This document shows, one piece after another, positions 1-64,000 of a stretch of DNA of 64,000 nt; positions within the stretch are counted from its first letter, which is position 1; each line of letters begins with the position of its first letter. Origin of the DNA: an uncultured Jannaschia sp. (lineage in GTDB: Bacteria; Pseudomonadota; Alphaproteobacteria; Rhodobacterales; Rhodobacteraceae); assembly GCF_947494055.1 (NCBI RefSeq), contig NZ_CANLTR010000017.1:1-64000 (forward strand), written 5' to 3'. The position numbers and the translations under genes were made by a program. Below the pieces are notes generated by a model. It searched no databases. It saw nothing but the letters and a program-made list of their open reading frames with translations, and was not told the origin of the DNA.

Positions 1-579
1 AGGTGGCGCGAGTATGCTTCGGCTGATCACGCTGATCGAAGAGCCCGACAGCGATCTACCCGAGACGGCACGAGCGACGTTGCAGATCCTCGTGGACCTC
101 CTGCGCCACTTCGATGAGCGGATCGCCGGGCTTGACGCGGAGATCGCTTGTAAAGCGCGGGAGGAAGAGACCGTGCGGCGGCTTGTGACGATCCCGGCAT
201 CGGTCCTCTCATCGCCACTGCGCTGGCGACGCTCGCTCCGCCGCCCGAGCACTTCCATCGCGCGCGCGACTTTGCGGCTTGGTTAGGCCTTACGCCCCGA
301 CAGCACTCGACCGGGGGCAAGCAGCGCCTCGGGGCGACGACCCGGATGGTTGAACGGTCGCTCAGGCAGCTGCTGATCCTGGGTGCCAACAGCGTGGGGA
401 TCAAGCGGCGCACCAATCCCATAGCGCAGCCCGGCACGTGGCTGGGCGGCATGCTTGCGCGCAAGCCGGGCATGCTGGTGCGCGTGGTATTGGCCAACAA
501 ACTGGCGCGGATCGTTTGGGCCTTGATGGCCCGAGGCGGCCTACAGGGCTCCGGTCGCGGCGGCGACATAAGCCGTTAG
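1..579 (+). pseudogene. IS110-family transposase, 5'-truncated by the window edge and frameshifted
   Basis: The C-terminal part of an IS110-type (DEDD/serine) transposase. One frame (from about base 14) gives the middle region with LVDLLRHFDERIAGLDAEI; a second frame carries the transposase_20 part (PEHFHRARDFAAWLGLTPRQ, then RQHSTGGKQRLGATTRM and ARIVWALMARGG) to the stop at 577-579. The break is near base 195-198, where an expected Ile-Pro-Gly-Ile-Gly reads CCCGGC instead of CCCGGGC, a single lost G. The N-terminal catalytic Asp region lies off the window. Bases 580-884 (305 bases) have no gene and look like the 3' end of this element. Confidence 0.8.
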
Positions 580-1281
580 CGATTGAGGACGTTGGAGCGT
601 AGGAGGGCAAGGAGTAGTATGGCGCAGACGTCGTGAGACTGGGTCGGGAGACCGGGTGCGCAACAGAGTGCCTGCGAGCATGCGGCTTTGATCTGGACCC
701 GATCCTCGACCACCATACGGGCCCGCGGCATCGATGGCCGCATCACGAGGCCGGATACATGTCAGCACCCGACAGCACGCTAGGATCGGCTTCGAAGATC
801 CCTCTCGCGCATGGGGCGGTTATACATGTTGCACGGACTCGTACTGGGATTCACAATGACCGGTCAGCGGGATGACCTGGTGGCATGACGCGACCTGCTC
901 CGACTCGTTATCACAGCCTGAGCTGGGCCGCTTACGACGCCGCGCTGCGTGAGCGTGGCTCGATGACGGTCTGTGACGTGACATGCGGCACCGGCAGGCT
1001 GGGCGGCCAGCAGGCCTACAGCGACGAAGCGATCCAAGCGTGCTTGACGATCAAAGTCCTGTTCGGCTTGGCGCTTCGTCAGACGGCGGGCTTCGTCGCG
1101 AGCCTGTTGCGGTTGGCGGAGCTGGACTGAACGTTGCCGGATTACACGACGGTGTGCCGGCGTCAGCGAACCTTGGCGGTCAGGCTGCCTTACCGAGGAT
1201 CGAAGGGGTCGCAGCATCTGTTGGTGGATAGCACCGGGATTAAGGTCCGCGGGGAGGGCGAGTGGCACACCCGCAAGCATG

Positions 1282-1318
1282 CCTCTCGGGATCATGCCTT
1301 GCATGACCCTGTCGGGCC
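1282..1318 (+). repeat. Small palindromic insertion, copy 1, inside the IS5 remnant
   Basis: A roughly 37-40 nt segment separates the transposase codons for EWHTRKH and VWRQVRLSIDE. It begins CCTCTCGGGA, has the stem TCATGC-ctt-GCATGA, and ends CCCTGTCGGGC. The same architecture with different stem bases recurs at 1456 and 1565. Confidence 0.5.
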
Positions 1319-1455
1319 AGCTGGCGGGGCGCGTTTGGCGCCAGGTCCGCCTTAGCATCGACGAGGGTGAGGAGGACTGGGAAAGGCCCCGGTGGGGCGT
1401 TTTCCCGACGAACATTGAGGTCCGGGCGGTCGAGATCACCGGCAGCCACGTGGGC

Positions 1456-1495
1456 CCCTCTCGGCAGATTGCTTCGCAATCGCCTGCCGGGCAAT
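1456..1495 (+). repeat. Small palindromic insertion, copy 2, inside the IS5 remnant
   Basis: A segment of about 41 nt lies between the transposase codons for ITGSHVG and DAPVLPDL. It begins CCCTCTCGGCA, has the stem GATTGC-ttc-GCAATC, and ends GCCTGCCGGGCA. Stem bases differ from copy 1 but remain paired, while both flanks are kept. Confidence 0.55.
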
Positions 1496-1564
1496 GGATG
1501 CACCCGTGTTGCCCGACCTGATCGGTCAGATCCCTGCGAACGAGGAAATCGGCTCCGTCACGGC

Positions 1565-1603
1565 CCCTCCCGGGACATCGCTACGCGATGCCCTGTCGGG
1601 CAG
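1565..1603 (+). repeat. Small palindromic insertion, copy 3, inside the IS5 remnant
   Basis: A segment of about 40 nt separates the codons for SVTA and DGAYDT. It begins CCCTCCCGGGA, has the stem CATCGC-tac-GCGATG, and ends CCCTGTCGGGCAG. Confidence 0.55.
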
Positions 1604-2178
1604 CGGACGGCGCCTACGATACTCGCGGTTGCCACGATGCCATCGCCAACCGCGGCGCCCACGCCGTTATCCCGCCCCGTCGGAACGCGCGGCCATGGAA
1701 GCCGGACACCGCCGGTGCCACAGCCCGGAACGAAGCTCTGCGGGCGTCGAAGTACCTGGGTCGATCCCTCTGGCGACGCCTGACCGGATACCACCGCCGC
1801 AGCCGCGTCGAGACGAAGATGTAATGCATAAACCGAGGGTTCGCGCAGCGAAACCATTGGATCCACGGCTTATAGAGAAGGATTTCGATCGCCAGATCGC
1901 CGAACTCAAGGTCCGCGCCATGCTCAACCCCTATACCGCCCTCGGCATCCCCGTCACGGAACCCTCAGAATAGGTCTGCCCGGGAAAGGGGCAGTTCCAT
2001 CAGAATCCGGGTCGTAAAACAAAGCCCCGCCGCAACTGCAGGGCCTCCATCTCGTCACCCGTGACACCGCCTTCCGTGCCAGGATGGCAGATGGACATGT
2101 TGCCCGAGGACGACGTGCAGAGCTGTTCTAGCGATGGCTTCCCTCTCGGACGGCAACGGGGATACGGGGCACCCCGCT

Positions 2179-3126
2179 TCAGGTTTCGTCCACCGGCGGC
2201 GTGCCGTGGGTGTGGAAGGATTCGATGGTCTTAAGGCCCCATGCCTGCCCCTTCTTCCGCTCGGCTTCGGTCCAGACGATGGGCTCGTGATCCGGCGCCA
2301 GCATCAGGCGCGCGCCGGCATTGGCAAGCTCCACACGGTTTCCCGCAGGTTCCCAGACATAGAGGAAGAACGTTCCCTGGATGGCATGCTTGTGGGGTCC
2401 GGTCTCGATATGGACGCCGTTCTCGAGGAAGATATCGGCGGCGCGCAGGATGTCCTCGCGCTGATCGGTCGCGTAGGTAACGTGGTGCAGGCGGCCGCCG
2501 CCTCGTCCGTGCTCCTCGGTGCAGGCAAGGTCGTAGGTCTTGTTGTTGACCGTGAACCAGCAGCCCCCGATGCGGCCGTTGTCGAGCCGGATCATCTCGG
2601 TGACCCGGCTTCCGAAGGCGACATCCATGAAGCGGCGGAACTCCGACACGTCGTCGGCCAGCAGGTTCACGTGGTCGATGCGTCGCGGACAGGCTCCCTG
2701 GGCGTGGAAGCACGAGGCCATGTTCTTGAGCGCGGGGCGGTCGTCGGCCTCGGGCTCGACGCGCCTCGTGTCGTAGTAGAGCTCGAAGACATGGCCGAAC
2801 GGGTCCTCGAAGCGGAAGGCGCGGCCGTGGCCGGCATCCCCGTCGGTCCAGCCATGCGTCGGATACTCCGCCGCCTCGATCGCCGCGACGCGACGCGCCA
2901 GCGCCTCGGGGCTCGCGGCGCGGTAGCCGATATGGCCGACGCCGGTGGTCTCGCTGCGGGTCAGCTTGAGCGTGTGGAACTCGTAGTCGTCCCAGGCCCG
3001 AAGCCAAGCCACGCCGTCCTCGACGAGCGAAGCCTTGAGCCCGTAGACCCGGGTGAAGAAGTCGAGGCTGTCGTCGAAGCGGTCGGTCAGGATCTCGACA
3101 TGGCCGAGATGGGCGATGTCGCTCAT
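2179..3126 (-). CDS. Extradiol (catechol 2,3-dioxygenase-type) ring-cleavage dioxygenase
   Basis: A 315-residue two-domain vicinal-oxygen-chelate protein. The N-terminal VOC module starts GHVEILTDRFDDSLDFF. The C-terminal catalytic module carries the three Fe(II)-ligand contexts of type I extradiol enzymes in order: IDHVNLL, LHHVTYATD and GNRVELANA. The C-terminus reads KTIESFHTHGTP, as in catechol 2,3-dioxygenases. It should meta-cleave a catechol to a hydroxymuconic semialdehyde in the cytoplasm; the exact substrate is not readable. The start at 3126 begins right where VOC homology begins; an upstream extension to 3225 would add an unrelated Arg-rich stretch and cross the TGTATACA site. It diverges from the GntR regulator and neighbours a LigM-like O-demethylase, suggesting that the product of demethylation is its substrate. 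Confidence 0.8.
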   Translation of the reverse strand: MSDIAHLGHVEILTDRFDDSLDFFTRVYGLKASLVEDGVAWLRAWDDYEFHTLKLTRSETTGVGHIGYRAASPEALARRVAAIEAAEYPTHGWTDGDAGHGRAFRFEDPFGHVFELYYDTRRVEPEADDRPALKNMASCFHAQGACPRRIDHVNLLADDVSEFRRFMDVAFGSRVTEMIRLDNGRIGGCWFTVNNKTYDLACTEEHGRGGGRLHHVTYATDQREDILRAADIFLENGVHIETGPHKHAIQGTFFLYVWEPAGNRVELANAGARLMLAPDHEPIVWTEAERKKGQAWGLKTIESFHTHGTPPVDET

Positions 3127-3216
3127 GCCGCCGCCCCGCTTTGCATCCGCCCTCGTTCCGTCGCCATCTCGCCGCCCCGTTCCGAATGCAAATCTGCTAT
3201 CAGTCCGGTGCCGGCT

Positions 3217-3224
3217 TGTATACA
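3217..3224. promoter_or_regulatory. Putative GntR operator, site 1 (TGTATACA)
   Basis: A perfect 8-bp palindrome in the divergent region between the dioxygenase (start 3126) and the GntR gene (start 3275). The identical octamer lies just before ligM at 4042-4049. Two copies flanking one FadR-type regulator gene suggest its operators. The assignment is by position and repetition only. Confidence 0.55.
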
Positions 3225-3274
3225 TGGATACCCGGCGATCGATCGCGGCCGCGTGGGGTCAGCGGGGAAGGCTC

Positions 3275-3994
3275 ATGGCCACGACGACACAAACCGAACA
3301 TGCGCTCGTCACGCTGCGACAGCGGATACTCGGGGGCCAGTATCCCGGGGGCGCCCGCCTGTTCGAGGTGGCGCTGGCCACCGACCTGCGCATCTCGCGG
3401 ACACCCATCCGGGCGGCATTGGCGAAACTGTCGGAGGAGGGCCTGCTCGATCGGCAGACGGGCGGCGGCTTCAGCGTCCGGCGCTTCGATCTGCGCGACG
3501 TCATGGACACGATCGAACTACGCGGCGTGCTCGAGGGCACCGCCGCCCGCCTCGCCGCCGAGAGGGGTGCGATCGAGGGCCCCATGACGGATCTCCGGGA
3601 CGCGACATCGCATCTCGACCGGATCGTATCGAGCGGAGATGGCGGGCTTTCGGAGTACTTACGCTGGAACGCAGCCTTCCACGACGCCCTCGCGCGCCTG
3701 CCCGGTTCCAGCGTGATCGAACGGGAACTGGCCCGGGTCACGGCCCTGCCCTTCGCGTCGCCTTCGGCCTTTCTCGACGAGAGCCTCGAGCCCGCGGACT
3801 TCCGCCATGCGCTCGACGTCGCCCAGGCGCAGCACCGTGCCCTGGTGGAGGCCGTCGAGCAGCGCCAGGGTGCCCGGGCCGAGTGGATCGCGCGCGAACA
3901 CGCAGGCCAGGCCCATCGCAACGTTGCCCGCCTCGCAGGCAACCGGGCATCGCGCGAGAGATGTACGCCTCTGGCGCTGGTGTCGGGACGATGA
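3275..3994 (+). CDS. GntR-family (FadR subfamily, FCD domain) transcriptional regulator
   Basis: A 239-residue protein with an N-terminal winged helix (LVTLRQRILGGQYPGGARL, then RISRTPIRAALAKLSEEGLL, residues about 10-65), followed by an all-helical FCD ligand-binding domain (MDTIELRGVLEGTAARLAAE, and a WNAAFHDAL region with the usual His of the metal/ligand pocket). The ATG at 3275 is preceded by GGGGAAGG. FCD regulators normally repress carboxylate or aromatic-acid catabolism until the substrate binds. Its place between the dioxygenase and the ligM-TRAP operon, with TGTATACA sites in front of both, argues that it controls both. It is probably a local repressor. Confidence 0.85.
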   Translation: MATTTQTEHALVTLRQRILGGQYPGGARLFEVALATDLRISRTPIRAALAKLSEEGLLDRQTGGGFSVRRFDLRDVMDTIELRGVLEGTAARLAAERGAIEGPMTDLRDATSHLDRIVSSGDGGLSEYLRWNAAFHDALARLPGSSVIERELARVTALPFASPSAFLDESLEPADFRHALDVAQAQHRALVEAVEQRQGARAEWIAREHAGQAHRNVARLAGNRASRERCTPLALVSGR

Positions 3995-4041
3995 TCGGGG
4001 GCGAATTATTCGCTTGAGATCGGCCCGCCGCGGAACGATGC

Positions 4042-4049
4042 TGTATACA
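4042..4049. promoter_or_regulatory. Putative GntR operator, site 2 (TGTATACA)
   Basis: The same perfect palindrome as at 3217-3224, 16 bases upstream of the ligM start codon and just before its ribosome binding site (AGGGAGGA, 4054-4061). A bound repressor here would block transcription or initiation of the ligM-dctPQM operon. Confidence 0.6.
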
Positions 4050-4065
4050 CTGCAGGGAGGAACAG

Positions 4066-5481
4066 ATGCCACATAGCCTGACCGAAGCCATCGCGGCCGC
4101 CGGCGATCCGGTGACGATGCTGCGCAACTCGAAGATCGGGATGTACGTCTATCCGGTCGTCGCGCCCGAGTTCTCGAACTGGCGCCTGGAACAGGATGCG
4201 TGGCGCAACGGCGCCGTCCTGTTCGACCAGTCGCACCACATGGACGAACTGATCGTCGAGGGGCCGCAGGCGACCGAGTTCCTGTCCCATCACGGCATCA
4301 ACCGGTTCGACAACTTTCCGACGAACCGCGCCAAGCATTTCGTGCCCGTCACGCCCAATGGCCACGTCATCGGCGACCACATCATCTTCCGCGAGAACGA
4401 GCAGAAATACATCCTCGTCGGCCGCACCCCCACCTCCAACTGGCTGATGTTCGCGGCCAGCTACGGCAAATGGAACGTGCGGCTGCGCTACGATCCCCGG
4501 TCGCCGTCGCGTCCCGAGGGCGAGCGCGTCATCCGCGAGCACTACCGTTACCAGATCCAGGGCCCCGAGGCGCCCGCCGTGCTGGAGAAGATGAACGGCG
4601 GCCCGGTTCCCGACATCAAGTTCTTCCACACCGACACGATCAATGTCGGCTCCAAGCGCGTCTCCGCGCTCCGCCACGGCATGTCCGGCGCGCCGGGGCT
4701 GGAAGTCTGGGGGCCCTACAAGGACAAGGACTACGTCCTCTCCGTCATCATGCAGGCGGCCCACGACGCCGGCGTGAACCTCGTGCGGTGCGGAAGCCGC
4801 GCCTATTCCACCAACACGCTGGAATCGGGCTGGATCCCGTCCCCCCTGCCCGGCATCTACACCGGCGACGGGATGCTGGCGGATTACCGCGACTGGCTCG
4901 GCGCCGACAGCTACGAGGCGGCGGGCGCGATCGGCGGCTCCTTCGTGTCCGACGATATCGAGGATTACTACGTCAATCCGTTCGAGCTGGGCTACGACTT
5001 CTACATCGGCTGGAAGAAGGACGACTTCGTCGGCAAGGCCGCTTTGGAAAAGCTGAAGGACAGCGAGAGCAATCGCAAGAAGGTCACCTTCGAGTGGAAC
5101 CGCGAGGACGTCCTGAAGGTCATCGCCTCCGGGTTCGAGCAGGGCACGCCCTACAAGTGGATCGACTTCCCGCAGCCGAACTACGCCTCCTCCAGCGCCG
5201 ACATGCTGATCGACGAGGCTGGTCAGATGCGCGGCATGTCGATGTTCAACGGCTACAGCTGGAACGAACGCTGCATGCTTAGCCTGGGCGTCGTGGACCG
5301 TTCGATCGAGGTGGGCGACGTGCTGACGCTGAAATGGGGTGAGCCCGAGACCACCGGCAAGACCTCGACCGAGCCGCACCGGCAAGCCGATATCCGCGTC
5401 CGCGTCTCGCCGACGCCCTATGCGCAGCAGGCGCGCGAGACCTACGCCGATAGCTGGCGCACCCGCACCGCCGCGGAGTAG
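4066..5481 (+). CDS. ligM: LigM-like tetrahydrofolate-dependent aromatic O-demethylase
   Basis: A 471-residue GcvT-fold protein, the length of Sphingobium vanillate/3-O-methylgallate O-demethylase LigM and well above DMSP demethylase (DmdA). The N-terminal part carries SNWRLEQDAWRNGAVLFDQS and MDELIVEGPQA, typical of the folate-binding aminomethyltransferase fold. The C-terminal part carries NPFELGYDFYIGWKKDDFVG. The family transfers an aromatic methoxy methyl group to tetrahydrofolate, giving the free phenol and 5-methyl-THF. The start is fixed by AGGGAGGA 5 bases upstream. It leads an operon with a TRAP transporter and faces a ring-cleavage dioxygenase, so a methoxylated catechol or benzoate from lignin is a likely substrate. 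The exact compound (vanillate, 3-O-methylgallate, guaiacol type) is inferred, not visible. Confidence 0.75.
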   Translation: MPHSLTEAIAAAGDPVTMLRNSKIGMYVYPVVAPEFSNWRLEQDAWRNGAVLFDQSHHMDELIVEGPQATEFLSHHGINRFDNFPTNRAKHFVPVTPNGHVIGDHIIFRENEQKYILVGRTPTSNWLMFAASYGKWNVRLRYDPRSPSRPEGERVIREHYRYQIQGPEAPAVLEKMNGGPVPDIKFFHTDTINVGSKRVSALRHGMSGAPGLEVWGPYKDKDYVLSVIMQAAHDAGVNLVRCGSRAYSTNTLESGWIPSPLPGIYTGDGMLADYRDWLGADSYEAAGAIGGSFVSDDIEDYYVNPFELGYDFYIGWKKDDFVGKAALEKLKDSESNRKKVTFEWNREDVLKVIASGFEQGTPYKWIDFPQPNYASSSADMLIDEAGQMRGMSMFNGYSWNERCMLSLGVVDRSIEVGDVLTLKWGEPETTGKTSTEPHRQADIRVRVSPTPYAQQARETYADSWRTRTAAE

Positions 5482-5512
5482 CGTCGCGGGCGGGGCCACG
5501 CGCCCCCTTCGA

Positions 5513-5537
5513 CCGGCCCCCTGGGGAGAGGGGCCGG
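5513..5537. terminator. GC-rich hairpin between ligM and dctP
   Basis: CCGGCCCC pairs with GGGGCCGG across a 9-nt loop in the 78-bp gap after ligM. There is no U-run, so it is more likely a processing or attenuating hairpin than a full terminator. Confidence 0.45.
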
Positions 5538-5559
5538 CGCAACAGACAGGGAGGAAGTC

Positions 5560-6540
5560 ATGAATATCCGCATAATTCTCGCAGGTGCGACAGCCGCCTG
5601 CGTCCTGGGGCTTGCCGCCCAGGCGCAGGAGCTGAAGTTCGCGAACTTCACGCCGCCGTTCCACACCATCAACGCGTCGGTCATCGAGACGCTGAACGCC
5701 GCTATCTCCGACGCGACCGGAGGAGACACGAGCGTGCGCGGCTACCACGGCGGCGAGCTCGGCGCCGGCCCGGTGGAGCAGTACGTGCGCGCCGTCCAAG
5801 GCGTGGCCGACATGGTCTGGGGCCTGCCGGGATACACGTCGTCGCAGTTCGAGCGGACGATGCTCGTCGAGCTGCCCGACGCCATCCCGCTCGACAAGCC
5901 GGGCTACGAGTCGCTCTGGGCCGCCTTTGACGAGAACCTCGCGGACGAGTTCCCGGCCACCGTCCCGCTGGCGCTCTGGACCTCGGAGCCCAACATCTTC
6001 ATCATGAAAGACCACGACATCCGCTCGCCCGCCGATGTCGAGGGACTGAAGCTTCGCGTCGCGGGCGCGACCTCGGCCGAGGTGATCGAGGCCCTCGGCG
6101 GAACGCCGGTGCAGATGCCGATCAACCAGGTCTACAACGCGCTCCAGACCGGCCTGATCGACGGGGTCGTGACCGGCGCCTCGACGCTCAACGACTTCAA
6201 GCTCGACGAGGTTGCCAACAGCTACACGCTGGGCGCCAATCTCGGACGCCTGAGCTTCTACACGGTGATGAACCAGGGCGCCTACGACTCCCTCTCCGAC
6301 GAGGCGCGCGCCGCGCTGGACGAGGTCGCGGGACCGAACCTGTCGCAGATCGCCGAGGAGGCATGGGACGCGCAGGCCGAGGACGCAATGTCGAAGGCCC
6401 GTGAAAGCGGCGACAATACCGTGATCGACCTGAGCGAGGAGGAGGCGCAGGCCTTCTCCGACGCGGTGGCCGATGTCGTGGATACCTATGTCGCCGACGT
6501 GGGCGGCGAGGCGGCCCTGGCGGCGATGCGAGGCGAGTGA
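5560..6540 (+). CDS. dctP: TRAP transporter substrate-binding protein (DctP family)
   Basis: A 326-residue periplasmic receptor. A signal peptide (MNIRIILAGATAACVLGLAA, cut after AQAQ) is followed by the DctP fold ELKFANFTPP. Other family features are MPINQVYNALQTGLIDGVVT, the conserved segment around the carboxylate-binding Arg (LKLRVAGATSAEVIEALGG), and the FYTVMNQGAYD region. It captures an organic acid for the DctQM membrane pair encoded immediately downstream. Ribosome binding site AGGGAGGAAG lies just before the ATG. Operon position after ligM suggests a methoxylated aromatic acid as ligand. Confidence 0.88.
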   Translation: MNIRIILAGATAACVLGLAAQAQELKFANFTPPFHTINASVIETLNAAISDATGGDTSVRGYHGGELGAGPVEQYVRAVQGVADMVWGLPGYTSSQFERTMLVELPDAIPLDKPGYESLWAAFDENLADEFPATVPLALWTSEPNIFIMKDHDIRSPADVEGLKLRVAGATSAEVIEALGGTPVQMPINQVYNALQTGLIDGVVTGASTLNDFKLDEVANSYTLGANLGRLSFYTVMNQGAYDSLSDEARAALDEVAGPNLSQIAEEAWDAQAEDAMSKARESGDNTVIDLSEEEAQAFSDAVADVVDTYVADVGGEAALAAMRGE

Positions 6541-7038
6541 TTGCGCGCCATCCGTAGACTGGCGGACAGGCTAATCGGCCTGTCCGCCCTCATCGGCGGG
6601 GTCTGCCTTCTGGGCCTGACCGGGGTGATCCTCGTGGACGTCGTCGGGCGCGCCATGGGTGCCCCGCTCTTCGGCAGTCAGGACCTAATCACAATGGGCA
6701 TGGCGCTGCTAGTCTTCGGAGGCATGGCGCTCTGCGACCGCCAGGGCGGGCATATCGCGGTCGACCTGCTCGAGCCGCGCCTCCCGCCCGCTCTGAACCG
6801 GGCGATCGACATCGGCTCGGCGCTGCTGGGCGCAGCCATCTTCCTGCTGATCGCATATACGGTCCACGAATCCGCCAAGCTCAGCCAGATGCTCAACATG
6901 TCGACGAACCTGCTGCGCCTGCCACGCGCCTGGGTCCAGTGGGGGCTGGCGGGCCTGTCGGTCGTCGCGGCCCTGGGAATGCTGCTGCGTGCCGTCGAGC
7001 TAACCGTGACGGGACGCGACGTGAGGAAGGCGCCGTGA
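6541..7038 (+). CDS. dctQ: TRAP transporter small permease (DctQ)
   Basis: A 165-residue protein with four predicted membrane helices (ALIGGVCLLGLTGVILVDVV; LITMGMALLVFGGMALCD; IDIGSALLGAAIFLLIAYTV; WGLAGLSVVAALGMLL), the size and topology of DctQ. The start codon TTG follows the dctP stop with no gap and translation is probably coupled. Its stop is overlapped by the GTG of dctM (GTGA). Confidence 0.85.
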   Translation: MRAIRRLADRLIGLSALIGGVCLLGLTGVILVDVVGRAMGAPLFGSQDLITMGMALLVFGGMALCDRQGGHIAVDLLEPRLPPALNRAIDIGSALLGAAIFLLIAYTVHESAKLSQMLNMSTNLLRLPRAWVQWGLAGLSVVAALGMLLRAVELTVTGRDVRKAP

Positions 7039-8339
7039 GCCTTGGCGCGATCGGCGTCTCGGGCATCGTGGCGTTGCTTGTGCTGCTCCTGATACGCATC
7101 CCCGTCGCCTTCGCCATGTTTCTCGTCGGCTTCCTCGGCCTCTGGATCGTCGACGGCTGGAACACCGCGACGGGGCTGCTGGCCTCGGAGACCTTCACGC
7201 TCGCCTCCATGCCCGAGCTCGTCGTCATTCCCCTCTTCATCCTGATGGGCAACGTCGCCTCCGCAACCGGCATGTCCCGACAGCTCTACGACGCGGCCTA
7301 TGCCATGATCGGCCACGTCCGCGGCGGGCTGGCCTCGGCCACGATCATCGGGTGCGGTGGCTTCGCGGCGCTGTCGGGCTCCTCGGTGGCGTCGGCCCTG
7401 ACGATGGGCAAGGTCTCGCTGCAGGAAATGGAGCGCTTCGACTACGATCCGCGCCTGTCCACCGGCTCCGTCGCGGCGGGCGGAACGCTGGGCATCCTGA
7501 TCCCCCCGTCGACCGGCTTCGTCATCTACGCCATTCTCACCGAGCAGAGCATCGGCCGGCTGTTCATGGCCGGCATCCTGCCGGGGCTCCTGCTCCTGGC
7601 GATGTTCGTCCTCACGGTGCTGCTGATCTGTACGCTTCGACCGGCCTACGGTCCGCGCGGCCCGCGCACCACGTGGCACGAGAAGCGGCGCGCGCTCGTC
7701 GGTGCGCTCCCCATCCTCGCGCTCGTCGTCGTCACCATCGGCGGCATCTACCGCGGCTTCTTCTCGCCAGAGGAGGCCGCGGGCGTGGGGGCTGGGCTCG
7801 CCGTCCTCTACGGCGTCGCCACGCGGCGTCTCACCCTTGCGGAGCTGCGGGACGCCGTGCGCGACAGCGTCGTGACCACCGCGACCGTGATGCTGATCCT
7901 GATCGCGGCACATCTGCTCAACCCGTTCCTCGCGCTGACCCATGTCACGGAATCGGTCGGCAACCTGCTCGCCGCCCTCGACCTGAACGTGCTGGGCACC
8001 CTGCTGTTCATCCTGGCCGTCTACCTGGTGCTCGGCTGTTTTCTGGAGGGGTTCGCGATGCTGGTGCTGACCCTGCCGATCTTCTTTCCCGTCGTGCTGG
8101 AACTCGGGATCGATCCGATCTGGTTCGGCGTGCTGGTCGTCCTGACACTCGAAATGGGGCTGATCTCGCCACCGGTGGGGATCAACGTCTTCATCGTGAA
8201 GTCCGTCGCCGCGGCCGTCCCGCTTGGACAGATCTTCCGCGGGGTCCTGCCGTTCTGGCTGGCGATGATCCTGGCATTGGCGGTGCTGATCGCCTTCCCG
8301 CAGATCTCCCTGTTCCTGCCCAACACCATGTTCGACTGA
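7035..8339 (+). CDS. dctM: TRAP transporter large permease (DctM)
   Basis: A 434-residue, 12-helix integral membrane protein with DctM hallmarks: PVAFAMFLVGFLGLWIVDGW, SGSSVASALTMGKVSLQEM, GGTLGILIPPSTGFVIYAIL and LGCFLEGFAMLVLTLPIFFP. It performs sodium-coupled import of the ligand delivered by DctP. The GTG start at 7035 overlaps the dctQ stop in GTGA, the usual coupling. It is the last gene of the ligM-dctPQM operon. Confidence 0.88.
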   Translation: MSLGAIGVSGIVALLVLLLIRIPVAFAMFLVGFLGLWIVDGWNTATGLLASETFTLASMPELVVIPLFILMGNVASATGMSRQLYDAAYAMIGHVRGGLASATIIGCGGFAALSGSSVASALTMGKVSLQEMERFDYDPRLSTGSVAAGGTLGILIPPSTGFVIYAILTEQSIGRLFMAGILPGLLLLAMFVLTVLLICTLRPAYGPRGPRTTWHEKRRALVGALPILALVVVTIGGIYRGFFSPEEAAGVGAGLAVLYGVATRRLTLAELRDAVRDSVVTTATVMLILIAAHLLNPFLALTHVTESVGNLLAALDLNVLGTLLFILAVYLVLGCFLEGFAMLVLTLPIFFPVVLELGIDPIWFGVLVVLTLEMGLISPPVGINVFIVKSVAAAVPLGQIFRGVLPFWLAMILALAVLIAFPQISLFLPNTMFD

Positions 8340-8340
8340 C

Positions 8341-8357
8341 GGCCCCGCAGCGGGGCC
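8341..8357 (+). terminator. Possible terminator after dctM
   Basis: GGCCCCG-cag-CGGGGCC begins two bases after the dctM stop codon. It is a strong 7-bp stem with a 3-nt loop but lacks a T-tract. Confidence 0.5.
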
Positions 8358-8387
8358 GGAGCCGTATCCACTGCGCCAAGCCGTCCC

Positions 8388-8648
8388 TCAGCGATCCGTC
8401 CGCAATGCGGTCGCCGCCTTGATCACCACCTGCGCGGCCATGATCCGCCCGGCGATCTGCGTATACTGCGTGTCGGTGCCGAGGTGGCGCGCACCGTCCT
8501 CGTCGGCCTTCGAACGAATGCGGCGGTCGATTTCGTCGGAGCGTCCCGTGCCGCCGGCGTTGCCAGTCTCCGCGCCTGCGTCGGTCGAAGGGATTGCCGA
8601 GGGGAATCGTCCCGATCGACCTCCCGCCCAGTCATTCGGCGCCGAGGA
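8388..8648 (-). other. Open coding-like stretch continuing in frame after the nuclease stop
   Basis: After the TGA of the nuclease (8649-8651) the same frame stays open for 86 codons to a second TGA at 8388-8390. Its last 50 residues have strongly coding-like GC3 usage and read as a plausible helical segment (DEIDRRIRSKADEDGARH, then LGTDTQYTQIAGRIMAAQVV). There is no ATG, GTG or TTG in frame before the ATG within IAGRIMAAQ. It may be a small gene with a non-canonical start, a lost C-terminal extension of the nuclease, or an unlikely chance frame. I do not recognise a family. Confidence 0.3.
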
Positions 8649-9578
8649 TCATCGACCGAATGCGAGCAGCAGACTTTCCGGTCCGTCCACACGATGGATG
8701 CCATCGGCGAAGACAAACTGCGCCCGTTCCGCCATCGGATCGCTCGCGTAGAGAGTGGAAAAGTCGAGCCCGGACATCCGCGACAGATGCGACAGGCGGA
8801 CCTGATAGGTCCCGTAGGCACCGAAGGCGAAGCCGGGATGGAGGAGATCGTCGATCAGATTGCCCTGCGCGAGGACGTAGCCCGTCGCCGAAAGCCGTCC
8901 CGTCGCGTCGTCCACCACCGCCGCGATCTTCCAGTAGGCGGCGGGAATGGCCACGCCGCCCGCCCCGTGTCGCGGCTCGAGCGGCCGGTCACTGTCGGCG
9001 AGGATCGGCCCGGTGATGACCGACGCCCGAAGCCCCCGCGTCGTGACCGCCCCGAGGATGTAATCCTCGAGCCCGAGCCAGTCGCGCTGGTTGAGGTCCG
9101 CATGCTGGGGCGCCGCGTTCGTGTAGTGGAAGGTGTCCGCCTCGCCGCGCTCGGCCTCCGCCTGGCTCGCCCCCCACCCCGCATCCTTGCGGCGGACCAT
9201 GTGCCCCCGGTCCAGCGGATTGTCCCGATAGAGCTCGTTGCCGATCTGGTGCTCCGGCGCGAGCCGCCCGTCGAGCCGCCAGCGTCCGCGCCGCTTCAGC
9301 CGGAAGGCGTGCGTCCCGTCGATGTTGACGGCCGCCAGGATCGGCAACCGACGGGATTGGGATTGCAGGATCGAGAAATGCTGATAGCGCAGGATGTCGT
9401 CGGGCGCCCCGGCGACGGGCGCGAGGTCACTTGCACGGCGTCCGAGCCCCGGGAAATCCACGCGGAGCGCGCCATCACCAAGAAATGCCGGATCGTAGCC
9501 GCGGCGATCCGCGAAGGCGTCGGGCGGAGTCGTGTCGAACGCGCTCACGGCAGATAACCAATGCGCGTGACCCGCCAT
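8649..9578 (-). CDS. DNA/RNA non-specific endonuclease (NUC/EndoG family)
   Basis: A 309-residue protein with the beta-beta-alpha-metal nuclease motif NPLDRGHMVRRKDAGWG (catalytic His about residue 126) and the downstream metal-ligand segment TNAAPQHADLNQRDW. This is the Serratia nuclease/EndoG signature, an Mg-dependent enzyme that cuts single- and double-stranded DNA and RNA. No clear signal peptide is seen with the chosen ATG at 9578, which has a weak ribosome site, so the start is uncertain; an upstream extension to 9758 would be Arg-rich and unlike the family. It stands alone, converging on the TRAP operon. Confidence 0.8.
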   Translation of the reverse strand: MAGHAHWLSAVSAFDTTPPDAFADRRGYDPAFLGDGALRVDFPGLGRRASDLAPVAGAPDDILRYQHFSILQSQSRRLPILAAVNIDGTHAFRLKRRGRWRLDGRLAPEHQIGNELYRDNPLDRGHMVRRKDAGWGASQAEAERGEADTFHYTNAAPQHADLNQRDWLGLEDYILGAVTTRGLRASVITGPILADSDRPLEPRHGAGGVAIPAAYWKIAAVVDDATGRLSATGYVLAQGNLIDDLLHPGFAFGAYGTYQVRLSHLSRMSGLDFSTLYASDPMAERAQFVFADGIHRVDGPESLLLAFGR

Positions 9579-9739
9579 ATCACGCGGTTGGTCCCGTTTC
9601 GATTCAGCCTGATCGAAGCTGCCCCCGCAACGGGCGGCGCGACGGGATGAAAGTACCTTTCGACTTGCACGACGCATCCCCCATGATCTTCCGCTATGCC
9701 GGGTTATATTCGATCGATGGCACCGAGGGAGCCGAAGAA

Positions 9740-10150
9740 ATGCGCATCGTTTTCGCAATCATCTTGATGTGGTCGGCGATGCCGGCCGCCGCCGCGGATC
9801 TGACGGTCCGGATCGGGAATCTCCGCTCCGCCGAGGGGCAGCTTCTGGTGGCCGTCTGCGAGGAGGCGCAATTCACTAAGCCGGGCTGCGCCTATACCGG
9901 ACAAGCCCCGGCCTCCGGGGGGGTCGTGACGGTTCGCGACGTGCCGCCGGGCACCTACGCGATCCAGGCGATCCACGACGAGAACGGCAACGGCACGCTC
10001 GACCGTCGGCTGATGTTCCTGCCGCTCGAAGGGATCGGGTTCTCCCGGAATGCGCCGATGCGGCGCGGTCCGCCCCGCTTCGCCGATGCCGCGGTCGAGA
10101 TACAAGGGGATGGCGTCGTGTCCTTCGATATGGCGTATTTCCAGGAGTGA
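9740..10150 (+). CDS. DUF2141 family secreted protein
   Basis: A 136-residue protein with a signal peptide (MRIVFAIILMWSAMPAAAA) followed by a small beta domain of the DUF2141 type: LTVRIGNLRSAEGQLLVAVC, VPPGTYAIQAIHDENGNGTLD, then GIGFSRNAPM. The family is periplasmic and its role is unknown. Start at 9740 is chosen because it yields a proper signal peptide and has GGGAG upstream. Confidence 0.75.
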   Translation: MRIVFAIILMWSAMPAAAADLTVRIGNLRSAEGQLLVAVCEEAQFTKPGCAYTGQAPASGGVVTVRDVPPGTYAIQAIHDENGNGTLDRRLMFLPLEGIGFSRNAPMRRGPPRFADAAVEIQGDGVVSFDMAYFQE

Positions 10151-10247
10151 GGCCGCCCGCACGCGGCGCGTTCGTCTGCCGCTTGCGCGGAACGGCAAGG
10201 TCGGCGACGGATCAGGCCGTCGCGTCAGAGGGGATCCGGAGGAAACC

Positions 10248-11450
10248 ATGCGAAAGGTGCAAGGCGTCGAGCGGCCCGACTGGAAGGACCGCGCGGAGGC
10301 GGCCGGCTTCGTGTTCCACACGATGTACGGGGAGCCCTACTGGGACGAGGCCAGCGCCTATGCCTTCACGCTGGAGGAGATCGAGACGCGGCTCGAGGAC
10401 CCGTCCACCGCGCTCCACGCGATGGTGCGCGAGGCCGTCGCCCGCGTGGTCGATGACGAGGCGCTGATGGACCGGCTGGGCATCCCCGCGCCGCATATGG
10501 ACTTCGTCGCGGGCTCCTGGCGGGCGGGCGAGGCGGAGCTCTACGGGCGGATGGACCTCGCCTACGACGGGACGGGTCCCGCGAAGCTGCTGGAATACAA
10601 CGCCGACACGCCGACCTCGCTCTACGAGACGGGACACTTCCAGTGGGACTGGCTGGAGGGCGCGCGCGAGGCCGGCTTGATCCCCCCGGGGTCGGACCAG
10701 CTCAACCGATTGCAGGAGGCCCTGACCGAGCGCTTCGCCGAGATCTGCGCACAAGGCGAGGACCTGCACTTCGCGGCCATCGAAGGCGTCGCGGAGGATT
10801 ACGCGAATGTCGAGACGCTGGCCTATGCCGCCCGCGATGCCGGGCTCGGCGCGCATTACGTGCCGGTGAACGCCATCGACATCGATCCGTCGGGACGGCT
10901 CGTCGACAACGAGGCGCGGATCATCGGCACGCTCTTCAAGCTCTACCCGTGGGAGGATTTCCTCCGCGACGAGGCCGCCGACGCGCTGGCCGCTTCCGGC
11001 ACGCGCTTCATCGAGCCGCCATGGAAGGCGCTCGTTTCGAACAAGGGAATTCTTGCCGTGCTATGGGAGATGTTCGAGGGGCATCCGAACCTGTTGCCGA
11101 CCTTTTTCGTCGACGACCTCGAGCGCGGGTCGGAGGCGTGGGACCGTGCCGTGGAAGCCGGGCATTTCACCCACGGCCGGGTCACGAAGCCGATTTTCTC
11201 GCGCGAGGGGGCGGGGGTGCGGATCGCGGGACCCGACGGTTCGGAGGTCGAGGCTTCGCGGGACGCGTCCTACGACACCCATCCGAGCGTGGTGCAGGCC
11301 TACGCGCCGCTGCCCGAGATGGACGGCATGCGACCGGTCATGGGCACCTGGATCGTGGGCGAGACCTGCGTGGCGCTCGGCATCCGCGAAGATCGGTCGC
11401 GCATCACGCAGGATCTCAGCCGGTTCAAGCCGCACTATATAGAGCCGTAG
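10248..11450 (+). CDS. ygiC: Glutathionylspermidine synthase-like ATP-grasp protein (YgiC/YjfC type)
   Basis: A 400-residue ATP-grasp ligase of the GSP_synth family. Diagnostic segments are GFVFHTMYGEPYWDEASAYA near the N-terminus, KLLEYNADTPTSLYETGHFQ (about residue 105-125), ARIIGTLFKLYPWEDFL, WKALVSNKGILAVLWEMF and THGRVTKPIFSREGAG (nucleotide-binding loop). It lacks the amidase domain of E. coli Gss, so it matches YgiC rather than bifunctional Gss. The family forms an amide bond with ATP; the substrate of YgiC-type members is not established. ATG 10248 has CCGGAGGAA upstream. It is followed 18 bp later by a YgiB-type protein, the conserved pairing. Confidence 0.8.
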   Translation: MRKVQGVERPDWKDRAEAAGFVFHTMYGEPYWDEASAYAFTLEEIETRLEDPSTALHAMVREAVARVVDDEALMDRLGIPAPHMDFVAGSWRAGEAELYGRMDLAYDGTGPAKLLEYNADTPTSLYETGHFQWDWLEGAREAGLIPPGSDQLNRLQEALTERFAEICAQGEDLHFAAIEGVAEDYANVETLAYAARDAGLGAHYVPVNAIDIDPSGRLVDNEARIIGTLFKLYPWEDFLRDEAADALAASGTRFIEPPWKALVSNKGILAVLWEMFEGHPNLLPTFFVDDLERGSEAWDRAVEAGHFTHGRVTKPIFSREGAGVRIAGPDGSEVEASRDASYDTHPSVVQAYAPLPEMDGMRPVMGTWIVGETCVALGIREDRSRITQDLSRFKPHYIEP

Positions 11451-11468
11451 CGAAGGAAAGGACCGGAC

Positions 11469-12017
11469 ATGAAGGCATCGGCACCCAAGCGGATCATGCT
11501 CCTCGGCGCGGCATCGGTGATGGCGCTCGCGGGCTGTCAGGAGGAGCAGGCGGAGGTGGTCGTGTTCGACGATCCCGCGACTTGCGAGGCGAGCGGCGTG
11601 GACGCGGAGACCTGCGAGGCGCAATACGCCGAGGCGCAGGCCGAGCACGAGGAGACCGCGCCGCGCTACGACGCGCTCGCGGTCTGCGAGGCGGAGCACG
11701 GCGAAGGCGCCTGCATCGAGGACGAGAGTCGTCCCTCGATCTTCATGCCGCTGATGGCCGGGTTCCTGATGGGCCAGCTTCTGTCGGGTCGCGGCTTCGC
11801 CTCCCGGGCGATGGTGCCGGACGCGGGGTCGGGCTTCGCTACCACCGACGGCGGCACCCGCGCCTCCAGCCTTTCGGGCCGCGGCAACGTTGCCGCCTCG
11901 TCGCTGACCACCCAGGCGACGAGCACCCGGAACGCGGCCCCCCTCACCCGGTCCTCCGTCGCCCGCAGCGGTGGCTTCGGCGCCTCGCGCACCGGCGGAT
12001 TTCGCGCAGGAGGCTAA
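11469..12017 (+). CDS. ygiB: DUF1190 (YgiB-like) lipoprotein
   Basis: A 182-residue protein with an export signal ending in a lipobox (VMALAGC, Cys about residue 23), a Glu/Cys-rich domain with four cysteines at regular spacing (ATCEASGVDAETCEAQYAEA; AVCEAEHGEGACIEDESR), a central hydrophobic stretch and a Ser/Gly/Arg-rich tail. This is the DUF1190 layout. It is tied to the adjacent ygiC-like gene and probably co-transcribed. Confidence 0.75.
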   Translation: MKASAPKRIMLLGAASVMALAGCQEEQAEVVVFDDPATCEASGVDAETCEAQYAEAQAEHEETAPRYDALAVCEAEHGEGACIEDESRPSIFMPLMAGFLMGQLLSGRGFASRAMVPDAGSGFATTDGGTRASSLSGRGNVAASSLTTQATSTRNAAPLTRSSVARSGGFGASRTGGFRAGG

Positions 12018-12169
12018 CGGCGCCGAGATCATCCGAGGGCCGACACACGCCCCGCGTGACAGGAGACGTTGCAGGACGGAAACCTGACAGGATCGCCGAG
12101 CGGCTCGTCGCGCGATCACCCGTTTGCTAAGCATAGGGTCAATCCGCGTCGCGACAGGAAAGGGCCGCC

Positions 12170-13102
12170 ATGAGCGTCGCCGTCTACCTCCCCACCGAGG
12201 AGAAGACCCGCTGGTGGGTGGAGCGCCTCGCCGCGTTGATGCCCGGCCGCGACGTACGCTCGCTGCGGCAGGTAGCGGCCCCCGGATCGGTACGCTACCT
12301 CGTTGTCTGGCGGCCCCGCCCCGGCGATATCGCAAAGTTCGCGAACCTGCGGGCGGTGATCTCCATCGGCGCGGGGATCGACCATGTCCTCGCCGATCCG
12401 GACTTGCCGCCGGGCCTGCCGATCATCCGCACCACCGGACGCGACCTGACGCAGCGGATGCGCGAATACGTCGCCCTCCACGTGCTGCGCCACCATCGCG
12501 ACATGCCCCGGCAATTGCAGGCCCAGCGGGAGCGCGACTGGCACGCGATCGTCGTTCCCGTCGCCCCGAACCGCGTCGTGGGCGTGATGGGGCTCGGCAA
12601 TCTCGGCGCGGCGGCGGCGCGGACGCTGGCCGATCTGGGCTTCGCCACGCGCGGCTGGTCGCGGCGCGGCGGTGCGGTGCCGGGCGTGGAGACCTTCGCC
12701 GGCGCTGAGGAATTCGCCGGCTTTCTGTCGGGCTGCGAGATCCTCGTGAACCTTCTGCCGCTCACCGATGCGACCCGCGGCATCCTCGGCGCGGACCTTT
12801 TCGACAGGCTCGCGCCTGGAGCCTGCGTCGTGAATTGCGCGCGGGGGGCGCATCTGGTGGAGGAGGACCTCCTCGCCGCGCTGGCGACGGGACAGGTCAG
12901 GCAGGCGACGCTCGACGTGTTCCGGCAGGAGCCGCTGCCCTCCGACGACCCGTTCTGGCACCACCCCGCGATCACCGTGACGCCGCATGTCGCCGCGCAG
13001 ATCGACCCCGCCACCGGCGCCCGGCTCATCGCCGACAATATCGAGACCTTCGACGCGACCGGGACCTGCGACGATCTCGCGGACGCGGCGCGGGGCTACT
13101 GA
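12170..13102 (+). CDS. ghrA: D-2-hydroxyacid dehydrogenase, GhrA-like glyoxylate/hydroxypyruvate reductase
   Basis: A 310-residue enzyme. The NAD(P)-binding glycine motif is VVGVMGLGNLGAAAARTLADLGF (shortened: VMGLGNLGAAAA, about residue 140). The catalytic Arg is in NCARGAHLVEEDLLAAL, Glu in DVFRQEPLP, and His in ITVTPHVAAQ. The WSRRGG after the second beta strand, instead of an acidic residue, suggests NADPH use. It reduces glyoxylate or hydroxypyruvate in the cytoplasm. It has its own upstream gap of about 150 bp and is probably monocistronic. Confidence 0.8.
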   Translation: MSVAVYLPTEEKTRWWVERLAALMPGRDVRSLRQVAAPGSVRYLVVWRPRPGDIAKFANLRAVISIGAGIDHVLADPDLPPGLPIIRTTGRDLTQRMREYVALHVLRHHRDMPRQLQAQRERDWHAIVVPVAPNRVVGVMGLGNLGAAAARTLADLGFATRGWSRRGGAVPGVETFAGAEEFAGFLSGCEILVNLLPLTDATRGILGADLFDRLAPGACVVNCARGAHLVEEDLLAALATGQVRQATLDVFRQEPLPSDDPFWHHPAITVTPHVAAQIDPATGARLIADNIETFDATGTCDDLADAARGY

Positions 13103-13204
13103 CCGCCCGGCGGGCCCGTCCGCAACTCCGGTGCAGGCCCGCGGTAGCAGGTTCTTAAGAAATTGATGGCACGCCATTCCGGCATTCCGCATGCGAGGAT
13201 GGCG

Positions 13205-14254
13205 ATGCAGATGAGAATCCTGATTGTCGAGGACGATACCATCGCCCGCGCGGTGCTGAGCCGGGTCATCACGCAGGCCTTCGAATGCACCGTCGCGCAG
13301 CACCACAACGGGTTCGAGGCGCTCGCCGACTGCGCCGGAACCGCGCCCGACCTCATCCTCGTCGATTACCAGATGCCCGGAATGAACGGCGTCGAGTTCA
13401 TCCGCCGCCTGCGCCGCGACGCCCGCTTCGAACACGTCCCTGTCGTCATGATCACCGCCGAGATCGCGCGTGACGTGCTGATCGAGGCGATCGAGGCGGG
13501 CGCGACCGATTTCCTGCGCAAGCCCGTCGATCCGCAGGAGCTGAAGGTCCGCGCGCGCAACCTCCTCGGCCTGCGCGAGGCGCAGCTCAAGCTCGCCGAT
13601 CGGGCACGCCTCCTCGCTTCCGAGGTGGCGCAGGCGACGCGGCGACTGATCGAACGCGAGGAGGAGATCATCTGGCGCCTCGCCCGCGCGATCGAGCATC
13701 GCGACGGCGGCACCGGCGAGCATATCGCCCGCGTCGCCGCCATCTCGCGGATCATCGCTGAGGAAATGGGGCTCGAGCCAGAGCATTGCCGAAACATCTA
13801 TCTCGGGGCCCCGCTGCACGACGTCGGCAAGGTCGGCATCCCCGATAGCATCCTCAACAAGCCCGACAGGCTCTCGCCGGAGGAATTCAAGACGATGCAG
13901 GATCACGTGACCTTCGGCGCCTCCATCCTGTCCAACGGCGACAGCGACCTGATCCGGGTTGCCGAGGCCATCGCAGCCGCCCACCACGAGAAATGGGACG
14001 GCAACGGCTATCCCCGGGGACTCGCCGGCGAGGCGATCCCGGTCGAGGGCCGGATCGTCGCCGTGGCGGACGTGTTCGACGCGCTCTGCCAGCGCCGGGC
14101 CTACAAGCCCGCCTGGTGTCCAGATGAGGCCCGCGCCGAGATCGTGGCCCAGTCGGGGCAGCATTTCGACCCGGCCTGCGTCGCGGCGTTCGAGCGGGGG
14201 TGGGAGCGGGTCGTCAGTTTCCTGAGGGCCGAAGACGCCGCCGAATTGGCCTGA
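13205..14254 (+). CDS. Response regulator with HD-GYP domain
   Basis: A 349-residue protein. The receiver domain (residues 1-125) has the acidic pair EDD and phospho-acceptor Asp54 in LILVDYQMPGMNG, with the conserved Lys in DFLRKPVD. After a helical linker comes an HD-GYP domain with HDVGKVGIPDSILNKPDRLS and HHEKWDGNGYPRGL, both motifs intact, so cyclic-di-GMP phosphodiesterase activity is likely. Three in-frame ATGs lie at 13199, 13205 and 13211; GAGG at 13195-13198 fits 13205 best. It is followed by a secreted protein and a hybrid kinase, a likely signalling set. Confidence 0.85.
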   Translation: MQMRILIVEDDTIARAVLSRVITQAFECTVAQHHNGFEALADCAGTAPDLILVDYQMPGMNGVEFIRRLRRDARFEHVPVVMITAEIARDVLIEAIEAGATDFLRKPVDPQELKVRARNLLGLREAQLKLADRARLLASEVAQATRRLIEREEEIIWRLARAIEHRDGGTGEHIARVAAISRIIAEEMGLEPEHCRNIYLGAPLHDVGKVGIPDSILNKPDRLSPEEFKTMQDHVTFGASILSNGDSDLIRVAEAIAAAHHEKWDGNGYPRGLAGEAIPVEGRIVAVADVFDALCQRRAYKPAWCPDEARAEIVAQSGQHFDPACVAAFERGWERVVSFLRAEDAAELA

Positions 14255-14282
14255 ATCCATGCAACGAGAGAAGGACAGACCG

Positions 14283-14780
14283 ATGAGACATTCCTTGATC
14301 GCCCTGGCGCTCGCGTCGGGCGTCTCCGCCGCGTCCGCAGCCGAGCTTCCCGAGCCCACCGGCCCCGTCGTGCTCGTCGTCACGGGCGAGATCGCCAACA
14401 CCAACATGGGCGACGAGGCGCATTTCGACCTCGCCATGCTCGACGCGCTGGCGAGCCGCGAGACCGTCATCGAAACGCCGTGGTACGAGGGCACGAAGGC
14501 CTTCTCCGGCCCGATGATCGCAGCGCTGCTGGACGCAGTCGGGGCCGAGGGCGAGACCCTGCGCGTCAACGCGCTCAACGACTATTCCGCCGAGATCCCG
14601 CGCAGCGACGTCGTCGATTATCCGGTCATCCTCGCCACGCGGATCGATGGCGACACGCTGTCCGTGCGCGACAAGGGCCCGGGCTTCGTGATCTATCCGT
14701 TCGACGTGGCGCCGGACCTCTACAACGAGATGACCTTCGGCCGCTCGGTCTGGCAGGTCGGCTCCATCGACGTCTTCTGA
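14283..14780 (+). CDS. Secreted protein with a molybdopterin-oxidoreductase-like (SUOX) fold
   Basis: A 165-residue protein. A signal peptide ends ASGVSAASA and the mature part reads GPVVLVVTGEIANTN, then FDLAMLDALASRETVIETPW, then EGTKAFSGPMIAALLDAVGA and LRVNALNDYSAEIP. These are the sulphite-oxidase-type domain elements seen in small cofactor-free periplasmic proteins beside histidine kinases. No cofactor Cys is present, so enzymatic activity is doubtful and a sensory role is plausible. It sits 28 bp after the HD-GYP regulator and 12 bp before the hybrid kinase. Function is inferred from context. Confidence 0.65.
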   Translation: MRHSLIALALASGVSAASAAELPEPTGPVVLVVTGEIANTNMGDEAHFDLAMLDALASRETVIETPWYEGTKAFSGPMIAALLDAVGAEGETLRVNALNDYSAEIPRSDVVDYPVILATRIDGDTLSVRDKGPGFVIYPFDVAPDLYNEMTFGRSVWQVGSIDVF

Positions 14781-14792
14781 AGCGTCGGCGCG

Positions 14793-16934
14793 GTGGGTGG
14801 AATACGTCGCATCGGCCGGCACCGGCACGCGCTCGGCATCATCGCGCTCACGCTCGTCAGCGTCGTCATCTTCGCCGCCATCGTGACGATGTTCCTCAAC
14901 CTCGACGAGCGGCAGCGCGAGATCGAGGCGGGCATCCGCGAGGACGCCGTCTGGGCTGCCTTTCAAGCGGACCGGGAGACGGGCCGCCTGATCGAGACGA
15001 TCCTGTCGGCCCAGAGCGAACCGGGCAACGAGATGCTGGACGCGGTCGTGCTGCGCTACGACATCCTCTACTCCCGCGCACGCCTCATGGCGGAGGGGAA
15101 GTTCGCGAACGCCATCGGCGGCAATGCCGAAGTCGTCGACCTGGCCCGCGCCACCTATAACGCGGTCATGGATTTCGCTCCTGTCATCGACGCGGTCGCG
15201 GCGGATCGACAGGCGCTGCAGGCCGCGCTCTCCGACCTGCTGGCGCGGGCCGTGCCGATCCGGTCCCTGACCGAACGGCTAGCCAAGGTCGCCAACGCCG
15301 CGAACAACGAAGCGCGGGTCGGCGCCCGGAGCGAGGTCAAGGTCAGGTATCACCAGATCGCGGTCAGCGTCGGCGTCCTGACGCTGGCGCTGGTGCTGAT
15401 CGTGACGCTGCTCGCTGTGCAACTCCGCCAGATTTCCCGGACCGGCCGCGACCTCGAGGAGATGAACCGGCGCATCGCCCGCACCGCCGAGGCGGCCGAA
15501 GTGGGCAACCGAGCCAAGACGCGGTTCCTCGCCGCGATGAGCCACGAGATCCGCACACCCCTGAACGGGCTGATCGGCATGACCGACGTGCTGTCGGAAA
15601 CGCCGCTCACGCCCGAGCAGCGCCGTCACGTCGACACCATCCGGCATTCCGGCAACCTGCTCCTCGACGTGATCAGCGACATCCTCGACTACTCGAAGCT
15701 CGAGAACGGGCACACCACGATCCACGCCGAACGGGTGGACCTCGCCGAGATCCTGGAACCGGTCCGCATCGTGATGACGCCGCGAGCCCAGGCAGCCGGT
15801 CTCGACTTCGCCATCGAGGCGCCGGACGTCTCCGTCGAGACCGATCCGACACGGATCCGGCAGGTGCTGATCAACCTCGTCGGCAACGCGATCAAGTTCA
15901 CCCCGCAGGGATCGGTCCGCCTGACCGTCCGGCCGCGCGACGCGACGGCCCTGCGGTTCGAGGTGCGCGATACCGGCGTCGGCATCTGCGCCGAGGACGT
16001 TCCCAGGCTCTTCACCGAGTTCAGTCAGGTCGACGGCAGTCACGCCCGGCAGTTCGGCGGAACCGGTCTGGGGCTCGCGATCTGCAAGCGCCTGGTCACC
16101 GTGCTCGGCGGGACGATCGGCGTGGAGACGGTCCACGGCGTCGGAAGCTGCTTCTGGTTCGATGTGCCGGTCGTGCGGATCGCGGCGTCCGAAACGACCG
16201 CGCCCGTCGCGTCGCGACCCGCCGCGCGCAGCGGCTTCGACGGGTGTCGGGTGCTGGTGGTCGAGGACAACCCGATCAACCGCGACGTCGCCTGCGAGCT
16301 TCTGCGCCAGGTCGGGGCGTCGGTCGATTGCGCCGTGGACGGGGAGGACGGGATTTCCGCGATCACGGCCGACACGTTCGACCTCGTCTTCATGGACATG
16401 CAGATGCCACGCGTCGACGGCCTGACCGCGACCCGGCGCACCCGCGAGCTCGGCCTGACCGTGCCCATCGTCGGACTGACCGCGAACGCGTTCGTGTCCG
16501 ACCGCAACGATTGCCTCGCGGCGGGCATGGACGATTTCGTCGCGAAGCCGATCACGCGGGAGAAGCTGATCGCGACCCTCGAACGCTGGCTCCCCGCGCC
16601 GGCCGCCTGCGAAACGGAGGCATCGGCGGAACCGGCCCCGGCCAGCCATCCGCAGCGCGCCGCGCTGGAGGCGGAGCTCGGCGCCGGCTATGTCGAGGAA
16701 CTCGTGTCGCAATTCGTCGATCAGGGGCAGGACCTGATCGCCGAGATCCGCGCGGCATTCGAGGCGGGCGATGCCATGCGCGGCGACAGGGCGCTCCATA
16801 CGCTCAAGGGCAGCGCCCTGACGCTCGGTCTCGACGAGATCGCCGAGATCGCCGCGAGCTGCCGTGCCTCGCCGGAAGGTGACCGGATCGCGCGGCTCGA
16901 CAATCTGCTGGCGGAGATGCGGGAGGCGGCCTAG
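14793..16934 (+). CDS. Hybrid sensor histidine kinase with receiver and HPt domains
   Basis: A 713-residue protein. It has an N-terminal membrane helix (about 13-35), a periplasmic segment (36-185), a second helix (about 190-210), HisKA with His251 in AAMSHEIRTPLNG, and HATPase_c with NLVGNAIKFT (N box about 361), DTGVGI and FGGTGLGLAI. A receiver domain follows with Asp535 in LVFMDMQMPRVDG, and an HPt domain with His669 in RALHTLKGSALTLG. It is therefore a self-contained phosphorelay kinase. The GTG start at 14793 is 12 bp after the secreted protein gene, whose product may be the periplasmic input. The HD-GYP regulator upstream is a plausible output. Confidence 0.88.
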   Translation: MGGIRRIGRHRHALGIIALTLVSVVIFAAIVTMFLNLDERQREIEAGIREDAVWAAFQADRETGRLIETILSAQSEPGNEMLDAVVLRYDILYSRARLMAEGKFANAIGGNAEVVDLARATYNAVMDFAPVIDAVAADRQALQAALSDLLARAVPIRSLTERLAKVANAANNEARVGARSEVKVRYHQIAVSVGVLTLALVLIVTLLAVQLRQISRTGRDLEEMNRRIARTAEAAEVGNRAKTRFLAAMSHEIRTPLNGLIGMTDVLSETPLTPEQRRHVDTIRHSGNLLLDVISDILDYSKLENGHTTIHAERVDLAEILEPVRIVMTPRAQAAGLDFAIEAPDVSVETDPTRIRQVLINLVGNAIKFTPQGSVRLTVRPRDATALRFEVRDTGVGICAEDVPRLFTEFSQVDGSHARQFGGTGLGLAICKRLVTVLGGTIGVETVHGVGSCFWFDVPVVRIAASETTAPVASRPAARSGFDGCRVLVVEDNPINRDVACELLRQVGASVDCAVDGEDGISAITADTFDLVFMDMQMPRVDGLTATRRTRELGLTVPIVGLTANAFVSDRNDCLAAGMDDFVAKPITREKLIATLERWLPAPAACETEASAEPAPASHPQRAALEAELGAGYVEELVSQFVDQGQDLIAEIRAAFEAGDAMRGDRALHTLKGSALTLGLDEIAEIAASCRASPEGDRIARLDNLLAEMREAA

Positions 16935-16944
16935 CTCAACGGCG

Positions 16945-17451
16945 ATGGACGTCGCGCCCCTCATCGTCACCCTGGAAGCCGACCCGGAGAGCCAGGCCCG
17001 CTTCGACGCGGATCGGGCGCGCTGGTTCCCGCCCGCGCGCAACCTCGTGCCGGCGCATGTGACGCTGTTCCACCATCTGCCGGGGGACCGTGCGGGCGAG
17101 GTGGCGGCGCGGCTCGACCGCGTGGCGGCGGACCGGCCCCGATTGGCGTTCCGCGTGGCGTCCGTCATGCCGCTCGGCCGGGGCGCGGCCTACCGGCTCG
17201 ACCTGCCGGCGGGCGACGCGCTGCGTCGCGAGATCGGCGCGGGATTCACGCTCACCGCGCAGGATCGCGGCGGCCTGCGCGCCCACGTCACCGTTCAGAA
17301 CAAGGTCTCGCGCGAGGAAGCCCACGCGACGCTGGAAACCCTGCGCGCCGGGTTCACGCCCTGGGACGGGCAGGCCCACGCGCTGCGCCTGTGGTGGTAT
17401 CGCGGGGGCCCGTGGGAGGAAGTGGGGCGTTACCCGTTCGCCGCGACCTGA
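16945..17451 (+). CDS. LigT-like 2'-5' RNA ligase / cyclic phosphodiesterase superfamily protein
   Basis: A 168-residue protein of the 2H phosphoesterase fold with both HxT motifs: PAHVTLFHHLPGD (first His about residue 39) and RAHVTVQNKVSRE (second His about residue 114). These form the paired catalytic histidines. The family acts on 2',3'-cyclic phosphate RNA ends or related small molecules; the substrate here is unknown. It begins 10 bp after the hybrid kinase stop. Confidence 0.75.
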   Translation: MDVAPLIVTLEADPESQARFDADRARWFPPARNLVPAHVTLFHHLPGDRAGEVAARLDRVAADRPRLAFRVASVMPLGRGAAYRLDLPAGDALRREIGAGFTLTAQDRGGLRAHVTVQNKVSREEAHATLETLRAGFTPWDGQAHALRLWWYRGGPWEEVGRYPFAAT

Positions 17452-17457
17452 TGGCGA

Positions 17458-18246
17458 TCACCCCAGCCACACGTCGAGGAACAGCATCACCACGAGCCCG
17501 ATGGCCAGCCCCGCCGTCGCGCGCTGCTGGTGGCCGCTGCGATGCGTCTCCGGGATGATCTCGTGGCTGATGACGTAAAGCATCGCGCCGGCGGCGAAGG
17601 CCAGCCCCCAGGGCAGGAGCGGCTGCGCCACGGCGATGACGGCCGCGCCGAGCAGGCCCGCCAGGGGCTCGACCATGCCGGTCATCGCCGCGATGCCGAA
17701 GGCCCGCCATGGAGAATACCGTTCCCCCAGCAACGCCACCGCCACCGCCAGCCCCTCCGGCGCGTTCTGCAGCCCGATCCCCAGGGCGACGGGCAGACCG
17801 CCCGACACCCCGTCCGCGCCGAAAGCCACGCCCACGGCCAGCCCCTCGGGCGCGTTGTGGATGGTGATCGCGATGACGAAGAGCCAGACGCGGCGCAGCG
17901 ACACCGCCTCCGGCCCCTCGCGACCCGACGTGAAATGCTCGTGCGGGATCACCTCGTTCACCGCGAAGATCGCACCCATCCCGAGCAGGATCGCGGTACA
18001 GACGATCAGGGCCGGGACCGGCCCCGCGCCGTAGCGGATCTCGGCCGCGTCGAGCGCCGGGATGATGAGCGAGAAGAACGAGGCCGCCAGCATCACCCCC
18101 GCCGCGAAGCCCAGCGAGGTGTCGCGCCAGGCCTGAGTCGGCGTCCGGCCGAACAGGACGGGCAGCGCCCCAACGGCCGTGAGCGACCCTGCGACGAAGC
18201 TGCCGAGAAATCCGAGGAGGACGGGGGAATCGGCGATGGCGTCCAT
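17458..18246 (-). CDS. ZIP-family metal transporter
   Basis: A 262-residue, eight-helix membrane protein with the two ZIP metal-site motifs: AITIHNAPEGLAVGVAFG (helix IV) and LGIGLQNAPEGLAVAVAL (helix V), plus the variable-loop histidines NEVIPHEHFTSGRE. It probably imports zinc or a related divalent metal across the inner membrane. The ATG at 18246 begins just before the first hydrophobic helix. It converges on the RNA-ligase gene and is divergent from the glycosyltransferase. Confidence 0.85.
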   Translation of the reverse strand: MDAIADSPVLLGFLGSFVAGSLTAVGALPVLFGRTPTQAWRDTSLGFAAGVMLAASFFSLIIPALDAAEIRYGAGPVPALIVCTAILLGMGAIFAVNEVIPHEHFTSGREGPEAVSLRRVWLFVIAITIHNAPEGLAVGVAFGADGVSGGLPVALGIGLQNAPEGLAVAVALLGERYSPWRAFGIAAMTGMVEPLAGLLGAAVIAVAQPLLPWGLAFAAGAMLYVISHEIIPETHRSGHQQRATAGLAIGLVVMLFLDVWLG

Positions 18247-18380
18247 GTCCGTGGCCCTTTCCGTCGACGGCTCAAGCCCCGCCACATAGACGGCGCCCCC
18301 GGCCTTGCCACCCCCGGACCGATTGCGGCCGGTGACGGAAGCTCTGGTTCGGTCGGGACACGCCGCTAGATCCCTCTGAC

Positions 18381-19436
18381 GTGACTGGCTCCCGCACATA
18401 CGACCCCGCTCCCGAGACGCCCGCCCTCGCCTTCGTCGACACGCTGGCGCCGCGACCCTATGCGCTCGGACGCGAGAGCCTCGCGGGGCTCGGCGGCACC
18501 GAGCAGATGGTGGCCCGCATCGCCGGGGCGCTGGCGCGCGACGCGAGCGTCGAGGTGCGGCAGGCCCGGCGCGACGTCCCGACGTGCGAGGGCGGCGTCC
18601 TCTTCCGCCCGTTCGATCCCGCTTCGCCGGCCGGGACCTTCGTCGTCGTTACCTCCTGGAAGGTGGCGGTGATGCTCCGTCAGCACCACCCGGCGGCGCG
18701 CATCCTCCTCTGGCTCCATGTTTTTCCAGGCCGGCACAACAGACGGATGGGCGCGGCGCTCCATGCGGCCGGGATCGAGGTGATCTGCGTCTCGGCCAGT
18801 CACGCGGCCTGGTTCGCCGACTGGCTCCCCGGTCCCCGCCCGCGCATCGGTCATATCCACAACGCAGTAGACGACGCGCTCCGACCCGACCGCACCGCCC
18901 CGGACCGCGATCAGCTCCTCTTCGCAAGCGCGCCGCACAAGGGGCTGCGCGAGGTCTATGCCGCCTTCGCGCACCTGCGGGCGCGAATCCCCGCCCTCAC
19001 CCTCGCGGTCGCCGATCCCGGCTATCTCGCCTGGAACGCGGGCCGCGCGCCGGAGGGGGTGGTCCAACTCGGCCGGCTCGGACAGGACGACCTGCACCGC
19101 CGGATGCGCCGGTCGCTCTGCCTGTTCTACCCGCAGACCGCCTTCGCGGAGACGTTCGGGCTCGTCATCGCCGAGGCGAACGCGCTCGGCTGTCCGGCGC
19201 TCCTCCATCGCGGGCTTGGTGCCAACGACGAGGTTGTCTCGGACCCGGCGCAGCTCGTCGACGCGACCGATCCGGACGCCATCGCGACGCGCATCGCCGC
19301 CTGGCGGGACCGGCGCCCCGAGGTCGCTGTCCGCCCCGAGTTCCGCCATAGCGCCATCGTCGAAAGATGGCGCCGCCTGCTGGCCTCCGCCGACACCGCG
19401 CCAACGGAGGCGATCGGCGCCGAACCCGCAGGCTGA
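18381..19436 (+). CDS. Glycosyltransferase (GT4-like)
   Basis: A 351-residue protein of GT-B type. The N-terminal half has GRESLAGLGGTEQMVARIAG and LLWLHVFPGRHNR. The C-terminal half has LFASAPHKGLREVYAAFAHL and the donor-site segment YPQTAFAETFGLVIAEANALG, with the paired Glu residues spaced as in GT4 enzymes. It transfers an unknown sugar. The start is GTG at 18381. It stands alone between the ZIP gene and gamma-glutamyltransferase. Confidence 0.72.
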   Translation: MTGSRTYDPAPETPALAFVDTLAPRPYALGRESLAGLGGTEQMVARIAGALARDASVEVRQARRDVPTCEGGVLFRPFDPASPAGTFVVVTSWKVAVMLRQHHPAARILLWLHVFPGRHNRRMGAALHAAGIEVICVSASHAAWFADWLPGPRPRIGHIHNAVDDALRPDRTAPDRDQLLFASAPHKGLREVYAAFAHLRARIPALTLAVADPGYLAWNAGRAPEGVVQLGRLGQDDLHRRMRRSLCLFYPQTAFAETFGLVIAEANALGCPALLHRGLGANDEVVSDPAQLVDATDPDAIATRIAAWRDRRPEVAVRPEFRHSAIVERWRRLLASADTAPTEAIGAEPAG

Positions 19437-19538
19437 CCCGCCCGACCGGCGGCACGGCGGCCGCACCCGCTTGCCATCGCGCCTCCGCCGGGCTTCATTC
19501 GGACGACGGAGCGTTGCGGCCCGACCGGCGGAGATGCC

Positions 19539-21194
19539 ATGCCCCCCCTGCCCTTCACCTGCGAGAAGCGACCGGCCTCGGGCAGCGCGGGCATGGTCGT
19601 GACCAACGCGCCACTCGGCGCCGCGGCCGGCAGCGAGATGCTGGCGGCAGGCGGCAACGCGGTCGATGCGGCGGTGGCGGCGCTTCTCACGCTCACCGTG
19701 GTCGAGCCGATGATGGTCGGCATCGCCGGTGGGGGGATCGCCCATCTGTGCCTGCCGGACGGACGCCACGAGATCGTCGACGCGCTGTCCTGCGCCGGGC
19801 GGGACATGCACCCCACGATGTTCGAGCCGGACCCGGACGCGGCCCCCAATGCGCTCGACGCGAAAGACCGCCGCAACCTCGTCGGCCCTTCCGCCGTCGC
19901 CGTGCCCGGCAACCTGCGCGGCTGGGACCTGCTGCACCGCCGCCACGGCCGCCTGCCCTTCGCCGACCTGCTGGAGCCGGCGCTGCGCGCGGCCGCGCGC
20001 GGCTTCATCGTCACGCCCTACCTCAACGGCGCGATCCGCGAGCACGAAGCCGACCTCGCCGCCGACCCGGAGATTGCCCGCCTCCTGCTGCCCGGCGGCC
20101 GCCCGGTCGAGCCCGGAACGCGGCTGGTCATGGACGATTACGCCGAAACGCTGCGCCTGGTGCAAAGGGAGGGCGCGGCCGCGCTCCACGGCGGGGCGCT
20201 CGGGCAGGCGCTCGTCGACCGGCTCGCCACCGGCGGGGAGGATGCGGGCGCGGTGACGATGGCCGACCTTGTCGATTACGAGGCCCGCCTGCGCAACGCG
20301 ATCCGGGGCACCTATCGCGGCCATGTCGTCGTCGGCCCGCCGCCCCCCGCCTCCTCCGGCGTCCACGTCGCGCAGATGCTCAACCTGCTCGAAGGCTACG
20401 ACCTTCGCGCGATGGGGTTCGGGACGGCCGAGACGATGCACCTACTGGCCGAGGTGATCCGCGTCGGCTTCGAGGACCGGCGGGCCGCCTCGGGCGATCC
20501 GGACTTCGTGGACGTGCCGGTGGCACGCTACGTCTCCAAGGCCTACGCCGCCGAGGCGCGGACCCGGCTGCGCGACGTCGGAGGAACGGGGAGCGCGACG
20601 GCCGGGCGCGAGAGCCCCGACACGACCCACGTCACCGTGGCCGACCGCGACGGCATGATCGTGAGCGCGACGCACACGCTCAACGGCCTGTTCGGCGCGC
20701 GCTTCATGGTGCCCGGCACCGGGATCATTCCGAACAACTACATGTCGAACTACGACCCGCGGCCCGGCCGGGCGCTGTCGGTCGCGCCGGGCAAGCGGGT
20801 ACCGACCTCGATGGCGCCGATGATCGTGCTCCGGGACGACCGGCCTGTCTTCGCGCTCGGCCTGCCCGGGGGCGTGCGCATCTTCCCCTCCGCGCTGCAG
20901 GCCATCGTCAACCTGATCGACCACGGCATGTCCCTGCAGGAGGCGGTCGAAGCGCCGCGGCTCTGGACCGATGGCGGCCCTCTCGAGCTCGAGCCGGCCT
21001 ATGCGCCGATGCGGGACGCGCTCGCCGCGCGGGGCCACGACGTCCGCCTCGTCCCGACGGTCGGCGGCGGCATGAACGCCATCGCCTTCGAGCCCGACGG
21101 CACGATGAAAGGCGCCGCCTGCTGGCGCGCCGACGGAACCGTCATCGCGCAAGGCGGCGGCCTCGCCCGGCCGGGCGTGCGCTTCGAGCTCTGA
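19539..21194 (+). CDS. ggt: Gamma-glutamyltransferase
   Basis: A 551-residue Ntn hydrolase. Autoprocessing nucleophile Thr362 lies in ESPDTTHVTVADRDG, the standard TTH context, splitting large and small subunits. Other family segments are EMLAAGGNAVDAAVAALLTL near the N-terminus, and GTGIIPNNYMSNY and KRVPTSMAPMIV in the small subunit. No signal peptide is apparent, so it may be cytoplasmic. It hydrolyses or transfers gamma-glutamyl groups from glutathione or gamma-glutamyl amines. A nearby polyamine-type ABC transporter makes gamma-glutamyl-amine metabolism possible, but nothing in the sequence proves the link. Confidence 0.88.
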   Translation: MPPLPFTCEKRPASGSAGMVVTNAPLGAAAGSEMLAAGGNAVDAAVAALLTLTVVEPMMVGIAGGGIAHLCLPDGRHEIVDALSCAGRDMHPTMFEPDPDAAPNALDAKDRRNLVGPSAVAVPGNLRGWDLLHRRHGRLPFADLLEPALRAAARGFIVTPYLNGAIREHEADLAADPEIARLLLPGGRPVEPGTRLVMDDYAETLRLVQREGAAALHGGALGQALVDRLATGGEDAGAVTMADLVDYEARLRNAIRGTYRGHVVVGPPPPASSGVHVAQMLNLLEGYDLRAMGFGTAETMHLLAEVIRVGFEDRRAASGDPDFVDVPVARYVSKAYAAEARTRLRDVGGTGSATAGRESPDTTHVTVADRDGMIVSATHTLNGLFGARFMVPGTGIIPNNYMSNYDPRPGRALSVAPGKRVPTSMAPMIVLRDDRPVFALGLPGGVRIFPSALQAIVNLIDHGMSLQEAVEAPRLWTDGGPLELEPAYAPMRDALAARGHDVRLVPTVGGGMNAIAFEPDGTMKGAACWRADGTVIAQGGGLARPGVRFEL

Positions 21195-21230
21195 CCGCCC
21201 CGGCCGCGCGGCCCGGATCGGGCACGCCCC

Positions 21231-21272
21231 TTCTTCTTGGCCGAAATACTCCCGCCGGAGGCGGCCCGACCC
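21231..21272. repeat. Candidate Rhodobacteraceae intergenic repeat motif
   Basis: The segment TTCTTCTTGGCCGAAATACT followed by CCCGCCGGAGGCGG, between ggt and the convergent transporter operon, resembles a motif I associate with gene ends in this family (a TTGGCCnAAATACTCC core). No second copy is seen in this window. It is reported from memory of the motif. Confidence 0.3.
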
Positions 21273-21408
21273 GCCCCGCACGCCGCCGTCCGCGTAGTTG
21301 GCGCCGCGGACGAGCGACGAGCGGCACCGGGCGCGATCCCTTCCGCCCGGCTGTAACCCAAGTGCCCCCCTCTCCCGAATATGGGCGTCGGGGCCATATC
21401 TGCCGCCT

Positions 21409-22428
21409 CTATTTCTGCAGTTCTGTCCAGATCGCGGTGTAGAACTCGTTGATCTCGGCCGGGCAGGCGAGCGAGAACACGCCCGCGTCCTGAAGCTCCT
21501 CCGGCACGACGATCTCCGGCGCGGTCTGCATGTCGTCGGGCAGGTACTGCTCCGACCCCTCGATCCCGTTCGCGTAGCGCGCGAAGGCGGAGATCATCGC
21601 CGCGTTCTCCGGGTCCATGATGAAGTTGAGGAAGGTCTTCGCCTCCTCCACGTTCTGCGCGTCGGCCAGCAGGGCGGCGTTGTCCATCCATACGACGTAG
21701 CCCTCCTTCGGGTAGCCGTAGGCCACGTCGGGGTTCTGGTTGCGGGCGCGGAGGGTGGAGCCGTTCCAGTTGACGCTGGCCGGCACGTCGCCGTTGCCGA
21801 GCTTCTCCGTCATCCCGTAATCCATGCTCATCCAGTCCGGCTTGGCGGCGACCAGCGCGTCGCGGGCGGCGCGCAACCCCTCGCGGTCCGAGGTACAGGG
21901 CTCGGACCCGACATAGAGGAGCGCCAGGCTGATCACGTCCTGCATCTCGGGCACGACGTTCACCTTGCCCACCAGTTCCTCCGGCGGGTTGAGCCAGATC
22001 GCGGAGGTGTTGATGTCGCCGTCGTAGACCGAGGTGTTCACCGCGACGCCCGTCGTGCCCCATTGCCACGGCACCGACCATTCGCGACCCGGATCCCATT
22101 CCACCTCCCGCCAACGCTCGGCGATGTTGCCGTAATTCTCCATCTCCGGGATGCCGGGCTTCTGCAGCAGGCCTTTCTCGATCCAGATCGGCAGGACGGA
22201 ATGGGTCGGCACGACGATGTCGAAGCCGTGGCCGCCGGCCTCAATCTTGGCCAGCGCGGTGTCGTTGCTGTCGTAGTCGGTGAGGGTCACGTCGATGCCG
22301 GTCTCGGCCTCGAACTTCTCGATCATCTCGGGGGAGGTGTAGTTGCCCCAGTTGTAGATGTTGAGCTGTCCCTGGGCCTGGGCGGCGGGCGCGGCGAGGA
22401 TCAGGGCGGATGTCAGGATCAGGCGCAT
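21409..22428 (-). CDS. Polyamine-type ABC transporter substrate-binding protein (PotD/PotF family)
   Basis: A 339-residue periplasmic protein. A signal peptide ends AAPAAQAQ. The PotD hallmark [21 protein letters not shown] follows directly, then [39 protein letters not shown] and [20 protein letters not shown]. It should bind a polyamine or a related cationic compound. It is the last gene of a minus-strand operon with order ATPase, permease, permease, binding protein, 48 bp after the second permease. Its start has AGGAGACGAAGA upstream. Confidence 0.85.
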
Positions 22429-22476
22429 TCTTCGTCTCCTTGTCGGGTGGGGTGCGCCGGTTCGCGGCGTCCGTGG

Positions 22477-23283
22477 TCAGGGTTTCGTGTCGCTCCGTCG
22501 GGTCAGGACGAAGAAAGCCGTCAGAAGCGCTACGGTCAACGCCAGCAGCGCGGTCGAGATCGCGTTGACCTCGGGCGTCACCGCGCGGCGCAACTGGCCC
22601 AGCATGTAGGTGGGCAGCGTGTCCTGCCCCGCGGACTTGACGAACTCGGTGATGATCACGTCGTCGAGGCTGATGACGAAGGCGAGCATGGCGCCCGCCG
22701 CGATGCCCGGCGCGAGAATCGGCAGCGTCACGTGGCGGAAGGCCCGCCAGGGCGTCGCGTAGAGATCGGCGGCGGCGGTCTCGAGGCTGCGGTCCATGCC
22801 CTCCAGCCGGGCGCGGATCGGCAGGTACGCGAAGGGCACGCAGAAGGCCGAGTGCGCGAGGACGAGGTAGCCGAGCCCGGTATAGCCGGTGGCCACCTTG
22901 ACCGCGGCGAAGACGATCAGGAGCGCGACGGCGGTCACGATCTCGGGCACCATCAGCGGCTGATTGATGACGACGTAGATCGCCTGCCGGCCGCGGAAGT
23001 GCCCCCGCCGCGTGGTGCCGAGCGCGGCCATCGTGGCGACGGCGCTGGCGATGACGGCCGCGCAGAGCGCGATCACGACGGAGCGGAGCGCCGCCCCCTG
23101 CACCGCCGCATTGCCGGCGGCGGCGGCGTACCACTCGAGGCTGAACCCGCCCCAGAGCGCGACCGATTGCGAGGCGTTGAAGCTGTAGACCACCATCGTC
23201 ACGATCGGCGCCCAGAGGAGGACAAGCGCGCCGACCGCGATCCAGGCGAAGCCGGGCAGGGCGGCGGGGTCGAAGCGCTTCAC
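22477..23283 (-). CDS. Polyamine-type ABC transporter permease (PotC-like)
   Basis: A 268-residue permease with about six membrane helices. The EAA loop, which contacts the ATPase, reads LETAAADLYATPWRAFRHVTLPIL, in which the EAA---G region is represented by ETAAADLYATP. A typical PotC start, WIAVGALVLLWAPIVTMVVYS, follows the short N-terminus. The GTG at 23283 overlaps the stop of the upstream permease gene in GTGA, so translation is coupled. Confidence 0.85.
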   Translation of the reverse strand: MKRFDPAALPGFAWIAVGALVLLWAPIVTMVVYSFNASQSVALWGGFSLEWYAAAAGNAAVQGAALRSVVIALCAAVIASAVATMAALGTTRRGHFRGRQAIYVVINQPLMVPEIVTAVALLIVFAAVKVATGYTGLGYLVLAHSAFCVPFAYLPIRARLEGMDRSLETAAADLYATPWRAFRHVTLPILAPGIAAGAMLAFVISLDDVIITEFVKSAGQDTLPTYMLGQLRRAVTPEVNAISTALLALTVALLTAFFVLTRRSDTKP

Positions 23284-24187
23284 GCCCCCGTCTCCCGCTG
23301 GGTCAGGCGGGTGAGCGCGATCAGCGCGCTCAGCACGATGGCAAGCAGGATCAGCGACAGCGCCGCCCCCAGCGGCCAGTTGCGACCCTGCCCGAACTGC
23401 AGCTCGATGAAGTTGCCGATCATCATGTTCTTGCCACCGCCCAGCAGGCGCGGCGTGACGTAGGCGCCGAGCGAGGGGACGAAGACGAGGATGCCGCCCG
23501 CCACGATTCCGGGCCGGATCACCGGCAGCACGACGCGGCGCAGCGCCTGCCACCGCGAGGCGTAGAGGTCGTGCGCGGCTTCCAGCAGACGCATGTCGAA
23601 GCGCTCGATCGCGGCGTAGAGCGGCAGGACCATGAGCGGCAGGTAGACGTAGACCATCCCGATCAGTACCGCCGCGTCGGTGTAGAGGATCTGGATCGGC
23701 GACTCGATCACGCCCAGCCCGAGGAGCGCGGAGTTCAGGAGGCCGCCGTTCCGGATCACCTCCATGATCGCGAAGGTCCGGATCAGCAGGTTGGTCCAGA
23801 ACGGGATCGTCACGAGGAACAGCCACACCGCCCGCCGCTCCGGCGGCCGCATGGCGATGTACCACGCCGTCGGCAGGCCGAGCGCGAAGGCCAGCGCCGT
23901 CGTCGCGAGCGACAGCTTCACCGACCGCCAGAAGATCGTCAGATGCGCGTCGGCGAGGCTGACGGTGTCGTCGAAGATGTCCCGCTCGAACAGGACCTGG
24001 AACCAGGCCTCGGTCGTGAACGCCCACTGGACGCCCGAATAGGAGCCTTTCTCGAGGAACGCGTAGACCACGATGACGAGGAGCGGGCCGGTCGCCCCGA
24101 CCGCGAGGAGGAGAAGCGCCGGCGTCGACAGCAGCCAGCCCGTCCGCGCCTCGGACCTCTCCGCCGTGGGAGGCGCGGCGCGACCCG

Positions 24188-24191
<4 letters not shown>
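23280..24191 (-). CDS. Polyamine-type ABC transporter permease (PotB-like)
   Basis: A 303-residue permease with six predicted helices. The first is [20 protein letters not shown]. Conserved PotB segments are [20 protein letters not shown] and the EAA loop [20 protein letters not shown], then [19 protein letters not shown]. The GTG at 24191 overlaps the ATPase stop in GTGA. A roughly 30-residue periplasmic loop after helix 1 is normal for the family. Confidence 0.85.
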
Positions 24192-25237
<1,046 letters not shown>

Positions 25238-25386
25238 GCCGCGGATGCTGCGCCGGGTGGGGCCGCCGCGCAAGCGCCATCGCCCGCCGGCGATGCGGCC
25301 GGGGGCGACGTGCCCAAAGGTTGGGCGGTCGACCGGCGAACCGGGCCGTTATCGGCGTGTCCCGACGAAATGGTTGGCCATTCGCG

Positions 25387-26523
25387 ATGGAAATGCCATG
25401 CAGGGCCCAGACAGAGCAGGAGCCGGATCAGGTGTTGGACGAAACCGGGGCATTCGTCGAGTTCGACCACGTGCAGAAGAGCTACGACGGCGAGACGCTG
25501 GTCGTGAAGGATCTCAACCTCGCGATCGGCAAGGGCGAGTTCCTGACGATGCTGGGGCCCTCGGGCTCGGGAAAGACCACCTGCCTGATGATGCTCGCCG
25601 GGTTCGAGACGGCCACGCACGGGGAAATCCGGCTGCAGGGCCGCGGGATCAACGGCATCCCGCCGCACAAGCGCGGGATCGGCATGGTGTTCCAGAACTA
25701 CGCGCTGTTCCCGCACATGACGGTGGCCGAGAACCTCGCCTTCCCGCTCGAGGTCCGCAAGGTCGGCAAGGCCGAGCGGGAGGCGAAGATCCAGCGCGCG
25801 CTCGGCATGGTGCAGATGGAGGCCTTCGGCGGCCGCCGCCCGGCGCAGCTCTCCGGCGGTCAGCAGCAGCGCATCGCGCTGGCCCGCGCGCTCGTCTTCG
25901 AGCCGGAGCTCGTGCTGATGGACGAGCCGCTCGGCGCGCTCGACAAGCAGCTCCGCGAGACGCTGCAGTTCGAGATCACGAACCTCGCCCACGAGCTCGG
26001 CATCACCGTGGTCTACGTCACCCACGACCAGACCGAGGCACTGACGATGTCGGACCGGGTCGCGGTCTTCGACGACGGCCGCATCCAGCAACTCGCCACG
26101 CCGGACGACCTCTACGAACGCCCGGAGAACAGCTTCGTCGCGCAGTTCATCGGCGAGAACAACACGCTGCGCGGCAAGGTCGCCGCGATCGACGGGGGAA
26201 CCTGCGTCGTGGCGCTCGACGGCGGCGGCGAGATCGACGCCGTGCCGGTCAATGTCGCCAAGGTCGGCGATCCGACGCTCGTCTCGATCCGGCCCGAACG
26301 CGTGGAGATCGACCCGCAGCTCGGGCCGGACGCGCATACGCTCGATGCGGAGGTGCTCGAGTTCATCTATATGGGCGACGTCTTCCGCACCCGCCTGCGC
26401 GTCGCCGGACGGGACGATTTCATCGTCAAGACGCGCAACCGGGCCGGGCAGACCCGCCTCGTGCCGGGCGAAAAGGTCCGGCTCGGATGGCTCCCGGCCG
26501 ATTGCCGCGCGCTGAACGTCTGA
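25387..26523 (+). CDS. ABC transporter ATPase, PotA type, of a second polyamine-like system
   Basis: A 378-residue ATPase with Walker A GPSGSGKTTCLMMLAGFE, Q-loop FQNYALFPHMTV, signature [16 protein letters not shown], Walker B LVLMDEPLGALDKQ and H-loop VYVTHDQTEALTMSD. The TOBE domain carries SIRPERVEIDP. Start is uncertain: ATG 25387 gives a 20-residue lead before EFDHVQKSYDG, and a GTG at 25432 is an alternative. It is followed by its binding protein and two permeases on the same strand. Confidence 0.85.
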   Translation: MEMPCRAQTEQEPDQVLDETGAFVEFDHVQKSYDGETLVVKDLNLAIGKGEFLTMLGPSGSGKTTCLMMLAGFETATHGEIRLQGRGINGIPPHKRGIGMVFQNYALFPHMTVAENLAFPLEVRKVGKAEREAKIQRALGMVQMEAFGGRRPAQLSGGQQQRIALARALVFEPELVLMDEPLGALDKQLRETLQFEITNLAHELGITVVYVTHDQTEALTMSDRVAVFDDGRIQQLATPDDLYERPENSFVAQFIGENNTLRGKVAAIDGGTCVVALDGGGEIDAVPVNVAKVGDPTLVSIRPERVEIDPQLGPDAHTLDAEVLEFIYMGDVFRTRLRVAGRDDFIVKTRNRAGQTRLVPGEKVRLGWLPADCRALNV

Positions 26524-26599
26524 TACGATACCGAAAGCGTCCCGCCCTCGCCCGGGGTCGGACGACGGAACACGGGCGATACGCAACAAGGAGAGAACG

Positions 26600-27712
26600 A
26601 TGAAACTGAAGTCACTAATGCTCACGACGAGCGCCGCGCTTCTGGCCGTGCCGGCCCTCGCGCAGGACATGGCCGACGAGATGACCATCGTCAGCTGGGG
26701 CGGCGCCTACCAGAACAGCCAGCTCAAGGCCTATGTCGAGCCCTACCAGGAGATGCATCCCGAGGTGCAGATCATCTGGGACGAGAGCTCGGCCGAGGCC
26801 GTGGCCGGCATGCGCGCGCAGTCCGAGGCCGGCAACATCACCTGGGACCTCGTCGACGTGACCGCCGCTGATTCCATGCGCCTCTGCGACGAGGGGCTCG
26901 CGATGGAGATCGACCCCGACGAGATCCTGGCCGAGGCGCCCGACGGCACGCCCGCCTCGGAGGATTTCGGCGAGGAAATGCTCGTCTCCGAATGCTTCAT
27001 CCCGCAGATCGCCTATTCCTACACCTTCGGCTACCGCACCGATGTCGAGGAATGGGAGGGCCGCACGCCCGACGAGATCTGCGACGTGTTCAACCTCGAG
27101 GAGTTCCCCGGCCAGCGCAGCCTCGAGAAGCGGCCGCACAACAACATGGAATGGGCGCTCTATTGCGACGGGGTCGCTTGGGAGGACGTCTACGACACGC
27201 TCGAGACGGAGGAGGGGCAGGACCGCGCCCTCGCCAAGCTCGACACGATCAAGGACCAGACGGTCTGGTGGACCGCCGGCGCCGACACGCCGCAGCTTCT
27301 GGCGGATGGCGAAGTGGTGCTGGGCTCGACCTATAACGGCCGGCTCTTCTCGGTGATCGAGGAGCAGGACCAGCCCGTCGCGATGCTCTGGGACGCGCAA
27401 TCCTACGACCTCGACGGCTGGGTCATCCCCGACGGGCTCGACGAGCCGACGCTGAACCGGGTGAAGGACTTCCTGTACTTCGCCACCGACACGCAGCGTC
27501 TCGCCGACCAGGCCGCCTGGATCAGCTACGGCCCGGCGCGCAAATCCTCCGCCCCGCTCGTCGGCCAGCATGCCGAGCTCGGCATCGACATGGCGCCGCA
27601 CATGCCGACCAACCCCGACAACGCGTCCAACGCCTTCGTGCAGAACTACGAATGGTGGGCCGATTACCGCGACGACCTGGACTCCAAGTTCCAGGCTTGG
27701 CTCGCGCAGTAA
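26600..27712 (+). CDS. ABC transporter substrate-binding protein, polyamine-like family
   Basis: A 370-residue periplasmic protein. A signal peptide ends VPALAQ, and the mature start MTIVSWGGAYQNSQLKAYVE is typical of the PotD-related subfamily common in Rhodobacterales. Other segments include WDLVDVTAADSMRLCDEGLA and VWWTAGADTPQLLADGEVVL. Acidic character fits a cationic ligand such as a polyamine or amino-acid derivative, but the ligand is not known. AAGGAGAGAAC precedes the ATG. Confidence 0.82.
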   Translation: MKLKSLMLTTSAALLAVPALAQDMADEMTIVSWGGAYQNSQLKAYVEPYQEMHPEVQIIWDESSAEAVAGMRAQSEAGNITWDLVDVTAADSMRLCDEGLAMEIDPDEILAEAPDGTPASEDFGEEMLVSECFIPQIAYSYTFGYRTDVEEWEGRTPDEICDVFNLEEFPGQRSLEKRPHNNMEWALYCDGVAWEDVYDTLETEEGQDRALAKLDTIKDQTVWWTAGADTPQLLADGEVVLGSTYNGRLFSVIEEQDQPVAMLWDAQSYDLDGWVIPDGLDEPTLNRVKDFLYFATDTQRLADQAAWISYGPARKSSAPLVGQHAELGIDMAPHMPTNPDNASNAFVQNYEWWADYRDDLDSKFQAWLAQ

Positions 27713-27720
27713 GGCAATCG

Positions 27721-27746
27721 GCGGGGGCGGCTTGCGTCGCCCCCGC
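27721..27746 (+). terminator. Hairpin between binding-protein and permease genes
   Basis: GCGGGGGCG pairs perfectly with CGCCCCCGC across an 8-nt loop in the 58-bp gap. Such hairpins after binding-protein genes usually protect the upstream mRNA or reduce read-through into permease genes. There is no T-tract. Confidence 0.5.
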
Positions 27747-27770
27747 ACCCCGCGCGGGAGGGCTCCACCG

Positions 27771-29483
27771 ATGACCGACGCCACGCACGGGCCGGACGCC
27801 GTCACCGGAGTGACGCCCGATACCGGCCTCCGCATCGCCGAGGAACGTCACAACGGCGAGATGGTCGCCGCCGACGGCACGCCCCTGAAGCGGAGCCTGA
27901 ACCGCGCCCTGCGTCGCGAGAAACTGCGCGCGCTGGCGCTGATCGCGCCGCTCTTCCTGTTCATCGTCGTGACCTTCATCGCGCCGATCGCCGACATGCT
28001 GTTCCGATCGGTCGAGAACCAGATCGTGAGCGAGACGCTGCCCCGCTCCGTCATCGCGCTCGAGGCGTGGGACGGGGAGGACACGCCGGAGGAGCCGGTC
28101 TTCGCCGCGCTGGCGCAGGACCTCGCGATCGCGGTGGAACTCAAGAACCACACCCGCCTCGGCTCCCGCCTGAACTACGAGACGACCGCCGCCTCGTCGC
28201 TGTTCCGCCGGACGGGACGCGCGGCGGACGATATCGGCGAGGAGGCGGCCGACCAGTTCGTCGAGCTCGATCCCGCCTGGGAGGAACCCGCGACCTGGAT
28301 CGGGCTCATGGCGAGCGAGGACTGGATCGCGGATCAGGCCGAATGGGCCGCCGAGGCCGAGGCGGCCGGGCGCGACGCCCCGCCCGAGCCACGCTTCGCG
28401 CTGCGCGACGGCGTGGCCGAGGCCCTGCCCCGCACGGCCGACATGTACGGCGCCTTCGCCCGCGTCATCCGCGCCGAGGACGCGGACAGCCCGACCGAGG
28501 AAGATCCCTGGCCCATCGTCTACCGCGCGCTCCACGACGATCTCGTGGCGAACCCGGACGCCGCCGCAAGCTTCGAGGGCGCGAACGCGCAGCTTCTCGG
28601 GGTGGCGGCCGGGGCGGTGCCGTCCTTCGAGGTGACGGGCTTCCGCGACACGTTCCTCGACATCGACGAGGACTGGGCCGACCCGACGATCTGGGGGACC
28701 ATCAAGGCCTTCTCGAGCCCCTACACCGCCGGCTACTTCCTGTCCGCCGTCGACCTCCAGCTCACCGCCGACGGCGTCGCGAAGCAGCCGGAGGACCGGC
28801 AGATCTACGGCCTGCTCTTCGGCCGCACGCTCTTCATGTCGCTCACCATCATGGGCTGCTGCGTGCTGCTCGGCTATCCGGTCGCCTTCCTGCTCGCCAA
28901 CCTGCCGATGCGCAGCGCGAACGTGCTCATGATCCTCGTTCTCCTGCCGTTCTGGACCTCGCTCCTCGTGCGCACCTCCGCCTGGAAGGTGCTTTTGCAG
29001 CAGCAGGGGGTCATCAACGACCTCCTCGTCTGGTCCGGGATCGTCACGAATGCGGGCCGGCTGGCGCTCATCAACAACCAGACCGGCACGATCATCGCGA
29101 TGACACATATCCTGCTGCCGTTCATGATCCTGCCGCTCTACTCGGTGATGAAGACGATCCCGCCCAGCTACGTGCGCGCCGCGAAAAGCCTCGGCGCCAC
29201 CAACTTCACCGCCTTCCGCCGGGTCTACTTCCCGCAATCGGTGCCGGGGATCGGCGCGGGCTGCATCCTCGTCTTCATCCTGTCGATCGGCTACTACATC
29301 ACGCCGGAGCTCGTCGGCGGCACGACCGGCACGTTCATCTCGAACCGGATCGCCTACCACATCTCGCAATCGCTGAACTGGGGTCTGGCGGCCGCGCTCG
29401 GGTCGATCCTGCTCGCCGTCGTCCTCATGCTCTACTGGCTCTACGACCGCATCGTCGGCATCGACAACGTCTCGCTGGGATAG
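27771..29483 (+). CDS. ABC transporter permease (PotB-like) with a large extra loop
   Basis: A 570-residue permease, almost twice the usual length. A first helix (LALIAPLFLFIVVTFIAPIA, about residues 54-74) is followed by about 270 hydrophilic, acidic residues with Trp-rich patches (LDPAWEEPATWIGLMASEDW) before the transport core resumes near residue 340. The core includes LFFMSLTI-type helices, TSLLVRTSAWKVLLQQQGVI and the EAA loop VRAAKSLGATNFTAFRRVYF. The insertion must lie in the periplasm. The sequence is in frame throughout and codon use does not change, so this is not a misassembly fusion. Confidence 0.8.
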   Translation: MTDATHGPDAVTGVTPDTGLRIAEERHNGEMVAADGTPLKRSLNRALRREKLRALALIAPLFLFIVVTFIAPIADMLFRSVENQIVSETLPRSVIALEAWDGEDTPEEPVFAALAQDLAIAVELKNHTRLGSRLNYETTAASSLFRRTGRAADDIGEEAADQFVELDPAWEEPATWIGLMASEDWIADQAEWAAEAEAAGRDAPPEPRFALRDGVAEALPRTADMYGAFARVIRAEDADSPTEEDPWPIVYRALHDDLVANPDAAASFEGANAQLLGVAAGAVPSFEVTGFRDTFLDIDEDWADPTIWGTIKAFSSPYTAGYFLSAVDLQLTADGVAKQPEDRQIYGLLFGRTLFMSLTIMGCCVLLGYPVAFLLANLPMRSANVLMILVLLPFWTSLLVRTSAWKVLLQQQGVINDLLVWSGIVTNAGRLALINNQTGTIIAMTHILLPFMILPLYSVMKTIPPSYVRAAKSLGATNFTAFRRVYFPQSVPGIGAGCILVFILSIGYYITPELVGGTTGTFISNRIAYHISQSLNWGLAAALGSILLAVVLMLYWLYDRIVGIDNVSLG

Positions 29484-29492
29484 GAGCGGCGC

Positions 29493-30344
29493 ATGGAACT
29501 TCCCCCCTATGCCACGACGGGCCAGCGGATCTGGCACTACACCTTCCTCGTGATCTGCGGGCTGATCTTCTTCTTCCTGATCGCGCCGATCATCACGATC
29601 ATCCCGCTGAGCTTCAACGCCGAGAACTTCTTCACCTTCACGCCCGGCATGCTGGCTCTGGAATCCGACGCCTATTCGCTCAGGCACTACCGCGACTTCT
29701 TCCAGAACCCCGACTGGCAGCAGGCACTGTCGAATTCGGTCCGGATCGCGCCGGCCGCGACGCTGATCTCGGTCGCGCTCGGCACGCTGGCCGCGATCGG
29801 CCTGTCGCAGGGCCATGTGCCCTTCCGCCGGGCGATCATGGCCGTGCTGATCTCGCCGATGATCGTGCCGCTCATCATCTCGGCGGCGGGGATGTACTTC
29901 TTCTATTCGCGCGTCGGCCTGCAGGGCAGCTATATCGGCGTCGTCCTCGCCCATGCCGCGCTCGGCACGCCCTTCGTCATCATCACCGTGACGGCGACGC
30001 TTGTGGGCTTCGACCGCTCGCTGACCCGTGCGGCGGCCAATCTCGGGGCGGGTCCGGTGCGGACCTTCTTCAAGGTGCAGATGCCGCTGATCCTGCCCGG
30101 CGTGATCTCGGGCGGGCTCTTCGCCTTCATCACCTCCTTCGACGAGGTGGTCGTGGTACTGTTCGTCGGCTCCGCCGCGCAGAAGACGCTGCCGTGGCAG
30201 ATGTTCATCGGTCTGCGCGAGCAGATCTCGCCCACGATCCTCGCGGTGGCGACGATCCTGGTGGCAGTCTCCATCCTGCTGCTCGCGACCGTCGAGATCC
30301 TGCGGCGCCGGTCGGAGCGGATGCGGGGCATGTCGCCGGCCTGA
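29493..30344 (+). CDS. ABC transporter permease (PotC-like)
   Basis: A 283-residue permease with six predicted helices, including ICGLIFFFLIAPIITIIPLS at the start, EAA loop LTRAAANLGAGPVRTFFKVQ and the conserved FITSFDEVVVVLFVG. It ends 9 bp after the first permease began the pair and completes the ATPase-binding protein-permease-permease operon from 25387. Convergent with doeB downstream. Confidence 0.85.
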   Translation: MELPPYATTGQRIWHYTFLVICGLIFFFLIAPIITIIPLSFNAENFFTFTPGMLALESDAYSLRHYRDFFQNPDWQQALSNSVRIAPAATLISVALGTLAAIGLSQGHVPFRRAIMAVLISPMIVPLIISAAGMYFFYSRVGLQGSYIGVVLAHAALGTPFVIITVTATLVGFDRSLTRAAANLGAGPVRTFFKVQMPLILPGVISGGLFAFITSFDEVVVVLFVGSAAQKTLPWQMFIGLREQISPTILAVATILVAVSILLLATVEILRRRSERMRGMSPA

Positions 30345-30376
30345 CCCGATCCGCGTCGGCTACGCGCTGCGCCGCC

Positions 30377-31375
30377 TCAGACCTCCGGCACCGCGAGCAC
30401 GGCGAGGCAGTCGCCGGGCTGGACGAGTCCCCGGACGTGGCGTGCCATGAGAAGCCCGTCCATCTTCGCCGTCACTTCCAGCGGCGCCACACCGGTCGCA
30501 TGCAGGGTCCAGACCCGCGCGATCACGTCGCCCCGCGCCACCGTGTCGCCGAGCGGAACGAGGAACTCCACCATGCCGTCCGCTTCCGCGAAGTGGAAGC
30601 AGTCGCCCCCCGGCTGGGTCAGGTGGATCGCGGGCGGCACAGGCTCCGGCTCGCCCGCGATCACACCTGCATGGAGCAGCACGTTGCGCAGCCCCCGCCG
30701 CGCGATCGCGACGGTCTCGGGCCGGCTCGTCGCCGCACCGCCGAGCTCGGTCGTCACGAAGGTGCGGCCCATCTCCTCGGCCGCGGTGTCGTACATGCCG
30801 ACCGCGTCGATCTCCACCATCCCGAGCGTGTAGGGCGCGCCGAACGCATCCCGCGCGGCGGCGCAGCGCCGGTCCTGTCCGGGATCGGGCAGGACGTGGC
30901 TGGCCGCGAGCGGCACGAAGTCGAGCGAGGCGCCGCCGGAATGGAAGTCCAGCACGACATCCGCCATCGGCAGCAGCACGCGCTGGAAGTAATCCGCGAT
31001 CTTCTCGGTCACCGTCCCGTCGGGGCGTCCCGGGAAGATGCGGTTCATGTTTCCGCCATCCGCCGGCGACAGCCGCCGCCCCGCCGCGACGGCGGGCGGG
31101 TTCATGTAGGGCAGCGCGATGACGCGGCCGGTCAGCGCGGCGGCATCGGCCCGCGCGCACCATTCGGCGACGGCGAGCGGCCCCTCGTATTCGTCGCCGT
31201 GGTTGCCGCCGGTGACGAGCACGGTCGGCCCCTCGCCCCGCCGCGCCACGGTGATCGGGATGCGCAGCGTGCCCCAGGCGCTGTCGTCCCGGCTCCACGG
31301 CAGGACGAGGTGCCCGTGATGCACCCCGTCCGCGTCGAAGGGCACATCGGTCGCGATCGGGCTTGGCCGCGTCAT
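30377..31375 (-). CDS. doeB: N-alpha-acetyl-L-2,4-diaminobutyrate deacetylase (DoeB-like)
   Basis: A 332-residue zinc hydrolase of the succinylglutamate desuccinylase/aspartoacylase family. Zinc ligands are visible as GGNHGDEYEG (His59, Glu62) and VVLDFHSGGAS (His145), with a catalytic-Glu candidate in FVTTELGGA. In ectoine catabolism DoeB removes acetate from N-alpha-acetyl-diaminobutyrate made by DoeA. The ATG overlaps the doeA stop in ATGA, so the two are translationally coupled; that pairing is the main reason for the specific call. Confidence 0.82.
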   Translation of the reverse strand: MTRPSPIATDVPFDADGVHHGHLVLPWSRDDSAWGTLRIPITVARRGEGPTVLVTGGNHGDEYEGPLAVAEWCARADAAALTGRVIALPYMNPPAVAAGRRLSPADGGNMNRIFPGRPDGTVTEKIADYFQRVLLPMADVVLDFHSGGASLDFVPLAASHVLPDPGQDRRCAAARDAFGAPYTLGMVEIDAVGMYDTAAEEMGRTFVTTELGGAATSRPETVAIARRGLRNVLLHAGVIAGEPEPVPPAIHLTQPGGDCFHFAEADGMVEFLVPLGDTVARGDVIARVWTLHATGVAPLEVTAKMDGLLMARHVRGLVQPGDCLAVLAVPEV

Positions 31376-32598
31376 TTGACCCACAGCCCCGTCGGCGTGT
31401 CGCAGAGGCGTTCCGCGCCCGTCTCGGTCACGAGAACCGGCTCCGTCATCTCGATCCCCCCGTCGTCGAGCCAGAGCGCCGGCATGAAGTGGAACGTCAT
31501 GCCCGGCTCCAGCACGGTCCGGTCGTCGCCGCGGAACGACATCGTCCGCTCGCCCCAGTCGGGCGGATAGGACAGGCCGATCGAGTAGCCGCAACGGCTC
31601 TCCTTCTCGAAGCCCGCCGCGTTCAGCCGGCCGTTGAAGGCCCGCGCGACGTCGCCGCAGGTATTGCCGGGGCGCACCGCCGCCAGCCCGGCCTCCGTGG
31701 CCGCGAGCACGGCCTCCTCCGCGCGGCGGAAATGCGCGGCCGGCTCGCCGAGGAACAGGGTGCGCGATTGCGGGCAATGATAGCGGCGATGCACGCCCGC
31801 GATCTCGAAGAAGGTGGCCTCGCCGCGCTTGAGCGGCCGGTCGTCCCAAGTCAGGTGCGGCGCCGTCGCGTCGAGCCCCGATGGCGCCATCGGCACGATC
31901 GCCGGATAGTCGCCCCATTGGCCGTCCGCCCCCTCGATCCCCGCGCGGTAGATCTCGGCGATGAGCGCGTTCTTCGGCAGGCCCGGCTCGGCCATCTCGC
32001 GGATCGTCGCATGCATCCGCTCCACGATCCGCGCGGCGCGGCGCATGTAGACGAGCTCCGCCGGACTCTTGACCGCCCGGCACCAGTTCACCAGTCCCGT
32101 CGCGTCCTGGAGCGCGCCCAGTCGCTCCGACAGGACGGCATGCGCCTTGGCCGAGTAGTAGTAATTGTCCATCTCCACGCCGATTGCCCCCTCCCCCGCC
32201 GCGCGGCGCAGGAGGGGGGCCAGCGTCTCCATCGGATGGGCGTCCGGATTCTGCACGTAGATGTCGGGATAGCCCTCGATCCGGTCGGCCGGCATCCAGA
32301 CGGTGCGCAGCGCCCCGGCCGCGTCCATGCCCCGGCCCCACCAGACGGGCGCCGCGTCGAGCGAGAGCACCACCCCCTGATGGACGTAGAAGGACCATCC
32401 GTCGTAGCCCGTCAGCCAGTTCATGTTCGACGGATCGGTGACGAGCAGGGCCGACAGCCCCCCCCGCTCCATCGCCCCCCGCGCCCTGGCCAGGCGGTCC
32501 AGGTATTCGGCCGTCGGGAAGTTGGCGTCCTGCAGGGGCGTGCCGTCGGGCCGGCGCCCCGGAGGAGCGGCGGCGACGGAGGGCGTGTCTGACGGCAT
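31372..32598 (-). CDS. doeA: Ectoine hydrolase (DoeA-like, M24 fold)
   Basis: A 408-residue pita-bread-fold (M24 peptidase/creatinase-like) enzyme. Features are FPTAEYLDRLARARGAMERG, LLVTDPSNMNWLTGYDGWSF (the creatinase N-domain), and the C-domain with GEATFFEIAGVHRRYHCPQS, GYSIGLSYPPDWGERT and the final GMTFHFMPALWLDDGGIEMTE (quoted in parts: FHFMPALWLDDGG). DoeA hydrolyses the ectoine ring to N-alpha-acetyl-diaminobutyrate. It is upstream of and overlaps doeB. Later pathway genes (doeC, doeD, doeX) are not adjacent. Confidence 0.82.
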   Translation of the reverse strand: MPSDTPSVAAAPPGRRPDGTPLQDANFPTAEYLDRLARARGAMERGGLSALLVTDPSNMNWLTGYDGWSFYVHQGVVLSLDAAPVWWGRGMDAAGALRTVWMPADRIEGYPDIYVQNPDAHPMETLAPLLRRAAGEGAIGVEMDNYYYSAKAHAVLSERLGALQDATGLVNWCRAVKSPAELVYMRRAARIVERMHATIREMAEPGLPKNALIAEIYRAGIEGADGQWGDYPAIVPMAPSGLDATAPHLTWDDRPLKRGEATFFEIAGVHRRYHCPQSRTLFLGEPAAHFRRAEEAVLAATEAGLAAVRPGNTCGDVARAFNGRLNAAGFEKESRCGYSIGLSYPPDWGERTMSFRGDDRTVLEPGMTFHFMPALWLDDGGIEMTEPVLVTETGAERLCDTPTGLWVK

Positions 32599-32685
32599 CT
32601 GGCGGCCCTCCGGTCATCTGTGTCGCGACGACGCTACCACCCGGCGCGCCCGGTTCAAGCGCCCGGTCTCCGCGGGCCCGGAGGC

Positions 32686-33855
32686 TCAGACCGCCGTGAG
32701 GTCGTAGCCGGCGGCGTCGAGCGCGGCCCGTGTGACCGGTCCCGCCGCCAGCCGCCGGCGCGCCTGCATGTGGGTCCGCGCGTCGTTAACCGTCTCGACC
32801 GCGGCCAGCCGGTCGCCGGCGAAGCGGAACACCGCGCCGGCCCCGCGCGGGACGCTGGCGTCGCCGGGCTCGGCCAGGCCCGCGATCTGCAGCTTGGCAT
32901 CCGCCTGATCGGACCAGAACCAGGGCACGGCGGCATACGGATCCGGGGCGTCCTTCACCAGTCGCTTCGCGATCAGCCGGGCGTGGTCGGTCGCCGCCTG
33001 CACGCTCTCCAGCCGCACGGGCCGGCCGGTGGCGGGGTCGGGGAAGACGGCGCAATCGCCCAGGGCGCTGATCGCCGGATCGGCGGTCCGCATCCGCGCA
33101 TCGACCACGACGCCGTTGTCCACGGGCAGACCGGCCTCGGCCGCGAGCTCCGCGTTCGGCACCACCCCCGCGGCGAGCAGTACGAGGTCCGCCTCGATCC
33201 GCGCGCCGCTGCGAAGGATCACGGCCTCCCCCGTCACCTCGACCGCCGGATCGCCGAGATGGACGTCGTTTCCCAGATCGGTGTGCAGCCGCAGGAACCG
33301 CGCCGACATCTCCGGCGAGACCACCCGCGCCATCAGCCGCGGCGCCGCCTCGGCGATCGTGACGTCATGGCCGAGCCCGCGCGCGACCGCCGCGAATTCG
33401 AGCCCGATGAACCCGCCCCCGATCACCGCGCAGCGTCGCGGCCGGTCCAGCAGGTCGCGCAGGCGGACGGCATCCGCGAGCGTCCGCAGGTCGAGCGCGC
33501 GGTCGAGGCCGGGAATGTCCGGCCGCAGGTTGCGCGTGCCGGTGGCGAGGATCAGGTGGTCGTAGGGATGGCGCGCCCCCCCGGCATGGACGGCCCGGCC
33601 CGCGCGATCGATCCGCTCGACCCAGGTGCCGGCGACGAGCCGGACGTCCTGCGCCTCGTAGAAGCTCGCCGGACGCAGGCAGAGCCCCTCCGCCGCACCG
33701 CCCTTGAGATAGGCCTTGGACAGGGGCGGCCGCTGGTAGGGCAGGCCGTCCTCCGCGCCGATCAGGGTGATCGACCCGTCATGGCCCTCCTGCCGCAGGC
33801 TGATCGCCGCCTGCAACCCGCCCTGCCCCGCGCCGACGATGACGATGTCCGTCAT
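32686..33855 (-). CDS. FAD-dependent oxidoreductase, ferredoxin/rubredoxin reductase type
   Basis: A 389-residue class I pyridine-nucleotide disulfide-family flavoprotein. It has an N-terminal FAD site IVIVGAGQGGLQAAISLRQ, central NAD(P)H site CAVIGGGFIGLEFAAVARGL, and the second FAD motif ALGDCAVFPDPATG. A C-terminal reductase domain (SDQADAKLQIAGLAE) matches ferredoxin reductases of Rieske oxygenase or P450 systems. No partner ferredoxin or oxygenase gene lies beside it, so its electron acceptor is unknown. It lies 87 bp upstream of doeA on the same strand and may be co-transcribed. Start is the ATG at 33855. Confidence 0.8.
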   Translation of the reverse strand: MTDIVIVGAGQGGLQAAISLRQEGHDGSITLIGAEDGLPYQRPPLSKAYLKGGAAEGLCLRPASFYEAQDVRLVAGTWVERIDRAGRAVHAGGARHPYDHLILATGTRNLRPDIPGLDRALDLRTLADAVRLRDLLDRPRRCAVIGGGFIGLEFAAVARGLGHDVTIAEAAPRLMARVVSPEMSARFLRLHTDLGNDVHLGDPAVEVTGEAVILRSGARIEADLVLLAAGVVPNAELAAEAGLPVDNGVVVDARMRTADPAISALGDCAVFPDPATGRPVRLESVQAATDHARLIAKRLVKDAPDPYAAVPWFWSDQADAKLQIAGLAEPGDASVPRGAGAVFRFAGDRLAAVETVNDARTHMQARRRLAAGPVTRAALDAAGYDLTAV

Positions 33856-34188
33856 CGGACCGGTCCGGTCCGCGGGCGGCCGGTCCCCGCGGCGGCATCG
33901 CGCAATCTGCTGTCCATCGTTGCTCCGCTCCCCGGCAGGTACAGGTTCCGCCTGAACACCATGCCGGCCGGCGCAAGGCAACCGACGCCGCGCATCGCCG
34001 CCGGGTCGGGGCCGCGCCCGGACGGTCCTCTCCGGCCATGCTCACCCGTCGGCGCCGCGCGTCGGGGCGGCGTCGACGCAAAGGGGGCGACGAATCGATC
34101 CCGGGGTCTTTACGGTTGTCGGGGAACGGGTGATTCTGGGGGCCGGGTCGTTTGGCGCGGCGTGTGGGGTTTCGGGACAACGGGGAGA
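33856..34188. other. Divergent intergenic region
   Basis: A 333-bp gap between the flavoprotein gene (minus) and the sugar transporter operon (plus). It must carry both promoters. I see no operator palindrome or RNA gene that I can support. Confidence 0.4.
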
Positions 34189-34248
34189 ATGACGATGGGG
34201 AGGATGACGATGGGGACGATGGTGACGGGGACGATGGTGAGGGGGCGG
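34189..34248 (+). repeat. Four 15-bp tandem repeats spanning the start of the sugar-binding protein gene
   Basis: Units begin at 34189, 34204, 34219 and 34234: ATGACGATGGGGAGG, ATGACGATGGGGACG, ATGGTGACGGGGACG, ATGGTGAGGGGGCGG. Each unit contains one or two start codons in the same frame and a GGGG(A) tract that could serve as the ribosome site of the next unit. Gain or loss of a unit would keep the frame. Confidence 0.75.
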
Positions 34249-35511
34249 GGGTGGCTTCTGGCGGCGGCGCTGGCGGGACTGGGTCCGGCGGCGTGGGCGC
34301 AGGAGGCGACCGAGCTGCGGATGATGTGGTATTCCGACGGGATCGAGGGGGAGGTGATGGCCGACCTTCTCGCGCGGTTCGAGGCGGAGAACCCCGGGAT
34401 CGACGTGGTGCTCGACAACGTGGCCTATCAGGTCATCCAGGAGCAGCTGCCGATCCAGCTCGCCTCCGGGCAGGGCCCCGACGTCGCGCGGGTCACCAAC
34501 CTCAAGGAGCAGGCCGAGCACTGGCTGGACCTGCGGCCCCATCTCGAGGACCCGGCCTACTGGGAGGAGAATTTCGGCGACCGCCTGGACTGGATGCGTC
34601 CCGACGGCTCGGACGCGATCCCGGGCTTTCTGACGCAGCTGACGCTGGTGGGCGGGTTCGCCAACAAGACGCTGTTCGACCAGGCCGGGGTGGCGATCCC
34701 CGGCCCGGACGCGACCTGGGACGAGTGGGTGGAGGCGTCCCGGCAGGTCGCCGAGGACCAGGGCCTGCCGGCGGCCTTCGCCATCGACCGCTCCGGGCAC
34801 CGCATCTCCGGGCCGATCGCCTCCTACGGGGGGAACTACATCGGCGCGGACGGCATGCCCGCGCCGATCGACGACGGCACGATGGCCTTCGTCACCCGGC
34901 TGGTGGAGTGGACGGAGGCGGGGCTGCAGCTGCCCGACACCTGGGTCTCGGCGGCCGGCACGACCTACCGCTCGGGCGCCGACGACTTCATCAACGCGCA
35001 GATCCCGTTCCTGTATTCCGGCTCCTGGCAGGTGGCGAACCTGTCCACCAAGATCGGCGACGCCTTCGACTGGGTCGCCATCGGCTCGCCCTGCGGGCCC
35101 GAGGGCTGCTCGGGCCTCGCCGGCGGCGCCGCGCTGGTGGGGATCAAGTACACCGAGCATCCCGAGGAGGTCGCCCGCCTGATGGCGTTCCTCGCGCGCG
35201 AGGAGATCGTGAAGGAGTTCTCCGAGCGCACGCTGTTCCTGCCGGCCCATGCCGGGCTGGTGGCGGGCGGCGGGCTGGCGTTCCGGTCCGAGGACCCGAA
35301 CGTGCCGCCCGCGCTCGACCGCTTCGTGGAGGCCTCGGGCGAGACGGTGGCGATGGCCGACGCGCTGCCGGCGTGGAAATGGGCCAACGCCTATTACGGC
35401 GTGCTCGTCACCCGGATCAGCCAGGCGATGGCCGGCGAGATCACGCTCGAGCAGGCGCGGGAGCTGATGGACCGGGACATCGCCGACGCCGTCGCGAACG
35501 CAGGGCAGTAG
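34189..35511 (+). CDS. Sugar ABC transporter substrate-binding protein (UgpB/MalE family)
   Basis: A 440-residue periplasmic binding protein. The signal peptide core is WLLAAALAGLGPAAWA, and the mature protein opens with TELRMMWYSDGIEGEVMADL, then LPIQLASGQGPDVARVTNLK, with MalE-type GSWQVANLSTKIGDAFDWVA later. Binding of a sugar or sugar derivative is expected. The first of at least five in-frame ATGs (34189, after GGGGAGA) is taken as start; any later one in the repeat gives a shorter Arg/Met-rich n-region with the same hydrophobic core. It heads an operon of two permeases, ATPase, isomerase-like protein and dehydrogenase. Confidence 0.82.
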   Translation: MTMGRMTMGTMVTGTMVRGRGWLLAAALAGLGPAAWAQEATELRMMWYSDGIEGEVMADLLARFEAENPGIDVVLDNVAYQVIQEQLPIQLASGQGPDVARVTNLKEQAEHWLDLRPHLEDPAYWEENFGDRLDWMRPDGSDAIPGFLTQLTLVGGFANKTLFDQAGVAIPGPDATWDEWVEASRQVAEDQGLPAAFAIDRSGHRISGPIASYGGNYIGADGMPAPIDDGTMAFVTRLVEWTEAGLQLPDTWVSAAGTTYRSGADDFINAQIPFLYSGSWQVANLSTKIGDAFDWVAIGSPCGPEGCSGLAGGAALVGIKYTEHPEEVARLMAFLAREEIVKEFSERTLFLPAHAGLVAGGGLAFRSEDPNVPPALDRFVEASGETVAMADALPAWKWANAYYGVLVTRISQAMAGEITLEQARELMDRDIADAVANAGQ

Positions 35512-35521
35512 GCCCGCGCGC

Positions 35522-37584
<2,063 letters not shown>

Positions 37585-37592
37585 GGGGGGCC

Positions 37593-38657
37593 ATGGGCCG
37601 CATCGCGCTCCACGACATCCGCAAGCGCTTCGGCGCGACCGAAATCATCCACGGCGTCGACCTCGCGGTCGAGGACGGCGAGCTCGTCGTCTTCGTCGGC
37701 CCCTCGGGCTGCGGCAAGTCCACGCTCCTGCGCCTCATCGCCGGGCTCGACCGGCCGAGTTCCGGCACGATCGAGATCGACGGCCGCGACGTCACCCGCC
37801 TCTCGGCGGCCGAGCGCGGCCTCGCCATGGTGTTCCAGTCCTACGCCCTCTACCCGCACATGACCGTGCGCCAGAACCTGTCCTTCGGGCTCGAGAACAC
37901 GAAGATGGCCCGCGACGAGGTCGCCCGCCGCATCGACGCCGCCGCCCGGATGCTCGAGATCGCGCCGCTGCTCGACCGCCGCCCGACCCAGCTCTCCGGC
38001 GGGCAGCGCCAGCGCGTCGCCATCGGCCGCGCCATCGTGCGCGAGCCGGCCGCGTTCCTGCTCGACGAGCCGCTGTCGAACCTCGACGCCGAGCTCCGCG
38101 TGACGATGCGCGCCGAGCTCGCGCAGCTCCACGCCCGGCTGACCACCACGATGATCCACGTCACCCACGACCAGGTCGAGGCGATGACCCTCGCCGACCG
38201 GATCGTCGTGCTCCGCCAGGGCCGGATCGAGCAGGTCGCCACCCCGCTCGACCTCTTCAACCGGCCCGCCAACCTGTTCGTCGCGGGCTTCGTCGGCGCC
38301 CCCAACATGAACCTCCTGTCCGCGACCGCCCGGGACGGCCGCGCCGCCCTGCCCGGCGGCCTCGACATCCCCGTGCCGCGGGACGGCCCCTGCACCATCG
38401 GCATCCGCCCCCAGCACCTCCACCCCGCCGAACCCGGCGCCCCCGCCCTCGAGGGCCAGGTCACCCTGGTCGAGGCGCTCGGCACCGAAACCGTCCTCCA
38501 CGCCCGAACCCCCGACGGCACCGCCCTCACCACCGTCGTCCAGGGCCAGTCCCCCCTCCGCCCCGGCCAGACCCTCCGCCTCACCCCCGATCCACACGAA
38601 ATCCACCGCTTCGATGCAGACGGGCTGAGAATGGACGACCCGGGTGCCGCACGATGA
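37593..38657 (+). CDS. Sugar ABC transporter ATPase (UgpC/MalK-like)
   Basis: A 354-residue ATPase. Walker A is [19 protein letters not shown]-loop [12 protein letters not shown], signature [16 protein letters not shown], Walker [16 protein letters not shown], and H-loop [16 protein letters not shown]. The C-terminal regulatory domain includes [12 protein letters not shown] and [10 protein letters not shown] strong ribosome site (AGGGGGGG) precedes ATG 37593. It completes the importer that starts at 34189. Confidence 0.88.
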
Positions 38658-38721
38658 GGCGGGGAACCATGACCGTGGGAAACCGACGCGGCGACGCCCC
38701 GCGAACCACCGGAGCCCCGCG

Positions 38722-40089
38722 ATGACCCGGATCGGCCTCCTCCCCCTCGCCCGGCCCACCTTCGACATGCCCTTCGCCGAGGAGAAGCTCGCGGCGATGC
38801 TGGAGCGCCTCGACGCACACGGCGCGGCGCTTGTCGGCCCGCGCGTCCCCATCCTCGATGCCGATGCGGCCGCCGCCGCGCTGGCCGAGATCGTGGAGAC
38901 CGGCTGCGACCGCCTCCTGATCCTGCAGCTGACCTTCACCGATGCCGGCACCGCGGCCGCCGCCGCCGCAACCGGCCTGCCGCTGTCGATCTGGGCCGTG
39001 CCCGAGCCGCGCAGCGGCGGGCGGCTCCGCCTCAACGCCTTCTGCGGGCTGAACCTCGCGAGCCACGCCCTGTCGCTGCGCGGAACGGCCTTCGCCTGGG
39101 CCTACGGCGACCCCGACGGCCTGCCCGACGATTCGCTGGACGCGCTTCTCGACGGCACCCGCCTCGCGGGACGGCTCGACGGCGCGCCCCCGGCGGGCCC
39201 GTCCGACGCGCCCCCCCGCCCCTTCCGGATCGCCCGGATCGGCGCGCATCCCGACGGGTTCGATACCTGCGCCTACGACCCCGCCCGGCTGCGCGCGCTG
39301 ACCGGGACGGAGGTGGACGAGATCGCGCTCGCGACCCTGTTCGACACGGCAGGCTGCGTGCCGGAGGCGGAGACCGCCGGCCTCCGGACCCGCGCGGGAC
39401 GCGAGCTCGCCGGGCTCGACGATGTCGATGCGGGCGAGCTCGACCGGTCCCTCCGCCTCAAGGCGGCGCTCTCGCGGTTGCGGACGGAAGGCGGCTACGA
39501 CGCCTTCGCGATCCGCTGCTGGCCGGAATGCTTCACCGAATACGGCGGCGCGGTCTGCGGCCCCGTGGCGATGATGGCCGAGGACGGTACGCCCTGCGCC
39601 TGCGAGGCCGACGTCTACGGCGCGCTGAGCCAGCTCGTCCTCGGAGAGGCTGCGCAGGCGCCGGTCTTCCTCACCGACCTCGTGGACATGGATGCAGAGG
39701 ACGACAGCGCCGTGCTCTGGCATTGCGGCCAGGCGCCGCTCTCGATGCGCGACCCGGACGCCCCGGCCCGGGCCGCGATCCATTCCAATCGCCGGATGCC
39801 CCTGCTCTACCAGTTCCCGCTGAAGCCCGGCCGCGTGACCCTGATGCGCGTCAGCCAGTCCCACGACCAACCGAAGATGATCCTCGCCGGCGCGGAGATG
39901 CTGGCACGCCCCCTCGCCTTCTCCGGCACCTCCGGTGTCCTGCGCTTCGACCGTCCCGTCGCCAGCCTCCTGCCCGACCTGATCGCCGCGGGCACGGAGC
40001 ATCACATGGCGCTGGCCTACGGCGACCACCAACCGGCCCTGCGACGACGCGCGGCGGCGCTCGGCCTGCCGCTTCTGGAACTCACATGA
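38722..40089 (+). CDS. L-fucose/arabinose isomerase-like sugar isomerase family protein
   Basis: A 455-residue protein with the overall layout of fucose/arabinose isomerases: an N-terminal Rossmann-like half (IGLLPLARPTFDMPFAEEKL; RLLILQLTFTDAGTAAAAAA) and a C-terminal half with AIRCWPECFTEYGGAVCGPV, ACEADVYGALSQLVLGEAAQ, PVFLTDLVDMDAEDD and an H-containing HCGQAPLSM. The Glu/Asp/His metal-ligand pattern of the family (Glu in CEAD, Asp in DLVDMD, His later) is plausible. It probably isomerises an aldose imported by the transporter just upstream; the sugar is unknown. The ATG at 38722 has GGAG upstream. Its stop overlaps the next start (ATGA). Confidence 0.68.
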   Translation: MTRIGLLPLARPTFDMPFAEEKLAAMLERLDAHGAALVGPRVPILDADAAAAALAEIVETGCDRLLILQLTFTDAGTAAAAAATGLPLSIWAVPEPRSGGRLRLNAFCGLNLASHALSLRGTAFAWAYGDPDGLPDDSLDALLDGTRLAGRLDGAPPAGPSDAPPRPFRIARIGAHPDGFDTCAYDPARLRALTGTEVDEIALATLFDTAGCVPEAETAGLRTRAGRELAGLDDVDAGELDRSLRLKAALSRLRTEGGYDAFAIRCWPECFTEYGGAVCGPVAMMAEDGTPCACEADVYGALSQLVLGEAAQAPVFLTDLVDMDAEDDSAVLWHCGQAPLSMRDPDAPARAAIHSNRRMPLLYQFPLKPGRVTLMRVSQSHDQPKMILAGAEMLARPLAFSGTSGVLRFDRPVASLLPDLIAAGTEHHMALAYGDHQPALRRRAAALGLPLLELT

Positions 40090-41180
40090 CCATACGCTAC
40101 GGACTCATCGGCGCCGGCATGATGGGACAGGAACATATACGGAACATCGCCCTGCTCGACGGCGTCGCGATCACCGCCATCGCCGACCCCGACGACACGA
40201 TGCGCGACGCCGCCCGACAGCTTCAGGGCGGCATCGCGCGCGCCTTCGCGGATTGGCGCGACATGCTGTCGGCCGATCTCTGCGACGCCTACGTCATCGC
40301 CTCGCCGAATGACGCCCATTACGAAACACTGCAAATGCTCCTTCGCGTCGAGAAGCCGATACTCTGCGAGAAGCCGCTTTGCACCACGCTCGATCATTGC
40401 CGCGAGATCGCCGCGCTGCAGGCCACGCGGCGCGCCCCGCTCTTGGTCGGGATGGAATACCGCTACATGCCTCCGGTCCAGCGTCTGCTGGACACCGTGC
40501 AGGCCGGAACCATCGGCCGCCCGATCATGCTCTCGATCCGGGAGCACCGCTTTCCGTTCCTGCCGAAGGTCGGCGGGTGGAACCGCTTCGCGCGGCGCAC
40601 CGGCGGGACGCTCGTCGAGAAGTGCTGCCATTTTTGGGACCTCATGCGCCTGATGCTCCGAAGCGATCCGATCCGCGTCTACGCCTCTGCGGGTTGCGAC
40701 ATCAATCACCTCGACCGAATCTACGAGGGCGAGAGTTCGGACATGACCGACAACGCCTTCGTCATCCTGGATTTCGCCAACGGTACGCGCGGAATGCTCG
40801 ACCTCTGCATGTTCGCCGAGGGCTCCCGCTGGCAGGAGGTCATCACCCTCACCGGACCCAAGGGCAGCGTCGAGGCCCGCATCCCGGGCCCGCCCCGTTT
40901 CTTCCGTGGCGAATTGCCGGAATCCGAGGTCGCGCTCTCGGACCGCGCATCCGGCATCGAGCGTGTGTCCACTATCCCAATCGATCCCGCCATCCTCGCC
41001 GCCGGCGATCACCACGGCGCGACCTACTACCAACACGTCCGGTTCGCCGACCTGGTTCGCCGGGGTCATGGTCCAGCTGAGGTCGATGCGTCGGACGGCG
41101 TCTGGTCCGTCCTTGTCGGCGCCGCGGCCGAGGAATCGGCGCGAACTGGGCGTGCCATCGAACTCGTACCTCTCGGCTAG
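40086..41180 (+). CDS. Gfo/Idh/MocA-family sugar dehydrogenase
   Basis: A 364-residue NAD(P)-dependent oxidoreductase. The nucleotide-binding motif is YGLIGAGMMGQEHIRNIALL. The family EKP motif is ILCEKPLCTTL, with catalytic Lys. A C-terminal beta domain contains RRTGGTLVEKCCHFWDLMRL, where GGxxxxxxxHxxD is the usual catalytic segment (here with Cys-His). It oxidises a cyclic polyol or sugar. It ends the operon with importer and isomerase-like gene. The substrate is unassigned. Confidence 0.8.
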   Translation: MTIRYGLIGAGMMGQEHIRNIALLDGVAITAIADPDDTMRDAARQLQGGIARAFADWRDMLSADLCDAYVIASPNDAHYETLQMLLRVEKPILCEKPLCTTLDHCREIAALQATRRAPLLVGMEYRYMPPVQRLLDTVQAGTIGRPIMLSIREHRFPFLPKVGGWNRFARRTGGTLVEKCCHFWDLMRLMLRSDPIRVYASAGCDINHLDRIYEGESSDMTDNAFVILDFANGTRGMLDLCMFAEGSRWQEVITLTGPKGSVEARIPGPPRFFRGELPESEVALSDRASGIERVSTIPIDPAILAAGDHHGATYYQHVRFADLVRRGHGPAEVDASDGVWSVLVGAAAEESARTGRAIELVPLG

Positions 41181-41357
41181 TTCTCGCATACGTCACGGAA
41201 GCAAGCGTGCTCGTGCAAGTGCCACAGTAAGTGAGCCGTCCGTGACCCCCCGAGAGCAATGCGTCAGCTACACGCGCTTATCTACATGTTGCTTTTCGAC
41301 TTTCTGAAAACCTGGCGGACAGTAGCCGCTGGCAGAAAATAGATACCGGCATCTGTC

Positions 41358-41373
41358 GTTCACAGCTGAGAAC
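41358..41373. other. parS-type partition site, copy 1
   Basis: GTTCACAGCTGAGAAC matches the repABC parS pattern GTTNNNNGCNNNNAAC, with one mismatch from perfect symmetry. It lies 31 bp (three helical turns) before copy 2, just past the 3' end of repC. Confidence 0.7.
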
Positions 41374-41387
41374 TTAGGTGGTTCCTA

Positions 41388-41405
41388 GGTTCACAGCTGT
41401 GAACC
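41388..41405. other. parS-type partition site, copy 2, overlapping the repC stop codon
   Basis: GGTTCACAGCTGTGAACC is a perfect 18-bp palindrome whose core fits GTTNNNNGCNNNNAAC. The repC stop (TGA on the minus strand, bases 41391-41393) and the last codons for Gly-Ser-Gln-Leu lie inside it. RepB is the expected binder. Confidence 0.8.
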
Positions 41406-42608
41406 TGACAGATATTCCGAGTTCGAGCTTCTTCGCATTAGAGAAAGGATATCCGAGGATTTACGCCGAACCTGCGAGGTCAGTGCAGTGAAATATGCAT
41501 TCGGAGATGCGATATGTGCAAAGCGTTGAAGGACGATGGCGACCACGACCGAAGCGCGTTGGAGTCCGATTGCTTTTATTGCTCGGTCCCAAGCATGCAT
41601 CGATATGCCTGTCATTGGTCGGATGATTGAAGCTAGTCGCGTTACTTCGTTCCAATTGCGGATCGGGGTTGGACTATACGTCTGCAGTTCGGAGCAGCTC
41701 GCGAGAAGTGACTGTAGCGTCATATCGCAGTCCGGTCGGCTTCTGGCGGAAGGTATATTCTCCGACCTGATTACTGCTTGAACATGGCGATCGTCATGAT
41801 CCGATCGGTTCAGGCTGGACGGATCGCCTATCTTATATTCTTCTTCTTTGGATTCCTGTTTGTGCTGCTCATTCTGGTCGTCGGAGGTGCTCGGGTCCGT
41901 ACGGTGCAGGGCGTCGTGGATATGGGCAAGCGACGCGTTCAGGCTGTCGATGATCTCTTGTAGTTGGGTCGAGGATAGACGACGGCGGATGTGCTGCGCG
42001 GCAGTGCGGGCTTGGTTTGCCAGTCGGTCCCAGACGTTGCGGTCGGAAGCGTTGGTTCGGCCGTAGCTCGCGAGGTTGGCTAGGTCGCGGCACATGAGGC
42101 TTGCCGTGTGGCGGGCTTGATTGGCCGCTTCGGTTTCCGCGCGGGCGGCACCGGCGGCGGTTTCGATCTCGTCGAAACGGCGGGTGAGGGGGGTGAGGTC
42201 GAGGCCGAAGACGTCGGGGCCGTCGGCGTTGCGTCGGACGTAGCGCTTGCCGTTGGGGCTGTCGCGGCGAAGGATCAGGCCGGCCTCGACCAGATGCGCG
42301 ACGTGGCGGCGCATGGTGGAGCAGGGCATGCCGTTCAGACGCTCGCAGATCGCGGCGTTCGAGGCGTGGACGATGTGGCCGGCAGGGCTTTCGCCCAGGC
42401 GGTCGCCCTTGTGGAAGCTTAGGAGGGCCTGCAGGACGGTCAGGGTCCGGTCGGACAGGCCTAGTCCCTTGCGGGCGGCGCGGAGCGCGTGGAGCACGGC
42501 CCATTTGTCGACCGGCGCGGATTTGGCGGACGTGTCGGTGATGTCCCGACGGCGCAGCATCGCGGCGTCGACCGCCCGTCGGAACGGGGTCACGGGGTTG
42601 TAGCCCAT
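41391..42608 (-). CDS. repC: Plasmid replication initiator RepC
   Basis: A 405-residue RepC. The N-terminal domain has KWAVLHALRAARKGLGLSDR and LTVLQALLSFHKGD, then HASNAAICERLNGMPCSTMR, a winged-helix DNA-binding part with TMRRHVAHLVEAGLILRRDS. A variable hydrophilic middle precedes a C-terminal helix bundle (WNEVTRLASIIRPMTGISMH). RepC initiates replication, and in this family the origin lies within repC itself. It is third in the repABC order on the minus strand, separated from repB by the 176-bp antisense-RNA region. Its AT content rises toward the 3' half (about 41700-41900). Confidence 0.93.
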   Translation of the reverse strand: MGYNPVTPFRRAVDAAMLRRRDITDTSAKSAPVDKWAVLHALRAARKGLGLSDRTLTVLQALLSFHKGDRLGESPAGHIVHASNAAICERLNGMPCSTMRRHVAHLVEAGLILRRDSPNGKRYVRRNADGPDVFGLDLTPLTRRFDEIETAAGAARAETEAANQARHTASLMCRDLANLASYGRTNASDRNVWDRLANQARTAAQHIRRRLSSTQLQEIIDSLNASLAHIHDALHRTDPSTSDDQNEQHKQESKEEEYKIGDPSSLNRSDHDDRHVQAVIRSENIPSARSRPDCDMTLQSLLASCSELQTYSPTPIRNWNEVTRLASIIRPMTGISMHAWDRAIKAIGLQRASVVVAIVLQRFAHIASPNAYFTALTSQVRRKSSDILSLMRRSSNSEYLSGSQL

Positions 42609-42784
42609 ATCGATATGTCACGAAGACAAAACTTCTTCGGGCCGCGAATCACGAGGGACTTGCGGAAGGGGAACGGGATCGCTACCTTGAAAGTGCGAAA
42701 GACAAGGTTGGGTCTCGTGGAGCTTCGGCTTTGCGGGGCCCGATTTCGTTTCGGCTCTGGCGTGCCTCCTTGGTTGGGTTCGGT
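42609..42784 (+). ncRNA. repB-repC intergenic region, expected to encode the antisense incompatibility RNA
   Basis: In repABC plasmids the repB-repC gap encodes a small antisense RNA, transcribed opposite to rep genes, that limits RepC. This 176-bp gap has the right size and place. Structures visible are a GAAG-acaaaa-CTTC hairpin near the repC start and the GC-rich segment CTTCGGCTTTGCGGGGCCCG. I cannot fix the promoter or exact ends. Confidence 0.5.
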
Positions 42785-43798
42785 TCAGTCTTCGGCGCGC
42801 CGCGTCCAGCGGGCGTGAAGGTCGGTAAGGATCGTCTGCGCCTCGGCTTCGAGCCAGTCCGCGAAGGGACCGTTCTCCACGTCGAGCCGCAGCGCGGTGT
42901 CGGAACGTTGCAGGGTCGCCGCGCGTTTCCCCTGTAGTTTCAATGACTTGATCTGTTTCTTCGGCGTCCGGACGGGGCGCTTTGCCGGCCGTGTCACGGC
43001 GCGGAAGACCGCCTCGAAGGCCGCGCCGGACGGGTCGGGCGCGTCGGCGACCGCGCCGGAAAGGGCAGGGGCCACGGCGATGTCGGTCTGCACCCGCTCG
43101 GCCAGGTCGATGAGCCCGGCCCGGTCCGCGCCGGTCTCGGCGACCGCGCGGCCGAGCGCGTCCCAGCGGGGCCGGCCGATCCCGTGGGCCGGGCCGATCG
43201 CCTGCGCGAGATCGGGGCCGACCATCTCGAGGATGGTCAGCGCCATCGAGATCGCGGATTTCGCGACGGTCAGCACCTCGGCCACCTCGGTCTGGGTGCC
43301 GAAGCCCGAGCGGACGAGCTCCCGTGCGAACAAGGCCTTCTCGATGAAGGACAGGTCGCGCCGGGCCATGTTCTCGGAGACCTGCGCACGCACGGCGGCG
43401 TCGTCGTCGAGGCTGGCCACGAGGGCGCGGACCTTCGTCACCTTGTCGGAGGAGCGCACCGCCTCCAGCCGGCGGCGGCCGTAGACAAGAAGGTAGCGGT
43501 CCGCGTCGCTGGGGTGACGGCGCACCAGGATCGGGACGACCTGTCCGTTGGCCTCGATCGCGTCGCGCAGATCGGCGACGTCCTCGGGCTCCAGCCGGTC
43601 GGCGATGCGGTCGTCGACGATGGCGTAGGGGTCGAGATCCCAGACCCGGTGGGCGTCCACCGCGTCGCGCGCCGAGCGCAGCGCACGGTTGGAGGCGGCC
43701 ATCGCCCCCGGCGCCGCGGCCTCGGGGGCGGGCAGGGGGCTACCGGCGGCGGCGAGGCCGTCGAGCATCGACATCCGGCGCTTCCTGCTGTCGCTCAT
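42785..43798 (-). CDS. repB: Plasmid partition protein RepB (ParB family)
   Basis: A 337-residue ParB-type protein. Near residue 50 is the ParB N-domain (LDPYAIVDDRIADRLEPEDV, then GQVVPILVRRHPSDADRYLL with the VYGRRRLEAVR box). A helix-turn-helix follows (GTQTEVAEVLTVAKSAISMA), then RepB-type C-domain with KSLKLQGKRAATLQRSDTAL. It binds parS and works with RepA. Its ATG overlaps the repA stop in ATGA. Confidence 0.93.
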   Translation of the reverse strand: MSDSRKRRMSMLDGLAAAGSPLPAPEAAAPGAMAASNRALRSARDAVDAHRVWDLDPYAIVDDRIADRLEPEDVADLRDAIEANGQVVPILVRRHPSDADRYLLVYGRRRLEAVRSSDKVTKVRALVASLDDDAAVRAQVSENMARRDLSFIEKALFARELVRSGFGTQTEVAEVLTVAKSAISMALTILEMVGPDLAQAIGPAHGIGRPRWDALGRAVAETGADRAGLIDLAERVQTDIAVAPALSGAVADAPDPSGAAFEAVFRAVTRPAKRPVRTPKKQIKSLKLQGKRAATLQRSDTALRLDVENGPFADWLEAEAQTILTDLHARWTRRAED

Positions 43799-45003
43799 GA
43801 CCCCTTCCTCGGGTCCGGCGTCCGGCCCCAGGTCCGCTGGATGAGCTGCGCGATCTCGTCGTTGACGGCGTTCAGGCTCTCCATCGCGCGGTCGTAGGTG
43901 GACCGGGTGAAGGCGCTGCGCTCCACCTCGTAGAGCGTCTGCTTGGTGAGGCCGGCATCGGAGATGGCGGTGGATTTCAGCATCGTCGCGTTCAGCACCT
44001 TCTCGCCGTACATCGTGCGCAGGAAGGCGACGATGCGGTTTTGCGGCGCGTCCGTCGGCTCGTAGCGGGTGAGCAGGTAGCGGATCCAGTCGTGCGACAT
44101 GTCCGCCCCGCTCTCGGCGATGACGTCCATCAGGTCGGCGGTCATGCGCAGGAATTGCGACATCGACATCACGTCGAGCATCTCGGGGTGGATCGTCACC
44201 AGCACGCCGGTCGCCGCCGAGAGGGCCGACATGGTGAGGAAGCCCAGCTGCGGCGGGCAGTCGATCACCACCACGTCGTAATCGGCATCGACCTGCGCCA
44301 GCGCCTCGCGGACGCGGAAGAAGAACAGCCCGGCCTCGTTCCGGGCCAGCGCGCGTGGGGTGTCGTGCTCGAAATCCATCAGGTCGAGATTGCCGGGCAC
44401 GAGGTCGAGATTCGGGATGTAGGTCGGCCGGATCACGTCGCGGATCGGCAGCGGATCCTCGTAGCGGATCGCGTCGTAGAGCGTGCCGCCGTCGCGCAGG
44501 TCGAATTCGGGCTGCACCCCGTGCAGCGCGGTGAAGGAGGCCTGCGGGTCGAGGTCGATGCCGAGGACGCGGTAGCCGGTGAGCGCCAGACGCTGCGCCA
44601 GATGCGCCGAGGAGGTGGTCTTGCCGGACCCGCCCTTGAAGTTCATCACCGCGACGATCTGCAGGTGGTCGCCCTCGCGGCGGCCGGGCAGGTAGTCGCC
44701 GGGGCGGCGCGCGGTCTTCTCGAGCAGCACGCGGAGCGCCTGGACGTCGCCCGCGGAGTAGAGGCGCCGGTTGCCGGCCGTGGTCTCGGGGGAGGGGCCC
44801 TTGCCCTCGAGGTGCAGCTTGCGCAGGTAGCTGTCGTTGACGCCGAGGAGCGCGGCGGCCTCGCCGGAGGTGAAGCGGCGCATCTGCTTGGTGGCGTCGG
44901 GGGGGAACAGGCTCTCGCGCTGGTTGTGGAGCTGCGCGGCGAGCCATTCGGAATGCTGTCGGATGACCGCGTTCAGGTCGTCCTGTTGGAACGTGACGTT
45001 CAT
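43795..45003 (-). CDS. repA: Plasmid partition ATPase RepA (ParA family)
   Basis: A 402-residue ParA-type ATPase. An N-terminal MerR-like helix-turn-helix (FTSGEAAALLGVNDSYLRKL) precedes the deviant Walker A motif MNFKGGSGKTTSSAHLAQ (about residues 120-137), Walker B-like VVVIDCPPQLGFLTMSA, and the motif GIDLDPQASFT. It partitions the replicon with RepB and represses its own operon. The ATG at 45003 has GGAGAGG five bases upstream. Confidence 0.93.
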   Translation of the reverse strand: MNVTFQQDDLNAVIRQHSEWLAAQLHNQRESLFPPDATKQMRRFTSGEAAALLGVNDSYLRKLHLEGKGPSPETTAGNRRLYSAGDVQALRVLLEKTARRPGDYLPGRREGDHLQIVAVMNFKGGSGKTTSSAHLAQRLALTGYRVLGIDLDPQASFTALHGVQPEFDLRDGGTLYDAIRYEDPLPIRDVIRPTYIPNLDLVPGNLDLMDFEHDTPRALARNEAGLFFFRVREALAQVDADYDVVVIDCPPQLGFLTMSALSAATGVLVTIHPEMLDVMSMSQFLRMTADLMDVIAESGADMSHDWIRYLLTRYEPTDAPQNRIVAFLRTMYGEKVLNATMLKSTAISDAGLTKQTLYEVERSAFTRSTYDRAMESLNAVNDEIAQLIQRTWGRTPDPRKGS

Positions 45004-45043
45004 CTGCCTCTCCGCCGCCGCGACCCGGCCCAGATGAGGGGGA

Positions 45044-45085
45044 CGTGATCACGGTATCTCGCGTTTACCCGCGTATTTCCGTGAT
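45044..45085. promoter_or_regulatory. Palindromic region upstream of repA, probable repABC promoter/operator
   Basis: ATCACGG at 45048-45054 is mirrored by CCGTGAT at 45079-45085; extended 16-base arms match at 12 positions around a short AT-rich centre. CGTGATCACG at 45044-45053 is a second short palindrome. Its distance of about 40-80 bp from the repA start suits RepA autoregulation. Confidence 0.5.
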
Positions 45086-45177
45086 TGATGGCAGAGGCGG
45101 TGGATTCGCGCAACCGCTTTCGTGCGGGGGCCGGGTTGGCGAGGTTCGACAGGGGCCGCCCGGCCGGGCGGAATGGT

Positions 45178-45582
45178 TCAGACGCCGGGGTCGAGCACGG
45201 GCGCGCCCGTCGGTTCGTGGTGGCGCAGATTGCGCGTGACCACCGTCAGCCCGTGGGTGAGCGCCGTGGCGGCGATCATCAGGTCGGCGGAGGCGTGGCC
45301 CAGGCGCGCGGAGAGGTCGCCCCAGAGCGCGGCCTCGTCCGGGCCGAAGGGGAGGATGCGGCTGTCGTAGTCGCGGCGCAGGGTGGCGAACCACGCGTCG
45401 AGTTCGGCGGCGAAGACCGTGTCGCGCGGGCGCTGCAGGGCGATGCCGCGGGCGATCTCGCCGATGGTGACGGCGCTGAGCCAGAGGTCGCGGTCGGCCA
45501 CGCCGTCGAACCAGCGCGCGACCCTCGGGTTGCGGTCGGGGCGGCGCAGGAGCGAGAGCACGTCGGTGTCGAGGAGATACAC
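45178..45582 (-). CDS. vapC: VapC-type PIN-domain toxin
   Basis: A 134-residue PIN nuclease. Conserved acidic residues appear in YLLDTDVLSLLRRPDR (first Asp), TIGEIARGIALQRP (Glu) and HASADLMIAATALTHGLTVV (Asp), with a final VTRNLRHHE. It should cleave RNA when free of antitoxin. The GTG start at 45582 abuts the antitoxin stop codon (45583-45585) without a gap. Confidence 0.88.
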   Translation of the reverse strand: MYLLDTDVLSLLRRPDRNPRVARWFDGVADRDLWLSAVTIGEIARGIALQRPRDTVFAAELDAWFATLRRDYDSRILPFGPDEAALWGDLSARLGHASADLMIAATALTHGLTVVTRNLRHHEPTGAPVLDPGV

Positions 45583-45834
45583 CTAGAGGTCGACGTCGCG
45601 CGGCTCGATCGGGGCGCGGGGGAAGGGGTCCTCGGCGCCGGGCCGGTCGGGCAGGGCGGCCAGATGCGCGCGCAGTCCGGCGGCGCGGGAAGCGGCCTCG
45701 GTCGCGCGCCATTGCTCGGCGGCGACGACGACGACGGCGGGGCGGCCGCGGCGCGTCACCTCCTGCGGCGTGCCGGCAAGCGCGGCGTCCACGACCGCGC
45801 TGAACCGGGCCTTGGCGTCCTGTAGCGACCACAT
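45583..45834 (-). CDS. Phd/YefM-type antitoxin
   Basis: An 83-residue protein with the Phd/YefM N-terminal DNA-binding fold: WSLQDAKARFSAVVDAALAG, then PQEVTRRGRPAVVVVAAEQW, and an acidic Pro-rich tail that would wrap the toxin. It neutralises the VapC toxin directly downstream. AGGGAGGAT precedes the ATG. A 20-bp imperfect palindrome upstream is its likely operator. Confidence 0.85.
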   Translation of the reverse strand: MWSLQDAKARFSAVVDAALAGTPQEVTRRGRPAVVVVAAEQWRATEAASRAAGLRAHLAALPDRPGAEDPFPRAPIEPRDVDL

Positions 45835-45846
45835 GGGCGATCCTCC

Positions 45847-45866
45847 CTGACCAGTTGCCTAGTCAG
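45847..45866. promoter_or_regulatory. Candidate operator of the toxin-antitoxin pair
   Basis: CTGACCAGTTGCCTAGTCAG is an imperfect inverted repeat (8 of 10 arm positions) 13 bases upstream of the antitoxin start, overlapping the probable ribosome site. It fits autoregulation by the toxin-antitoxin complex. Confidence 0.45.
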
Positions 45867-46159
45867 ATAGCGCGGCGGGGGCGGCGGCGCAAGCCTGGGG
45901 TGAAGGGGTCATGTGCCGCGGCGCGCAGGGATCGGCGGGGCGCGGGCGGGACCCCGATCCACGCGGGGGGTCGGACGACGCCTGTCCTATCCGTTCGCTT
46001 TGTGCGAGAGGGTGGGCACAGGTCGAGGCAGAGGGTTCGACGGATGAGGCCCCGTTTCCGCGAGGACGATCACCGGACCCCGCCGGTCCCGCCCCCGGAT
46101 CGCGGGACCGCTGCCACGCCCGGCCCGTCCCGTCCGAACGCAACCTCACGGAGCTTTCC
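45867..46159. other. Intergenic region between toxin-antitoxin pair and aminotransferase
   Basis: About 290 bp of GC-rich sequence (the gene-free gap is 45835-46159). No gene, repeat or regulatory element that I can support. It must contain the aminotransferase promoter. Confidence 0.4.
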
Positions 46160-47545
46160 ATGACCAAGATGTCCAATTCCCTCGTCGCCTCGGACATGGC
46201 GCATTCGATGCATCCCTACACCAACATGCGCGCGCACGAGCGCGACGGGCCGATGATCATCGCCCGCGGCGACGGCGTGCATGTCTACGATGCGGGCGGC
46301 AAGGAATACATCGAGGGGATGGCCGGGCTCTGGTCGGTGGCGCTCGGCTTCTCCGAGCCGCGCCTGCGGGAGGCGGCGATGCGGCAGATGGAGGCGCTGC
46401 CCTACTACCACAGCTTCGCCCACAAGGCGCACGAGCCGGCGATCCTGCTGGCCGAGAAGCTGGCCGAGATGTCGCCGGGCGACCTGAACCGGGTGTTCTT
46501 CACCAATTCGGGCTCCGAGGCCAACGACACCGTCGTCAAGATGGTCTGGTTCATGAACAACGCGCTCGGCCGGCCCGAGAAGAAGAAGTTCCTCGCGCGA
46601 AACCGGGGCTATCACGGGATCACCATCGCGTCGGGCTCGCTGACCGGGCTGCCGTCGAACCACCGCGATTTCGACCTGCCGGCGATCCCGGTCACCCACC
46701 TGACCACCCCGCATCACTGGCGCGAGGGGCATGACGGCGAGGACGAGGCCGCCTTCACGGCGCGGCTTCTGAAGGAGGCCGAGGACACGATCCTCGCCGA
46801 GGGGCCCGAGACCATCGCGGCCTTCATCGGCGAGCCGGTGATCGGCGCGGGGGGCGTGATGACCCCGCCCGAGGGCTACTGGCCCGGCATCGCCGCGCTC
46901 TGCCGGAAACACGACATCCTGCTGGTCTCCGACGAGGTGATCAACGGGTTCGGGCGGCTCGGCACGACCTTCGGCTGCGAGCGCTACGACTTCGTGCCCG
47001 ACATCATGGTGACCTCGAAGCAGCTCACCTCCTCCTACATGCCGCTGGCCGCGATCATGGTCTCCGACCGGGTCTACGACGCCATCGCCGACAACACCGA
47101 CCGGATCGGCACGTTCGGCCACGGCTTCACCGGATCGGGGCATCCGGTCACGACCGCGGTCGGGCTCGAGAACCTGGCGATCATGCAGGAGCGCGACCTG
47201 ATCGGGAACGCCGCGCGGCTGGGGCCGGTCCTGCAGGCGGGCCTGCGCGAACGGCTGGCCGACAACCCGCTGGTCGGCGAGGTTCGGGGCGTGGGTCTCA
47301 TCGCCGGGGCCGAGCTGGTGGCCGACCGCGCGGCGAAGGCGTCCTTCGATCCGAAGCTCGGCGTGCCGGCCCGGGTCGCGCGGCTCGCGCAGGAGGCGGG
47401 GCTGATCTGCCGGCCGGTCTACGACACGGTCTGCCTCTGCCCGCCGATGATCGTGAGCGAGGCGGATATCGGCCGCATCCTCGACCGCTTCTGCGGCGCC
47501 TTCGACGCGGCGGCGGACTGGGCCCGCGGGGAAGGCCTCGTCTGA
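46160..47545 (+). CDS. Class III PLP-dependent aminotransferase (omega-transaminase type)
   Basis: A 461-residue aminotransferase. PLP contacts are NSGSEAND (about 116-123), the stacking region RNRGYHGITIASGS, Asp258 in LLVSDEVINGFGRLG, and Schiff-base Lys287 in MVTSKQLTSSYMPL. A C-terminal Arg-containing RPVYDTVCLCPPMIV closes the fold. Members use pyruvate with a diamine, omega-amino acid or taurine. Candidates here include polyamine or diaminobutyrate use (the doeA-doeB pathway needs an aminotransferase), but this is inference. The ATG at 46160 begins at family homology. Confidence 0.82.
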   Translation: MTKMSNSLVASDMAHSMHPYTNMRAHERDGPMIIARGDGVHVYDAGGKEYIEGMAGLWSVALGFSEPRLREAAMRQMEALPYYHSFAHKAHEPAILLAEKLAEMSPGDLNRVFFTNSGSEANDTVVKMVWFMNNALGRPEKKKFLARNRGYHGITIASGSLTGLPSNHRDFDLPAIPVTHLTTPHHWREGHDGEDEAAFTARLLKEAEDTILAEGPETIAAFIGEPVIGAGGVMTPPEGYWPGIAALCRKHDILLVSDEVINGFGRLGTTFGCERYDFVPDIMVTSKQLTSSYMPLAAIMVSDRVYDAIADNTDRIGTFGHGFTGSGHPVTTAVGLENLAIMQERDLIGNAARLGPVLQAGLRERLADNPLVGEVRGVGLIAGAELVADRAAKASFDPKLGVPARVARLAQEAGLICRPVYDTVCLCPPMIVSEADIGRILDRFCGAFDAAADWARGEGLV

Positions 47546-47552
47546 CCAATCG

Positions 47553-48725
47553 TCACGGGGCGGCCCCGCCGTCGGGCCGGGCGAGGGGCGGCCGCCCCCG
47601 GACGGGCCCGCCGGTGAGCCAGTTCAGGACCGGGCGGCGGGCGAGGAGCCGGTAGCCCGCCCAGGACAGGGCGTAGGTGGCGATGGCGAGCAGCAGGAAC
47701 TCCAGGCCCCAGGGCCAGGGGACCTGCGCGAGCAGCGCGAGGCCCAGGATCGTCACGGGGAAGTGGAACACGTAGATCGGGAACACCGCGGGCGAGAGGG
47801 TGCGGAGGCGTGGCCCGTCGCGGTTCAGGTAGCGCGCCGCGAGCCCGAGCGCGGCGAGCGCCCAGGCCCAGGCATCCAGCCCCTCGACGGCCGCGAAGGC
47901 CGCGCCGGTCGCGCCGTAGGCCGGCAGGAGCCCCGCCGCCGCCCATCCCCCGGAGGCCAGCGCGGCGGCGCGCGCCTCGGAGACCTGGAGCGCGGCCCCG
48001 ATCATCGCGACCTCCGCCGCGAAGAGGACGACGCCCGCCGCGACGATCAACCCGACGCGGCGGGCGGCCCAGTCGAGGATCGCCCGGTGCTCCGCCCCGA
48101 TCAGGTAGCCTGACAGGTAGAGCCCGCCATACCACCAGAACTGGTAGCCGTTCCCGGCCAGCGCCGCGCCCCAGGGCTTGGCGCCGATCGCGATGGCGGT
48201 GGTGGCGAGGACGAGCGCCGCGAGGCCCGGCAAGGCGGGGAACCGCAGGCGCGGCCGCGCGAGATAGAGCGGCCAGGCCAGGAGCGTGTAGAGCGCGAGG
48301 CTGGCGAGGAACCACAGATGCATGATGTTGCGCGGCACGTAGGGCACGAGCGGCAGGCCGGTCGCGACGAAGGCGAAGCGCGCCTCGCCGGTCATGCGCG
48401 CGATCGCCTCGCCCGCGATCGGGTTGAGCAGCAGCGTCCCGGCGAGGAGCGGCAGGGCGAGGCGGGCGACGCGCCGGCCCACGATCCGGGGCCCGGCGCC
48501 GCGGGCGGTGGCGAACCACGTGGCGATGCCCGCGATCAGGAACAGCGTCGGCAGCCGCCAGGTGTGGCTCCAGTAGACGGCGAGGTCGACGGCCGGCCCG
48601 CCGAGCCGGTCGTTGGCGAAGCCGTAGACCGAGGCGCCGAACGAGGCGAAGCCGACGGCGGTATGGTGCAGCACCAGCAGCCCGAAGAGCAGCACGCGAA
48701 GCCAGTCGAGATCGTGTCGCCGCAT
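47553..48725 (-). CDS. Acyltransferase family 3 membrane protein
   Basis: A 390-residue protein with about ten membrane helices. It opens with the family motif RRHDLDWLRVLLFGLLVLHH, where the DWLR and HH-type residues are typical, followed by PTLFLIAGIATWF, HLWFLASLALYTLLAWPLYL and VFPIYVFHFPVTILGLALL. It transfers acyl groups to a sugar or lipid on the periplasmic side; the acceptor is unknown. It converges on the aminotransferase gene (7 bp gap). Confidence 0.78.
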   Translation of the reverse strand: MRRHDLDWLRVLLFGLLVLHHTAVGFASFGASVYGFANDRLGGPAVDLAVYWSHTWRLPTLFLIAGIATWFATARGAGPRIVGRRVARLALPLLAGTLLLNPIAGEAIARMTGEARFAFVATGLPLVPYVPRNIMHLWFLASLALYTLLAWPLYLARPRLRFPALPGLAALVLATTAIAIGAKPWGAALAGNGYQFWWYGGLYLSGYLIGAEHRAILDWAARRVGLIVAAGVVLFAAEVAMIGAALQVSEARAAALASGGWAAAGLLPAYGATGAAFAAVEGLDAWAWALAALGLAARYLNRDGPRLRTLSPAVFPIYVFHFPVTILGLALLAQVPWPWGLEFLLLAIATYALSWAGYRLLARRPVLNWLTGGPVRGRPPLARPDGGAAP

Positions 48726-48841
48726 CGCCGCCTCCGGTCCGTGCCCACCGCGATCCGGTGGGTGCGGGGACAGGATGCCGGAAAATGCCCGGCGCGCCTA
48801 GCGCGCGGGTCCGGCCTCCGGGGACGACGGTCGGTCCGGCC

Positions 48842-49300
48842 CTACCGCTCGACCTCCGCCTTCCGCGTCGCGAGGACGTCGCGCAGGTCGAGCACCGACC
48901 GTTCGTCCATCGAGACGTAGACCAGCGCCATGTTGGTGCGCGCGCGGACCATCTCGCCGGGAAACGGGAGATAGGACAATTCGCGCGAGCCGAAGGACGG
49001 GGAGGCGGTGCCTACCTGCCACTCGGTCTTCAGCTCCACGTCCACGAGCTTGAGCGCCTTCGCCCCCGCCGTGCCGGGCCGCTCGAAGGGCACGCCGGCG
49101 AGCCTGAGATAGCTGGTCTTGTCCTTCGCCTGCAGGAAGCCGTCGACGAATTGCGCGGCGAGGACCTGCAGGTCGGCGGCCGCGTCCTCGGCCTGCACGT
49201 GGCTGTGCAGGTGGTCGGCGGCGCCGGGCGGGTTGTGGTCGTGCGGGTGGTGGGCGTGGCCGTGCGGCCCGTGGGGGTGCGGCGCGTGATCGTGCGGCAT
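48842..49300 (-). CDS. Histidine-rich protein, putative metal-handling partner of the guanidine hydrolase
   Basis: A 152-residue cytoplasmic protein. The first 34 residues hold 13 histidines (MPHDHAPHPHGPHGHAHHPH, then HLHSH at 30-34), a tail resembling the metal stores of HypB or UreE proteins. The rest is a compact alpha/beta domain (LQVLAAQFVDGFLQAKDKTS; KLVDVELKTEWQVGTA; RARTNMALVYVSMDERSVLD) that I do not recognise. There is no Walker motif or Cys4 zinc site, so it is neither HypB nor HypA. It starts 4 nt after the hydrolase stop, so translation is probably coupled. Ni(II) storage or delivery is inferred from the tail and context; a regulator or a second enzyme subunit remain possible. 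Confidence 0.7.
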   Translation of the reverse strand: MPHDHAPHPHGPHGHAHHPHDHNPPGAADHLHSHVQAEDAAADLQVLAAQFVDGFLQAKDKTSYLRLAGVPFERPGTAGAKALKLVDVELKTEWQVGTASPSFGSRELSYLPFPGEMVRARTNMALVYVSMDERSVLDLRDVLATRKAEVER

Positions 49301-49304
49301 GGTC

Positions 49305-50579
49305 TCACCCGATCCCGTGGGGTGCGGGGTTCGACCACCGCTTGCCCTCGAACTCGCCGTGCGGGATGCGCACCGGCTTGTCGATATGCCGGCGATGCGC
49401 GCCGAGCTTGCCGCTGGCGACGAGCGAGCCCAGCACGTCGACGATCACCCGCGTGCCCATCAGCGCGGTGATGTCCGAGGTGTCGTAGGGCGGGCTGACC
49501 TCGACAAGCTCCATGCCGCAGATACCCTCGGCCGCGACCTTGGAGGCCAGCGCCAGCGCCTCGCGCGGGAGGAACCCGCCCGGCTCGGGCCAGCCGGTGC
49601 CGGGGACGAAGCCGCAATCGATGGAGTCGATGTCGAAGGAGAGGTAGACCATGTCGACCCCGTCCCAAGCCATTTCCAGCGCCATCTCGGCGGTGCGGTC
49701 GATGCCCATCGCCTCCATGTCGGCCATGGTGATGATGTTCGTCTCCCGCTCGCGGGCGGTCTTCACCGCGTCGCGCGGGACCTGCCAGCCGCCGATGCCG
49801 ACCTGCACGAGGTTCCTGGGCGAGACGTTGGGCAGGTTCGTGGCGTGAAACCACGGGGTCGTGTGCATCCGCTCGTCGAGATCCTTCTCCTGGATGTCGG
49901 CGTGGCGATCGAAATGGACGATGCCGATCTTCTTGGACGTGCATTCGGCGATGCCGCGCAGGCAGGGAAAGCCGATCGAATGGTCGCCGCCGATCATGAT
50001 CGGCAGCGAGCCGGAGGAGAAGACGTGGCTGACCGCGCGGCTGATCTGGTCGAAGCTCTTCTCGATGTTGGCGGGGATGGTGAAGACGTCGCCCGCGTCG
50101 CAGAGCGTCATCTGCTCGCGCAGGTCGACGCCGATCTCGTAGTTGTAGGGCGTGTAGAGCGCGCTGATCTTGCGCAGGCCCTGCGGGCCGAACCGCGTGC
50201 CGGCGCGGTAGGTCGTGCCGCCGTCGAAGGGGATGCCCAGCACCGTGGCGTCGTAATGCGCGACCTCGGTCACGTCTTCGGCGTAGGGGGCCTTCAGGAA
50301 CGTGTTGATCCCCGCGTAATGGGGCAGCTCGCCGCGCGCGAAGGTGGGAATGTCGCGGTCCTCGATGCTGTCGGCCCCGGTCAGGCCCATGCGGAGCGCC
50401 CAGCGGCGTTCCTCGGCCCAGCGGGCGCCGGGGATCTCGCCCTCCTTCTGCATCGCCTTCCAGCCGCCGAGCCTGGTCAGGTCGGGGTGATGCGGGCGGC
50501 GGTCCCGGCCGGCATGGCGGCGGGCGAGGGCGCGGGGATGGCGCGCGCGGACCTCGGCGCGGTGAAGGTCAGAGAACAT
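49305..50579 (-). CDS. gdmH: Arginase-family hydrolase, probable guanidine hydrolase (GdmH-like)
   Basis: A 424-residue ureohydrolase, larger than agmatinases (about 300-320). All six metal ligands are present: His200 in IMIGGDHSIGF, Asp224, His226 and Asp228 in VHFDRHADIQEKD, Asp316 and Asp318 in LSFDIDSIDCG. The segment DERMHTTPWFHATNLPN is unlike agmatinase and recalls the guanidine hydrolase branch. The reaction is guanidine to urea plus ammonia, known to require nickel in characterised members. The guanidine-I riboswitch and importer upstream are the strongest evidence for substrate. Start ATG 50579 has AGGGAGA upstream. Its first 45 residues are Arg/His-rich. A plain agmatinase is the alternative. 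Confidence 0.78.
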   Translation of the reverse strand: MFSDLHRAEVRARHPRALARRHAGRDRRPHHPDLTRLGGWKAMQKEGEIPGARWAEERRWALRMGLTGADSIEDRDIPTFARGELPHYAGINTFLKAPYAEDVTEVAHYDATVLGIPFDGGTTYRAGTRFGPQGLRKISALYTPYNYEIGVDLREQMTLCDAGDVFTIPANIEKSFDQISRAVSHVFSSGSLPIMIGGDHSIGFPCLRGIAECTSKKIGIVHFDRHADIQEKDLDERMHTTPWFHATNLPNVSPRNLVQVGIGGWQVPRDAVKTARERETNIITMADMEAMGIDRTAEMALEMAWDGVDMVYLSFDIDSIDCGFVPGTGWPEPGGFLPREALALASKVAAEGICGMELVEVSPPYDTSDITALMGTRVIVDVLGSLVASGKLGAHRRHIDKPVRIPHGEFEGKRWSNPAPHGIG

Positions 50580-50675
50580 CGCTGTCTCCCTCTTGGCTGC
50601 CCCGGTCGGGGCGCGGTCGATCCGGGCCTTGGCAAACCTCGCGCGCGGGGCCCGGCGGCGCGCGCGAGGGTCGGG

Positions 50676-51442
50676 TCATCCCGCCGCGAGCGTCGGGTAG
50701 CGGTCGAGGATGTGCTGGAACGGCACGCCGCGGTCGCGGGCGTCGAAATCGTAGGTGACGGTCGCCCCGTACGCCTCGGGGAAGTCCGGGTCCCAGCGGA
50801 CCTTGTCGAAGACGAGGACGCGGTCGCCGAGCTTGAAGCCCTCGGCGAGGTCGTGGGTGACCATGAACACGGTCATCGCCGTCTCCGCACGCAGCTCGGT
50901 CAGGAAGTCGTGCATCGCCAGCCGCGTGCCGGGGTCGAGCGCGCCGAACGGCTCGTCGAGGAGCAGGACGCGCGGCCGGGCCGTCAGCGCCTGGCCGATG
51001 GCGAGGCGCTGCTGCATGCGCCCGACAGCGTGGCGGGATACTGCGCCGCGACATGCGCGAGGCCGATCCGGGCGAGGGTCGCGTCGGCCCGTTCGCGGGC
51101 GGCGCGGAGCCTGCCGCCGAAGAAGCGCCCGAGCCCGGTGGCGAAGCTCTCGGCGGCGACGACGTTGTCGCGGACGGTCATGTGCGGGAACACCGAGTAG
51201 CGCTGGAACACCACGCCCCGCTCGCGCCCCGGCTCCCGCGCGGGCGGGCCGCCGTCGATGCGGATCTCGCCGCGGCTGGGCGTCTCGTCGGCGAGCAGCA
51301 GGCGCAGGAAGGTGGACTTGCCGCAGCCGGACGCGCCGACGATCGAGACGAACGCGCCCTCGGCCACGTCGAGATTGACCCGCTCGATGATCGAGCGGCC
51401 GCCGTAGCTCTGCCAGACGTCGGTGACGGTCACGAAGCTCAA
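50676..51442 (-). pseudogene. NitT/TauT-type ABC transporter ATPase with a frameshift in its signature motif
   Basis: The first frame (TTG start at 51442) gives GASGCGKSTFLRLLLADETP (Walker A) and FQRYSVFPHMTV, up to YPATLSGA near 51019. The second frame, from an ATG at 51017, gives MQQRLAIGQALTARPRVLLL, then DEPFGALDPGTR (Walker B) and VFMVTHDLAEG. Between them the expected Leu-Ser-Gly-Gly-Met reads CTGTCGGGCGCATG instead of CTGTCGGGCGGCATG, a missing G. Rejoined, it is a normal ATPase of about 255 residues. It could be a real mutation, a sequencing slip or recoding; without repair the importer is non-functional. The TTG overlaps the permease stop (TTGA). Confidence 0.8.
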
Positions 51443-52251
51443 AGGCCCGCGCCGAGCCAGGGGAAGGCGCGCCGGGACAGCGCCCGCAGCGCGCCGTCGA
51501 TCAGGAAGGCCAGGAGCGTGATCCAGATGACGTAGGTCAGGATCACGTCCATCGCGAGATAGCGGCGGACGAGGAAGATGCGGTAGCCCAGCCCGCTGTC
51601 GGCCGCGACCGCCTCCGCCGCGATGAGGAACAGCCAGGCCGCGCCGAGCGAGAGGCGGATCGCCGCGATCAGGCGCGGCAGGATCTGCGGGATCACGACG
51701 CGCAGGGCGATGACCGCGCTCGAGGCGCCGAGCGTCTGCGCCTTGACGATCTCCTCGTGCGGGATGTCGAGCGTGCGCTGCGCGATGTCGCGGATCAGGA
51801 ACGGCGCGATGCCGACGACGATCAGCACGACCTTCGAGGTCTCGCCCAGGCCGAAGACGATGAAGAGGATCGGCAGGAGCGCCAGCGGCGGAACCATCGA
51901 CAGCACCGCCACGAAGCCCGAGAACGCGCGCCGGGCGTAGGGCAGCATCCCGATCGGAACGCCGGTCGCCAGCGCGAGCACGGCGGCGATCGCGACGCCG
52001 AGGCCGAGCCGCCGCAAGCTCGCCCAGGTGTCCGACCAGAGCAGGATCTCGCCCGAGCGGCGGTCCCCCTCGGTGAAGAGGCGCAACGCCGTGGTGCCGA
52101 TCGTGGCGGGCGCGGGCAGGAGCTTGTCGGCGGGGTTCGCGGCGAGCCGGATGTCGGAGGCGATCGCATAGGCCACGAGGACCGCCACGAAGGGCAGGGC
52201 GGCCAGCAGGATCGCCACAGGCCGCGCGGGCCGTCTGTTGATCATCCGCAT
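51439..52251 (-). CDS. NitT/TauT-type ABC transporter permease (guanidine operon)
   Basis: A 270-residue permease with six predicted helices. The SsuC/TauC-type loop reads VPPLALLPILFIVFGLGETS and IPHEEIVKAQTLGASSAVIA, followed by IPQILPRLIAAIRLSLGAAW. It forms the channel of the importer between the binding-protein and ATPase genes. ATG 52251 is preceded by GAGG, 34 bp after the binding-protein stop. Guanidine import is inferred from the riboswitch and hydrolase. Confidence 0.82.
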   Translation of the reverse strand: MRMINRRPARPVAILLAALPFVAVLVAYAIASDIRLAANPADKLLPAPATIGTTALRLFTEGDRRSGEILLWSDTWASLRRLGLGVAIAAVLALATGVPIGMLPYARRAFSGFVAVLSMVPPLALLPILFIVFGLGETSKVVLIVVGIAPFLIRDIAQRTLDIPHEEIVKAQTLGASSAVIALRVVIPQILPRLIAAIRLSLGAAWLFLIAAEAVAADSGLGYRIFLVRRYLAMDVILTYVIWITLLAFLIDGALRALSRRAFPWLGAGL

Positions 52252-52285
52252 CGCCAAAGCCTCGCGGTCGCAGCCGGATCGCGAC

Positions 52286-53353
52286 CTAGAGCGCGCCGTC
52301 GGCGGCCATTTGCATGTAGGTCGGATCGAAGCGGAACATGACGTTCCCCTCGTCGCCGGTGACGGTGCCGCCGGGATATTCGATGCCGACAAAATCGGCC
52401 GAAGGCGCGTCGACGCCGAGGATGCCCTTGTCGAACAGGAACTCGGCCACGTTCACCATCGTCTCGGGCAGATCGGCGCTCTCGGCCTGTGCGACCGCGG
52501 CGGCGGGGTCGTAGAACATCTCCGTCGCCTCGAGCTGGGCCCTGTAGCCTTCGAGGTCGGTGCCCGACGCCTCGGCCATCGCCGTCAGCGCCGCCTCGTC
52601 GCCCTCGGCCATCAGGCCCATCACCTCGTACCACGCGCCGACCCGCGCCCGGCCGAAATCGGGATTGTCCGCGAGCGTCTGCGTGTTGACCACCATCAGG
52701 GCGAGGATCTCGCCCGGGATCGCCGCGCTGTCGAACAGGTTGGTGGCGTCAGGGTACGTGGCCAGGATCTCGGAGACGAGCGGGTTCCAGGTGACGATTG
52801 TGCCGACGTCCTCGGTCGCGAAGGCGGCGATCATGTCGGCATCCGAGGTGTTGACCACGCCGTCGAGGTCACGCTCCGCGAGGCCCGCGCTGTCGAGCGC
52901 GCGCGCCAGAAGGTAATGCGACACCGACAGTTCCACGAGGTTGACGGAGGTGCCGGCGAGGTCCGCGAGCGAGGCGGCGCCCTTGGAGATCACCGCGTCG
53001 TTGCCATCGGAATAATCCCCGATGATGAGCGCGGTCGTGTCCACGCCGCCGCCCGCGGGGATCGACAGCGTGTCCATGTTGGTGGCCGAGACGCCGTCGA
53101 AGGCGCCGGCCGTGTACTGGTTGATGGATTCGACGTAGTCGTTGAACTGCACGATCTCGACGTCGATGCCGTATTTCTCCGACCATTTGTCCATGATCCC
53201 CGACTCGTCGAGATAGCCCCAGGGCATCCAGCCGACATAGATCGACCACGCGACCCGGAAGTCGGTCTTCTCCTGCGCGGCGGCGGGGGCGGCGCCCGTG
53301 GCCAGCAGGGCCATCGCGGCGGCTGTCGTGAACCGGAACAGGGCTTTGGTCAT
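52286..53353 (-). CDS. NitT/TauT-type ABC transporter substrate-binding protein, probable guanidine receptor
   Basis: A 355-residue periplasmic protein. A signal peptide ends ATGAAPAAAQ. The mature domain starts DFRVAWSIYVGWMPWGYLDE, the ABC nitrate/taurine-binding fold, with FNDYVESINQYTAGAFDGVS and VNTSDADMIAAFATEDVGTI downstream. It is the first gene after the guanidine-I riboswitch, 95 nt from the end of the aptamer, with GGGGGAA before the ATG. Aromatic and acidic residues (Trp-rich start) suit a small cation. Confidence 0.82.
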   Translation of the reverse strand: MTKALFRFTTAAAMALLATGAAPAAAQEKTDFRVAWSIYVGWMPWGYLDESGIMDKWSEKYGIDVEIVQFNDYVESINQYTAGAFDGVSATNMDTLSIPAGGGVDTTALIIGDYSDGNDAVISKGAASLADLAGTSVNLVELSVSHYLLARALDSAGLAERDLDGVVNTSDADMIAAFATEDVGTIVTWNPLVSEILATYPDATNLFDSAAIPGEILALMVVNTQTLADNPDFGRARVGAWYEVMGLMAEGDEAALTAMAEASGTDLEGYRAQLEATEMFYDPAAAVAQAESADLPETMVNVAEFLFDKGILGVDAPSADFVGIEYPGGTVTGDEGNVMFRFDPTYMQMAADGAL

Positions 53354-53448
53354 GGTGCTTCCCCCAACGTCCCGCCGGACTCGGATTGATCAGGAGCGAC
53401 CCGCTGGCGGAACGAGGACAAGGGCGCGGGGCGAACCTGCGCAGTGTG

Positions 53449-53546
53449 CCTCCCGGGATTTTGGCCCGCCGTGTGCCCGTGCGGATTTTGCCGCGCGGGT
53501 GGCATTTCTCGGACCAGACCCGCGACACGCGGCGGAACCCTAAACG
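53449..53546 (-). ncRNA. Guanidine-I (ykkC) riboswitch
   Basis: On the minus strand the conserved core elements occur in order and spacing: TTTAGGGTTCCG, then GGTCTGGTCCGAGAAATGCC about 11 nt later, then a short hairpin region, and ACACGGCGGGCCAAAATCCC followed by GGGAGG. The TAGGGTTCCG / CTGGTCCGAGA pair and the final AAAA-CCCGGGAGG stretch are hallmarks of this aptamer. The next gene begins 95 nt downstream. No terminator with a U-run is visible between aptamer and start codon, so the expression platform may act on translation or through Rho. Guanidine should switch the operon on. Confidence 0.88.
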
Positions 53547-53818
53547 CCCTGCCATGCCAGAAGGGCTCGGGGGCACGCCGCTCGCAATCCCCGCCGGTGC
53601 CGCGCGGCGCGCCTCGCCCGCGACTGCCGCTTATCTGGACGCCGGGCGAACCCGCTGCGGAAGAAACGGGCGGTTCCGGAAGGGCGCGGCCGGGAAACGG
53701 CACGTCAGACGCGGGTTCGGGCCCGGAACTCCGTTCGACATCCGCCGCCCGATCGTGCACGGACGGGCACGGTCCCGTCCCGCGGGGCCGGTGGATCTGA
53801 GGACGGCCGCAGGAGGCG
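53547..53818. other. Divergent promoter region between riboswitch and PQQ-type dehydrogenase gene
   Basis: About 270 bp upstream of the aptamer (minus strand) and of the gene at 53819 (plus strand). It must hold both promoters. No clear operator is visible. Confidence 0.4.
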
Positions 53819-55114
53819 ATGATGGATATTCTGGCACGGACGACGGCGCTGGTCGGCGGCACGATGGTCGCGCTGCGCCGTTTCGGTGCGCCGGGCACGC
53901 AGGCCGTGGGCGCGACGCCGGCGATCCCGGAGGCGAAGTCGCAGGGGATCATGACGCTGAAGATGCCGCTCGCGAAGGGCTGGGAGCCGGGCCACGTGCC
54001 GACGGCGGCGCCCGGGCTGTCGGTCAACGCCTTCGCCTCCGGGCTCGAGCATCCGCGCTGGATCGAGGTGCTGCCGAACGGCGACGTGCTCGTGGCCGAG
54101 TCCAAGGAACAGCCGGGCAAGGCGAAGACGCTGTTCGACCGCGCGGCGCAGGCGACGATGCGGCGCGCCCGCGCCATCGGCGACAGCGCCAACCGCATCA
54201 CGCTCTGGCGCGACGCGGACGGCGACGGGGTGGCGGAGATGCGGGAGGTCTTCGTCGAGGACCAGAACCAGCCCTTCGGCATGGCCCTCGTCGACGGCAC
54301 CTTCTACGTCGGCAACACCGACGGCATCGTGGCCTTCCCCTATACGGACGGGGCGACGCGGCTGGAGGGGCCGGGCCGCAAGCTCGTGGACTTCAAGCCG
54401 CACGGCCACTGGACGCGCAGCCTGATCGTCTCGCCCGACGGCACGAAGCTCCATGCCGGCGTGGGCTCGCTCACCAACATCGCCGATCAGGGGATGGAGG
54501 CGGAGGAGGGGCGCGCGGCGATCTGGGAGCTCGACCTCGCGACCGAGAAGGCGCGTATCTTCGCCTCCGGCCTGCGCAACCCGGTCGGCATGGCGTGGGA
54601 GCCGTCGACGTCCACGCTCTGGACCGTCGTGAACGAGCGCGACGGGCTGGGCGACGAGACGCCGCCCGACTACCTGACCTCGGTCGAGGACGGCGGCTTC
54701 TACGGCTGGCCCTATGCCTACTGGGACCGGATCGTCGACGATCGCGTGCCGCAGGACGCCGCCCGCGTCGCCGCCGCGATCACGCCGGATTACGCGCTCG
54801 GCGGGCATACCGCGTCGCTGGGCCTCTGCTGGATGCCGGCGGGAACGCTGCCGGGCTTCCCGGACGGCATGGTGATCGGGCAGCACGGTTCCTGGAACCG
54901 GTCGATCCTGAGCGGCTACAGGCTGATCTTCGTGCCCTTCGCGAACGGCCGGCCGGCGGGACAACCGCGCGACATCCTGTCGGGGTTCCTGTCGGACGAC
55001 GAGAAGATCGCCTATGGTCGCCCCGTCGGCGTGACGATCGGCCCGGACCGCAAGTCGCTCCTGATGGCCGACGATGTCGGGGACGTGATCTGGCGCGTGA
55101 CGGGCGCGGCCTGA
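53819..55114 (+). CDS. Glucose/sorbosone dehydrogenase-like (PQQ-type beta-propeller) protein
   Basis: A 431-residue six-bladed beta-propeller protein of the sorbosone dehydrogenase family. Diagnostic blade segments are LEHPRWIEVLPNGDVLVAES, QPFGMALVDGTFYVGNTDGI, PDGTKLHAGVGSLTNIADQG, IFASGLRNPVGMAWEPSTST and GHTASLGLCWMPAGTLPGFP, with GSWNRSILSGYRLIFVPF. Members oxidise aldoses with PQQ as cofactor, but many are uncharacterised. The short N-terminus has a Thr/Ala-rich hydrophobic stretch rather than a clear signal peptide. Confidence 0.78.
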   Translation: MMDILARTTALVGGTMVALRRFGAPGTQAVGATPAIPEAKSQGIMTLKMPLAKGWEPGHVPTAAPGLSVNAFASGLEHPRWIEVLPNGDVLVAESKEQPGKAKTLFDRAAQATMRRARAIGDSANRITLWRDADGDGVAEMREVFVEDQNQPFGMALVDGTFYVGNTDGIVAFPYTDGATRLEGPGRKLVDFKPHGHWTRSLIVSPDGTKLHAGVGSLTNIADQGMEAEEGRAAIWELDLATEKARIFASGLRNPVGMAWEPSTSTLWTVVNERDGLGDETPPDYLTSVEDGGFYGWPYAYWDRIVDDRVPQDAARVAAAITPDYALGGHTASLGLCWMPAGTLPGFPDGMVIGQHGSWNRSILSGYRLIFVPFANGRPAGQPRDILSGFLSDDEKIAYGRPVGVTIGPDRKSLLMADDVGDVIWRVTGAA

Positions 55115-55179
55115 TCGGGGGTTGCGGAGCGGCGCCCGCAGTCCGAAGCGTCGCGGTGCAACAACAGATCGGTTATCCA

Positions 55180-56979
55180 GTGATCCAGACCCTGTCCGAT
55201 GCGCTCTCCGAGCGCGGCTACGATACCCTGACCCCGGTGCAGGAGGCCGTCGTCGACCCCGCGCTCGAGGGGGCCGACCTGCTCGTCTCCGCGCAGACCG
55301 GCTCGGGCAAGACCGTCGGCTTCGGCCTCGCGATCGGGCCGACGCTGATGGGGCAGGGGGGGTCGCTCGGCCCGGCCGCGGCGCCGCTCGCCCTCGTCGT
55401 CGCGCCGACGCGGGAGCTGGCCTTCCAGGTCGCGCGCGAGCTCGGCTGGCTCTACGCGAAGGCCGGGGCGCGGGTGGCGACCTGCGTCGGCGGGATGGAC
55501 ATGCGCGACGAGCGCAGGGCGCTGGACCGTGGCGCGCATATCGTGGTCGGCACGCCCGGCCGGCTGCGCGACCATATCGGGCGCGGCTCGCTCGAGATGG
55601 GTGACCTGCGCGCCGTCGTGCTCGACGAGGCGGACGAGATGCTCGATCTCGGCTTCCGCGAGGATCTCGAGTTCATGCTGGGCGCGGCGCCGGCGGACCG
55701 GCGCACGCTGATGTTCTCGGCCACGGTGCCGCCGGCGATCGAGGCGCTGGCCCGGCAATACCAGCGCGACGCCGTGCGCGTCAGTACCCAGACGGGGCGC
55801 AGCCAGCACGCCGACATCGCCTACCAGGCCCTCCGCGTCGCCGCGCAGGATGCCGAGACCGCGATCGTCAACGTCCTGCGCTACCACGACGCGCAGAACG
55901 CCATCGTCTTTGCCAATACCCGTGCGACGGTGAGCCGGCTGACCGCGCGCTTCGCCAATCGCGGCTTCCAGGTCGTCGCCCTCTCCGGCGAGCTGAGCCA
56001 GACCGAGCGCACCCACGCGCTGCAGGCGATGCGCGACGGACGCGCGCGGGTCTGCGTGGCCACCGACGTCGCGGCGCGCGGCATCGACCTTCCGGACCTC
56101 GAGCTCGTCATCCACGCCGAGTTGCCGTCGAGCCCCGACAGCCTGCTGCACCGTTCGGGGCGGACCGGGCGGGCGGGGCGCAAGGGGATCTCGGCCTTGA
56201 TCGTGCCGCCCAAGGCCGCGAAGAAGGCCGAGCGCATTCTGAAGGCGGCCCGCGTCTCCGCCGAGTGGAGCGTGGCGCCGTCGGCCGAGGAGATCCTGCG
56301 TCGCGACGAGGAACGGCTGCTGGCCGATCCGGTCTGGACCGAGCCGGTTTCCGAGGTGGACGCGACGTTCGCGGCCCGGCTCCTCGAACTCCACGCGCCC
56401 CGGACCATCGCTGCCGCCTATCTGCGCCTTTATCGTTCCGGTCGGTCGGCGCCCGAGGATCTCGCCGCGCCGGATGCGCGTCCGGCCGCCGTGACGCGTC
56501 CGCCGTTCGGACCGAGCGCCTGGGTCGCGCTGTCGGTCGGCCGCGACGACCGGGCCGAGCCGCGCTGGCTGCTGCCGCTGCTCTGCCGGGCAGGCGGGCT
56601 CGACCGGGAGGCGATCGGCGCGATCCGCGTGCAGGACACGGAGACTTTCGTCGAGCTGGCCGAAGCGCGGCTGTCGGGCTTCATGGCGGCCCTCGGGGAC
56701 GGCGGCACGCTGGAGGACGGCATCCGGGTCCGGCCGATCGCCGCGCCTGCCGCCGCGCCGTCCCCCGGGAAGCGGCGAGCGGCGGCCCCGGGATCCGGAG
56801 CGAAAGCGCGCGGACGGCCGCCCGAGGGCCGTGAGGGTGCACCCGCCCGGCCGCGGAAGGCCCCGTCGGACGGGCCCGGCCCGAAGGGCGCCGCACCGCG
56901 GCCCGGGAAGGGCGGCGCGCCGCGGACGGGGAAGGGCGGGAAGGGCAAGCCGCGCGCTCGCCCGGCATCGAAATCCTGA
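55180..56979 (+). CDS. DEAD-box RNA helicase (DbpA-like C-terminus)
   Basis: A 599-residue helicase. Q motif region TPVQEAVVDPALEGADLLVS, motif I AQTGSGKTVGFG, Ia APTRELAF, motif II VLDEADEML, motif III FSATVPP, then in domain 2 IVFANTRATV, ATDVAARGIDLPDL and HRSGRTGRAGR. Past residue 390 lies a DbpA-type RNA-binding domain (FGPSAWVALSVGRDDRAEPR), then a Pro/Lys/Arg/Gly-rich tail of about 75 residues. It remodels RNA, probably ribosomal. The GTG at 55180 is the likely start; another GTG at 55156 is in frame. No good ribosome site is seen. Confidence 0.85.
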   Translation: MIQTLSDALSERGYDTLTPVQEAVVDPALEGADLLVSAQTGSGKTVGFGLAIGPTLMGQGGSLGPAAAPLALVVAPTRELAFQVARELGWLYAKAGARVATCVGGMDMRDERRALDRGAHIVVGTPGRLRDHIGRGSLEMGDLRAVVLDEADEMLDLGFREDLEFMLGAAPADRRTLMFSATVPPAIEALARQYQRDAVRVSTQTGRSQHADIAYQALRVAAQDAETAIVNVLRYHDAQNAIVFANTRATVSRLTARFANRGFQVVALSGELSQTERTHALQAMRDGRARVCVATDVAARGIDLPDLELVIHAELPSSPDSLLHRSGRTGRAGRKGISALIVPPKAAKKAERILKAARVSAEWSVAPSAEEILRRDEERLLADPVWTEPVSEVDATFAARLLELHAPRTIAAAYLRLYRSGRSAPEDLAAPDARPAAVTRPPFGPSAWVALSVGRDDRAEPRWLLPLLCRAGGLDREAIGAIRVQDTETFVELAEARLSGFMAALGDGGTLEDGIRVRPIAAPAAAPSPGKRRAAAPGSGAKARGRPPEGREGAPARPRKAPSDGPGPKGAAPRPGKGGAPRTGKGGKGKPRARPASKS

Positions 56980-57564
56980 TGCCGGCAGTCGCGGCCGTGG
57001 GGACGGACGGCGCCGTCACGTCGGTCCGCTGACTCGTGTCTCAAAGCGATTGGCGAACCGGGTGCTGCGTCGCTGTCCTTAGCTTTGTCTCCGGGGTAAT
57101 CCGCTCGGAGATGGAGAGGAGACCAAGAACCTCCTGCGGGAAACCCGCGATATCGCCGATCAACGATGCGTTGAGGCCACCCAGTCCTCGACGCCGCTTC
57201 GCTTCTGGGTAAAGCAAACTCGGGCACCTGAACTTCTCCGTCGCACGGTCGCGCGATTCAGAAGTCCCCTGCAGGTCGCGGTGATGGCCCTGAATGTGTC
57301 GCTGCGAACGTGGCGCGTCCGGTGGGAGCCTCACCGTCGGAGAGAACGCGCCCGGTCTTTTGCCAGAACCAGGCATGTCGCGCGACCAGGGCGGCCGAGA
57401 CTCGGCCTGCAATACGCGCATTCGGACCTTGCCTACCGCAAGGCCTTTGCATTTTCACGCGGGGCATCGGTAACTGGCACCCAAAGGCTTGCGTGTCCGC
57501 CCCTGCCTAATCGCGGAACCCAGGCCGGTCGCCTCACCCTTTCGGGGCATTGCCGGAGAATGTC
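56980..57564. other. 585-bp region without a recognised gene
   Basis: A minus-strand frame (57041-57421, 126 residues) is open but has no recognisable domain; its segment AKRRRGLGGLNASLIGDIAG resembles nothing I can name and codon use is not convincing. Base composition is a little less GC than the neighbours, as in old mobile-element debris. I see no RNA gene. Confidence 0.35.
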
Positions 57565-58323
57565 ATGCGCCCATTCCAGCCGATCGTCTCCGCCTTCCTG
57601 CTGGGTTTCGGGCTCGGCGGGTTTCTCGATGGAATCCTGTTGCACCAAATCCTTCAGTGGCACCATTTGCTCAGTCTCGTGCCCGGCGTGGACGATTTGC
57701 GGGCGCAGGTGCTGTGGGACGGCGTCTTCCACGTTTTCATGTATGTCGTCGTGGCGGGCGGGCTTTGGGGGCTCTGGCGCGCCTATCGCAGCGGCACCGA
57801 AATAGGGGAGCCGACGCTCTACGGCGCGCTGCTGATGGGCGCCGGCTCGTGGCACATCGTCGATGGCGTGCTGTCGCATTGGGTGCTTGGAATCCACCGG
57901 ATCAAGATCGACGCGGCTCAGCCTCTGCTATGGGACCTCGGCTGGTTCGCGATCTTCGGATTTCTGCCGGTTCTGGTCGGATGGAGGATATGGCGGGGCG
58001 GCGGCCCGGGCACAGGGCGTCGGCGGCAGCGGGCCGTGCTGATTGCGCTGAGCGTGCTCGGGTTCGGCGCGGGCCTCTGGTCCATGCAGCCGCCTCCTGA
58101 CCAGCCTTTCACCACAATCGTCTTCCGCCCCGGCCAAGGCGGCGAAGATGTCTTGGCCGCGCTCACGGCCGTCGATGCCAGTCTGGTTTGGGCGGACGGG
58201 GCGATGGGCGTGGTGGTCGTCGACATTGCTCCCGCTCGTCGATGGACTCTTTACCGGCATGGCGCAATCTTCGTCAGCGGCTCGGCTACGCCGGCGGGAT
58301 GCTTCGGATGGAGCTCTGCCTGA
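57565..58323 (+). CDS. DUF2243 integral membrane protein
   Basis: A 252-residue membrane protein. The family start FLLGFGLGGFLDGILLHQIL, then QWHHLLSLVP and a second conserved stretch GAGSWHIVDGVLSHWVLGIH with DLGWFAIFGFLPVLVGWRIW, place it in DUF2243. A periplasmic C-terminal part (QPFTTIVFRPGQGGEDVLAA) follows a last helix near residue 165. Function is unknown. ATG 57565 has GGAGAA just upstream; a TTG at 57550 is less likely. Confidence 0.75.
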   Translation: MRPFQPIVSAFLLGFGLGGFLDGILLHQILQWHHLLSLVPGVDDLRAQVLWDGVFHVFMYVVVAGGLWGLWRAYRSGTEIGEPTLYGALLMGAGSWHIVDGVLSHWVLGIHRIKIDAAQPLLWDLGWFAIFGFLPVLVGWRIWRGGGPGTGRRRQRAVLIALSVLGFGAGLWSMQPPPDQPFTTIVFRPGQGGEDVLAALTAVDASLVWADGAMGVVVVDIAPARRWTLYRHGAIFVSGSATPAGCFGWSSA

Positions 58324-58458
58324 GCCTACGGCATCGGGATTTCGAACAGCGCATCAGGACGGAGAACACGGGATTGCCCGCGAGGATGCCGTTCGGGATA
58401 TGCCTCTCGAACGCTGCCACGCCGATCGCTTCCGCAATGCGCAATTTCCGCGACCGCT
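58319..58458 (-). pseudogene. Remnant of a duplicated histidine kinase N-terminus
   Basis: Directly after the receiver gene the minus strand reads RSRKLRIAEAIG, then FERHIPNGILAGNPVFSVLM. This matches the intact kinase at 59008-60087 (RSQKLRIAEAIGQL; AWHIPTDTVIGDPMFCRLF) with a deletion between the parts and no continuation. It is the stump of the kinase copy in the duplicated unit. Confidence 0.65.
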
Positions 58459-58857
58459 TCAGGACGAACCGGCTTCCGCGACATCCAGGACATCGACAGC
58501 TTGCGACTGGATCGCCGCCAGGATGGCCGCCCCGTGCGCGGGCTTCGTCAGGATCACGGCATCCGCGAACGTCCGGAGTTCGCGCAGCGTGTCGCCGTAG
58601 CCGGTATGGAAGACGATCGGTACGCCCGCCTGCTCGAGCCGACGGGCGAGAGGATAGACCTCGCCGTCGTCGAGGCACACGTCGAGTACGGCATGATCGA
58701 AGGTATCGACGTCGAGTTTCCGCCCCTGCTCGAGGCTTGCGATCGTGAGGACCTCGGCGCCCTGCTTGCCGAGAAACCGAGCGAGGAACAACGCGACCAG
58801 CGTCTCGTCCTCTGCCAGCAGGACGCGCTTTCCCTCCAGCGGTCGAAGCGAAACCAT
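58459..58857 (-). CDS. Stand-alone receiver (CheY-like) response regulator
   Basis: A 132-residue protein that is only a receiver domain: acidic pair in VLLAEDETLV, phospho-acceptor Asp59 in HAVLDVCLDDG, Thr in IVFHTGYGD and Lys in VILTKPAHG. It has no output domain. ATG 58857 has GGAGG upstream. It follows the intact HWE-type kinase at 59008 and is its probable partner. A damaged paralogue lies before that kinase. Confidence 0.85.
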   Translation of the reverse strand: MVSLRPLEGKRVLLAEDETLVALFLARFLGKQGAEVLTIASLEQGRKLDVDTFDHAVLDVCLDDGEVYPLARRLEQAGVPIVFHTGYGDTLRELRTFADAVILTKPAHGAAILAAIQSQAVDVLDVAEAGSS

Positions 58858-59007
58858 CAATCAACACCTCCAGACCGACTGTCGACACCATGAGAGTTGA
58901 GGAAAAAATGAAGTAAGGACGGTTAACGGAGTGTTAATGGAATCAGGGCTTTGCCCCAATCGTTCGGGGTTCTCCCTGCAACGTCGAGAGCATGTGCGGG
59001 GCACGTC

Positions 59008-60087
59008 TTACAGAGCATCAGGACTGAAGCTCGTTTCCGCATCGAACTCGAAGATGAAGGAGAAGCCTGTGGCCGTCGCCTCGTTCTGCACGAGCGTGGC
59101 GTTCATCTTCGCCAGACAATGCTCGAGGATGAACCCATCGAGCGCGCCTTCGTTCAACGCTGCCTGGTCCTCGGATCGCTCTCGTGGCCTGTCCAGCCGC
59201 TCGATCCACTGTACATAGGCGCGGCCGGATTCCAGCGATGCGACGATCACCTCCAGCGTGCCGTCCGCCTCTCCCAGGATCGAATTCTTGGCGGCATTCG
59301 TCGCCAATTCGTAGAGGATCATCGTCAGCGGCGTGATGTCCTGCGGTTTGACGGCCATGGTCCGGCCGATCTCGATCTCGATCCTGGGATCGTCGGCGTC
59401 CTGCGTCAGGTCATGCAGGACCTTTCGAACGACGGTTTCCAGACCGATATGCTGGCTGGCTGTCGGTTGGTGAAGGAAGACATCCGCCACCAGGAGATTG
59501 GCGGTGGAGAGGGCGTGGATCTGCGCGCTCAACGTATCCACGAAGTCCGAAACGTCCGAATAGGTCTCGCCGCCCAGATAGAGCATCGCCTTCATCAGGG
59601 CGAACGAGTTGTTCACGCGGTGGTTCATCTCGCGGACGAGATGGCTCACCCGCTCCTCCTGTTCCTTGGATCGCGTCATGTCCCAGTTGACCCCGACCAT
59701 TCTCAGCGGCGCCCCGTCGTTCCCGCGCTCGATGACCCGGCCCCGACCGCCGATCCAGATCGTCGAGCCATCGGCCCGGTCGACCCGGAACGTGGCGTCG
59801 TAATCCTCGTCGAGATCGTGGGTTCGCTGGATGACCTGTCGCAGGCCCACGAGATCCTCGGGATGGATGAGCTTGAAGACGTCCTCGCTCGCGAGCGGCG
59901 TCTCCACCTGAAAGAGTCGGCAGAACATGGGATCGCCGATGACGGTGTCGGTCGGGATATGCCATGCGAACACGGCCATCTGTCCGGCTTCGAGCGCAAG
60001 CGCCGCGCATTCGCGAATCTCCACGGATCCGAAGTCGCGCAACTGTCCGATCGCTTCCGCGATGCGCAATTTCTGCGACCGCCTCAC
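59008..60087 (-). CDS. PAS-domain sensor histidine kinase, HWE/HisKA_2 type
   Basis: A 359-residue soluble kinase. One PAS domain (about 30-140: MAVFAWHIPTDTVIGDPMFC, then IHPEDLVGLRQVIQRTHDLD and MVGVNWDMTRSKEQEERV). The phospho-acceptor His156 is in VREMNHRVNNSFALMKAM, the motif of this kinase class. An ATPase domain has LYELATNAAKNSILGEADG (N box) and weak G boxes. No membrane helices. It starts with GTG overlapping the stop of a decayed receiver gene (GTGA). It may sense a cytoplasmic signal. Confidence 0.85.
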   Translation of the reverse strand: MRRSQKLRIAEAIGQLRDFGSVEIRECAALALEAGQMAVFAWHIPTDTVIGDPMFCRLFQVETPLASEDVFKLIHPEDLVGLRQVIQRTHDLDEDYDATFRVDRADGSTIWIGGRGRVIERGNDGAPLRMVGVNWDMTRSKEQEERVSHLVREMNHRVNNSFALMKAMLYLGGETYSDVSDFVDTLSAQIHALSTANLLVADVFLHQPTASQHIGLETVVRKVLHDLTQDADDPRIEIEIGRTMAVKPQDITPLTMILYELATNAAKNSILGEADGTLEVIVASLESGRAYVQWIERLDRPRERSEDQAALNEGALDGFILEHCLAKMNATLVQNEATATGFSFIFEFDAETSFSPDAL

Positions 60088-60483
60088 AGCCTAGCTGTTT
60101 CCGACGCATCCAAGACGTCGAAGGCCTGCGACTGGACCGCCTTCAGGATGGTTCTTTCATGCGCAGGTCGCGGCAAGGTTACGATGTCCGTGAACGTGCG
60201 GAGTTCACGAGGCGTGTCGCCGTAGCCGGAATGGAAGACGATCGGCACGACCGCCTGCCGACGATTTCGTGCGAAAGGACAAACCTCTCCGTCGTCAGGG
60301 CACACGTAGAGAACGGCACGATCGAAGGTAGCGACGTCGGATTGTAGCCCGGCCTCAAGGCTCGCGACTGTCACGATCTCGGCGCCCTTCGGACCGAGAA
60401 ATTGCGTAGGGAACAACGCAGCCAGCGCCTGTCCTCTGCCAACAGGATGCGCTTTCCATGCAGAAGTCGAAGCGAAACCATCA
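60084..60483 (-). pseudogene. Frameshifted receiver gene, paralogue of the one at 58459
   Basis: From the ATG at 60483 the frame reads MVSLRLLHGKRILLAED, parallel to MVSLRPLEGKRVLLAEDETL of the intact copy. The reading frame then shifts by one lost base; the rest is recovered in another frame as FPTQFLGPKGAEIVTVASLE, then VLYVCPDDGEVCPFARNRRQ and IVFHSGYGDTPREL. The position of phospho-acceptor Asp59 is Tyr here (VLYVC), and Lys is replaced (TLPRPAHE). It is non-functional. Confidence 0.8.
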
Positions 60484-60603
60484 AGCTAGGCCTTAAAAGT
60501 GACGATCAACAACCTACTATTAACGAAAAGTTAAAGGGGGACGGTTAACAGATTATTAATGTTGGGACCGGTGGAAGTCTTTAGGGCCCTGACTTTTTGA
60601 TGG

Positions 60604-61064
60604 TCAAAGCCAGAAGATGACGGAAGCGGCCAAGGCGAGCGCGGACAGGAAGGTCATATCGCGAGACTTCCGGTCGTGGATGCAACTCGGCATACACGCC
60701 GCCCTTCGTCCGGACGATCAGACGCCCACGCCCCCTTTTTCAAACGTCGGCGCGTGTCCGTGCGATGGGTCTAGAAGTAGGTCGCATCGATCATCGCCGT
60801 CTTCATCTCGGACTCCTCGGCGACCAGCCGAATCAGGATCCGGGCGAACGCACCCTTCTTGCTCCAACGCTTCCAGTTGTCCTCAAGCGTCTTGTGCGGA
60901 CCTTAACTACGGGGCGCGTCGCACCAGCGCAACCCGTTGCAGTTGATGAAGACCGTATCCAACAGCACCCGGCGGTCAACAACACGGGGCTGCCATCTTA
61001 CTTCGGGAAGGAGGCTCAAGACGCGCCATCGGCGCGTCCTACAGCCAGAAAGGTTGCTTATGTA
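60604..61064 (-). pseudogene. IS5-family (IS427-like) transposase remnant
   Basis: The minus strand carries a decayed transposase: N-terminal FWL-stop-DAPMARLEP near 61040, then RWQPRVVDRRVLLDTVFINC, GLRWCDAPRS-stop-GPHKTL and WKRWSKKGAFARILIRL, MIDATYF-stop-THRTDTRR and LKKGAWASD. The end, RKSRDMTFLSALALAASVIF with WL-stop at 60604, is the normal C-terminus after a large internal deletion. There are at least three stops and one frameshift. Confidence 0.8.
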
Positions 61065-61209
61065 GCAACTCGCTTTTCGAGCGGTGAATCAGGAAGCTGA
61101 GGCTTGATCAACGGGTCCCGACCCCAGACTCAGTCCTAACCGGCAAGCATTCGGGATCAGGCTAATGGACACGCCCCGCGATCGTCAGCGCGTCCGTTTC
61201 TCTGTTGCC

Positions 61210-61629
61210 CTAGCCTGGGACGTCGAAGAGTTCAGCGACGCCTGTGACGATCGTGCGGTCGCTTGCGGGTTTCTGGATCAAGGGAGCCTTGAGGCTGCTC
61301 ACGAGTTCACCGGCTTCCGCCAGATCACCGGAATACAGGCAGAAGGGAATGTGTCGGTTGCGACACCCCTCGGCCACCGCACGGCATGTCTCGCCTTGCC
61401 CCATATTGACGTCGAGGATTGCCGCGTCGATCCCGCCTTCCGCAAGGCCAACCAGCGCCTTTGCGACGGTCCGCGCCCGTCGCACTGTCGCCCCGCCCCG
61501 CTGTAATGCGCGCGAGACGTTCAGCAGGATGATCGGTTCGTCTTCGAGAACGAGGACGTTTCGGCCATGCAACGACATCGACCCGTCCGATGCAGTCGTA
61601 TTCTGCAGAGATGTCTGTTCCATTGCCAT
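61210..61629 (-). CDS. Stand-alone receiver response regulator paired with the LOV kinase
   Basis: A 139-residue single receiver domain: acidic pair VLVLEDEPII, phospho-acceptor Asp73 in AAILDVNMGQGE, and Lys in LIQKPASD. A short disordered N-terminus precedes it. The ATG is 7 nt after the LOV-kinase stop, so the two form an operon. No output domain; it may work in a phospho-transfer network or by protein binding. Confidence 0.85.
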   Translation of the reverse strand: MAMEQTSLQNTTASDGSMSLHGRNVLVLEDEPIILLNVSRALQRGGATVRRARTVAKALVGLAEGGIDAAILDVNMGQGETCRAVAEGCRNRHIPFCLYSGDLAEAGELVSSLKAPLIQKPASDRTIVTGVAELFDVPG

Positions 61630-61636
61630 CCGGTTT

Positions 61637-62707
61637 CTAGTTCATCGGCAGACGAATGACGGCGCGAAGGCCATCCGGACGCCAGTCCCGTTCGATCTCG
61701 CCTTCGCTCGCGTCGAGGATCGTCTCGATGATGCTGGTTCCGGACCCCGTGTGCTCCGGCCGGGTAATTGGTAATTCACAATCCTCGGACCAACATATCT
61801 TAAGAACGGACCCGTTGTCATCTTCTTCCAGTGAACATTCGACTGCGACCTTCCCGTCGGGCGACGAAAAGGCGCCGTACTTCACCGCGTTCGTCGACAA
61901 TTCATGCAGCACGAGGCCGATCGACGCGGACTGGCTCACCGGGATCGCGCAATGCTTACCGACGACCTTGACCATTTCCTTCGGGCGGGTCGCGTAACCT
62001 TCGACGACCGAGCGGACAAGGGCCTGCACGTCGACCGCCTTTTCGGAAGAGTTTCGCAGCGTGATCTCGTAGGTCCGTCCGAGGGCGAAGATGCGCTCGT
62101 TGATGTCGTCGGCAACGGCGTCCGCGTCATGGCGTTCAGCCGTCATGCTCACCACGGCGGTGATGATCGAGAACATGTTCTTGACGCGATGCGAAAGCTC
62201 GCGCGCCAGCACCTTTGCGTGCTCCTCGTTCTCGCGTGCCGTGTGGATGTCGTTGACGTCCCACTGCGAACCGAAGAAATATTGCAGGGTTCCGTCTTCT
62301 CCATAAATCGGGCCGAGATGGAGGGCGTTCCAGAAGGCGTCACCATTCTTTCGGTAATTCAGCACCTCGAACACGACGACGGCCTCGTTCGCGAGGGCTT
62401 CGCGCATTTTCTCCACCGTGTACGGATCGGTTCCGGGTCCTTGCAGGAAACGGCAGTTCTGACCGAGGACTTCCTCCTCCTGATACCCGGTAAGTTCGAG
62501 AAAGGCCCGGTTGGCGAAGACGATCGGCATGTCTTCCTGGTGCGCGTCGGCCAGGATCACCGCCATTCGTGTTTGCGCCATGGCCTTGCTGAAGAGGAGC
62601 GCGGACGAGTCGCGAAAGACCGCGAGCGCGCCGTCGTCTTCGTATGCAGGCATCGTCGGTTCGTGGAAAGCCTGCCGATCGTTTGATGTCTTGGCGTCGT
62701 TCGCCAT
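61637..62707 (-). CDS. LOV-domain blue-light sensor histidine kinase (HWE/HisKA_2 type)
   Basis: A 356-residue cytoplasmic photoreceptor. The LOV domain (about 40-150) has the photoactive Cys85 in LGQNCRFLQGPGTD, flavin contacts in LNYRKNGDAFWNALHLGPIY and the C-terminal Gln148 in YFFGSQWDV. Light forms a Cys-FMN adduct. After a linker comes the kinase with His173 in ARELSHRVKNMFSIITAV and ATPase part LHELSTNAVKYGAFS (N box), then CELPITRPEHTGSG and GLRAVIRLPM. It resembles the Brucella/Rhizobium LOV kinases linked to general stress response. An operon partner receiver lies downstream, another diverges upstream. Confidence 0.9.
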   Translation of the reverse strand: MANDAKTSNDRQAFHEPTMPAYEDDGALAVFRDSSALLFSKAMAQTRMAVILADAHQEDMPIVFANRAFLELTGYQEEEVLGQNCRFLQGPGTDPYTVEKMREALANEAVVVFEVLNYRKNGDAFWNALHLGPIYGEDGTLQYFFGSQWDVNDIHTARENEEHAKVLARELSHRVKNMFSIITAVVSMTAERHDADAVADDINERIFALGRTYEITLRNSSEKAVDVQALVRSVVEGYATRPKEMVKVVGKHCAIPVSQSASIGLVLHELSTNAVKYGAFSSPDGKVAVECSLEEDDNGSVLKICWSEDCELPITRPEHTGSGTSIIETILDASEGEIERDWRPDGLRAVIRLPMN

Positions 62708-62791
62708 GGATAGCTTTGCCCTGGTGTCGTTTCAGCAATCGAGATCGCGTCTGCGCCATGATCGCCGGGTAGGCCAATTCGCTACGGGTTC

Positions 62792-62816
62792 AACCGGAAG
62801 GCGAGCGCGCGGTTCC
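62792..62816 (-). promoter_or_regulatory. Possible EcfG-type (general stress sigma) promoter of the LOV kinase
   Basis: On the minus strand GGAAC (62816-62812) and GGTT (62795-62792) are separated by 16 nt, close to the alphaproteobacterial general stress promoter GGAAC-N16/17-CGTT, with one mismatch. It lies 85 bp upstream of the kinase start. Confidence 0.3.
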
Positions 62817-62862
62817 AAGCCCCCCTTAAACCTTTCTTAGGCGTCGTCTGCAATCTTGGTCG

Positions 62863-63315
62863 ATGCAAAAGGTTCGGATTTTCGACATGCTTTACAGATC
62901 CTCCTCGGCCGCTCGCCTCAACGCCCTGGATGGGCTCCGGGTCCTTCTTCTCGAGGACGATCCGCTCACGGCGTGGCACCTCGCGGCCAATCTCGGCAAG
63001 TGCGGCGCCGTTGCCTATACACCGCGCCGCAGCGCACTTAGCGCGGACAGCTTGTTCGAAGAGGCCGGGATGATCTCCAAGGTCGACGTCGCGATCCTCG
63101 ACGCGGATCTGGGCACCCATACCAGCGAGACGTTTGCGCGGCGGCTGCACGCGTCGAATGTCCCGTTCCTGTTCTATACCGGCGATAAAAGCGCCGTCGC
63201 CGGCTTTTTGCGCGAGCATGATGTGCCGGTGGTCGAGAAGCCTGCCCACGTGGACACGATTGCCCGGACGACTCTCGGTCTTCTGGCGTCGCGTCGCATG
63301 TCTGCGGACGCCTGA
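62863..63315 (+). CDS. Stand-alone receiver response regulator, divergent from the LOV kinase
   Basis: A 150-residue protein: receiver domain with acidic pair in VLLLEDDPLTAWH, phospho-acceptor Asp80 in VAILDADLGTHTS, Thr in FLFYTGDKS and Lys in VVEKPAHVD. The first 22 residues precede the domain. It has the same domain-only architecture as the receivers at 58459 and 61210 and shares the 155-bp divergent promoter region with the LOV kinase. Confidence 0.82.
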   Translation: MQKVRIFDMLYRSSSAARLNALDGLRVLLLEDDPLTAWHLAANLGKCGAVAYTPRRSALSADSLFEEAGMISKVDVAILDADLGTHTSETFARRLHASNVPFLFYTGDKSAVAGFLREHDVPVVEKPAHVDTIARTTLGLLASRRMSADA

Positions 63316-63402
63316 TAAACCGGACCTTGGTGTTTGCACGACTTATGGACTGCCCCCTGTTTCGACCGGACAGCCCGGTATGATCTTGGAAGGCCCAAGC
63401 CT

Positions 63403-63534
63403 ATGCCTGAGGACATGCTTATGCCTGGCGACGATATCCGCCGTGTAGAGGTGATCACCGGCATTGCCGGACGACGCGACAGGCCGGCGCAAGAGAAGTC
63501 GCGCATCATCGGTGAGAGCCTGATGCTTGAGTAG
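63403..63534 (+). pseudogene. Fragment of an IS66-type accessory transposase ORF
   Basis: A 43-residue frame (GDDIRRVEVITGIAGRRDRP then AQEKSRIIGESLMLE) matches the start of the small OrfA/TnpA of IS66-like elements and is cut by a stop. Only the 5' part remains. Confidence 0.5.
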
Positions 63535-63614
63535 TCCGTCTCCGCTGTGGCACGGCGCACCGGCGCGGCGTAGCGCCGAACCTGTTGTTCTTGTGGCGTC
63601 GGTGGAGGAATATC

Positions 63615-63781
63615 GGCCGAGGCTGTGTGAAAACTCGGCCGAAGTGTGTGGACGCAGGACGGCTTCCTCAGAAAGCCTGCGAAACGGTGCCTCGGTTCTG
63701 ACTGCGTCACGATCTCCGTGCCGCAGCAGGAAGTTATTCCATCAACTTGCGTGAGAACCGAGTTTCCACACAGCCTCGGCC
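63615..63781. mobile_element. 167-bp element with 25-bp inverted terminal repeats (MITE-like)
   Basis: Left end GGCCGAGGCTGTGTGAAAAC followed by TCGG; right end, read inward, GGCCGAGGCTGTGTGGAAAC followed by TCGG. They match at about 23 of 24 positions. The interior (about 119 bp) has no coding frame. It could be a non-autonomous derivative of a neighbouring element or the two ends of a deleted IS. No target duplication is evident. Confidence 0.65.
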
Positions 63782-63840
63782 ACAAGCGTAAAGAGCCCCT
63801 TTGAAGCGCTCCGGGTTTCCCGGAGGCTGGTTGGTTTGAG

Positions 63841-64000
63841 TTACGCGGCTCGCGGCTGCGTGTCGATCTGCGCGTAGTAGGCGGCTTCTGCCTCGGCCGG
63901 CGGGATGTGCCCGATCGGCGCAAGCAGGCGGCGGTTGTTGAACCAGTCGACCCATTCGAGGGTTGCGAACTCGACAGCCTCGAGCGAGCGCCACGGCCCG
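63841..64000 (-). CDS. IS3-family transposase (OrfB), C-terminal part, cut by the window end
   Basis: The last 52 codons of an integrase-type transposase: PWRSLEAVEFATLEWVDWFN, then NRRLLAPIGHIPPAEAEAAY and QIDTQPRAA, stop TAA at 63841-63843. This is the conserved W-x-x-W-x-N-x-x-R tail of IS3-type OrfB. The DDE catalytic core lies beyond the window. A CTCCGGG-aaa-CCCGGAG hairpin at about 63808-63825 and a TGGTTGGTTTGAG stretch close to the stop mark the element end. Confidence 0.8.
   Translation of the reverse strand, partial: GPWRSLEAVEFATLEWVDWFNNRRLLAPIGHIPPAEAEAAYYAQIDTQPRAA

Follow-up and report, generated by a model that had tools for sequence, protein, structure and literature searches.

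A histidine-rich companion of guanidine hydrolase in Alphaproteobacteria as a candidate nickel chaperone

The operon and its plasmid setting

The window analysed here, a 64,000-nucleotide stretch from an uncultured Jannaschia sp. (contig NZ_CANLTR010000017.1), carries a guanidine-I riboswitch aptamer followed, all on the minus strand, by genes for a substrate-binding protein (SBP), a permease, an ATPase in two frames, a hydrolase and a histidine-rich protein, hereafter the partner. These features and a neighbouring replication cassette are listed below.

53448..53554, minus strand: guanidine-I riboswitch aptamer (RF00442, 82.2 bits, E 4e-13, full model 1-107)
52286..53353, minus strand: NitT/TauT-type SBP, probably guanidine-binding (Pfam NMT1/NMT1_2; NCBIfam TIGR03427)
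51439..52251, minus strand: ABC permease (PF00528, BPD_transp_1, E 1e-18)
50984..51442, minus strand: ABC ATPase, N-terminal half, first frame (PF00005 at residues 20-141, E 1.9e-20)
50676..51017, minus strand: ABC ATPase, C-terminal half, shifted frame (PF00005 profile positions 113-136 of 137, E 0.0009)
49305..50579, minus strand: putative GdmH-type guanidine hydrolase, 424 aa, true start possibly further in (PF00491, E 1e-76)
48842..49300, minus strand: 152-aa histidine-rich GdmH partner, proposed nickel chaperone (no family; downstream of gdmH; AF2 models)
41391..45003, minus strand: repABC replication and partition genes (RP-C, RepB/ParB_N and ParA-type Pfam matches)
41391-42608, minus strand: RepC (Pfam)
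42785-43765, minus strand: RepB (Pfam)
43795-45003, minus strand: ParA-type ATPase (Pfam)

An earlier note on this DNA had recognised the aptamer from the sequence alone and placed the operon on a plasmid. Both claims held: cmscan matched RF00442 on the minus strand at 82.2 bits, where the gathering score is 63, as the sole match above gathering score within the window, and the repABC cassette supports a plasmid location. The region 53300-53850 showed neither an intrinsic terminator nor a sigma-70 promoter pattern. Binding of guanidine to guanidine-I aptamers permits expression, as is established for this riboswitch class. Such an aptamer was present at 71 of the 80 named loci (one of the 71 being cut by a contig end).

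The SBP and the permease were open frames of the families that had been proposed for them (NMT1/TIGR03427 and BPD_transp_1), and the SBP scored 496.5 bits against TIGR03427, the NCBIfam 'putative urea ABC transporter substrate-binding protein' model with a cut-off of 333.9. The ATPase had been listed with no mention of a frame change; ABC ATPase sequence is indeed there (PF00005), but its halves lie in two different frames, with the shift located at the ABC signature. Taken alone, the C-terminal half fell below the PF00005 cut-off and likewise below those of the NCBIfam ABC ATPase models. Because of this split, the importer of the window may be broken and guanidine uptake may be impaired here. 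This genome may have a decaying operon or a dead importer, or the split may come from an assembly error; this reading is compatible with the explanation we favour below, and we give it a little less than an even chance. It is in keeping with the single shared frame at 73 of the 74 importer-bearing loci among the named ones, the only other split being at L138, where most of the C-terminal half is in another frame. Decay is at odds with the remaining operon genes, which are open and well conserved, and a true lesion must be set against possible indel errors, the assembly being a draft in 276 contigs and GC-rich.

Identity of the hydrolase

PF00491 assigns the hydrolase to the arginase fold, and the alignment placed all six dinuclear-metal ligands (H200, D224, H226, D228, D316 and D318), as the earlier reading of this sequence had it. 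When aligned with 9fek, residues T123, H239, W330 and E360 match guanidinase positions as given in excerpts of PMC11410670; Trp330, the GdmH tryptophan, sits within a PGTGWPEPGG loop. The top PDB sequence matches were the solved guanidinases 7esr/7oi1 and 9fek at 541 and 533 bits, with the next at 175, and the protein stayed under both NCBIfam agmatinase cut-offs (165.7 versus 174.3; 211.6 versus 302). In a tree whose outgroups were two same-genome paralogues with very long branches and two relatives lacking the tryptophan, with no characterised agmatinase included, it formed a clade with the Synechocystis and Nitrospira inopinata guanidinases (support 99/96). On cut-offs, bit scores and tree we rejected the agmatinase reading that the earlier note had wished to see checked: the enzyme groups with solved guanidinases, away from other arginase-family enzymes. 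Judged by its sequence it is GdmH-type and not an agmatinase, and it would be expected to act on guanidine and to use nickel. Some GdmH matches elsewhere were flagged with an internal stop, which proved to be the normal gene end in six of six loci checked; two further ones were flagged.

That the enzyme chiefly acts on another guanidino compound, such as a substituted guanidine, instead of free guanidine appears very improbable. The idea was entertained by the authors of a related guanidinase in view of its weak substrate affinity, according to excerpts of PMC11410670. The guanidine-I aptamer at 71 of 80 loci, the clade shared with solved guanidinases and the retention of the guanidinase Thr, His, Trp and Glu all speak against it, the Thr, His and Glu being kept also in L066, a relative without the tryptophan.

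The histidine-rich partner and its pairing with GdmH

As previously counted, the partner has 152 residues in an open frame with 13 His among the first 34 (binomial tail 2e-13 for a chosen His background of 2.2%). AF2 models predict a disordered His-rich N-terminal tail and a compact conserved body, of which one conserved loop is modelled with low confidence. Across relatives the tail varies in length, holding 4 to 27 His ahead of the body, and the body is far more conserved, with 14 invariant columns in 48 sequences. LHSH or a near form is kept in 75 of 79 partners. The nickel site at the N-terminus of HypA is MHE. A HypA-like site was considered for the partner, in which MPHD, taken as the start, occurs in 65 of 79, and was rejected; at L139 other residues come before the HD, so that an N-terminal HD site is not universal. 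At SAR116-type loci the tail is reduced to four His while the body is retained, and a large metal store is therefore not essential.

The partner of the window had no match in Pfam, NCBIfam or PDB sequences. Its body, relatives included (48 bodies in NCBIfam), belonged to no family there, nor did the window body in PHROGs. The nickel/cobalt efflux transporter model NF007454 was matched by 6 of 40 full-length partners (best E 1.3e-5) and by none of the 48 bodies; since the match is lost upon removal of the tail, the likeness is one of His-rich composition. The UreE family appeared once among the 40 full-length partners in NCBIfam (E 0.094), in none of the 48 bodies and not in Pfam, and we attribute other weak family matches (best E 0.007 or worse) to chance. 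Homology with HypA or HypB was rejected, as neither family was among the Pfam/NCBIfam matches of partners and hhalign gave the body probabilities of 0.1 percent (HypA) and 0.7 percent (HypB) with one sequence each. Structure searches with the AF2 models yielded no significant match to a known fold. COMM-protein chains, so identified by entry title, made up 9/9 top matches for the full model and 7/9 for the body model, but they superposed poorly and had E values of 0.08 to 0.75, and no COMM-domain match was found in Pfam or PDB sequences; we treat this resemblance between predicted and solved structures as a lead. Titles, abstract openings and excerpts of the literature searched held no mention of the partner.

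We then considered how the partner is distributed, using family, named-locus and phylum samples that overlap one another. Among 295 genomes of the same family, with GdmH scored at E 1e-100 or better, the partner was present in 44 of 44 GdmH genomes, and one genome beyond these (G159) had partner fragments only; in the phylum sample of 398 genomes it accompanied GdmH in 7 of 7. It follows gdmH at 79 of the 80 named loci, the remaining locus ending inside gdmH. At 74 of the 79 it lies at most 50 bases from the gdmH stop or overlaps the gene, and given the start choices made, there is overlap at 50. The two genes are still adjacent at four SAR116 loci, the similar L136 and L121, at which neither riboswitch nor ABC importer was found. 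GdmH-like matches without partner were seen in the class sample in G372, where the tryptophan and the riboswitch are missing too, and in G357, where a contig end cuts the locus. Partner matches without GdmH came down to a fragment lacking its start (G418) and an operon with an internal deletion or misassembly (G655); no intact partner without GdmH was found in the family and class samples, the three partner-only genomes holding fragments or a deleted operon. Two Rubrobacter GdmH genes had no partner nearby. The partner, a protein of no family searched, travels with GdmH across Alphaproteobacteria.

Nickel supply and the role of the partner

HypA exceeded its cut-off in 12 of the 44 GdmH genomes and HypB in the same 12. 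Both were below cut-off in the other 32, the window's genome included, and one of these (G052) gave a sub-threshold HypA match. The whole genome of the window yielded no HypA match and no HypB above cut-off, and its operon holds neither gene. Where present, hypA and hypB adjoin each other at a distance from gdmH: 10 of the 12 genomes have them on a different contig, and in two the separation is 45 kb and about 254 kb. We therefore rejected loading of GdmH by HypA/HypB encoded elsewhere for 32 of 44 genomes, this one among them. Urease alpha was matched in all 44, again including the window's genome. A HupE/UreJ gene stands right behind the partner in S. fredii NGR234 and G821, the position that hupE takes after metformin hydrolase genes (excerpts of PMC11399263); no HupE/UreJ relative was found at any of the 80 named loci, so that the nickel-permease link rests on two loci.

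Taken together, we consider it fairly probable that the locus is a guanidine-inducible nitrogen-scavenging operon with the partner as nickel chaperone for GdmH; the plasmid-borne set probably imports guanidine and breaks it down for nitrogen. Guanidine would bind the aptamer and permit expression, the SBP/permease/ATPase importer would take it up, and GdmH, by family a nickel-dependent arginase-fold enzyme, would convert it to urea and ammonia, with the urease whose gene was found elsewhere in the genome completing the breakdown. The partner would most likely collect Ni2+ via its tail and the conserved LHSH and pass it to GdmH via its body, a task that falls to HypA/HypB-like proteins in the case of the cyanobacterial enzyme. 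It may, we speculate, cooperate with the urease GTPase UreG, as HypB is missing from most of these genomes. The 44/44 co-occurrence, the 79/80 loci and the 32/44 genomes with HypA/HypB below cut-off lend strong comparative support to the suggestion that the partner replaces HypA/HypB, and we infer that it is probably a dedicated nickel-delivery helper in their place. Such a helper is not universally needed, as follows from the partner-less Rubrobacter genes, from the partial activity of the N. inopinata guanidinase without a known chaperone and from metformin hydrolase, for which one study saw in vitro activity in the absence of its chaperones (excerpts of PMC11410670 and PMC11271267, respectively).

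Strict pairing and frequent gene overlap (50/79) would equally suit a partner that stays permanently in the GdmH complex as a non-catalytic subunit or stabiliser and whose His tail does no more than buffer metal. The low-confidence body loop could be an interface, and metformin hydrolase requires a second subunit (excerpts of PMC11399263). We nevertheless find this role unlikely: the partner is not arginase-like, the N. inopinata guanidinase is described in excerpts of PMC11410670 as a homohexamer that resembles the Synechocystis enzyme and has no such subunit, and the His-rich tails together with the HupE neighbour at two loci point to nickel handling. Still less probably, the partner stores or detoxifies nickel, being induced together with GdmH and making no direct contact with it. 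The variable tail and the composition-driven NF007454 matches are consistent with storage; the far better conserved body, the persistence of that body where the SAR116-type tail shrinks, and the want of intact partners apart from GdmH in the family and class samples argue against it. For the chaperone that we favour, a bolder version seems to us evenly balanced between true and false: the partner would establish a nickel metallochaperone family of its own, with no kinship to HypA, HypB, UreE and SlyD and a body whose fold is not recognised. Alphaproteobacterial GdmH would have acquired it a single time, at its base, and given up HypA/HypB in return; the HD element near the N-terminus and LHSH would be the working metal sites and the long His tract an optional reservoir. 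If so, nickel loading of ureohydrolases was solved at least twice.

Histidine-rich stretches on a folded body are familiar from nickel chaperones: the N-terminal tail of HypB, the tail of UreE, SlyD and CooJ. The partner shares this build and differs in its body, which is unrelated to the HypA/HypB sequences tested and has no match in Pfam and NCBIfam or among PDB sequences. What is new at the locus is the partner, the riboswitch, importer and GdmH set being already known from cyanobacteria. According to excerpts, a guanidine-I riboswitch, GdmH and an SsuA/TauA-type ABC importer share a cyanobacterial operon (PMC8390497, PMC12186494), likewise in marine picocyanobacteria (PMC10119275). The Synechocystis sll1077 operon thus resembles ours, except that it has hypA/hypB-like genes, their products named GhaAB (PMC11271267, in part), where an unrelated His-rich protein follows gdmH here. 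The N. inopinata (comammox) guanidinase 9fek is also under riboswitch control, falls in the same clade and has no HypA/HypB partner; it differs in having an APC permease instead of an ABC importer, and in the excerpts of PMC11410670 its authors found no dedicated nickel loader and called the loading mechanism unclear. Metformin hydrolase operons, with hypA, hypB, two ureohydrolases and hupE in excerpts of PMC11399263, are alike in combining a nickel ureohydrolase with dedicated nickel helpers and a nearby hupE, as S. fredii NGR234 combines gdmH, partner and HupE, and differ in their HypA/HypB helpers and second ureohydrolase, one ureohydrolase gene being present here.

The partner is thus a small, testable candidate nickel loader for alphaproteobacterial guanidinases, those of SAR116 and roseobacter-type marine bacteria included, and we suggest its co-expression for full guanidinase activity. 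For annotation, we further suggest that an alphaproteobacterial 'hypothetical protein' encoded beside an 'agmatinase family protein', a pair of labels seen on two plasmids, is probably an accessory protein of guanidinase.

Riboswitch, importer and plasmid setting

The guanidine-I aptamer proposed in the earlier note was recovered in an RF00442 search; its score of 82.2 bits exceeds the gathering threshold, which is 63. It heads an operon of a type, the guanidinase operon, that is itself already known:

48842-53554, minus strand: operon, in the order aptamer, substrate-binding protein, permease, ATPase (two frames), hydrolase (gdmH), partner
Second element, after the aptamer, minus strand: substrate-binding protein, NitT/TauT-type
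50984-51442 and 50676-51017, minus strand: halves of the ABC ATPase, in two different frames
49305-50579, minus strand: hydrolase
48842-49300, minus strand: His-rich partner
41391-45003: RepC, RepB and ParA-type ATPase (repABC), replication and partition genes

No terminator pattern was seen 3' of this aptamer, and the 121 bases from its end to the start codon folded no better than shuffled sequences. For the locus survey we used a covariance model built from nine guanidine-I aptamers, which is fitted to the surroundings of gdmH or the partner gene because all nine were RF00442 matches from there. With this model the aptamer was found in 71 of the best 80 matches to the GdmH profile among named genomes (one of the 71 being truncated by a contig end), and in seven of eight additional regions, the exception being L196. 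Six of the nine aptamer-negative loci (all but L136, L137 and L144) were also scanned against Rfam, with the same negative outcome, and region L182 gave no match to RF00442; region L183 starts nearly at the binding-protein gene.

Three importer genes lay upstream in 74 of the 80 named loci, and the ATPase was encoded in a single frame in 73 of these 74. The frame change in the window is located at the ABC signature and is either a real lesion or a sequence error; among the 74, L138 alone is seemingly split too. The presence of RepC, RepB and a ParA-type ATPase supports the proposal that the operon is plasmid-borne, and the window lies on contig 17; the genome measures 4.7 Mb and has a completeness score of 100%. 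A PIN-domain protein (45178-45582) between the repABC genes and an aminotransferase is possibly the toxin of a plasmid toxin-antitoxin pair.

The hydrolase

The solved structures closest to the hydrolase were Synechocystis GdmH (7esr/7oi1; 541 bits) and the N. inopinata guanidinase (9fek; 533 bits). No other structure scored above 175 bits. These entries are labelled agmatinase 2 in the structure database and are described as guanidinases in the available sections of PMC11410670. Reading the hydrolase as an agmatinase was rejected, as it scored under the NCBIfam agmatinase cut-offs and guanidinases were its best matches. All six metal ligands are kept, and so are the positions given for guanidine catalysis in the same sections, namely Thr, His, Trp and Glu.

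In a tree of 36 rows, 28 alphaproteobacterial GdmH sequences, every one from a partner-bearing locus, formed a single clade (100/99). The phylogeny placed the hydrolase, within this clade, with the Synechocystis and N. inopinata guanidinases (99/96; characterised agmatinases are absent from the tree), and Rubrobacter joined next. Outside the GdmH group fell two Trp-less relatives and two paralogues from the window's own genome, the latter on very long branches. Judged by its sequence, the hydrolase is GdmH. A Trp-less GdmH relative (PGTGTP; L179, ~7028-8428, alphaproteobacterial genome G372) carries a His-rich insertion, HHDHSHMHD, inside the enzyme, possibly an in-built metal loop.

Association of the partner with gdmH

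Among 295 genomes of the same family, searched at E 0.001 for the partner and E 1e-100 for GdmH, the partner was found in 45 and GdmH in 44, and all 44 GdmH genomes had the partner, with matches of about E 1e-41 or better. G159, the sole genome with the partner and without GdmH, had two short partner fragments only. Of the 44, only G098, a fragmented assembly, has the two genes on separate contigs; in the other 43 they share a contig and are at most ~0.6 kb apart. The best 80 named loci were all from Alphaproteobacteria, remoter GdmH genes lying outside this survey; the partner followed gdmH in 79, and the one exception, L145, stops within gdmH. A class sample of 385 genomes gave 13 with GdmH and 13 with the partner, 11 genomes having both. 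Of the four with just one of the two, one has a Trp-less paralogue, one is cut by a contig end, one carries a remnant, and in one the operon is internally deleted or misassembled. GdmH occurred in seven of 398 genomes of a phylum sample, all Alphaproteobacteria, and each had the partner. These samples share genomes and are thus not independent. No partner was found near GdmH on two Rubrobacter plasmids.

With the chosen starts, the partner gene overlapped the end of gdmH in 50 of the 79 loci, most commonly by 11 bases; it overlapped or began within 50 bases in 74, and the largest gap was 433 bases. Two irregular arrangements were also seen. In G418 (L177, 7091-7357) a start-less partner remnant without GdmH lies next to two genes, one for an ABC ATPase and one for an FtsX-like permease, the latter assigned by eye. 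In G655 (L178, 8019-9035) a riboswitch is followed by the start of a substrate-binding protein fused into the partner body, with a His-rich tail at the C-terminus and with gdmH and the remaining importer missing, reflecting either a deletion or a misassembly.

The gdmH-partner pairing outlasts other parts of the operon. Neither importer genes nor riboswitch were found in L135, L137, L139 and L144 (titled SAR116), the similar L136, or L121, and adjacency was kept in all of them. Genome G750 has the aptamer and the pair, and a search of 15 kb found no importer binding protein. In L135 (9863-12732), TRAP transporter genes DctP, DctQ and DctM lie downstream of the pair and are a possible alternative uptake route, no ABC importer relative having been found there.

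The partner and its proposed role in nickel supply

The partner has a body of ~120 residues with 14 invariant columns across 48 sequences. Among the 79 partners of the named loci, 4-27 His precede the body, LHSH (or MHSH/FHSH) stands immediately ahead of it in 75, and MPHD, taken as the start, is found in 65; SAR116-type partners have lost the His tract and kept HD and LHSH. The S. fredii form is a genuine relative (hhalign E 1e-13). AlphaFold models gave a long helix, a short helix, beta strands and a C-terminal helix; confidence was low over a stretch that includes the conserved loop. A PDB fold search with the models returned no significant match, COMM-protein entries recurring among the weak ones. 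No homology to HypA or HypB was seen with the one HypA and one HypB sequence compared. The family libraries searched contain no family of the partner's own, nor was it found in the literature searched, which excluded the GdmH discovery paper (Funck et al. 2022).

Of the 44 GdmH genomes, 12 have HypA (PF01155) above its cut-off, as do three of 20 GdmH-negative genomes (the first in the list, with no other selection), and HypB (TIGR00073) passed its own in the identical 12. The window's genome gave no HypA match and no HypB match above cut-off. HypB-model matches below cut-off in the GdmH genomes are probably UreG; the best one in the window's genome lies ~1.2 kb from urease alpha. Urease alpha was matched in 44 of 44 GdmH genomes (43 above cut-off) and in 15 of the 20 negative ones (14 above cut-off).

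The operon combines, at the sequence level, a riboswitch, importer genes (one split), GdmH and the partner, in a genome with urease and without HypA/HypB. We propose that guanidine would turn the operon on and be taken up by the importer, that GdmH would hydrolyse it to urea and ammonia, and that urease would finish the breakdown of the urea. The partner would collect Ni2+ with its tail and LHSH element, and its conserved body would pass the metal on to GdmH. The strongest argument for such a nickel carrier, suggested earlier in place of HypA/HypB, is the strict coupling to GdmH, mostly in genomes without known loaders, a coupling that persists even in loci where searches recovered neither importer nor riboswitch. 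Against this reading we counted the absence of HupE from the loci (no relatives of the S. fredii HupE in the best 80 named loci or nine further regions), L138, and the resemblance of six of 40 full-length partners, via the tail only, to a nickel/cobalt efflux transporter model. Since none of these touches the core pairing, the odds of the partner being a nickel carrier were left unchanged.

Related nickel systems offer a comparison. Cyanobacterial guanidinase operons, as far as described in the accessible parts of PMC8390497 and PMC10119275, have the importer type of the window together with hypA and hypB. In metformin hydrolase operons, according to the portion of PMC11399263 at hand, hypA and hypB precede the nickel enzyme and hupE follows it, and recombinant activity required HypA/HypB; excerpts of PMC11271267, from another group, report chaperones without effect in vitro and a chaperone knockout that failed to grow on metformin. 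Similarly, a HupE/UreJ gene directly follows the partner in S. fredii NGR234 and in G821 (there known from tblastn alone), and 29 of the 44 GdmH genomes have HupE/UreJ at some position. On the S. fredii NGR234 plasmid pNGR234b (L061, 2872-4695), an allophanate hydrolase gene lies upstream of the guanidinase operon, which suggests that both guanidine degradation routes may stand side by side.
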